From Deltaproteobacteria bacterium (GTDB taxonomy: Bacteria > Bdellovibrionota > FAC87 > UBA2466), in the NCBI GenBank assembly GCA_016875135.1, contig VGSE01000007.1:1-35393 (forward strand): a DNA stretch of 35,393 bases, written 5' to 3'. The position numbers and the translations under genes are program-made. The first letter of the stretch is position 1, and every line of letters starts with the position of its first letter. The notes under the pieces are model-generated. The model worked only from the letters and a program-made list of their open reading frames with translations, was not told where the DNA came from and did no database searches. Of the stretch, positions 1-35,393 are shown in pieces.

Positions 1-1
1 C

Positions 2-208
2 AACCATATCTCTCATAGTAGCGGGGGCGCCACATTGAAAGTTTCTATTCCAATGAACAAACTAGATTTTTTAGGAACTAAACCTACTGAGCTAGGAGTC
101 TCGGCTATCCTAGAACATCCGAAAGGGATTTTATCTTATTGGGCTTTAGAACACGCTGAAGACAAACCTGACTTCCATCATCCTAAAAGTTTTAAGTTAA
201 AACTTTAA
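2..208 (+). CDS. C-terminal fragment of a protein with a possible DOMON/CBM9-like C-terminal domain
   Basis: Open frame from the window edge to TAA at 206-208: NHISHSSGGATLKVSIPMNKLDFLGTKPTELGVSAILEHPKGILSYWALEHAEDKPDFHHPKSFKLKL*. The 5' end lies outside the window. The domain assignment is tentative, from the pattern 'SYWAL.H...KPDFHHP'. Confidence 0.5.
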   Translation, partial: NHISHSSGGATLKVSIPMNKLDFLGTKPTELGVSAILEHPKGILSYWALEHAEDKPDFHHPKSFKLKL

Positions 209-1223
209 TCATAACTTTTCCGAACTGTTTTTGGCTCTCCAAATAATCATGAGCTTTGGCGACCTCGTCTAAGCCAAATTCTCGGTCTACCACCGCTTTA
301 AGTCTTCCCAAATCGACGTACTTTAAGATTTCAGAAAAATCACTCTTATTTCCCATCGTAGAGCCTAATAAAGACAACTGCCTAAAAAAAAGGTGCTTTA
401 AATCGGTTGTGCCTTTTCCTCCGCCAGTAGCCCCACAAGTGACTAAGGTTCCGCCTGTTCTTAGACACTTAATATTTTTTTCCCAGAATGCCTCGCCCAC
501 ATGGTCTAGAATAATATCCGGCCCCGTTTGCCAGTACTGTTTCACCGTTTTAGAAAAATCCTCTCGACTCGAATTAATAAGAAAATCGGCCCCTAAAGTT
601 TTGGCTTTGAGAAGCTTATCCTCGTGGGTTGAAGTCACGGCAACTATGGCACCAAATAATTTGGCGATTTGAATGGCCGCAGAACTTACTCCACTGCCTG
701 CCCCGTGAATTAAAACTTTGTCCCCCGACTTTAGATGCGCTCTTTTGATCAGCATTTGCCATGCCGTAGTAAAAACCAACGGAATAGCCGCAGCTTCGAC
801 AAAACTCACTCTCTCGGGTTTGAGAAATAAATTTTCCTGCGGGACGCAAATGAACTCAGCATGAGTTCCGCAAATCTGCTCTCCTAAAATAGCATATTGG
901 GAGCAAAGACTTTCCCAGCCCCCAAGACAATTTTGGCAATGACCGCAACTAACACCGGGATGAACGATAACCGGATCCCCTTTTTTAAACTGAAAAGCCC
1001 CTTCACCGGACTCAACAACGACTCCTGAAGCATCGCCCCCTAAAATATGGGGAAAAAACTTTTTAAGCCCTGGCCAACCCTCTCTTACCCAAAGATCAAG
1101 ATGGTTAACAGCCGAGTAATAAACTTGAATTAAAACCTCCCCCGCGCGAGGCTTAGGGACCGGAAGATCGCCGAGAACAATCTTCTCTTTTCCCCCATGT
1201 TCGTTAAAGTAGGCGGCTCTCAT
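192..1223 (-). CDS. zinc-type alcohol dehydrogenase / quinone oxidoreductase family protein (MDR superfamily)
   Basis: GDASGVVVESGEG, a Cys-rich structural zinc motif (CGHCQNCLGGWESLC) and a Rossmann motif (HGAGSGVSSAAIQIAKLFGA). Confidence 0.93.
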   Translation of the reverse strand: MRAAYFNEHGGKEKIVLGDLPVPKPRAGEVLIQVYYSAVNHLDLWVREGWPGLKKFFPHILGGDASGVVVESGEGAFQFKKGDPVIVHPGVSCGHCQNCLGGWESLCSQYAILGEQICGTHAEFICVPQENLFLKPERVSFVEAAAIPLVFTTAWQMLIKRAHLKSGDKVLIHGAGSGVSSAAIQIAKLFGAIVAVTSTHEDKLLKAKTLGADFLINSSREDFSKTVKQYWQTGPDIILDHVGEAFWEKNIKCLRTGGTLVTCGATGGGKGTTDLKHLFFRQLSLLGSTMGNKSDFSEILKYVDLGRLKAVVDREFGLDEVAKAHDYLESQKQFGKVMIKVLT

Positions 1224-2350
1224 AACTTAGTTCCATAGGTATCCCATGCGATTTTTAATGCTCGAGGAGTCTCCTGTTTCTTAAAGTAGAGAACAAAATA
1301 TTTGGCAACTTCCCAGCCCACCCAGCCTATATAGATCCAGGTAATAGCCTCTCTGGTTGAAGAAAAAATAAATTGAACTAACCAAAGAACAAAAATCAAG
1401 AAAGCATCTCCAATCGAAAACTCAAGATCTAGTAACAGAACTCCGACCAGAAGAGATTGGACTATCGTCAAAAAGAGTTCGGCTTTGTGACTTACATCGA
1501 AAGTAACGGCTTCGTAATGACCAAGGGACAGATTAAATACGATCGGAATCATTCCGGCTAACATGGTCCACTGATTAATGTTGCTACCCATCATGTTCAT
1601 CACAGCCATGGGAGCTTTATTCTTCTGCCGAGCCCAGTTGAAAGCAGAAACTTTCTCAGGAAACTCGGATAGAAATGGGGCTACCCACTGAATAAAGATG
1701 AAAGTGGAAATTCCAAACCTCAACGACCACTTTTGAAGCGTATCCACAAAAGGATGAACACTGAAATAAAGAGCCGCTCCTCCTAAGACGAATAAAGCTA
1801 AAGTTCCTAAAATTTTAGGAACGGGAGCTAATTTAATCAGCTGTTTTCCAATCCAAGGAAGGTCTTCAATCTCTTCTTCGTTCTGAGCAGGAAACGAACG
1901 CAACATCCACAAATAAGCACCATAAATCCCGAAAAGAACCATTGAGTCGTAAAGGGTTAAAGCTCCCTTCCACCAAATAAACAAAAAATAAAAAATGGAA
2001 ACAAAAACACACAGAACACTCAGAAAATCCTGATCATCTAGGGAAATAGCTCGTATGAATTTACGCGTTTTTGTCCCTTGAAAAAAGAAATGAACAAAAA
2101 AGATCATAGGAAGACCTAGACCCGTAATAAGCCGCAAAGACCCTGTTAAATTGGCTATCATTAAGCTACGTTCTTGCCGCCAAGCAATATTGGCTTCAAC
2201 CGCAAATTCAGGAAGAGTCTGAAGCCAGGCTAAAATACTTAATGCCAAAGCTCTCGACATAAAAGTTTGTGCGGTTTCCGCGGCCCAGCCAATAACAAAG
2301 GCCGACAATAAAATAACAACTAGGCTCCAACTTTCTAAAACAAACTCCAT
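1220..2350 (-). CDS. multi-pass membrane protein, divergent sodium/calcium exchanger (CaCA-like)
   Basis: Two internal repeat-like motifs, 'LPEFAVEANIA...NLTGS' and 'LSEFPEKVSAFNWA...MNMMGSNINQ', resembling alpha-1/alpha-2 repeats. Many TM segments. 4-bp overlap (ATGA) with the downstream dehydrogenase. Confidence 0.7.
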   Translation of the reverse strand: MEFVLESWSLVVILLSAFVIGWAAETAQTFMSRALALSILAWLQTLPEFAVEANIAWRQERSLMIANLTGSLRLITGLGLPMIFFVHFFFQGTKTRKFIRAISLDDQDFLSVLCVFVSIFYFLFIWWKGALTLYDSMVLFGIYGAYLWMLRSFPAQNEEEIEDLPWIGKQLIKLAPVPKILGTLALFVLGGAALYFSVHPFVDTLQKWSLRFGISTFIFIQWVAPFLSEFPEKVSAFNWARQKNKAPMAVMNMMGSNINQWTMLAGMIPIVFNLSLGHYEAVTFDVSHKAELFLTIVQSLLVGVLLLDLEFSIGDAFLIFVLWLVQFIFSSTREAITWIYIGWVGWEVAKYFVLYFKKQETPRALKIAWDTYGTKL

Positions 2351-2575
2351 GAGCTTTCACTCTCCACTGTATTAAGGTTTGACAGTTAATGACAATAAAA
2401 GGCTTATCTCATGCCCCTTGTCTCTTTTGCCTTAAATTTTGGCCTTATTATTACTAGTTTTACCCCTCTTTGTCACAGACAAATACGGCACCTGACTTGC
2501 ACAAAGAGCATCAGCCAGTTGGGGCTAGTGAGACACCTCTGCTCCCCCTTTGCGGGCTTTTTAAGGAACGTTGGA

Positions 2576-4657
2576 ATGAATAAATTGCGCCAAGCCATGG
2601 GCATGCTCTTTTATCGCCCAAGTAAAGACACATCGGAGGCTTTTGTTCATGAGCGAACCATCCGAGAGATCAAAGGCAGTCTCTATACGCTTCTTGCTCT
2701 CTTTCTTCTTGTTGCCCTAACCTCCTATATTCCTCTTGATACTTTCAATATCCTAAATGGCAGAATTGACCATATTAACAACATGGGTGGTATTGTTGGC
2801 GCCGTTTTTAGTGAACTTTTTTTAGGCACTCTGGGGGTCACGGGGTATGGAAGCATTATTTTAGCTGTTTGGTTCTCGCTTCTATCTTTTAAAGGCGAGA
2901 CTCTGCGAATTCACTGGCTCTCTATTTTAGGTTTTAGCATTTCATGCTTTTTGGGCTCTCTAGGCTGTCAACTTATTTGGGGTTCAAGAACGGCTGAAGT
3001 CAGCCTTCTCCAAGGGGGATGGGTAGGTCGCTATGTGGGTTCTGCTTTGGAAGGGTTATTTAACACCACCGGAGCCCTTATTTTTGTAGGAGGGGCTTTT
3101 GTCATTACTCTAATTTTCACAGCTCACTTATCCATGTTGGGTTTCACTAGAAAGATTTTTGGCGAAGCAGAAGAAACCGACACTGAACCTTTGCCGAAAA
3201 ATGAAAACCCTCTTTTGAAAGAAAAGACTTTATCTAGTACCACTGTCGCTTCAGCGACAACCAACGATTCGGCCAGATCTCATAAAACTAAAGGCAAACC
3301 CAAACAAGGCCGTTCCAAAAAACAGGATCCGATAATTGAACAAGATTCCTCAGAAGATTCTCTCAAAGCTTCAAGTGCTCAAGAGGAATCGCCCCTCCCG
3401 ATTGAACCAGAAGGGATAGAGGAACGAAAGATTTTTACCTACTCCGAACTTGTTCCCTTTAAAGGAACTTATTCTTTACCATCGACGCGATTACTAAAGT
3501 CGCCAACCAATAATCCCCGCAAGATGAATAAAGGGGAGCTAAAAGAAAACATTCAGAAGCTCTGTGAACATCTCTTGTCTTTCCAAATTACAGGGGAGAT
3601 TACCTCAGTTTCGCAAGGACCGGTTGTTACCACTTATGAGTACAAACCCAGTGCCGGAATTAAACTAAGTAAAATAGCAGCACTTCAAGAGGACTTAGGC
3701 GTCGTTTTAGGAACTCGAGAACTAAGAATCGTAGCCCCAATCCCAGGAAAAACGGTGGTTGGAATCGAAGTTCCTCGCCTTCAATCCGAAACGATTGCTC
3801 TAAAAGACTGCCTTAACGAAAAAGAGTTTAACGATAAAAAATTGAAAATCCCGGTCGCCTTGGGCCGAACAACCGATGGAAATGCGGTATTTGGAGACTT
3901 GGTATCTATGCCCCATCTTCTTGTCGCAGGAGCCACCGGATCCGGAAAATCGGTCTTTATTAATTCTCTGATTATGAGTTTCCTCTTTAGACTGTCTCCC
4001 CAACAATTACGCCTCATTTTAGTCGATCCTAAAATGTTAGAACTCACTGTCTTTGATGGGTTGCCCCATTTGATCACGAACGTTATTACTGACAACAAAA
4101 TTGCCTTCAATGCACTTAATTGGGCAGTTTGGGAAATGGACCGACGCTATAATTTAATGGCCCAAAGCGGATCCAAAAACATAGATTCTTTTAACGAAAA
4201 ACAGAAATCGTCTTCAAATAAACTTCCCTTCATTGTCATCGTTGTTGATGAACTTGCAGATCTCATGATGTCCGGAGGCGAAATGGTGGAGATAGCCATC
4301 ACTCGTCTGGCGCAAAAGGCTCGTGCCGCCGGCATTCACCTAGTAATAGCCACTCAGCGTCCTTCAACCGATGTAATCACCGGTTTGATTAAGGCAAATA
4401 TTCCATCACGATTATCCTTTAAAGTTCCCTCGGGAATCGACTCTAGAACAGTCTTAGATACGTCGGGTGCTGAAGAATTAATCGGACGAGGAGACAGCTT
4501 AATGATTCAACCGGCAGTTCCGCTTCGAAGGCTCCATGGAACTTTTATTACTGAAGAAGAATTAAGGCGAACAGTTAAATACTGCATCGACGGTAAAGAT
4601 CACTCTCAGAACTACATTGATTTTTCTGGGATTGATCCTGAAATTGAAGAAAAATAA
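2576..4657 (+). CDS. ftsK: DNA translocase FtsK/SpoIIIE
   Basis: N-terminal TM segments, Walker A (GATGSGKS), Walker B (IVVDELADLMM), 'ATQRPSTDVITGLIKANIPSRLSFKV'. The ORF track begins at 2411, but the ATG at 2576 has a better SD (AAGGA about 8 nt upstream) and starts MNKLRQAMG. Confidence 0.95.
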   Translation: MNKLRQAMGMLFYRPSKDTSEAFVHERTIREIKGSLYTLLALFLLVALTSYIPLDTFNILNGRIDHINNMGGIVGAVFSELFLGTLGVTGYGSIILAVWFSLLSFKGETLRIHWLSILGFSISCFLGSLGCQLIWGSRTAEVSLLQGGWVGRYVGSALEGLFNTTGALIFVGGAFVITLIFTAHLSMLGFTRKIFGEAEETDTEPLPKNENPLLKEKTLSSTTVASATTNDSARSHKTKGKPKQGRSKKQDPIIEQDSSEDSLKASSAQEESPLPIEPEGIEERKIFTYSELVPFKGTYSLPSTRLLKSPTNNPRKMNKGELKENIQKLCEHLLSFQITGEITSVSQGPVVTTYEYKPSAGIKLSKIAALQEDLGVVLGTRELRIVAPIPGKTVVGIEVPRLQSETIALKDCLNEKEFNDKKLKIPVALGRTTDGNAVFGDLVSMPHLLVAGATGSGKSVFINSLIMSFLFRLSPQQLRLILVDPKMLELTVFDGLPHLITNVITDNKIAFNALNWAVWEMDRRYNLMAQSGSKNIDSFNEKQKSSSNKLPFIVIVVDELADLMMSGGEMVEIAITRLAQKARAAGIHLVIATQRPSTDVITGLIKANIPSRLSFKVPSGIDSRTVLDTSGAEELIGRGDSLMIQPAVPLRRLHGTFITEEELRRTVKYCIDGKDHSQNYIDFSGIDPEIEEK

Positions 4658-4704
4658 GTTGTAACTCAAAGCCCATCGTTATTTGAAACGAAATGAAATC
4701 TTTC

Positions 4705-5469
4705 CTAATTCCAATACGGCCCTTTCTCTTCTCTTGAATTTTTCTCATTCACAATTAGAGTGAATTGCCTTTTAAGTTTCTCCCGGTCTTGGTCGCGCTT
4801 AGATTGACCCGACCCCGGACCTTTGGGTCGCAAATAACGAAAATACAGATAAAGAGCTCCGATTAACATTCCACCTAAGTGAGCAAAATGGGCGACATTG
4901 TCTTGTGAACTCGCCTCGACACCGGTGATCAGTTCGACGAAAGCCATCACAAGGACAAAATATTTGGCTTTCATTGGAAAAACGAAAAAGACCAAAAAAT
5001 AACGCTCGCCAAAAAAAATACCGTAAGCCGCCAAAATACCGTAAATAGCTCCGCTAGCGCCAATAATGGGGTGACTCAATCGAGAGACGTCGGAGAAAAG
5101 TAAGTTTACCGTGTAATTAAATAGGCCGGCTCCGATTCCGCACAGAAGAAAGTAAAACAGGAAATGCTTTCGACCTAATTTCACTTCGATCTCAGAACCG
5201 AAGTACCAAAGAATCAGCATATTAAGGAGTAAGTGTAAGGGGTGACCGTGAAGGAAAATATAGGTCAAAAACTGCCACACCCACCCATTTTCTTTCACTA
5301 AGGCCGGCACTAAACCTAAAATTTCTTTCAGATAAAGCCCTTGGATTTGAATTCCAAGGTGTGTCAACACGAAGTCGATAAAATAAACAACAACACATGT
5401 CACAATAATATTTCTTGTGACTAAAGTCATAGGTGGAACTGGGCTTATTTGATCATAACGTGAGTTCAT
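4705..5469 (-). CDS. rhomboid family intramembrane serine protease
   Basis: Catalytic motif GASGAIYG and HFAHLGG, plus 'FLHGHPLHLLLNMLILWYFG'. Confidence 0.94.
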   Translation of the reverse strand: MNSRYDQISPVPPMTLVTRNIIVTCVVVYFIDFVLTHLGIQIQGLYLKEILGLVPALVKENGWVWQFLTYIFLHGHPLHLLLNMLILWYFGSEIEVKLGRKHFLFYFLLCGIGAGLFNYTVNLLFSDVSRLSHPIIGASGAIYGILAAYGIFFGERYFLVFFVFPMKAKYFVLVMAFVELITGVEASSQDNVAHFAHLGGMLIGALYLYFRYLRPKGPGSGQSKRDQDREKLKRQFTLIVNEKNSREEKGPYWN

Positions 5470-5474
5470 AAGAT

Positions 5475-5885
5475 TTAGTTTGAAATCTCCTCGAGTTCTA
5501 CTAAAACGCCCGCCATACTTTTCGGATGAATGAATAGAGCCTTTCCTCTAGCGCCTTTTCTGATTCCGGGCGGTAAAATCTCAAAACCATTTTGGATTAA
5601 AATGCTCTGCCACTGTTCAATTCCATTCACTTCAAAACTGACGTGGTGAATCCCGCCATCCGGCCGTTTTGTCAAAAACTTGGAAATGGGAGAGTCAGGT
5701 TGAGTCGGCTCTAAAAGCTCAATTCTAAAATGTTCAGAAACTCTCACCGGCAACATAGCTGCCCTAACTTTTTCAGTTGGAACTTCGTGGTTCTCTGCAA
5801 TTTTCAAAGATAGAACTCTAAGCTTTTCGGCTACCGTAACGATAGTCGGACAGGCGATGGCTATGTGGGACAACTCTATTTTCAT
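5475..5885 (-). CDS. mce: methylmalonyl-CoA epimerase (VOC/glyoxalase superfamily)
   Basis: 'IELSHIAIACPTI', 'IELLEPTQPDSPISKFLTKRPDGGIHHVSFEV', 'GKALFIHPKSMAGVLVEL' match the MMCE pattern. Confidence 0.88.
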   Translation of the reverse strand: MKIELSHIAIACPTIVTVAEKLRVLSLKIAENHEVPTEKVRAAMLPVRVSEHFRIELLEPTQPDSPISKFLTKRPDGGIHHVSFEVNGIEQWQSILIQNGFEILPPGIRKGARGKALFIHPKSMAGVLVELEEISN

Positions 5886-5932
5886 TGGGTAACTCTCTTG
5901 AAATCAGAGGAAATGTATAAACTTGACTCTAA

Positions 5933-6427
5933 TCAATCCTCACGGTCCATTCCACTTGGGTTTCTCGTCTGCTCCTCGATGAGGGAATTAGGCGCATTTC
6001 TTAAAGGCATACTTTGTTTTCTCTCGACCTCATCATAACTTTCTTGAATACCTTTTTTAACATTGGCTAAATCCTTCTGATAGCACTCTTGATACTTAGC
6101 GTAATTTTGATTTTTTAATGGCTCGCATTTCTCCAATGCCTTTTGCCGATTATCGGTGTTGTATTGGGGATCGTCAGCAAAAGCTCTACCCTTGGGCGAC
6201 GCTGTCTCTTGAGGGCCTTGAGGCGTCGGCTTAAAAAAATCATTGTCAAAAACCTGAATAGTATTGGGATTAAGCCGGTTGAACCCTTGATTGGGCGCTG
6301 CATAAGGATTAGGAGGAACTACCGGAACGGCTCGGGCCGGCCCTGGCGGCTGGGCTGTTGCCCCGTTATCAGATTCGCCGAAACTTACAAAACCGGAAAG
6401 GGCTACAATTAGAATTAAAAAGTACAT
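5933..6427 (-). CDS. hypothetical exported proline/asparagine-rich protein
   Basis: N-terminal hydrophobic signal (MYFLILIVALSGFVSFG), then a low-complexity P/N/Q-rich body. No recognised domain. Confidence 0.6.
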   Translation of the reverse strand: MYFLILIVALSGFVSFGESDNGATAQPPGPARAVPVVPPNPYAAPNQGFNRLNPNTIQVFDNDFFKPTPQGPQETASPKGRAFADDPQYNTDNRQKALEKCEPLKNQNYAKYQECYQKDLANVKKGIQESYDEVERKQSMPLRNAPNSLIEEQTRNPSGMDRED

Positions 6428-6566
6428 TAAGCTCCTTATAAGCGGTTACCACAGTTTTACTCTATTTTATCCGATTGACGCCACTGCAGCAATATCCTGA
6501 TATTGCAAACTCGCCTCAAGCCTCGTACCATAGTGTCAAACCTTTAGACAAAAGGAACCAATTTCC

Positions 6567-7013
6567 ATGGCAAAAAGTAAATCAGATAAAAACTCATCGA
6601 ACGAACTCATCAAAGCTCTCGACCAAATTCTGGAAGCAGAGCTCTCAGGAGTTGTTCGTTATCTACACTATAGTTTTATGATCTTTGGCCCTAATCGTAT
6701 ACCCATCACCAAATGGTTTCGCGACCATGCGATGGAGGGCATTCAACATGCTGTAACAATCGGGGAAAAAATTACCGCCTTAGGTGGACATCCCTCCGTT
6801 AAGGTTAAACCTGTGCCCGAGACCAATAAACATAATGTGATGGAAATACTGAAGGAAAGTCTGGAATTTGAACACGAAGCGCTTCAGCTTTATCATGATC
6901 TTTTAGTGAAAACCCAGGGAGATGTCGCTCTCGAAGAGATGGTTCGCGGCCTTATCTTAGATGAAACAACTCACATTGAAGAAGTTGAGAAGATGACCCG
7001 TGCCTTGAAATAG
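6567..7013 (+). CDS. ferritin-like / bacterioferritin family protein
   Basis: 'LDQILEAELSGVVRYLHYSFMI...HAMEGIQHAVTIGEKITALGGHPSVKV...LEFEHEALQLYHDLL...LILDETTHIEEVEKM' has the E...ExxH ferritin-like iron ligand pattern. SD AAAGGAACC. Confidence 0.88.
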   Translation: MAKSKSDKNSSNELIKALDQILEAELSGVVRYLHYSFMIFGPNRIPITKWFRDHAMEGIQHAVTIGEKITALGGHPSVKVKPVPETNKHNVMEILKESLEFEHEALQLYHDLLVKTQGDVALEEMVRGLILDETTHIEEVEKMTRALK

Positions 7014-7316
7014 CCTCTTTCAGTTTGACTTCTCATTAGTTTCTCGTCAGTAGGAGTCTCGTTGGACTCCTACTGATGCCCATCAAATCCCTTTAAGAAA
7101 TACCTGTATTAATCAAACACTGACACACAAAAAAGAAGGCGGTAAAGAGCAGGCCCCTAACCTGACACCCTCTTCCTCGAAGTGACGATAATTGTCACCG
7201 AAACCGACCCATTTGCAGCACTTAACTAACAAAAGTCTTGGCTTTGAACTTGCTTAATTTGGGCCATTAGCAAGTTCCGACCGGGGAACTCTTGCTCAAA
7301 TTAAGGGGAGTTGGAA

Positions 7317-8015
7317 ATGGCCAGAAAAAAAAATAACGAATCGACACCTACGATAACTCTTGGAACTACCGAAGACACACAAGTCATCAACTCAGCCGAT
7401 TTAGAGGCAACCGAAGCCGAGCTGCTGAGCGATAAAGAAGAGGAAAGTCAGCCGGAAGAAAACGCAAAAGCGGAGAGCTCCGCGGAGCTTCTTGTTGAGA
7501 AAAGCGAGACTAAAGAATCCAGCCCCAAACCCAAACGTCAACGACGCTCAAGAAAATCGGTAACCGCTCAAGACATCATCGCCCTCGATGCGAATGTTAC
7601 TGAAATGGATCTGTCCAAAGAAGTAACTTTAGCAAAAGAAACTGTCGAGTTAACGATGAATACCATGGTAGCTCAATTTACTGCTATCAAAGAGTTAACT
7701 TCATCCGTCAATAACCAACTTGAAAAAATGAATTCTCTAATCAAAGAGATGTCCCCAAACCAAAGCGCAAACTTAGAAGAATTGGTCAAGCCTCAATCGA
7801 ACTATAATTTCATTACTAAATTTGCTACGGCTGCAAGCTTAGTCGCTATGCTTTTTTCGCTCTTAAGCATGTCTATGTCCCAATCGACGCGTCAAACGTT
7901 ACTCTCAGCCGCTCTAGATAATAAAGAAATTAACTCGGTTCAATCGATCGCCTCCTCGCCTGAATTAGCCATATTAAACAAAGAGAATATTTCAAAACGT
8001 AAGTTAAAAAAATAA
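7317..8015 (+). CDS. hypothetical protein with acidic/basic N-terminal region, coiled coil and C-proximal TM segment
   Basis: ATG at 7317 with strong SD (AAGGGGAG). Acidic segment, KPKRQRRSRK basic patch, heptad-like region, TM (FATAASLVAMLFSLLSM). Confidence 0.75.
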   Translation: MARKKNNESTPTITLGTTEDTQVINSADLEATEAELLSDKEEESQPEENAKAESSAELLVEKSETKESSPKPKRQRRSRKSVTAQDIIALDANVTEMDLSKEVTLAKETVELTMNTMVAQFTAIKELTSSVNNQLEKMNSLIKEMSPNQSANLEELVKPQSNYNFITKFATAASLVAMLFSLLSMSMSQSTRQTLLSAALDNKEINSVQSIASSPELAILNKENISKRKLKK

Positions 8016-8057
8016 AGGTTTGAGTTTCTCTGATCTGAAGGGCATCATTTTTGGAGT

Positions 8058-8723
8058 ATGAAATCTTCCAAATCCCCCAAGCAAGTTGAATCCGAACTGA
8101 AATACTCTCTTTCAAAACCCGAATACTTAAAACTCAAAAAACATTTGAGCCAGTACCGAAGCTCAGTTCTTCGTCAAACTAACTTTTACTTTGATACCAA
8201 AAGTCTTTCACTAAAAAAAAAACAGATCGGACTTCGAATCCGAAATGAGAACCCCAAAAAAAGTTCTACACTCACAGTTAAGTTTCCTAAATCGCAACCT
8301 TCAACGAAATTTTCAGCATTAAAAATCCGAACGGAAATTGAAGCTTCTATTCCCAAGCTTGCCGCAAGACAAACCGTTACTAATTTGAGACTTATAACTT
8401 CCCTTGAAAACGAACCGCTTCTCGCCTTAAGACAAAAAGTCGCTAGTTCAACCCTACAAAAGGTTTCTTGCTTAGGAGCTTTAAAAACCAAAAGAATCGT
8501 TTTTCGAATCCATTCAAAGCTTTTTCTGGAGCTGGATTGTTCGAGTTACTTCGGAAAGGTATTTTATGAACTCGAAATCGAAACGAAATCTCCGGTAAAG
8601 ATAGACCGTTGGATTAGGACGCTTTTCGAAGAGCTTAAGATTTCCTACCAACCGGGCTACACTTCTAAACTTCAGCGATTTTTAGTAACTTGGAAAACAG
8701 AGAGTAAAAAAAAACGGGACTAA
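8058..8723 (+). CDS. CYTH-like domain protein (triphosphate tunnel metalloenzyme superfamily)
   Basis: 'ESELKYSLSKPEYLKLK', 'NFYFDT..LSLKKKQIGLRIRNE', 'LTVKFPK', 'TEIEASI', 'FLELDCSSYFGKVFYELEIETK': alternating acidic/basic beta strands typical of CYTH. Confidence 0.82.
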   Translation: MKSSKSPKQVESELKYSLSKPEYLKLKKHLSQYRSSVLRQTNFYFDTKSLSLKKKQIGLRIRNENPKKSSTLTVKFPKSQPSTKFSALKIRTEIEASIPKLAARQTVTNLRLITSLENEPLLALRQKVASSTLQKVSCLGALKTKRIVFRIHSKLFLELDCSSYFGKVFYELEIETKSPVKIDRWIRTLFEELKISYQPGYTSKLQRFLVTWKTESKKKRD

Positions 8724-8757
8724 GTTAGCGCTTAGCCCCGTATCGATAATCTTTTTT
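8714..8757 (+). terminator. intrinsic terminator, possibly bidirectional, overlapping the CYTH stop codon
   Basis: ACGGGACTAAG-ttagcg-CTTAGCCCCGT (one mismatch), T-rich run at 8751-8757 and an A-run at 8706-8714. Lies between convergent genes. Confidence 0.75.
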
Positions 8758-8760
8758 AGC

Positions 8761-9621
8761 TTAGGCAGCTTTTTCGTCCCCTTTTTTAACTCCACCCATA
8801 GGCTGAGTGATAGCAAAAAGTTGAACGTTAAGCTGGAACATAGCGTGGTCGGGATTGTTGCTATGCTCTTTAACCGCAGCCTGAATTAAAGCCTGAATCT
8901 TGCTCTTTAATTCGGCCACCTTTTCTATCGGCAAACTCACAGTAACACTTTCAAAATCCTGTGTCTCTGGTCCTTGAGTATATAAAGACTGAGCTGCCAA
9001 TTCTGCCATTTGCTCATAGTGAATCTTTTGAGAAAGAGCTGAGGTCTCAGCATCAACTGCACAACCGGACTCCCTCGCTTCAAGCAAACCCTCGGCATTC
9101 ACTTCAACAAACTTAAGAGCCGTCAGCAGTTCAATCGACTTCTTAGCCTCTTCCTCATTAATATTAGGAACAAGACTTTTTGCGATGGCTGCAGGGTCGT
9201 TTTTCACTTTCCCTTTTTTCACAGTTTCACGGATCGCTGAGTGATACCACTCATGGTAGTAATCATAGAGCTCAGGAATTAAACTTTTTACTTTAAAGAG
9301 TTCTCTAAGATACATTAACTTGGCTTCATAGACTTTTTGTTTGGCAGTGCTATCACATTGATTGCACTCTACCATGTATTTAAAAAACTCACTCTCATGG
9401 CTATCTAATCTAAGCCCTTTCGCAAACTTACCAATCGCATCGGCGCTTAAATTTCGCTTTCCATCCATTACAAGCTTTAAATAGTTTGGAGATCCAAAGC
9501 CAGCTTGCTTGGAAAAATTTCTAAAGCTAAATACAGGATCGGTCTCTTTTAATTGTTTATACCGATCTTTTAAAAATTCTCGGTAATCCCCAAAGTTGTA
9601 AATATTAGATGGTGTGTTCAC
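8761..9621 (-). CDS. TIGR02147 family protein (putative regulator)
   Basis: 'IYNFGDYREFLKDRYKQLKETDPVFSFRNFSKQAGFGSPNYLKLVMDGKRNLSADAIGKFAKGLRLDSHESEFFKYMV' is the characteristic N-terminus of this family. Confidence 0.9.
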   Translation of the reverse strand: MNTPSNIYNFGDYREFLKDRYKQLKETDPVFSFRNFSKQAGFGSPNYLKLVMDGKRNLSADAIGKFAKGLRLDSHESEFFKYMVECNQCDSTAKQKVYEAKLMYLRELFKVKSLIPELYDYYHEWYHSAIRETVKKGKVKNDPAAIAKSLVPNINEEEAKKSIELLTALKFVEVNAEGLLEARESGCAVDAETSALSQKIHYEQMAELAAQSLYTQGPETQDFESVTVSLPIEKVAELKSKIQALIQAAVKEHSNNPDHAMFQLNVQLFAITQPMGGVKKGDEKAA

Positions 9622-9873
9622 AGTTTCCCCCTTATAAAAAAGTTCTTCAAATCACCCCGATTTTAAAAATTTAAAAATGCAACAGAAGGGCCAGAGTTCT
9701 CTGAAAGTGTTCACCCGAATTTCGTTTGTATTCCTTGAGACTTAGATGACTTATTCTTCGTGTTGTAAGGTTGGTCACACGTCGAATTCACTTGCGCCTC
9801 TAAAGCAATCCCTTCGCAACCACTTGAATTTATGATCTTTAATTTGTATGAAGTTTAGTCAGATGGGATTTTC

Positions 9874-11112
9874 ATGACCGAACTACAAAAACTAGAAGCT
9901 TTATTAGAGTCTTTGGGAGGCGAAAAACGCATTCATTATGCATTAGAGCATTTCAAGGCGGCGCTGACCTCGGTGGGAGATCCACAAAAAAGTGTCAAAA
10001 CTATCCTCATTGGTGGAACCAACGGAAAAGGCACTACCACACTATTCATTTCTCAAGCCCTAAAGGCTTATGGCTTAAAGGTTAGCACTTACCTATCCCC
10101 ACACCTTCAAAGCCCCACAGAACGCATTCTAACTCAGCTTACTTGTATCCCGCAGTCAGAGTTATTGTCCTTGGCTTTAGAGTTTGAGCCTACGGCACGG
10201 AACTTTTCCTTGACCTACTTTGAATTTCTAACTTTGCTTTTTTTTGTTAAAGCTCAACGAAACCAATCCGATTTTGCAGTTATCGAAGTAGGGCTCGGGG
10301 GAAGGCTTGATTCAACCAATGTCACCGACCCGATAGCGACGGTCCTTACCAATATTTCTTTAGATCACGAATGGCTTTTGGGTAATACTCACGAAGCAAT
10401 ACTTAAAGAGAAATTAGGGGTACTTCGCCAAGAAAGCCTCCTTTTTACCGGAATCCAAGATCCCAAACTTTTAAAGACGGTCGAAGAACGTTGTTCAGAA
10501 CTAGACGCTATTCTTTATTATTCCAAGGAGCTTAGAATTAAAGTCGAAGAGATCTCTTGGGAAGGGCAACGAGTTCTTATCAATAATTATCCATTCTACT
10601 TAACCAACCCCTCACTCGGAACGATTGAAAATGCCGCCCTCGCTTTTTTAACTCTAAGAATCGTTTTTCCAGCGATTCCTATTTCGACCCTTCAAGAAGC
10701 TTTTAGAATGACAAAAACTCCAGGAAGATTTGAGATCGTAAATCACAGACCTAGAGTCATTCTTTCAGGTGACCACAACCCTGCAGGTTTAAAGTGTCTC
10801 AAAAACACTTTAGCATCGGTCTCAAAAGGTAAACTTTTTACTGTTTGCGGCTTTTCACCGGACAAAGCTTTTACTCCGATGTACCAAGATCTGACTAAAC
10901 TTTCAGATGAGATACTTTTAACTCAAATCCCTAGACTTCAAGACAAATACCCAGACAACTATCGAAGATTGGGAGCTTTCGAAACCGATCCTATAAAAGC
11001 CATTGAAAAGATGTCGTCGAAACTAAAGTCGGATGACACTCTTCTTATTACAGGATCATTGTACTTGGTTGGAGAAGTAAGAAGACTCTGGAGAGAAACC
11101 GTAGAGTTCTAG
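9874..11112 (+). CDS. folC: bifunctional folylpolyglutamate synthase/dihydrofolate synthase
   Basis: 'GGTNGKGTTTLFISQALKAYGLKVSTYLSPHLQSPTERI', 'EVGLGGRLDSTNV', 'TNISLDHEWLLG', 'GDHNPAG'. Confidence 0.95.
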   Translation: MTELQKLEALLESLGGEKRIHYALEHFKAALTSVGDPQKSVKTILIGGTNGKGTTTLFISQALKAYGLKVSTYLSPHLQSPTERILTQLTCIPQSELLSLALEFEPTARNFSLTYFEFLTLLFFVKAQRNQSDFAVIEVGLGGRLDSTNVTDPIATVLTNISLDHEWLLGNTHEAILKEKLGVLRQESLLFTGIQDPKLLKTVEERCSELDAILYYSKELRIKVEEISWEGQRVLINNYPFYLTNPSLGTIENAALAFLTLRIVFPAIPISTLQEAFRMTKTPGRFEIVNHRPRVILSGDHNPAGLKCLKNTLASVSKGKLFTVCGFSPDKAFTPMYQDLTKLSDEILLTQIPRLQDKYPDNYRRLGAFETDPIKAIEKMSSKLKSDDTLLITGSLYLVGEVRRLWRETVEF

Positions 11113-11585
11113 TCTTTTTTGCCCTGAAGATCTTCAAGCAGCTGGGTCACAATCTTTCTTCTAATTGGATGACACCAAGTAGGCCAAACTTCGAAAAGAG
11201 GAATCAAAACAAAATCTCGATCCGCCATTCTGGGATGAGGGACTTCAATTCCTGCAGAGTTCCAAACCTCTTCCCCCTGACAAATCAGATCGAGATCGAT
11301 TACTCGAGGGCCATTCTTGACTGTACTCACTCGCCCTAGCTCTCTCTCAAGACTTTTTAGATAATCAAGAATCGCCGGAGGCTTCCAATCGGTTAAGCCA
11401 ACAATCACTGCATTTAAAAACTTTGGTTGATCTTTAACGCCCCACGGCTCTGTTTCGATTAAGTTTGAGAGCTTTGCCTCTTCAAGAAGATCCTCTTCCA
11501 AGCGCTGCGCTGCTAATCGGATCATTTTATCCCTGTCACCCAGATTGGCCCCCAAAGCAATAGCCACTTTGACCTTGGCAATCAT
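11109..11585 (-). CDS. folK: 2-amino-4-hydroxy-6-hydroxymethyldihydropteridine diphosphokinase
   Basis: 'ALGANLGDRDKMIRLA', 'NGPRVIDLDLI', 'VPHPRMADRDFVLIPLFE'. Confidence 0.95.
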   Translation of the reverse strand: MIAKVKVAIALGANLGDRDKMIRLAAQRLEEDLLEEAKLSNLIETEPWGVKDQPKFLNAVIVGLTDWKPPAILDYLKSLERELGRVSTVKNGPRVIDLDLICQGEEVWNSAGIEVPHPRMADRDFVLIPLFEVWPTWCHPIRRKIVTQLLEDLQGKKD

Positions 11586-11923
11586 GTATTATCTCCATGA
11601 TAAACGGCTCGGGAGTGAGCTTTTTCTCTTACCTCAATAAAGGACAACGGATAAAAAATTTTTAGTTCATTCCAAATCCACTGAGCTATGTTTTCGGAAG
11701 TTGGGTATTCAAAAATGAGGTCTAGGTTTTGTCCTTCTATCCTTTGTTTAATGACTCGATTAAAAGTTCTTTTCACAGCTCTAAAATCGCACACAAAACC
11801 TTCTTCGTTGCAATCGGCCTTGATTCCAATCACTACTACAAAATCATGAGGATGATTGGGCTCATATAACATCCCATGATGGGAATGAAAGGCTTGAAAA
11901 GTGACCTCTCTAGAAACTACCAT
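11582..11923 (-). CDS. 6-pyruvoyl-tetrahydropterin synthase (PTPS/QueD-like) family protein in the folate operon
   Basis: 'EYPTSENIAQWIWNELK' and 'VREKAHSRAVYHG' match the QueD C-terminal pattern. 'YEPNHPHDF' occupies the CxxxHGH/ExxHGH position. Overlaps folK by 4 bp and folP by 14 bp. Confidence 0.85.
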   Translation of the reverse strand: MVVSREVTFQAFHSHHGMLYEPNHPHDFVVVIGIKADCNEEGFVCDFRAVKRTFNRVIKQRIEGQNLDLIFEYPTSENIAQWIWNELKIFYPLSFIEVREKAHSRAVYHGDNT

Positions 11924-12731
11924 ATCGAACCGCTTCCCATGTTTTTAGAGCCCGTTTCATTTGTCCAACGTCATGAACCCGAAAAACCGAAGCCCCTTTT
12001 TGAAAAGCCCAAAGATTCGAGGCCAACGTACCCGCATCACGAGTTTCAAGAGGGCTTTGAGGGTCATTCATCAACATCCCCAAAAAAGATTTTCTGGAAG
12101 TTCCAATGACAACTCTTCCCCCGACTCCAACCAAAACATCGAGGTGCCTTAAAAGATCTAAATTGTGGTTAGCCGTCTTCCCAAATCCGATTCCCGGATC
12201 GATCCAGATTCTAGGAAGAGAAATTCCGCCCTCTTCAAACCGTCTCACTTTAACTGCTAAGCTTTCCTTAACTTCGCTCACAGCACCTAGTGGATAACTT
12301 GGGTTAAGCTGCATCGTTTTCGGATCCCCCTGACAATGCATCAAAATAAGTTGGACATGGGGATTATCTTTTAAAAGGGAAAGAAGTCGTGCATCCTGCC
12401 CACCGCTTATATCATTGATGATGACGGCCCCCAAGCGAACAGCTTCCCTAGCCAATTCATACTTGGTTGTGTCCACCGAAACTCTTACGGAAGTCTCTTT
12501 AAGTAGCTTTTCAAGTACCGGGAGAACTCTGTCCATTTCTTCTTGGAGTGCAACCGGACTCGCTCCGGGACGGGTCGACTCCCCGCCCACATCAATAATA
12601 TCGGCCCCATCCTTAGCTAAATCTATACCGTGTCTTATCGCTTTTTCAGGAGATAGGTATTTTCCCCCATCCGAAAAGGAATCAGGGGTCACATTCAAAA
12701 TACCCATGATCCAAGGAGATAAAGTTTCCAT
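11910..12731 (-). CDS. folP: dihydropteroate synthase
   Basis: 'IMGILNVTPDSFSDGGKYLSPEKAIRHGIDLAKDGADIIDVGGESTRPGA', 'INDISGG', 'DPGIGFGKTANHNLDLLRHL', 'GTSRKSFLG'. Confidence 0.96.
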   Translation of the reverse strand: METLSPWIMGILNVTPDSFSDGGKYLSPEKAIRHGIDLAKDGADIIDVGGESTRPGASPVALQEEMDRVLPVLEKLLKETSVRVSVDTTKYELAREAVRLGAVIINDISGGQDARLLSLLKDNPHVQLILMHCQGDPKTMQLNPSYPLGAVSEVKESLAVKVRRFEEGGISLPRIWIDPGIGFGKTANHNLDLLRHLDVLVGVGGRVVIGTSRKSFLGMLMNDPQSPLETRDAGTLASNLWAFQKGASVFRVHDVGQMKRALKTWEAVRYGSF

Positions 12732-12844
12732 GCCGGCATCCTAGCTCAAAAGGCCTATTTTGCAATCTTTTCGCTTTCCTTGAGATTGCCCATTGGGCTA
12801 TTTTCAGATGATCCTAAAAAAGCATGAGATTCTTGTTTAAAAAT

Positions 12845-12923
12845 TTGGTCCTCTATAAGTCTTTGCAATTCAAGAAAAAATATATCGAACTAGCCTCTTT
12901 AAAAGACCACTTAAAGGGAGCAA
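12845..12923 (-). repeat. dispersed intergenic repeat, copy A
   Basis: TTGGTCCTCTATAAGTCTTTGCAATTCAAGAAAAAATATATCGAACTAGCCTCTTTAAAAGACCACTTAAAGGGAGCA. Ungapped alignment to copy B at 18539 gives about 65/78 identity by eye. Confidence 0.85.
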
Positions 12924-12976
12924 GTATTTTATTTTCTAAAGCTTATAAATAAAACCCGATATAATTACAGCCCAAT

Positions 12977-14191
12977 ATGAAATTTTTGAAATTTTTAACT
13001 TTAGGGCTTCTTTTACTAACTCAAACTTATTGTTCCCACTCCGGACAAGTCTTAGTTAGACAGCTGAGTCATCTAGAAAAGGGCAATTGTCCTCCCGCTC
13101 TTTCGAAACTGTCCACAAGTTCTGGAACCGCTCTTGCGGTTGATAAAGGAGAACCTCGTACCTCTGCTATTTTGCCTCCAGCAGAAACCCAAACCTTAAA
13201 GCCGCTCAATCCCGGTGAGTTTGCAAGCTTTTCTAAACGACCCTCAATTAGAATATCCACTTACAATGTTCTTAATCTAAAAGAAATGGTAGGACGTTAT
13301 GAGCCCGATTTGACTACCGGCAAAAGAACTAAGACCCAAGCGGAGAAACCAAAGTCCCAAGAAGCGATCGATGGCGTTTCTAACGCCATTAAAGAAATTA
13401 ACCCCGATATTATTTTCCTTCAAGAAATTGAAGGCACCGATTCACTAGGCGCCTTTGCAGAAAAAGAACTCGGCAAAAAATGGCGCCCTTTGATTATCAA
13501 AGGTAACGACAGTAGAGGAATTCACATTGGAGCCTTAGTCAAAAATACTATGCCCCTATTCTTTGAATACCATTCTCACCAAAACGAGCCTTTTTCCAAT
13601 CCGCATCACCCTGAGCTATCTCGAGTTTTCTCAAGGGATTTTCCTGTTTTAATTGCAAAATCTCCCAACGACGGCTCTATTCTTTTTCTTATGGCAGGAG
13701 TTCACGGAAAATCCAAAAGAACAGAGAACAATCAAGATCCAGAGAGCCGAGAAATTCGAACGGCACAGGCTGAAAAAATGATCGAAATCATTCAGGATTA
13801 TCAGACCCAATATCCTAACGTGCCTTTTATGATTCTAGGTGACTTCAACGCTGAAGTCAGTTCCGAGCCAGAATATCAGACTCTAAGAGACTTTAATCTG
13901 AAAGATGTTTTTGAATTGATGCCCAATCCGATACCCAGTGGAGATCCGAAACGTATTACCCACACCTACCATCCCAAAGATAGCTCTCGAAAAACTGCTC
14001 AACTAGATTCCATTCTTGTAGCACCGCCATTTCATAATATAGTACAAAAAGCTCAGGTCTTTCGTTACAAAAATCCAGATGGCACTGTTAAACCTATCCC
14101 TAATACTTACGAAGAACGGCAACGAAACCCATCTGATCACTTCCCAATATGGGCAGAATTGGATCTTCAAACAATATTGAAGAGGAATTAA
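12977..14191 (+). CDS. exported endonuclease/exonuclease/phosphatase (EEP) family hydrolase
   Basis: 'ISTYNVLNLKE', 'IIFLQEIEG', 'FMILGDFNAEVSSEPEY', 'LDSILVAP', 'SDHFPIWAEL'. N-terminal signal MKFLKFLTLGLLLLTQTYCS. Confidence 0.88.
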   Translation: MKFLKFLTLGLLLLTQTYCSHSGQVLVRQLSHLEKGNCPPALSKLSTSSGTALAVDKGEPRTSAILPPAETQTLKPLNPGEFASFSKRPSIRISTYNVLNLKEMVGRYEPDLTTGKRTKTQAEKPKSQEAIDGVSNAIKEINPDIIFLQEIEGTDSLGAFAEKELGKKWRPLIIKGNDSRGIHIGALVKNTMPLFFEYHSHQNEPFSNPHHPELSRVFSRDFPVLIAKSPNDGSILFLMAGVHGKSKRTENNQDPESREIRTAQAEKMIEIIQDYQTQYPNVPFMILGDFNAEVSSEPEYQTLRDFNLKDVFELMPNPIPSGDPKRITHTYHPKDSSRKTAQLDSILVAPPFHNIVQKAQVFRYKNPDGTVKPIPNTYEERQRNPSDHFPIWAELDLQTILKRN

Positions 14192-14255
14192 GTCACTGAT
14201 TGATTCAGATTGAAATATTACAACACCTCAAAATAAGATAGGGAATCTTATAAAC

Positions 14256-15455
14256 TCATTGATATCTATCACACATTTTTTCCGTCTTAGAGAAAGAGTT
14301 CAATGCAGAAGTAAATCCACTCACAGACCGATCAATACTATATTGGGATACTTTAGTACGGATGTAGTCTCCAGAAAAACCGGATTCAATCGATCTCTGA
14401 TAAAATTTCTCAATAGTTAAAGCCAGTGAATGAGAATTTTCTGCTTCGAACATGTAACCTGTTTTACCCTCTTCCACTAAATCATAAGCTGAGCCAACCC
14501 GATCACTCGCAATAACGGGCGTTCCGCTCGCCATGGCTTCATTGACGACAAGGCCCCACGGCTCCACTAGAGAAGGAATAATCAACACATCACCCACTTG
14601 ATAGTATTTGGGTAACTGAGATTGATTCTGGAAACCTGCAAAGTGAAAGTGCTCCAACTTGAGGTTTTTAATCTTCGAAAGTAACATTTCACTTTGAGGC
14701 CCATCGCCCACCATGAGCAGCCCGACTTTTAGCTTATCCTCAAGCCTTTTAATGGCCTGAATCAATAAATCAACCCCTTTTTGCTGAATAAGTTTTCCTA
14801 CATAAAGCAATACAAGATCGCAAGCCTGAAAGCCAAACTCCGTTTTAAGTTGTGTTTTACTTTGGCTTCTTACATCACAAACATCGAAAAGATTATTATT
14901 CACCGAATAAGGAGAAAAAAAAGCTTTCGACGGATTACCACCGAAACTCAAAAATCCCTCCCTAGCTTTTTGGCCAATATAAAGAAATGCAGAAACTTTT
15001 GAAAAATACCAAGTCAAAATTTTTTTCCTAATCCAAGTTTTTAACCACCCTCGATGAACCCCAAGCTCGTTAAATTCAGGACGGCAAATCAGCGGTATTT
15101 TGTTTCTCAGCGCAAAAAAGATCATTTGCCAATCAAGCCAGAGTGCATACCCCGCACAAAACACAGCATTAAAATTTCCCTCTTTTAATTTCTTAATTAG
15201 TTTAGGACTTCTAGATTCAAAGATATGTTTAGGTTTAAAGGGAAGAGGTGCCGTAGGCACGAATTCATATTGATAGCCCTCTAGGAGGTCGACATCCCAG
15301 AATATTTTTTGGTTAAAACCAGGATCGAATCCCCCCCGCCCCCGATCCGGTAGGCAATAGAACACCTTCACTTCAAGCCCGGGGACTTTTGATAAACTGC
15401 GGAATAAAGGTGAAAAATACTGAGTAGGGTGAGTTCGAACGATCGCTAAACGCAT
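14256..15455 (-). CDS. glycosyltransferase family 4-like (GT1 group)
   Basis: 'LLYVGKLIQQKGVDLLIQAIKRL', 'LMVGDGPQSEML', 'HFAGFQNQSQLPKYYQVGDVLIIPSLVEPWGLVVNEAMASGTPVIASDRVGSAYDLVEEGKTGYMF'. Confidence 0.93.
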   Translation of the reverse strand: MRLAIVRTHPTQYFSPLFRSLSKVPGLEVKVFYCLPDRGRGGFDPGFNQKIFWDVDLLEGYQYEFVPTAPLPFKPKHIFESRSPKLIKKLKEGNFNAVFCAGYALWLDWQMIFFALRNKIPLICRPEFNELGVHRGWLKTWIRKKILTWYFSKVSAFLYIGQKAREGFLSFGGNPSKAFFSPYSVNNNLFDVCDVRSQSKTQLKTEFGFQACDLVLLYVGKLIQQKGVDLLIQAIKRLEDKLKVGLLMVGDGPQSEMLLSKIKNLKLEHFHFAGFQNQSQLPKYYQVGDVLIIPSLVEPWGLVVNEAMASGTPVIASDRVGSAYDLVEEGKTGYMFEAENSHSLALTIEKFYQRSIESGFSGDYIRTKVSQYSIDRSVSGFTSALNSFSKTEKMCDRYQ

Positions 15456-15650
15456 AATTAGATTATAACAGAATAACGTTACCCCAGGGTAGATGAGCTC
15501 TACGGCAAGAGCAATAGAGAGGAGCTTTAATCGCGTGTGCTAGAAGGTGCGGATTGAAAACTTTTATACAAGCATTCACGGCTGTTCTCTCTATTCACTC
15601 GCTCTTGCTTCACTCGTTGCTGTGCCCACTTTTTTCCTTTAACTTTTAAT

Positions 15651-16220
15651 TTAATCAGTTAATGTGTCATAAGAGATCTTGATAATTTCGAAATCTTCTT
15701 CGCCTTTAGGAAGTTGCACGGTTATGGTGTCTCCAACTGTTCTTTGTAAGAGTGCTTTTGCAATGGGCGAAATCCAACTGATTCGACCTTTTTTTCCGTC
15801 AGTTTCATCAATGCCTACGATGGAATATTTTCGCTCTTTTCCCTGCTCGTCTAAGAGGGTGACTGTAGCTCCAAAAAGAACCCTTTCGGATTTTTGTTGT
15901 GTGGGATCGATTATCTCAGCATTTTCCATTCGCTTGGTAAGAAAACGAATCCTTCGATCGATTTCTCTTAACTTTCTTTTGCCATAAATGTAGTCGCCGT
16001 TCTCGGAACGATCCCCATTCCCCGCAGCCCATTGGACAACTTTAACGAGTTCCGGCCGGTCGATATCCATGAGTCTCTTCCACTCGCTTCGTAGCCGTTC
16101 AATTCCATGAGGAGTGATATAGTTTTTTCCACCCGGAGTGGAGAGGGCCGCATTATCCTGAGACTCCTCTAAAGAAAGATCTTCAGCTTCGTCATTTTCT
16201 TTTGTAAAAGCTTTCGACAT
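15651..16220 (-). CDS. greB: transcription elongation factor GreB
   Basis: 'YITPHGIERLRSEWKRLMDIDRPELVKVVQWAAGNGDRSENGDYIYGKRKLREIDRRIRFLTKRM...RISWISPIAKALLQRTVGDTITVQLPKGEEDFEI'. Confidence 0.94.
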   Translation of the reverse strand: MSKAFTKENDEAEDLSLEESQDNAALSTPGGKNYITPHGIERLRSEWKRLMDIDRPELVKVVQWAAGNGDRSENGDYIYGKRKLREIDRRIRFLTKRMENAEIIDPTQQKSERVLFGATVTLLDEQGKERKYSIVGIDETDGKKGRISWISPIAKALLQRTVGDTITVQLPKGEEDFEIIKISYDTLTD

Positions 16221-16537
16221 ACTAGCTAATTATCACAACCCTCTTTCTATCTCAATGTAGAAGCCTTTCTCAGAGCCATTTTTGTTCGTTTAAGTCCCAT
16301 GTCGGCTTAAGAGATGAAATTAAAAAAATCAATCTTTTCAAAGGGAAGATTGTGAAAATGATTGTGATGGAAAATCCATCGAATGGAAAACGGGCCTCTT
16401 CTTCGTTACTTGGGGCTAGTACTTTTGTTAAAAAACATGCCTTAAGTCAAAAACAAAAAATAGGATGCTAAGATTCTAATTGAAATTCCAAAGAGTGGAA
16501 TCACTCATGTGAAATGAGTTTTTATCAGGAGGATACC

Positions 16538-18385
16538 ATGACTCAATTTCTTAAAACCTCAATTTTAGTTGTTGGAATTCTTTTCCCATTGTTGGGTTGC
16601 AAACAGGAAAACACGGCAGTCATTTCGGAGCAAAGTCTCACTGAATTCAGGAGAAATCCTGCACCCAGTGAAATTACTCTGGCTTCTGTTGGGATATCTT
16701 CGATTTTGAATTCAAAAAGCACCGATAGTGGATTTATTTCGGGGCCGGGAACGGGTGGAAATGACACTGGGACTGTTACTGCTCCCCTCATTGCCGTTGC
16801 TTTAAGTCCGATAGGAACCAGAATAGCTCAAGGTGTGAGCTTCTCATTTACTTTAATCGGAATTTATGCGGATGGTTCTAGCAAAAATCTGACTACTCAG
16901 GCGACCTGGAGTTCAACTCAGTCTGATGTGGTCTCGGTAGACAACACCGGAAAATCGCAAGCTAAAGAGCCAGGGACTTCTGTCATTATGGCACGAGTTC
17001 CTAATTTCACTGCCGTGAGTTCTGTGACTGTAACTCTTCCCGGGCAAGATCTCATCGCGGGCCCTCAAGGGCTGCCCGGACTTAATGGACGAGATGGATC
17101 AACTATTCTCACCGGCACTGAAAATCCTAAATCGGAGTTAGGAAAAGATCTTGATCTCTATCTTAATCAAATCAGTGGTGAATTGTTTCGCAAAGAACTC
17201 AATATCTGGAAAAGTATTATTACTTTGGTTGGGCCAGTAGGAGAAAAAGGAGAACGTGGCGAGAAAGGAGATCGCGGAGAAAAAGGGGATGCAGGTGAAA
17301 GGGGGGAAAGAGGAGAACAAGGGCTTCGTGGTGAGCAGGGAATTCAAGGAGAGCGTGGCCTGCAGGGGATCGCAGGTAGTGAGGGTAGATTTGGGGTCGA
17401 TGGAAAAGACGGCAGAAATGGAAAAGACGGAGTTAATGGCCAAAATGGAAAAAATGGGAACTCTATCCTTGCCGGTTCGGGAATTCCTGAACAGGACGTC
17501 GGCCAAGAGGATGACCTCTTTTTTGAACAAGAGAGCGGTGAGGTCTATAAAAAAGTAGATGGAACATGGGAATTTGTTTCTAGTCTTAAAGGAGAAACAG
17601 GAGAAACAGGAGAAATAGGAGAAACAGGAGAAACTGGGGAACGGGGGATTCAAGGCGAAACGGGAGAAAAAGGAGAACAAGGTTTTCAGGGCGAGAGGGG
17701 TGAACGAGGATTTCAGGGGATACAGGGAGAAAGAGGAATACAAGGCATTCAGGGAATTCAAGGCATTCAGGGAATTCAGGGTGTGGCTGGCGAGAAAGGT
17801 GAAAAAGGTGAGAGAGGGTATGGTGTTGGAGCTTTTTCAAGACCGACAAACCAATGTCCTGCAGAAGCCAATGGTGGAGTAGAGTTGGCGCTCTTTACCG
17901 ACCTGAATAGCAATGGAAATTTGGATTCCAATGAAATTGTTAATTCCGTTAGCGTGCTTTGCGGCGGGTTAGCGGGACGTGAAGGTAGAGCCGGAACTTC
18001 GTCTCGTATCACGGTAGAATTGGCTTCGCGAACTCTCTGTGCTGCCGGAGGCTATCTCTACACCACTCAAAACGGTAATGAAGCTCCCACTTCAGTTCCG
18101 GTTTGTCATGGAACTCAAGGGCTACAGGGACTACAAGGTCCTCCTGGGACTACAGGAGGAGGTGTGACTCCAGTTAAATTCTGTTCTTCGGATTTAACAA
18201 CTTTTCCGGAGTATGGCCTTTTAGTCGGAAATGAAATGTTTGCCGTTTATTGGGGGCCGGCCCCTTACAGCCAGGGACAAAATACGGCATTTTTAGCTAA
18301 ACTCATTCCCGGTTCTTATAGGTCCACAGGAGGAAATGGCTGTTACTTTCGTGTAATACCGGGAAATTTGATTGTTGAAAACTGA
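16538..18385 (+). CDS. collagen-like lipoprotein with Ig-like (Big_2-like) domain and C-terminal EF-hand-like/DUF7151-like segment
   Basis: SD AGGAGG before the ATG at 16538. Lipobox-like FPLLGC. Ig-like region 'IAVALSPIGTRIAQGVSFSFTLIGIYADGSSKNLTTQATWSS'. Long G-X-Y tracts (GEKGERGEKGDRGEKGDAGERGE...; GETGETGEIGETGETGERG...GIQGIQGIQGIQGIQG). 'DLNSNGNLDSNEIV'. Confidence 0.9.
   Translation: MTQFLKTSILVVGILFPLLGCKQENTAVISEQSLTEFRRNPAPSEITLASVGISSILNSKSTDSGFISGPGTGGNDTGTVTAPLIAVALSPIGTRIAQGVSFSFTLIGIYADGSSKNLTTQATWSSTQSDVVSVDNTGKSQAKEPGTSVIMARVPNFTAVSSVTVTLPGQDLIAGPQGLPGLNGRDGSTILTGTENPKSELGKDLDLYLNQISGELFRKELNIWKSIITLVGPVGEKGERGEKGDRGEKGDAGERGERGEQGLRGEQGIQGERGLQGIAGSEGRFGVDGKDGRNGKDGVNGQNGKNGNSILAGSGIPEQDVGQEDDLFFEQESGEVYKKVDGTWEFVSSLKGETGETGEIGETGETGERGIQGETGEKGEQGFQGERGERGFQGIQGERGIQGIQGIQGIQGIQGVAGEKGEKGERGYGVGAFSRPTNQCPAEANGGVELALFTDLNSNGNLDSNEIVNSVSVLCGGLAGREGRAGTSSRITVELASRTLCAAGGYLYTTQNGNEAPTSVPVCHGTQGLQGLQGPPGTTGGGVTPVKFCSSDLTTFPEYGLLVGNEMFAVYWGPAPYSQGQNTAFLAKLIPGSYRSTGGNGCYFRVIPGNLIVEN
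17590..17635 (+). repeat. 9-bp tandem repeat (GGAGAAACA) inside the collagen-like CDS
   Basis: ggagaaacaggagaaacaggagaaataggagaaacaggagaaactgg. Confidence 0.85.
17732..17782 (+). repeat. 18-bp tandem repeat (GGCATTCAGGGAATTCAA) inside the collagen-like CDS
   Basis: ggaatacaaggcattcagggaattcaaggcattcagggaattcaggg, encoding GIQGIQGIQG. Confidence 0.85.
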
Positions 18386-18402
18386 AGAGGTGCATTCCAT
18401 AA

Positions 18403-18434
18403 CTGCACCCTTTGAGTGGGCTTTTTAAGAGGTT
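18403..18434 (+). repeat. dispersed repeat arm, copy D (left arm of foldback element)
   Basis: CTGCACCCTTTGAGTGGGCTTTTTAAGAGGTT. The 24-nt core at 18409-18432 is the reverse complement of 18588-18611 at 23/24 positions. Confidence 0.85.
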
Positions 18435-18611
18435 CAAACGGCCATGAAGTTGGACTAAGGCGCGCAATTTATTGGCCGTTTGACGAAGAGGTGAATTATC
18501 AAATGAAACTCCAAGAAAACTTATCAAATCTCATAACCTTGGTCCTCTATAAGTCTTTGCAATTTAAGAAAAAACATATCGGACCAACCTCTTAAAAAGC
18601 CCACCCAAAGG
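18409..18611. other. ~200-bp intergenic foldback element (candidate MITE or structured ncRNA)
   Basis: 24-bp closing arms 18409-18432/18588-18611 (23/24). Internal perfect 10-bp inverted repeat TCAAACGGCC/GGCCGTTTGA (18434-18443/18474-18483). TTGGTCC/GGACCAA (18539-18545/18581-18587) abuts the right arm. Confidence 0.6.
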
Positions 18612-18616
18612 AACAG
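18539..18616 (-). repeat. dispersed intergenic repeat, copy B (right arm of foldback element)
   Basis: TTGGTCCTCTATAAGTCTTTGCAATTTAAGAAAAAACATATCGGACCAACCTCTTAAAAAGCCCACCCAAAGGAACAG. Aligns ungapped with copies A and C. Confidence 0.88.
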
Positions 18617-18699
18617 ACAAAAAAACAAATTGATGCGCTGCGCTGTTTTGTGGTATTTCATTGGGCAACGAGAACGAAAGTTTTCACAAAGGGGGGCCC

Positions 18700-19983
18700 G
18701 TGAAAGCAAGTTTTTTTCTATCGCTTCTTTTCTTAACGGTCGTTTCTTCAGTCTTCATCGAGAGAGTTCAAGCAGCCCATCCTGACTCACATACACCTAG
18801 CAAAGTCGATCTTGATAAAGAGATTCTCAAATATCAGATGGATGCGCTCCTATGTGCCGCTTCTCCCTTAGTTGCTAGAATCCCGGGAAGCTCTCACATT
18901 TTGGAAGCCTCAAAGTGTGCTTTGGCTGCAGGGTTGGGAGTTACTGAAATCGTTCGCAGCTTAACCGAGTGTGCGCACATGAGACATGCCGGCGGAAAGG
19001 TAAACGAGAGAGATTTTCTGGGATGCTTAAAATCGGGTTCTTCTTATTTTGCTTCAAATAAAGAGGCTCTGGCCTGTCTTTTGGGAAGCGGGCTTGATAA
19101 GAGTGCCAAAAAAATGCTCCAGCATTTAGGTATTGTAGGTGACATCATAACTTGCAGTTTAACGGTGGCCCAAGGGGCAACCCTGTTGGTGGACACAACT
19201 CGAGCAGCAAATGCAGCTCGTGCAGAAGCTAGAAAGTCCGCCGAACTCTTGGCAAGACTCGCCTCATCTTTAAAAGGCAGCCGAATTTATAATATGGGAT
19301 ATTATCGAGGTTGTTTATCAGTCACAAAACATTTTCCTAACAATGAAGATAGATGTCTTTCTCAATGCCACAATGACAAACAGTATGGCATGGGCGTGTT
19401 GGGAAGTTCTCTGAACAGAGAACAACAAGCCTATACTTTCGAGGCCTGTAAATTTGGGTGTAAGCTGACCGAAGCAGTTCCCAACTCTTGGATCTATACG
19501 ATGTTGGTTTCATCCGAGCCTGGACAAACAAGACGGGGCTGTGAAGCTGTTGTGGATAAAGTTCGAAATAGTATAGAGGGCATGGCTCAAGTTAATTTTA
19601 GAACTCTTCCGCTTCCAGGAACGGATTCAGGGTCGCAGTCTGAACGAACAGGGTCTTATTTGGCGTGGAGAATTAGAATCAATGCTGCTTTAGATGCTAT
19701 TCAACGTAACTGGGATAGCTTAAGGCCTCAACGAGGTTTTGTTACCACTGAAAACTTGTTGGCTTACGCCAATGGAAACGATGACGATTCCAAACTTATC
19801 AGTTCGGTTTTCGGAAATCGTGACTTAGGAGTTTTTTCTTACGGAAGAATTGAAGTTCCTACGTTAGCTGCTTATTTGGATTCAACACAGAATTCAGTAG
19901 TTGACGGTTTGATTTCTCAATCGGATGTTGCCGCCTTCCGAAGTGAAATCAATGGATACTATTTTGGTGAGCCAATACTATAA
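18700..19983 (+). CDS. hypothetical secreted cysteine-rich protein
   Basis: Likely GTG start at 18700 (in frame in the ORF beginning at 18661) with signal peptide VKASFFLSLLFLTVVSSVFIERVQAAHP. Several Cys, including 'DRCLSQCHND...FEACKFGCKL'. No recognised domain. Confidence 0.75.
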   Translation: MKASFFLSLLFLTVVSSVFIERVQAAHPDSHTPSKVDLDKEILKYQMDALLCAASPLVARIPGSSHILEASKCALAAGLGVTEIVRSLTECAHMRHAGGKVNERDFLGCLKSGSSYFASNKEALACLLGSGLDKSAKKMLQHLGIVGDIITCSLTVAQGATLLVDTTRAANAARAEARKSAELLARLASSLKGSRIYNMGYYRGCLSVTKHFPNNEDRCLSQCHNDKQYGMGVLGSSLNREQQAYTFEACKFGCKLTEAVPNSWIYTMLVSSEPGQTRRGCEAVVDKVRNSIEGMAQVNFRTLPLPGTDSGSQSERTGSYLAWRIRINAALDAIQRNWDSLRPQRGFVTTENLLAYANGNDDDSKLISSVFGNRDLGVFSYGRIEVPTLAAYLDSTQNSVVDGLISQSDVAAFRSEINGYYFGEPIL

Positions 19984-20078
19984 GATGTTTGAGCTAAATC
20001 TAATTGCAGCACGAATTCGGCACGACCTCTCACGCATAACGAGAAGGCGCTAGGTTACGACCCAGGTATACTTTAACC

Positions 20079-21848
20079 CTATTTCAACTTTTCCTGAACT
20101 CGATAAACAGGATAAAGGCCCAATGTCTGATCCCAACTCGGGTGAAGCCGGTAAAAAAACTCAAGCCTTTTCTCCGGAGATTCCTCAAATTCACTTTGCT
20201 TAAGTTTTTCTTCAAAAACTTTTTTGATTTCAGGGTTGGTTAACATTTCTTTTGCAACTGATTCAGTCACATAGTTTTCCATATACTCTTTTTGCTCAAA
20301 ACGTGAATTAAAAAACCCCCACGCCAATAAGGAATCAGGCCCCTTGGGCTCGAACAAATGAAAAATCAGAAAGGCCTTAGGTTGACGAGTCGAAACAAAA
20401 AGGTCTCCAGGGTTTATAGTAACTTTTTCTTTTTTCCATTCTCCCGTCACTTTTAATCCCTGGTGTCCTTCGAAAGATTTCTCTGCAAACTTAAAGGAGT
20501 CCGCTCGAAAAATCTCTACCTCTTTTATTCCAACTTGGTCTTCAATTTCTCGAAACTGAATGCCATGGGCCTGTAACTTAGGAATCACTATGGACTGAAA
20601 AGATTTGGGAACAATATACCCTTCGGGGATCCGCTCTGAAATTTCAGGAATCACTTCAGTATAGAGCGGGACCTTCCAAACTTCTGGTTGGTTAGAAAAG
20701 TAGGTTATCTTCGTAGTACCGGAAACAGCGGAATCTTCTCTTTGATAATGATAGCCAAGAAATGAGATCTCCTCTTTTTTCTTTTCCGAATTTTTAAATG
20801 CAAGTCCCATCTCCTGACCTACCTGTGAACTGACTTGACCGTCTAATATTTCAATTTGCTTACGCCACTGTTTCCCTTTTTCTGCGATAATCAGGAGCGT
20901 GTTTTCCACAACATTCCGAGCCGCTTTAACCCGAGTGGCATAATCCTTCCAAGAGTGGGTTTCCACCAACATGCCAACCCTGTTTCTGACTCCCAGATAC
21001 CCTTGGGAATACCTTGGGGGGGCTACCCCTAAATCAAATCCCGATGATGGCTCATCTTCTTTGAGAAAAGAGGGATAAAAACCCAAAGGCAAGTGGCCTT
21101 CAGTTTTTAGCCCATTAAGCACCATTTCCTTAATTTCTAACGCCATTTCTCGGGTTTCTTTGAGACCATAAAACAACGGCTCCATGATAATCGAGACATC
21201 ATGCTGAAACTTTGCCCCATCGGTGACATGTAAATCTAAACCGATCAAAGGATCCCATTGATTGAGGAGTTGAATCATCGCTTTCATTTCGGGGCTGTCC
21301 ACTTTCATGTAATCGCGATTAAGATTGTAGTTCTGCGCCGTAGTTCTCCATCCCATCTCCTCGGGTCCTACTTGATTGGGGCGATTGTGTTTTCCAAACC
21401 GTTCATGTCCATCGACATTAAATACAGGAACAAAGACTAAAGTAACTTCTTTAAGGGCTTTGACCGTTTTTGGATTGGCTTCATTTTCAAGGATCTCTCT
21501 AATCAACCAAAAACCAGCATCTTTACCATCAATCTCCCCTGCGTGAATACCCCCTTGAACAAAAACAACCGGCCGTTTTTTCTTTTTAGCATAAAAAGAC
21601 AAAAGCCCTTTTTTGGAATCGGCAACAACGAGAGCTCTCATTTGACGTCCCTCGGGAGTTTTTCCAAAACTAATGCAGTCCACATTTTGCGGAAATTTTT
21701 TGGTAAAGGCCTTACAAAGCCTTTCCACCTCCACATAACGTCCGGTCTGTTTCCAATGGGTTAGCTCGGCGGTTGTTTTGAGAGCCTTAGTGCTTCCAAA
21801 GACTACACACGCCTGAAACCCTAAAACCAAATATAAATATTTTTTCAT
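20079..21848 (-). CDS. M14 family zinc carboxypeptidase, exported
   Basis: Zinc motif 'GGIHAGEIDGKDAGFWL' (HxxE), 'NLNRDYMK', 'GLDLHVTDGA', 'GMLVETHSW'. N-terminal signal peptide. Confidence 0.92.
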   Translation of the reverse strand: MKKYLYLVLGFQACVVFGSTKALKTTAELTHWKQTGRYVEVERLCKAFTKKFPQNVDCISFGKTPEGRQMRALVVADSKKGLLSFYAKKKKRPVVFVQGGIHAGEIDGKDAGFWLIREILENEANPKTVKALKEVTLVFVPVFNVDGHERFGKHNRPNQVGPEEMGWRTTAQNYNLNRDYMKVDSPEMKAMIQLLNQWDPLIGLDLHVTDGAKFQHDVSIIMEPLFYGLKETREMALEIKEMVLNGLKTEGHLPLGFYPSFLKEDEPSSGFDLGVAPPRYSQGYLGVRNRVGMLVETHSWKDYATRVKAARNVVENTLLIIAEKGKQWRKQIEILDGQVSSQVGQEMGLAFKNSEKKKEEISFLGYHYQREDSAVSGTTKITYFSNQPEVWKVPLYTEVIPEISERIPEGYIVPKSFQSIVIPKLQAHGIQFREIEDQVGIKEVEIFRADSFKFAEKSFEGHQGLKVTGEWKKEKVTINPGDLFVSTRQPKAFLIFHLFEPKGPDSLLAWGFFNSRFEQKEYMENYVTESVAKEMLTNPEIKKVFEEKLKQSEFEESPEKRLEFFYRLHPSWDQTLGLYPVYRVQEKLK

Positions 21849-21895
21849 GAGTAAACGGCTATCCTAATCAGATTGGGATGCCAAGACGAGAAATG

Positions 21896-22792
21896 TTATT
21901 TTTTTACAGCAAGTTCTTTTTGGAAAGCTTGTATCCGTTGAGCCAAATTTTCTCGAACTTTTTCCGGCAAAGATTCAATGGCCGAACTACATCTTTTGGA
22001 GTTAAAGTGAAGAAGGCAGTGGTAGTTAACTTTGGCCTCTAAATCTTCGGTTCGTGTTCGAGTAAGGAAAAACACAGCCGATGCGGTAAATAGCAAACTC
22101 ACGATTCCGGCAGAGACCATTTTTTTCCATGGCTCCAACACTCGTCGAGCCACCCCAAAATGATGGACTAAAAACATCAAAGTTCCAACCCCGGAAATCA
22201 CCATAACTCTCTTAAAAAGCTCATTCATTAAAAAATTGGACAGTCCAGGTGAGAGCTCGATGCGACTTGAAAGCACAGAGGTGAATCCAGCAATTAAAAG
22301 GAGCATCTTCCCAAGCAAAACAAGGGAACTTAAGTCCATGTCTGCAATGTGTAGCCCTTGGCTTTGGTGGATCGGAGTTTGTTTAAACTTCTCTAAAATG
22401 GCATTAAGATCATGACAAGCTCGCCTTCGAGTACGAATTCCTCTAAAACCCACCGGACTCAAAGGCAATATAGCAGGCAACAAAAAGAAAGTTAAAGCCC
22501 TTAGTCGAAATCCGACTTGAATCCAAGAAGCCAAAACAACACGCTCAGAATCGTGTCGAATATCAACAAAAGTCGTATAGTAATTGGGGTCGGCCCCCTT
22601 CGAGTAGAGACGGCGGTGCGCTTTACAAGCTACCATGTGGTAGTGGTGCTCGTGGGCCCAATTTTCGAACGCAAACCAAGATTCTTGTCTGACATTAAAG
22701 GCACGGGTCCATTGCCCTTCACGGTTAAAATCTTCCTCTTCACCCTCTTTGCGCTTTTTTTTCTTTTTCCAAATAGCTGTATTCACAAACAC
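21896..22792 (-). CDS. hypothetical membrane protein
   Basis: Two to four TM segments (ALTFFLLPAILPLSP, LLGKMLLLIAGFTSVL, VISGVGTLMFLVHHFG, GIVSLLFTASAVFFL). GTG start at 22790-22792. Confidence 0.65.
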   Translation of the reverse strand: MFVNTAIWKKKKKRKEGEEEDFNREGQWTRAFNVRQESWFAFENWAHEHHYHMVACKAHRRLYSKGADPNYYTTFVDIRHDSERVVLASWIQVGFRLRALTFFLLPAILPLSPVGFRGIRTRRRACHDLNAILEKFKQTPIHQSQGLHIADMDLSSLVLLGKMLLLIAGFTSVLSSRIELSPGLSNFLMNELFKRVMVISGVGTLMFLVHHFGVARRVLEPWKKMVSAGIVSLLFTASAVFFLTRTRTEDLEAKVNYHCLLHFNSKRCSSAIESLPEKVRENLAQRIQAFQKELAVKK

Positions 22793-22856
22793 TACACCCT
22801 ATGAGTTTCTCACTTCCCCTAAAGCAGCAAGGGAAGTGCCATTGAGGTGTAGACAT

Positions 22857-23162
22857 TTAGTATCTAGGTAATTTGGGATCTATTTGCACCGACCAAGCTT
22901 CAATACCGCCACTAATATTTTGAACGTTCTTAAATCCCTGGCTCCGCAAAAAGGCAACTGCTTGAGCGCTTCTCATTCCATGATGGCAAAGAACCGCCCA
23001 GTGTTTATCGGAATCGAGTTCTTGAAACCGTTGTGCAAACTCGCTTAAAGGAATGTGAGTACCGCCAATATTAGCGTATTCAAATTCGTCCTTTTCCCGG
23101 ACATCTAGAATTAGAATATCCTCTTTTTTGTCTAGTTTTTCTTTAAGCTCGATTACTGTCAT
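22857..23162 (-). CDS. single-domain rhodanese-like protein
   Basis: 'ILILDVREKDEFEYANIGGTHIPLSEF', active-site loop 'LCHHGMRSAQAVAFLRSQGFKNVQNISGGIEAW'. Probable start MTVIELKEKL at 23162; the ORF track extends to 23267. Confidence 0.92.
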   Translation of the reverse strand: MTVIELKEKLDKKEDILILDVREKDEFEYANIGGTHIPLSEFAQRFQELDSDKHWAVLCHHGMRSAQAVAFLRSQGFKNVQNISGGIEAWSVQIDPKLPRY

Positions 23163-23242
23163 TGGATTTTTTTTAGTTCTGTTTTCTCTTCTAACCCTTT
23201 TGACCAGTGACGAAAAGAGATTTTTATGTAAATCTTTCCAAT

Positions 23243-24211
23243 ATGGAAACACTACAAAAAGACCCACACCGCTGGATTTATCCAGATATCACTCCCTATA
23301 ATACAGGGAAACTTAAAGTCTCAGAACTTCATGAGATCTATTATGAAGAAAGCGGCAATCCCAAAGGAAAGCCTGTTTGCTTTGTTCATGGTGGCCCTGG
23401 CGGAGGGACTGAGCCTAAACACAGAAGATATTTTGATCCTCGAAAGTATCGCATCATTTTATTCGATCAACGTGGTTGTGGCCAAAGCACTCCTCATGCC
23501 TCCTTAATCGACAATACAACTTGGCATTTAGTCGAAGACATGGAAAAGCTTCGCACCCATCTCAGAATTGAAAGATGGCAAGTCTTTGGAGGCTCCTGGG
23601 GAAGCACTCTCGCTCTTGCCTATGCGGAAACTCACTCCGACCGAGTCACTGAACTTGTTTTAAGAGGCATTTTTCTTCTTCGAAAAAAAGAGATCGATTG
23701 GTTTTATCAAAAAGGGGCAAGTGAAATTTTCCCTGATGCCTGGGAACCCTACTGGAACCATATTCCAGAGAATGAACGCCATGATATGGTTTCGGCCTAT
23801 TACAAGCGTCTCACTCATTCAGACAAAAAAATTCAGATAGAAGCGGCTAAAGCTTGGAGCGTTTGGGAAGGAAGCACCAGTAAACTTTTTCCAGATCCTG
23901 ATTTTATTTCTCATTATGGAGAAGATGAATTTGCTATCGCTTTTTCTCGAGTCGAATGCCATTACTTTATCAACAAAGGCTTTATGGAAATCGATGGACA
24001 GCTTTTAAGAAACATCGATAAAATTCGCCATATCCCAGCTGTAATTGTGCAGGGAAGATATGATGTCGTTTGTCCCATGGACAGCGCTTGGGCACTTCAT
24101 CGGGCTTGGCCTGAAGCAGAGTTGATTGTAGTTCCCGATGCAGGCCATTCGGCTTTCGAGACTGGAATTTCAAAGGGGCTCATTGCGGCAACTGATAAAT
24201 TTGCAAAGTAA
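23243..24211 (+). CDS. pip: prolyl aminopeptidase (S33, alpha/beta hydrolase)
   Basis: 'VHGGPGGGTEPKHRRYFDPRKYRIILFDQRGCGQSTPHA', 'GGSWGSTLALAYAETH', 'VQGRYDVVCP', 'DAGHSAFE'. Start ATG at 23243 preferred over 23207. Confidence 0.95.
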   Translation: METLQKDPHRWIYPDITPYNTGKLKVSELHEIYYEESGNPKGKPVCFVHGGPGGGTEPKHRRYFDPRKYRIILFDQRGCGQSTPHASLIDNTTWHLVEDMEKLRTHLRIERWQVFGGSWGSTLALAYAETHSDRVTELVLRGIFLLRKKEIDWFYQKGASEIFPDAWEPYWNHIPENERHDMVSAYYKRLTHSDKKIQIEAAKAWSVWEGSTSKLFPDPDFISHYGEDEFAIAFSRVECHYFINKGFMEIDGQLLRNIDKIRHIPAVIVQGRYDVVCPMDSAWALHRAWPEAELIVVPDAGHSAFETGISKGLIAATDKFAK

Positions 24212-24306
24212 TAAAGCAATAGGGAGAGCTCACAAAACTTTGCTATAAGACGACGAGTGCCTCCGCCTCGCTCAAGAACAATTCTGTCTGTAAAAAAGCT
24301 CCCTTT

Positions 24307-25500
24307 TTAATTAAAGGCCGGGGTTCCAGTGATTTCTTGCCCTAATACTAAAAGATGAATGTCATTAGTGCCTTCATAGGTGTAGACCGTTTCCAGGTTA
24401 GCCATATGTCTCATCGTTTTGTATTCATCCATGATCCCATTGGCTCCCAAAATATCTCGACAAGTTCTAGCCACGTCTAAAGCCATCTGCACACAAACCT
24501 GTTTAGCCATGCTAACTTGAGCGGGCTGGATTTTCTTTTGATCTTTGATTTGAGACAGACGAAATACTAAAAGCTGTGCTTGAGTGATTTGAGTCGCCAT
24601 GATGGCTAATTTTCGTTGAACCAACTGGAATGAGGTCAACGGCTTCTTAAATAGAATTCTATTTTTTGCAAAATTTAAAGCCTCTAAATAACAAGCCTCT
24701 GCAGCACCAATCACTCCCCAAGCAATGCCAAATCTAGCTTGATTGAGACATTGAAGCGCCGACTTTAAGCCTTCGGTTTTGGGAAGCAAAGCGGATTTGG
24801 GAAGTTTCACACGGTCAAAAATAAGCTCCGAAGTCACAGAGGCTCTTAGAGAGAGTTTGTTCTGCATCTTAATGACTTGGACCCCTTCCAAATCTAGCGG
24901 CACAAGAAAACCCCTAATTCCCTCGACCATTCTTGCCCAAACAACAGCGATTTCGGCTAGGTTTCCATTAGTAATCCACATTTTCGAACCCTGAAGAAGA
25001 TAGTGATCTCCACTATCTTGAACCACGGTCTTCATAGCCCCGGGATCCGAGCCCCCTTCTGACTCACTCAATCCAAAGCATCCGACACTCTGTCCTTTGG
25101 CAAGTCTAGGCAACCAAAACGATTTTTGTTCCTCTGTCCCAAAAGCATGAATCGGAAACATAACCAACGCCCCTTGAACAGAAGCGGCACTTCTAATTCC
25201 GGAATCACACCGTTCAAGCTCTTTCATGACTAAGCCGTAGCTGATGCTGTCCATTCCCGGCAAACCATAGCCTACTAGATTGGGGCCCATGAGTCCCATC
25301 GCACCCATTTTGGATAGAATCGAAATAGGAAACGACTCTTTCCGATAGGACTCTACAATCAAGGGCTCAATTTCCTTTTGAACAAATTCTCGAACTGAGT
25401 TCTGAATCTGTTTCTGCTCTAACGAGAGCAAAGATTGAATTTCCGCAAAATCGGGATAGGGATGAAAAAAGGTCGACATGGCCTTTATTTCTACTCTCAA
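24307..25500 (-). CDS. acyl-CoA dehydrogenase, glutaryl-CoA dehydrogenase-like
   Basis: 'GMDSISYGLVMKELERCDSGIRSAASVQGALVMFPIHAFGTEEQKSFWLPRLAKGQSVGCFGLSESEGGSDPGAMKT', 'MRHMANLETVYTYEGTNDIHLLVLGQEITG'. Start may be the internal M at about 25479. Confidence 0.92.
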   Translation of the reverse strand: MRVEIKAMSTFFHPYPDFAEIQSLLSLEQKQIQNSVREFVQKEIEPLIVESYRKESFPISILSKMGAMGLMGPNLVGYGLPGMDSISYGLVMKELERCDSGIRSAASVQGALVMFPIHAFGTEEQKSFWLPRLAKGQSVGCFGLSESEGGSDPGAMKTVVQDSGDHYLLQGSKMWITNGNLAEIAVVWARMVEGIRGFLVPLDLEGVQVIKMQNKLSLRASVTSELIFDRVKLPKSALLPKTEGLKSALQCLNQARFGIAWGVIGAAEACYLEALNFAKNRILFKKPLTSFQLVQRKLAIMATQITQAQLLVFRLSQIKDQKKIQPAQVSMAKQVCVQMALDVARTCRDILGANGIMDEYKTMRHMANLETVYTYEGTNDIHLLVLGQEITGTPAFN

Positions 25501-25537
25501 TTATCAAGGGCTGCAAAAAATGTTTTTTCACATGTCT

Positions 25538-25616
25538 TTGGCCTTCTATCAATCTTTGCAACTTAAAAAGAGAGATATCGGACCAGTTTCTTAAAAAACC
25601 ACCTCAACTGGGGCAC
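25538..25616 (-). repeat. dispersed intergenic repeat, copy C
   Basis: TTGGCCTTCTATCAATCTTTGCAACTTAAAAAGAGAGATATCGGACCAGTTTCTTAAAAAACCACCTCAACTGGGGCA. Aligns ungapped with A and B. Confidence 0.8.
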
Positions 25617-25778
25617 ATATTGTTTTTTTACGCATAATCTTTACGCAACTTTTTCACCACCGCTTAACAATAATTACACAAATTTATGACACACTGAGTC
25701 TTGTAGTGGCCTTTGTTGTACGTTGCCCTCCCGCGTAAAAAACGAAGTAATCCAAAAAACTAAACCGGAGGAACCCAT

Positions 25779-26366
25779 ATGTTTAACAAAACCATAGCAA
25801 TCTTTTCCATCGGGCTGATATTACTCGCCGCTTGCGGTCGAGAATACAATCGCTCGATGACCGAAGAACAGGCCCTAGACGCTTTAACCAATGTCACAGA
25901 GTTAAACGCCTATCATGCAGTTCGCAAGAGGCCTACCAAGCCTTCAGCTCCGCCTATTTCGGTCGCGGAATTAAAAGCGCTTCTTATTCAAATGGTAAAA
26001 GATGGAAAAATTAAAGTTCCAGTGAGCCCAGTTAGAGGAGCCACCGCTAATGATATCACTAATGCGCTCAATGCCATTAACGCTATCTTTGCGGCTATTC
26101 CTCAAACTAATGGTAAGTTGAGTTCTTTCACTCTTGCATTAAGTCTTATTGGCGTGTTCGCCGGTAATCTTCAGCAAGGTAAAATAGACTTAAACACTGT
26201 GCTTGCCATTTTAAATCAAGCACTGCCTTTAATCGCCGTTGCAGCTCCACAGTTTGTTCCTGTGGTGCAAGCTTTAATCGTGATCATTCCTTTAGTGGTT
26301 GCGATTATCAACACCCTAAAACCGCCTACAGCGATGTTAAAGACGATTGGGTTTAGTCAAGCCTAA
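25779..26366 (+). CDS. hypothetical lipoprotein with hydrophobic C-terminal helices
   Basis: Lipobox LLAAC after a hydrophobic signal, SD CGGAGG. C-terminal half rich in A/I/V/L. Confidence 0.75.
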   Translation: MFNKTIAIFSIGLILLAACGREYNRSMTEEQALDALTNVTELNAYHAVRKRPTKPSAPPISVAELKALLIQMVKDGKIKVPVSPVRGATANDITNALNAINAIFAAIPQTNGKLSSFTLALSLIGVFAGNLQQGKIDLNTVLAILNQALPLIAVAAPQFVPVVQALIVIIPLVVAIINTLKPPTAMLKTIGFSQA

Positions 26367-26381
26367 GAACCAATTCAAAAA

Positions 26382-26429
26382 AAAGGGGGATCTTTCTCAT
26401 AACGAGAAGGGTCCCCCTTTGGTTTTTTT
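26382..26429. terminator. bidirectional intrinsic terminator
   Basis: AAAGGGGGATCTTTCTC-ataac-GAGAAGGGTCCCCCTTT followed by ggTTTTTTT and preceded by AAAAA, between convergent genes. Confidence 0.88.
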
Positions 26430-26440
26430 AAAGACTACAA

Positions 26441-27142
26441 TTAACGTTTAACTGCAAAAACGTTCGCACTGTCTCCTCGAAAATCGTAAATAGAGTGAGA
26501 TTCAGAGGATTTTATGATAGTCGACACTTTGAATAGAGTCCCAAGAAGAACCGACCCAACAGGATTCTCTCTAGTTCCTACGTTGAGTACAGACACGTTT
26601 TCAACTTTATAATCAACGGTGTATCCCCACATAACATCTAAAGCAGTGGGAACGACTGCAACATTTTCCAAATACCTTCCTCTTCCTTGATAGTTTCCGC
26701 CGTAACGATGAATAAGCGAATAGGTTAGGTCGTACACTGTTATCCCATACAAATTTTTACCATACACGCGGTATGACTTCACTTGAAGCGGAGAAAAGCT
26801 CTCCAAGTCTTCAGAGCTTCTAACCCCTTTTGGTAAAGCATTAGCATAGAGATAGCTGACATTCACAACAGGTTTATTGCTTTCTACGATAGCCCACACC
26901 TTTTTTCCTAAGTTAATAATAGAGTCAAAAATAACATCTAGTTCTCCAGTCTCCATTTCCGATCGAGGAATCCCCATTTTATCCAGCTTAACCTCAAAGC
27001 TTTTGGGAGTTTTGATCTCTTCGACGTATTGATAGATATCGAGATCTTGATTATAGGATTCGGCAACCGGAGTTGCCATTATGCTGCTTGAAACCAATAA
27101 AACAGCGGTTAATATTGCTTTCATGGAAGTCTCCTGACTCAA
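26441..27142 (-). CDS. hypothetical exported protein
   Basis: Signal peptide MKAILTAVLLVSSSIMATPVA (likely start at about 27124). No recognised domain. Confidence 0.7.
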   Translation of the reverse strand: MSQETSMKAILTAVLLVSSSIMATPVAESYNQDLDIYQYVEEIKTPKSFEVKLDKMGIPRSEMETGELDVIFDSIINLGKKVWAIVESNKPVVNVSYLYANALPKGVRSSEDLESFSPLQVKSYRVYGKNLYGITVYDLTYSLIHRYGGNYQGRGRYLENVAVVPTALDVMWGYTVDYKVENVSVLNVGTRENPVGSVLLGTLFKVSTIIKSSESHSIYDFRGDSANVFAVKR

Positions 27143-27313
27143 ATAAGTTTTGAAATAGGAAAACTAGACCGCCTAGTATTCCCCCCGAATCTCGGCCTGC
27201 ACAAAACCAAAAACTAATCCAAGCCGATACGACTCACCATGCTAGAACAATGCGCCATTGACAAGTTCTTTTAAAGACAATGAATTTAGGTCGCCAGACA
27301 ACAGACTAAAGAA

Positions 27314-28852
27314 TTGTATTTATTGGCTTTTTACGTTATCTTTACTCACATGAAAACTTTAACTAATACCCAAAAACTTCTCGCCCCCAAAGACAATTTC
27401 AACCTCCGCGACTATTCGGCAAGAGTCTTAATCGTTGATACCCGATTCTCATCCACGCAATTAAAAAAACATTTTGATGAAAAGACGGCGGCCAAAATCT
27501 CAAATTTTCTAGTAAGCAGAAAATTCAAATTTAAAGCTAAAAATCATCTAACCTTCGATCTTACCTCCAAACAAAAATTTTCAATTCTTGTTTTGCCCAA
27601 GAATTTAAGTGTTTTTTCTTCCTTAGAACTTTCTCGTGAAGTTTTAACTTCTCTGAAAGTTGAAAGCCCCGTCAACGTTCTCATCTTTCTCATAGGAACA
27701 AATGACTCTCAGGAAAAAATTCTGGTGGATAGCTTCACTTCGGCTGCCAAAATTTTAAATTACGAACCACCCAAATATAAAACTCCTTCAAAAAAAGAAG
27801 AGCCCCAAAAAAAAGAAAAACTTTCAGTATCGTTTAAACTTTCTCATGCCAGGTTGAGTGGATTGGAAAAAATCTTGGAATCTAGTCGGTCGTCTGCCGA
27901 AAAGACCAACTTAGTAAGACACCTTGTTCAAAGAGCAGGAAATGATCTTACCCCTGCCGTCTATGTGGCAACTGCAACTGAACTGGCTAAAAAAGCGGGA
28001 CTGAAAACTGAATTTTTCTCCTTCAACAAACTTGAAGAAATGAAGGCTGGTGCCTTTGTTGCAGTTGCTAAGGGCAGTGGGCACAACTCGAGCGGAATTC
28101 TTAAAATTTCCTATCAACCCAAAACGGCGAAGAAAAAAATTGCTTTGGTGGGAAAAGGGATCACTTTTGATACTGGCGGAAACAACCTGAAAACTGGCCC
28201 CCATATGTTTGGGATGAACAATGATATGGGAGGGAGTGCCGTTGCTTTAGCACTTTGTCTGCTTGCCGCCCAAGAAAAATGGTCAGTTCAAATCACGGGC
28301 TATCTCGCTATCACCGAAAACCTACTAACTGCCTCGGCCTATCGGCCCAATGACGTTATCACTTCTCTCAAGGGCAAGACGATCGAAGTCGTAGACACCG
28401 ATGCCGAAGGAAGAATGATCTTGGCCGATACTTTGACCTTGGCCTCAAGAGAAAAACCTCACTTGGTGCTGGATTTTGCAACTCTTACAGGCAGTGTTAT
28501 TCGGGCTCTAGGCACTCAATATTCAGGCGGATATTCCAACCGAAAATCACTTCTAAGACTCATTCGCAGAGCGGGCATCTTAAGTGGAGAAAGAGTATGG
28601 TCCTTTCCCAATGATTCTGATTATGGGCGTTGTTTAAAATCGGAAATCGCTGATATTAAACAATGTCGTCTCTCTGGCGGAGTCGATCACATCGAAGCTG
28701 CCTATTTCCTAAGCCAGTTTGTCGAAAAAGGGGTTGATTGGGTTCACATCGATCTTGGTGCAATGGATCCTGAAGAGGCCCTAGGTCATATTCCTAAAAA
28801 ACCAAGTGGCTTTGGAGTTCGCTTTGGTAAAGAGCTTATTCATTCACTTTAA
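27314..28852 (+). CDS. pepA: M17 leucyl aminopeptidase
   Basis: 'IALVGKGITFDTGGNNLKTGPHMFGMNNDMGGSAVALA', 'VVDTDAEGRMILADTLTLA', 'FATLTGSVIRALG' retain the metal and catalytic motifs. Start possibly at the internal Met at 27350 (MKTLTNTQ). Confidence 0.93.
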   Translation: MYLLAFYVIFTHMKTLTNTQKLLAPKDNFNLRDYSARVLIVDTRFSSTQLKKHFDEKTAAKISNFLVSRKFKFKAKNHLTFDLTSKQKFSILVLPKNLSVFSSLELSREVLTSLKVESPVNVLIFLIGTNDSQEKILVDSFTSAAKILNYEPPKYKTPSKKEEPQKKEKLSVSFKLSHARLSGLEKILESSRSSAEKTNLVRHLVQRAGNDLTPAVYVATATELAKKAGLKTEFFSFNKLEEMKAGAFVAVAKGSGHNSSGILKISYQPKTAKKKIALVGKGITFDTGGNNLKTGPHMFGMNNDMGGSAVALALCLLAAQEKWSVQITGYLAITENLLTASAYRPNDVITSLKGKTIEVVDTDAEGRMILADTLTLASREKPHLVLDFATLTGSVIRALGTQYSGGYSNRKSLLRLIRRAGILSGERVWSFPNDSDYGRCLKSEIADIKQCRLSGGVDHIEAAYFLSQFVEKGVDWVHIDLGAMDPEEALGHIPKKPSGFGVRFGKELIHSL

Positions 28853-28860
28853 TTTGTTAC

Positions 28861-28890
28861 CTGCACCCTTTGAGTAAGCTTTTGAAGAGG
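28861..28890 (+). repeat. dispersed repeat arm, copy E (solo arm)
   Basis: CTGCACCCTTTGAGTAAGCTTTTGAAGAGG vs copy D CTGCACCCTTTGAGTGGGCTTTTTAAGAGG (27/30). Confidence 0.75.
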
Positions 28891-28997
28891 CATGTTGCGG
28901 CACAATACTGTTTTTGATAGAACTCCCGCTCAATGAAATCTCAAATTTTAAATTTAGATACCTTTCTTCTTAATTCAGATTGGTACAGTATTATTTT

Positions 28998-29843
28998 ATG
29001 ATTGAAATAGGTAAACAGAATCGATTGATGGTCGTAGAAAGAACCCCAGGAAGACTCTTTCTCGATGGAGGTTCTGAAGGAAAAATTGCGCTGATGACCC
29101 AAGAGGCTCCACCCGACTGCCAGGTGGGAAGTGTGCTCTCAGTATTTATCTATACTGATGCTCATGGGGAGCTTGTTGCAACCACTAAAATCCCGATGAC
29201 GAGTGTCGGCGAATTCGCCTCTCTCAAAGTAGCTTCGATACAAAAGGTTGGGGCCTTTTTGAATTGGGGACTGCCGAAAGATCTGTTTTTGCCTTTCAGA
29301 GAACAAACTAGAGAGTTAAGAGTCGGGGATAAAGTGGTCGTCTATCTCTATCTGGATAGTAGCCAGCGTATTTCGGCTTCGATGAGAGTCGAAAAGTATT
29401 TGGATAAAAGACCTGAAAACTATTATGAAGGGCTTAAAGTTAACCTTTTTATTTTTAGCGCGACCGATTTGGGCTTTAAAGCCATTATCAATGGACGCCA
29501 CTTAGGAATTCTTTATAAGAATGAGATCTACCAACCCCTTCATATTGGACAACAAGTAGAAGGGTATATCCAATTTGTTCGAGAAGACGGGAAGATCGAT
29601 TTAAGTCTTCAGCCTTCCGGATATCGGGGGGTTAAGGATTTTGGGCAGAAAATTTTGGACCTCCTTGAAAAAGGGGGCGGTTTTTTAGCAGTAACTGACA
29701 AATCCTCGGCCGATGAGATTAAGAATCTTTTTGGCTTGAGTAAAAAGAAATACAAAATGACCGTTGGAACTCTCTACAAAAAAAATCTCATCACTATTGA
29801 GGAAGAAGGGATTCGATTAAGGAAACCCAAAAGTGGAAAGTAA
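28998..29843 (+). CDS. S1-domain RNA-binding protein, CvfB/YitL-like
   Basis: 'VASIQKVGAFLNWGLPKDLFLPFREQTRELRVGDKVVVYLYLD', 'GHLGILYKNEIYQPLHIGQQVEGYIQFVREDGKIDLSLQPSGY', C-terminal winged-helix-like 'IKNLFGLSKKKYKMTVGTLYKKNLITIEEEGIRL'. ATG at 28998 preferred. Confidence 0.9.
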   Translation: MIEIGKQNRLMVVERTPGRLFLDGGSEGKIALMTQEAPPDCQVGSVLSVFIYTDAHGELVATTKIPMTSVGEFASLKVASIQKVGAFLNWGLPKDLFLPFREQTRELRVGDKVVVYLYLDSSQRISASMRVEKYLDKRPENYYEGLKVNLFIFSATDLGFKAIINGRHLGILYKNEIYQPLHIGQQVEGYIQFVREDGKIDLSLQPSGYRGVKDFGQKILDLLEKGGGFLAVTDKSSADEIKNLFGLSKKKYKMTVGTLYKKNLITIEEEGIRLRKPKSGK

Positions 29844-30189
29844 ACTCGTCTATTCAACCGATTCTAAGCTCAATCAGAAATGCCCGAAATGTAAGGAGCT
29901 AGTGTCTAATTGCACTTGCCCTCCTTCGGTAGAACTTAAATCTTCAAACTTTACTGCGGTCCTAAGAATAGAAAAAACGGGTCGCTCAGGTAAAACAGTC
30001 ACGGTCATAGATGGGCTACCGAAAATTAATGTTTTTTTGAAAGACCTCACCAAAGTTCTTAAAAATCGTTGTGGCTCCGGTGGAACATTTAATCTTGAAG
30101 GTAAAGAGGGAACGATCGAAATCCAGGGTGATAAAAGAGACTTGGTCCGAAGGCTTTTGGCTGAGCGGGGAATAAGGACTAAAGGATAA
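29833..30189 (+). CDS. yciH: SUI1/eIF1-like translation factor (YciH family)
   Basis: 'RIEKTGRSGKTVTVIDGLP...LKDLTKVLKNRCGSGGTFNLEGKEGTIEIQGDKRDLVRRLLAERG'. GTG start inside the end of the upstream CDS. N-terminal CPKC..CTCP. Confidence 0.92.
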   Translation: MESKLVYSTDSKLNQKCPKCKELVSNCTCPPSVELKSSNFTAVLRIEKTGRSGKTVTVIDGLPKINVFLKDLTKVLKNRCGSGGTFNLEGKEGTIEIQGDKRDLVRRLLAERGIRTKG

Positions 30190-30207
30190 TAAAGCCGTAA
30201 TTAAAAA

Positions 30208-30687
30208 TTACTCTACTGAAACCACTTCGTAATCCCGAAATTTATTTTGAATAAGAACTTCAAATTCCTCATGGAGTTTTCTACCCAAGAGCATCTCTCC
30301 GATGGGGGATTGCGGGGTTAAGATTTGTATGTTTTTTTCTTCGTAGTGAAGGTAAAGTCCTCCACCTTGGGGCATCAGTAAAAAGTAAGACACTTTATTA
30401 TCCGATTGAAGTCCCACAAGTGCGGTCGCTGAAATTTTATCCTCAGGTCCAAAATCTCTAATATCAATGTATTGGTAGGTTTTGATGATTTCTTCGAGTT
30501 CGGTAACCCGTTTCGCTTGAGCTCCGGCTAAGTACGAGGCCTCAAGACCCCTAGTGTCATACTGATCTTCGGCTTTACTGTCGGAGTGGATAGCCCCCTG
30601 ATAGGTCGATACCGCAGCTTGATTTAGAATATTTAAATCATTTTTGAGTTGTACTACGAAAGCGTCTACTAGTTTACGTTTGTCCAT
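30208..30687 (-). CDS. GreA/GreB-family elongation factor-like protein
   Basis: C-terminal 'QILTPQSPIGEMLLGRKLHEEFEV' (Gre C-domain) and a coiled-coil-like N-domain with 'SDSKAEDQYDTRGLEASYLAGAQAKRVTELEEII'. Confidence 0.8.
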   Translation of the reverse strand: MDKRKLVDAFVVQLKNDLNILNQAAVSTYQGAIHSDSKAEDQYDTRGLEASYLAGAQAKRVTELEEIIKTYQYIDIRDFGPEDKISATALVGLQSDNKVSYFLLMPQGGGLYLHYEEKNIQILTPQSPIGEMLLGRKLHEEFEVLIQNKFRDYEVVSVE

Positions 30688-30805
30688 TGCAAAGCTCTTA
30701 ATAAAAAAATATTTGTCTTTTTTATTCGTTTTTCGACAAAAATGTCACCCTTTAAATTGACGAAGGTTCCATTTCTAGTTTATCAAACAATTAAAGAGGA
30801 AATAA

Positions 30806-32257
30806 ATGACCCATTTTGAAAAACGTGTGCTTTTTGTCGGATTTGGATCGGTAGCTCAATGTACTTTACCGATACTTCTAAAACATCTAAATGTCCCTCA
30901 TAAAAATATTACGGTGATGGATTTTGTCGATGCAGAACCTCAACTTAAGCCCTGGATTGAGCAAGGGGTAAGCTTTGTTAAAAACAAAGTCACTAAGGAA
31001 AATCTTCACTCTTTGCTGACCCAGTATGTGGGTGACGGCGATATTTTGATCGATCTTGCCTGGAATATCGATTGCTGTGAAATTCTTGATTGGTGTCACA
31101 ACCATGGAGTGATGTACCTGAATACATCAGTAGAAGTTTGGAATCCCTACAAAGATGCAGAGGGCTCTCACCCCACAAAAAAAACACTCTATTGGCGTCA
31201 TATGAATGTTCGCAGAATGATCTCAGATTGGACAACACCTGGTCCTACCGCTGTTTTAGAGCATGGAGCCAACCCTGGACTTATTTCGCACTTTACCAAA
31301 CAGGGGCTCATCGATATCTCCCAAGCTCTGATAGAAGAGAAAAAAGTGGAACGAGAGCAATCGGAACTACTTAGCTCACTGGTCAAAGATAAAAAATTTA
31401 ATCATCTTGCGATGGAGCTTGGGGTTAAGGTTATTCATTGCAGCGAAAGAGACACCCAAATCTCAAATCGCCCCAAAGAGGTGGATGAATTCGTGAATAC
31501 TTGGAGCGTGGAGGGTTTTCGAGAAGAAGGAACCACTACGGCTGAAATGGGATGGGGAACGCATGAAAAAACATTGCCTTCTTTGGCTGTTCAGCATCCT
31601 GAGGGGCCTAAGAATCAAATTTGCTTAGCCAAAATGGGAATGAACACTTGGGTAAGATCGTGGGTTCCCAATTATGACATTCACGGCATGGTGGTTCGTC
31701 ATGGCGAAGCCTTTACCATATCTGATAAGTTAACCGTTTGGGAGAATGATCAAGCCATTTATCGTCCGACCGTACATTACGCCTATTGCCCTAGCGATGT
31801 GGCCATTGCATCTTTGAATGAGCTTCGCGGAAACAACTACAACCTCCAATCTAGAATCCGCATCATGAATGATGAGATCACAGCCGGAGAGGATATTCTT
31901 GGGGCCCTAATCATGGGGCATTCCTACAATTCTTGGTGGGTCGGTTCAATATTAAGTATCGAAGAGTCTCGCCGACTTGTTCCTCATCAAAATGCGACCA
32001 CGATGCAAGTCGCGATATCGGTCGTCGCTGCCGTATTATGGATGATTGAAAACCCACAAAAAGGGGTTGTCGTTCCTGATGATCTTCCCCATAACTTTGT
32101 TCTTGAGGTTTCAAAACCGTATTTGGGCAGGTTTATTTCCACTCGATCCAATTGGACACCACTCAAACAGTTAAAAAATTATTTCGGTAAAGAATTCACT
32201 CTTGATCTCGACCTTAAGGACGCCTGGCAATTTAAGAACTTTGTTGTTCAGGAATAG
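30806..32257 (+). CDS. hss: homospermidine synthase
   Basis: 'VLFVGFGSVAQCTLPILLKHL', 'YLNTSVEVWNPY', 'TAVLEHGANPGLISHFTKQGLIDI', 'HGEAFTISDKLTVWE', consistent with bacterial homospermidine synthase (saccharopine dehydrogenase-like fold). Confidence 0.92.
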   Translation: MTHFEKRVLFVGFGSVAQCTLPILLKHLNVPHKNITVMDFVDAEPQLKPWIEQGVSFVKNKVTKENLHSLLTQYVGDGDILIDLAWNIDCCEILDWCHNHGVMYLNTSVEVWNPYKDAEGSHPTKKTLYWRHMNVRRMISDWTTPGPTAVLEHGANPGLISHFTKQGLIDISQALIEEKKVEREQSELLSSLVKDKKFNHLAMELGVKVIHCSERDTQISNRPKEVDEFVNTWSVEGFREEGTTTAEMGWGTHEKTLPSLAVQHPEGPKNQICLAKMGMNTWVRSWVPNYDIHGMVVRHGEAFTISDKLTVWENDQAIYRPTVHYAYCPSDVAIASLNELRGNNYNLQSRIRIMNDEITAGEDILGALIMGHSYNSWWVGSILSIEESRRLVPHQNATTMQVAISVVAAVLWMIENPQKGVVVPDDLPHNFVLEVSKPYLGRFISTRSNWTPLKQLKNYFGKEFTLDLDLKDAWQFKNFVVQE

Positions 32258-32260
32258 TCG

Positions 32261-33307
32261 ATGAAAAGAGTCATTGCTCTTGCTGGAATTCTTGTTCTTT
32301 TGGTTTCAGTAGTCATTTTTTTTAGAAATCAGGAAGATGCTTCAAAGGTACTTAGGGTCGTTACTTGGAGTGGATACTATCCCGACTCTATATTAACTGA
32401 ATTCACCAAAAAGACCGGTATTCAGGTAGAGCTATCTTACATCTCCAGTAATGAAGAGCTTCTTGCCAAAATAAAGGCAGGAGCGCGAGGGTTCGATATT
32501 ATTCAGCCCTCTGATTACATGATTGAGCAAATGATTCGGCTTAATATGCTACAGCCGTTGGATAAAACCCTTCTGAATCATTTAAAGCATATTGAGAATT
32601 ACTATTTTAATCTCTCCTATGATCCGGGGTTGGTTTTTACAGTTCCTTTTGTTCGAGGTACGACTGGAATCTTGATTAATACGGAACGAGTTAAGTTAAC
32701 GGAAGGAGATATTTCTTGGGAGCTTTTATTTAAATCTCCCGATCCTCGGCACACATCTTTGTTAGATGATATGAGAGAAGTTTTTTCTGCTGTTTTATAT
32801 TGGCAGGGTAAAGATCCTAATTGTAACGACCCCAAAATCCTAGAAGAGATCGCTAAAGAAATTGCGAAGGTTAAGAGTCAAATTGCTCTTTTTTCCTCAG
32901 AGCCTCAAACTCTTTTGATGCGTGGAGATGTTACCATCGCTCACGCGTTCTCTACCCATGGTCTTCAAATTGCTGTGGATTATCCTCATATCAAGTACTT
33001 TCTTCCTAAAGAGGGAAATTCGGTTTGGACCGATAACTTTGCAATTCCCGTGGGCAGTCGAAAAACGCTAGAGGCACATCAATTTATCAACTACTTTTTA
33101 GATCCCGATAACGCTTTATCGCTTGTTCAAGCCAATCATCTAGCCACCCCCAATCGCTCAGCGAAAGCTAAGCTACCTTCAGCAATGCAAAAGGATATTT
33201 TACTTTATCCGACCGACAAGCAATTAAGAGCAATGAGTTTCTTACACATCTTAGAGGATGAAGGCCTTTCGGCAATGATACGATTGTGGACAGAAGTAAA
33301 AAGTTAA
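32261..33307 (+). CDS. polyamine (spermidine/putrescine)-binding periplasmic protein, PotD-like
   Basis: 'LRVVTWSGYYPDSILTEFTKKTGIQVELSYISSNEELLAKIKAGARGFDIIQPSDYMIEQMIRLNMLQPLDKTLL', 'FAIPVGSRKTLEAHQFINYFLDP'. Starts 3 nt after the hss stop. Confidence 0.92.
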   Translation: MKRVIALAGILVLLVSVVIFFRNQEDASKVLRVVTWSGYYPDSILTEFTKKTGIQVELSYISSNEELLAKIKAGARGFDIIQPSDYMIEQMIRLNMLQPLDKTLLNHLKHIENYYFNLSYDPGLVFTVPFVRGTTGILINTERVKLTEGDISWELLFKSPDPRHTSLLDDMREVFSAVLYWQGKDPNCNDPKILEEIAKEIAKVKSQIALFSSEPQTLLMRGDVTIAHAFSTHGLQIAVDYPHIKYFLPKEGNSVWTDNFAIPVGSRKTLEAHQFINYFLDPDNALSLVQANHLATPNRSAKAKLPSAMQKDILLYPTDKQLRAMSFLHILEDEGLSAMIRLWTEVKS

Positions 33308-33318
33308 ATCTGATTTAG

Positions 33319-35163
33319 TTATCGAATCTCTCCATCAAGCGTATACCTGGAAACAAGAATATCCCGACGGCCGATAGTGGGTTGGTCCTCTAAATCTCCC
33401 TGAACGCTGCCCGTGACGTACAGTTCCCCATCGTGAATGATTGCGGCTGAAGCAGTTGTTGAGGCCAGAGTTTCTTTGCTTTGCTGCCAACGTTTCTTAC
33501 CGCGTTTGTCTAGTTTTGCTAAAAAAACATCCGACTTCTTGCAAGACGTATTGTTCGGACAGTTTTTAAAACTTTTTCCGATGAGAAATATATTTTCTTT
33601 CGAATCGACAATAGGTTTTTCAAGCTCAACATTTTCGAAAAAATCATACTTACTCTTACCGAAAACGATTTCTCCCGAAGCGGACAGTTTGTTCAGCGAA
33701 TAAAACCTGGTCTGATTTTCTGAAGTGTTGAGTGGTTGGTATCGGGTTAATATAACAGGCTCATTTTGTTGTGATAAAGAAATAGAAACGGTCTCAAGAG
33801 TGTGAGGAGTCGAGTTAGGAACTTCGTTTATTTTTTTAAGCCAAAGCCTGTTAGGAGGTTCTGACCCCTGAACGTGGTATTTAGAAATAAACAATGGGCC
33901 TGTCGTCGAGCCGTTATCGTCGTTAAGTTGGGTAATGGCAACGCCTCCCAAAACAAGTTCTTCTTTAGAATCAAAAACGGCTGTTTTGCCAAGGACTAAA
34001 TGGTAGCCCGAAGAGTCGGGCCTTCCCTCATGATGGCTCCAAAGCATTGTTCCATTAGAATCGAGCTTTGCCATAAATGCTCGCCATCCTGAGATAGGCT
34101 TTCGGTTTTGTAAATCGATATCGGTCGAGCCCACTACGTAAATATTTCCCGTTTTATCTGAAAGAATCTGCTCAATAATGGGTGAACCCGCTAAGGTTTC
34201 GCTTTTTTGCATTTTGAGTAGCGGTTGGCCCCAGATTAACTTTCCTTGCGTACTGTACTTACTAATAAAAGCTTGATTCCCGCTAGATGCTTTTTGATGA
34301 CCTGCAATAAGAATCTGATTGTCCATAGTTAGAGTTATCGATTTGATAAAACTCGCTTGATTCTCTTTACCCAGCGAAACATTCCAAAGAGTAGTGCCCT
34401 CCGGGCTTAGTTTTAGCAGGAATCCTTTGGTACTTTCCGAAAATTCTCCGTCTTGAGAGTTGTAACTGCTGTTTCCAGCGATATAAAAGTTACCCATTTT
34501 ATCAGAAACTATTTGAGTCCCTTCAGAGAAAGTGTCTTCAAGCCCAAAATGTTGCGCCCAACTATAAAAGAACCCATTTTTTAAGCGGCTGTTCTGAGAA
34601 TCAGGGTTCTCTGCGCTAATCTCAACAGAACCAGCACGATGGGGCGGAGTCTTGCAACTTAACTCACCGGGGCCTCTCCACCTGGTTGCGGCACAGGGAA
34701 CACCACTCAATTTGACAATCGATTTCTTGTGGAATCCTTCTCCAAAGATACGTACTTCTGTCCCACCCTTTCTGCTTCCATGAGAGGGCACGACCGAAAT
34801 GATTTTTGGTGGTGGATTTGATTTTAAAATAACTATTGGTTTGTCGCTAATCGAAATCGGACCAAAAGCGGTTTCAAAATTAAGAGCCGTTATTTTCCAT
34901 GGGCCGGATTGGGAGGGCGATGTTGGTAAGGGAACCATCACTTCTAATTCTTCATTTGAAATGGGATTAATCAGCGGTGACTCATGAGAATCAAACTTGA
35001 CGGAAATGACCATGGGTAAGTTTCGACCACGAATCAAAATAGTTTCACCAGGTTTTTGAGCTGTGGGTTCGATTGAAAATATTTTAGGTTCCACTTCCCC
35101 AAGGCCCACCCTGGCAGTCGAAAAAAATAAGATTAGAAAAAAATTGTAGCCGACGTTCCGCAT
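33319..35163 (-). CDS. exported IPT/TIG-domain protein with beta-propeller-like (SBBP-type) repeats
   Basis: Two IPT/TIG-like units ('IFSIEPTAQKPGETILIRGRNLP', 'IISVVPSHGSRKGGTEVRIFGEGFH...VPCAATRWRGPGELSCKTPPHRAGSVEISAENPD') then repeats such as 'GTTLWNVSLG', 'GKLIWGQPL', 'GTMLWSHHEG', 'GKKRWQQS'. Signal peptide. Confidence 0.88.
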   Translation of the reverse strand: MRNVGYNFFLILFFSTARVGLGEVEPKIFSIEPTAQKPGETILIRGRNLPMVISVKFDSHESPLINPISNEELEVMVPLPTSPSQSGPWKITALNFETAFGPISISDKPIVILKSNPPPKIISVVPSHGSRKGGTEVRIFGEGFHKKSIVKLSGVPCAATRWRGPGELSCKTPPHRAGSVEISAENPDSQNSRLKNGFFYSWAQHFGLEDTFSEGTQIVSDKMGNFYIAGNSSYNSQDGEFSESTKGFLLKLSPEGTTLWNVSLGKENQASFIKSITLTMDNQILIAGHQKASSGNQAFISKYSTQGKLIWGQPLLKMQKSETLAGSPIIEQILSDKTGNIYVVGSTDIDLQNRKPISGWRAFMAKLDSNGTMLWSHHEGRPDSSGYHLVLGKTAVFDSKEELVLGGVAITQLNDDNGSTTGPLFISKYHVQGSEPPNRLWLKKINEVPNSTPHTLETVSISLSQQNEPVILTRYQPLNTSENQTRFYSLNKLSASGEIVFGKSKYDFFENVELEKPIVDSKENIFLIGKSFKNCPNNTSCKKSDVFLAKLDKRGKKRWQQSKETLASTTASAAIIHDGELYVTGSVQGDLEDQPTIGRRDILVSRYTLDGEIR

Positions 35164-35232
35164 TTCGTTCTCTTAAGATTTAAGGTTCTTCAAACATTAT
35201 AGACACATGGCGAATGGGAGAGATAGAGCATA

Positions 35233-35393
35233 ATGATGGAGATATATTCACTTTCTTCACAATTAAAAACTCTTCGTAAATTCGATAGGTTTTGTCAGGG
35301 GTTTCCAATTTTGGGCTTGTTAATTAGTGACATTACCGTTTGGGGAGACGCGCTTCATCAATGTAAAGGGGAATCCCAGAGCCATTCCATTGC
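35233..35393 (+). CDS. 5' fragment of an unidentified ORF running off the window
   Basis: ATGATG at 35233, open to the window end: MMEIYSLSSQLKTLRKFDRFCQGFPILGLLISDITVWGDALHQCKGESQSHSI... Confidence 0.35.
   Translation, partial: MMEIYSLSSQLKTLRKFDRFCQGFPILGLLISDITVWGDALHQCKGESQSHSI

What the first reader, a model, noticed from the sequence alone, without database searches (positions are those of the whole stretch)
18389..18616. Foldback element with a 24-bp closing stem and nested hairpins between a collagen-like lipoprotein gene and a secreted-protein gene
Seen directly: 18409-18432 (CCTTTGAGTGGGCTTTTTAAGAGG) is the reverse complement of 18588-18611 at 23/24 positions. Inside it, TCAAACGGCC/GGCCGTTTGA is a perfect 10-bp inverted repeat starting 1 nt after the left arm. 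TTGGTCC/GGACCAA ends exactly at the right arm. A further 6-bp hairpin (GGTGCA/TGCACC, 18389-18409) touches the left edge. The arrangement could be a structured RNA with a multibranch junction or a MITE with terminal inverted repeats. No ORF explains it. Inference: non-autonomous mobile element or ncRNA.
Basis: partly seen in the sequence, partly recalled or inferred. Interest (0 to 1): 0.6.

Follow-up and report, generated by a model that had tools for sequence, protein, structure and literature searches.

The report
High-copy MITE driven by IS1-like transposase
The folded-back 24-bp arms belong to one worn copy of a ~223-bp non-coding jumping element, present in at least 40 near-complete copies and about 200 end sequences in this Bdellovibrio-relative's genome, which is most likely moved by the transposase of a separate IS1-like insertion sequence; it is a new family of an ordinary kind.

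Summary
The window copy (18399 to ~18619) belongs to a ~223-bp family with 34-bp terminal inverted repeats (TIRs; ATACCTGCWCCCTTTRARTGGGCTTTTTAAGAGG), no maintained ORF and two internal hairpins. The host is a Bdellovibrionota genome (sister species Bdellovibrionaceae bacterium UBA2466). It holds >=43 long copies and 201-213 TIR ends (control pattern 0-1), including deletion derivatives and head-to-tail arrays. Insertions make 9-bp target duplications (17 of 47 exact, 26 of 47 with >=7/9). Two insertion sites are empty in sister species, one with a size difference of 233-234 bp (223 + 9 within 1-2 bp). Congeners and a family member carry ~1.1-kb elements with the same ends (ATACCTG...CAGGTAT), one with an exact 9-bp duplication, encoding a 302-330-aa transposase related to IS1. 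Fragments of this transposase occur in the host genome, one inside the window (19985-20069). Mobilisation in trans is inferred. The ncRNA reading is not supported: hairpins are nearly invariant, orientation to genes is random, covariation is confined to the outer TIR. The 6-bp hairpin at 18389-18409 is not part of the element. Most unusual detail: precise, recurrent tandem junctions at which an exact TIR terminus meets a point inside the other TIR.

The parts
18399..18619 (+). MITE copy, near full length, right terminus decayed
   Evidence: BLAST to >=43 long copies in the same genome; family unit 223 bp
18399..18432 (+). left terminal inverted repeat (34 bp; ATAACTGCACCCTTTGAGTGGGCTTTTTAAGAGG)
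   Evidence: family consensus ATACCTGCWCCCTTTRARTGGGCTTTTTAAGAGG
18588..18619 (+). right terminal inverted repeat; the outer ~8 bp have mutated away from GGGTGCAGGTAT
18434..18483 (+). internal hairpin 1 (TCAAACGGCC/GGCCGTTTGA)
   Evidence: nearly invariant across 41 copies
18539..18587 (+). internal hairpin 2 (TTGGTCC/GGACCAA; consensus GGACCAG)
12846..12927 (+). truncated second copy of the same family (right part with right TIR 12905-12927)
28857..28890 (+). solo left TIR of the same family
19985..20069 (+). remnant of the IS1-like transposase gene ending in the IS terminal sequence CCAGGTAT
   Evidence: tblastn 14/16 identical to residues 281-296, E 6.8e-5; the DNA matches own-genome IS fragments at C13 and C210

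Best explanation
[quoted passage not shown] The element is ~223 bp with 34-bp TIRs and makes 9-bp target duplications. It carries no gene. A transposase made by a related ~1.1-kb IS1-like insertion sequence, with the same terminal sequence ATACCTG...CAGGTAT, most likely binds the TIRs, cuts or copies the element and inserts it into intergenic DNA. Shown here: repetition, TIRs, 9-bp duplications, empty sites, lack of a maintained ORF, and an IS with matching ends and a transposase gene in sister genomes, with transposase fragments in the host genome. Inferred: that this transposase acts on the MITE in trans, and that the internal hairpins only reflect the element's make-up or help its persistence.
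For:: >=43 long copies at 87-95% identity plus partial ones; 213 and 201 TIR matches, controls 1 and 0; 47 two-ended elements, modal length 223; 17 exact 9-bp duplications and 26 with >=7/9; no other length gives an exact one; random pairing gives >=7/9 in ~3%; copy at C46:3178 absent from the orthologous site in all five congeners; copy at C25:6403 absent in four congeners, spacing shorter by 233-234 bp (223 + 9 = 232). G010 element with TIRs and a 330-aa transposase; congener elements with the same ends, G003 with exact 9-bp duplication TATTCCTTA; the UBA2466 IS end matches the MITE TIR at 20 of the first 22 bases; all four transposases hit NCBIfam IS1 (best 2.4e-11); transposase fragments in the own genome, two at contig ends as expected of a multicopy IS; the 30-codon frame is broken in many copies.
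Against: The resident IS end found in this genome (ATACCTGGCCCTTTTGATTAGGCC) matches the MITE TIR at only 17 of 22 bases, so the direct driver may be another, possibly lost or unassembled, IS. The MITE interior was not traced to any IS. The G010 transposase scores below NCBIfam's IS1 cut-off (41.8 vs 100 bits). The window copy has no recognisable target duplication.
Confidence: 0.93

Rival explanations
1. A structured non-coding RNA or regulatory hairpin (for example a 3'-end processing or terminator element) kept for function and spread by duplication.
For: Very strong fold on both strands; all 23 real elements testable lie between genes; internal hairpins are nearly invariant.
Against: No Rfam match. 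Neighbouring genes are convergent 8, divergent 8, tandem 7, so no orientation preference. Covariation lies almost only in the outer TIR, not in the hairpins. One congener has a single 70% copy, the other congeners have none. 9-bp target duplications and empty sites show transposition. Terminator-like sites no more than in shuffles.
Confidence: 0.04
2. A REP/REPIN or IS200/IS605-type single-strand element moved by a tyrosine (HUH/RAYT) transposase.
For: Imperfect palindromes with internal hairpins, intergenic, high copy.
Against: 34-bp TIRs ending at fixed termini and 9-bp target duplications; by established knowledge HUH elements lack TIRs and make no duplications. An IS with the same ends encodes an IS1-related, not HUH, transposase.
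Confidence: 0.01
3. MITE moved by a transposase of another family that happens to make 9-bp duplications (for example IS256, IS4 or IS5 type).
For: The resident IS1-like ends match only 17/22; weak additional profile hits to ISL3 and IS256; 9-bp duplications are shared by several families (own knowledge).
Against: The UBA2466 IS end matches 20/22, and every related IS read here shares ATACCTG...CAGGTAT; one has an exact 9-bp duplication. No other element with these ends was seen.
Confidence: 0.06

Closest known systems
MITEAba12 of Acinetobacter baumannii (PMC6382973)
   Same: Non-coding, TIRs shared with an IS that supplies the transposase, 9-bp target duplications, identity to the IS confined to the TIRs, many copies
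   Different: 113 bp with 16-bp TIRs and driver ISAba12; here 223 bp, 34-bp TIRs, two internal hairpins, IS1-related driver
BrickBuilt MITE of Porphyromonas gingivalis (PMC4596501)
   Same: Intergenic MITE with tandem repetition
   Different: There a 23-bp minisatellite lies inside the element; here the whole ~212-bp element is repeated head to tail
MITEs of Haloquadratum walsbyi (PMC3119063)
   Same: TIR related to a known transposon, unrelated interior, target duplication set by the transposase; some with no intact partner in the genome
   Different: Archaeal host, other transposase families
IS1-family insertion sequences (NCBIfam NF033558; ISfinder family, own knowledge)
   Same: Zinc-finger-like N-terminus and profile match; 8-9 bp target duplication
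   Different: Single 302-330-aa ORF, score below the curated cut-off for G010, TIRs longer than the usual 15-24 bp (~30-60 bp); third catalytic acidic residue not obvious

Membership tests
MITE | short (<~600 bp), no transposase gene | tested here: met
   modal 223 bp; no maintained ORF
MITE | terminal inverted repeats | tested here: met
   34-bp TIRs in 40 aligned full copies
MITE | target site duplication of fixed length | tested here: met
   9 bp; 17/47 exact, no other length
MITE | multiple dispersed copies and empty sites | tested here: met
MITE | TIRs shared with an autonomous element | tested here: met
   20/22 with UBA2466 IS, 19/22 with the right end of the G010 IS, 17/22 with the own-genome IS
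MITE | mobilised in trans by that transposase | not testable with these tools
   needs a transposition assay
IS1 family (driver) | transposase profile match above curated cut-off | tested here: not met
   41.8 bits vs cut-off 100 for G010; E 1.1e-10; all four members hit, bits of the others not shown. So IS1-related, not filed as a member
IS1 family (driver) | 8-9 bp target duplication | tested here: met
   G003 element TATTCCTTA, exact 9 bp; MITE copies 9 bp
IS1 family (driver) | DDE catalytic triad | tested here: inconclusive
   D159 and D238 invariant in four proteins; third acidic residue ambiguous
Rfam ncRNA families | score at gathering threshold | tested here: not met
   no match in the whole window
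REP/REPIN (RAYT-associated) | no TIR/TSD; HUH transposase partner | tested here: not met
   TIRs and 9-bp duplications present; partner with matching ends is IS1-related

The most novel reading that the evidence does not exclude
The element repeatedly makes head-to-tail arrays with precise junctions in which an exact terminus (ATACC) is joined to a point 11 bp inside the opposite TIR, or the right terminus (GGTAT) is joined 18-20 bp inside the left TIR. This could be a transposase-driven local amplification (self-targeting of its own TIR on a sister copy) rather than ordinary recombination, making tandem MITE expansion a regular by-product of this IS1-like transposase.
Probability: 0.2. Interest if true: 0.45.

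Novelty: new member of a known kind. Interest (0 to 1): 0.3.

Why it matters
It adds a high-copy MITE family, with an IS1-related driver, to Bdellovibrionota, where my paper searches returned nothing relevant. It amplified mainly in one species, has many deletion derivatives, and coincides with many contig ends in this draft genome. For annotation, it warns that such foldback intergenic sequences should not be called ncRNAs on folding energy alone. The tandem junctions offer a way to ask how bacterial MITEs amplify locally.

Tried and rejected
The internal 30-codon ORF (ATG...TAA in the right half) was tested and rejected: 7 copies read MKL-stop and many are frameshifted. Terminator/promoter scan gave nothing above shuffles. 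Rfam gave nothing. Plasmid collection has no transposase relative; viral contigs have no TIR match. Pfam gave no significant family for the transposase. RNA covariation: pairs with both sides changed are almost all in the outer TIR (columns 9, 17, 19 and neighbours; hairpin 1 has one such sequence), which fits matched transposon ends rather than an RNA. One of the 47 elements (L090:869-1029) is probably spurious, and one copy (L092) was in reverse orientation; it was corrected.

Full report
What was claimed and checked. The 23/24 arm pair is the only one of its strength within 260 bp in the window, and none appears in 20 shuffles. Single-strand folding is far stronger than shuffles on both strands. 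Comparison with other copies moves the element to 18399-~18619. The outer hairpin at 18389-18409 is flank: no other copy carries it.

It is a repeat family. The own genome (2.66 Mb, 290 contigs) holds at least 43 long copies at 87-95% identity and many partial ones. The terminal sequence occurs 201-213 times against 0-1 for the reversed-pattern control. Several contigs end inside copies, so the number is a lower bound. The window itself carries three: the copy in question, a truncated copy at 12846-12927 and a solo end at 28857-28890. Deletion derivatives down to 52 bp keep both ends.

It transposes. Of 47 two-ended elements (one of them probably spurious), 17 have an exact 9-bp flanking duplication and 26 match at 7 or more of 9. 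No other length gives a single exact duplication, and random pairing of flanks gives 7 or more of 9 in about 3%. The copy at C46:3178 is absent from the orthologous intergenic site in all five congeners. At C25:6403 the distance between the conserved flanks is 233-234 bp shorter in four congeners than here, within 1-2 bp of 223 + 9. The window's own locus is too divergent for a clean empty site; one congener (G002) keeps the end of the collagen-like gene and has no element after it.

Who moves it. A TIR search in the family found, in another genus (G010), a 1.15-kb element with near-identical ends and a 330-aa transposase. Congeners G001 and G003 have elements with the same seven terminal bases and transposases ~49-50% identical to it; the G003 copy has an exact 9-bp duplication. 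G004 = Bdellovibrionaceae bacterium UBA2466 (the 4473-bp contig matches) has an IS end matching the MITE TIR at 20 of the first 22 bases. All four full transposases match the NCBIfam IS1 model (best 2.4e-11) but G010 scores below its cut-off, so I call them IS1-related. The host genome has fragments at C13, C210 and C92, and a remnant lies in the window at 19985-20069, ending in CCAGGTAT. The resident IS end matches the MITE less well (17/22), so which IS drove the burst is open.

Age and spread. UBA2466 carries one full copy at 70% identity; no copy was detected in the other four congeners. The family is therefore probably older than the species split and was amplified in the window's species.

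Not an RNA gene. There is no Rfam hit. Neighbouring genes are convergent 8, divergent 8, tandem 7. The short ORF is not kept. Across 41 copies, both-sided pair changes are concentrated at TIR positions 9, 16 and 18 (alignment columns 9, 17, 19), while the hairpins hardly vary. Matched changes in the two TIRs also occur between copies with closely related interiors, which suggests end pairs are kept matched, by selection for transposase binding or by conversion between arms; this was not resolved.

Tandem arrays. At least nine loci hold head-to-tail units. Eight share the junction CAAAG|ATACC, where the right TIR lacks its last 11 bp and the left end is exact; another (C167/C93) joins the exact right end to the left TIR 18 bp in, and C47 has a similar but one-base-short joint. 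Where testable, units within an array are at least as close to each other as to any copy elsewhere, usually closer, and whole arrays are flanked by one 9-bp duplication (C26; C167/C93). Two loci (C49, C108) share a third junction with the same spacer. Either dimers moved and were homogenised, or duplication recurred precisely in place. The first is favoured by the shared C49/C108 spacer, the second by private variants shared within arrays. This is the least ordinary part of the finding.

Verdict. A new MITE family of a familiar kind, with a likely IS1-related driver. Literature comparison: MITEAba12 (PMC6382973), BrickBuilt (PMC4596501), Haloquadratum MITEs (PMC3119063). A search for a described MITE in Bdellovibrio relatives returned nothing relevant; the paper library is partial, so this is weak evidence of novelty.

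Noticed in passing
window 19985-20069: Decayed remnant of an IS1-like transposase gene directly after the secreted-protein gene; it ends with the IS terminal bases CCAGGTAT.
   Followed up: partly
G000:C26:8260-8684, C97:9092-9640, C6:1-343, C167/C93, C47, C62, C12, C21, C49, C108 (L004, L031, L032, L035, L038, L070, L044, L046, L030, L033, L034): Head-to-tail arrays of the MITE with a few precise junction types, each array internally homogeneous.
   Followed up: partly
L062, L067, L073, L087: One-sided deletion derivatives that keep only the last few bases of the lost end (for example GTAT or CAGGTAT), in three of them next to an intact 9-bp duplication, probably microhomology deletions after insertion.
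   Followed up: partly
window 16514-18385: 623-aa lipoprotein-like protein with collagen triple-helix repeats and a weak Big_2 match; a homologous C-terminus is present in congener G002.
   Followed up: no
L097, L127, L128, L129 transposases: Divergent IS1-related transposases with long (about 30-60 bp) TIRs, no significant Pfam family (tested on L097) and no obvious third catalytic acidic residue; possibly a separate subgroup.
   Followed up: partly
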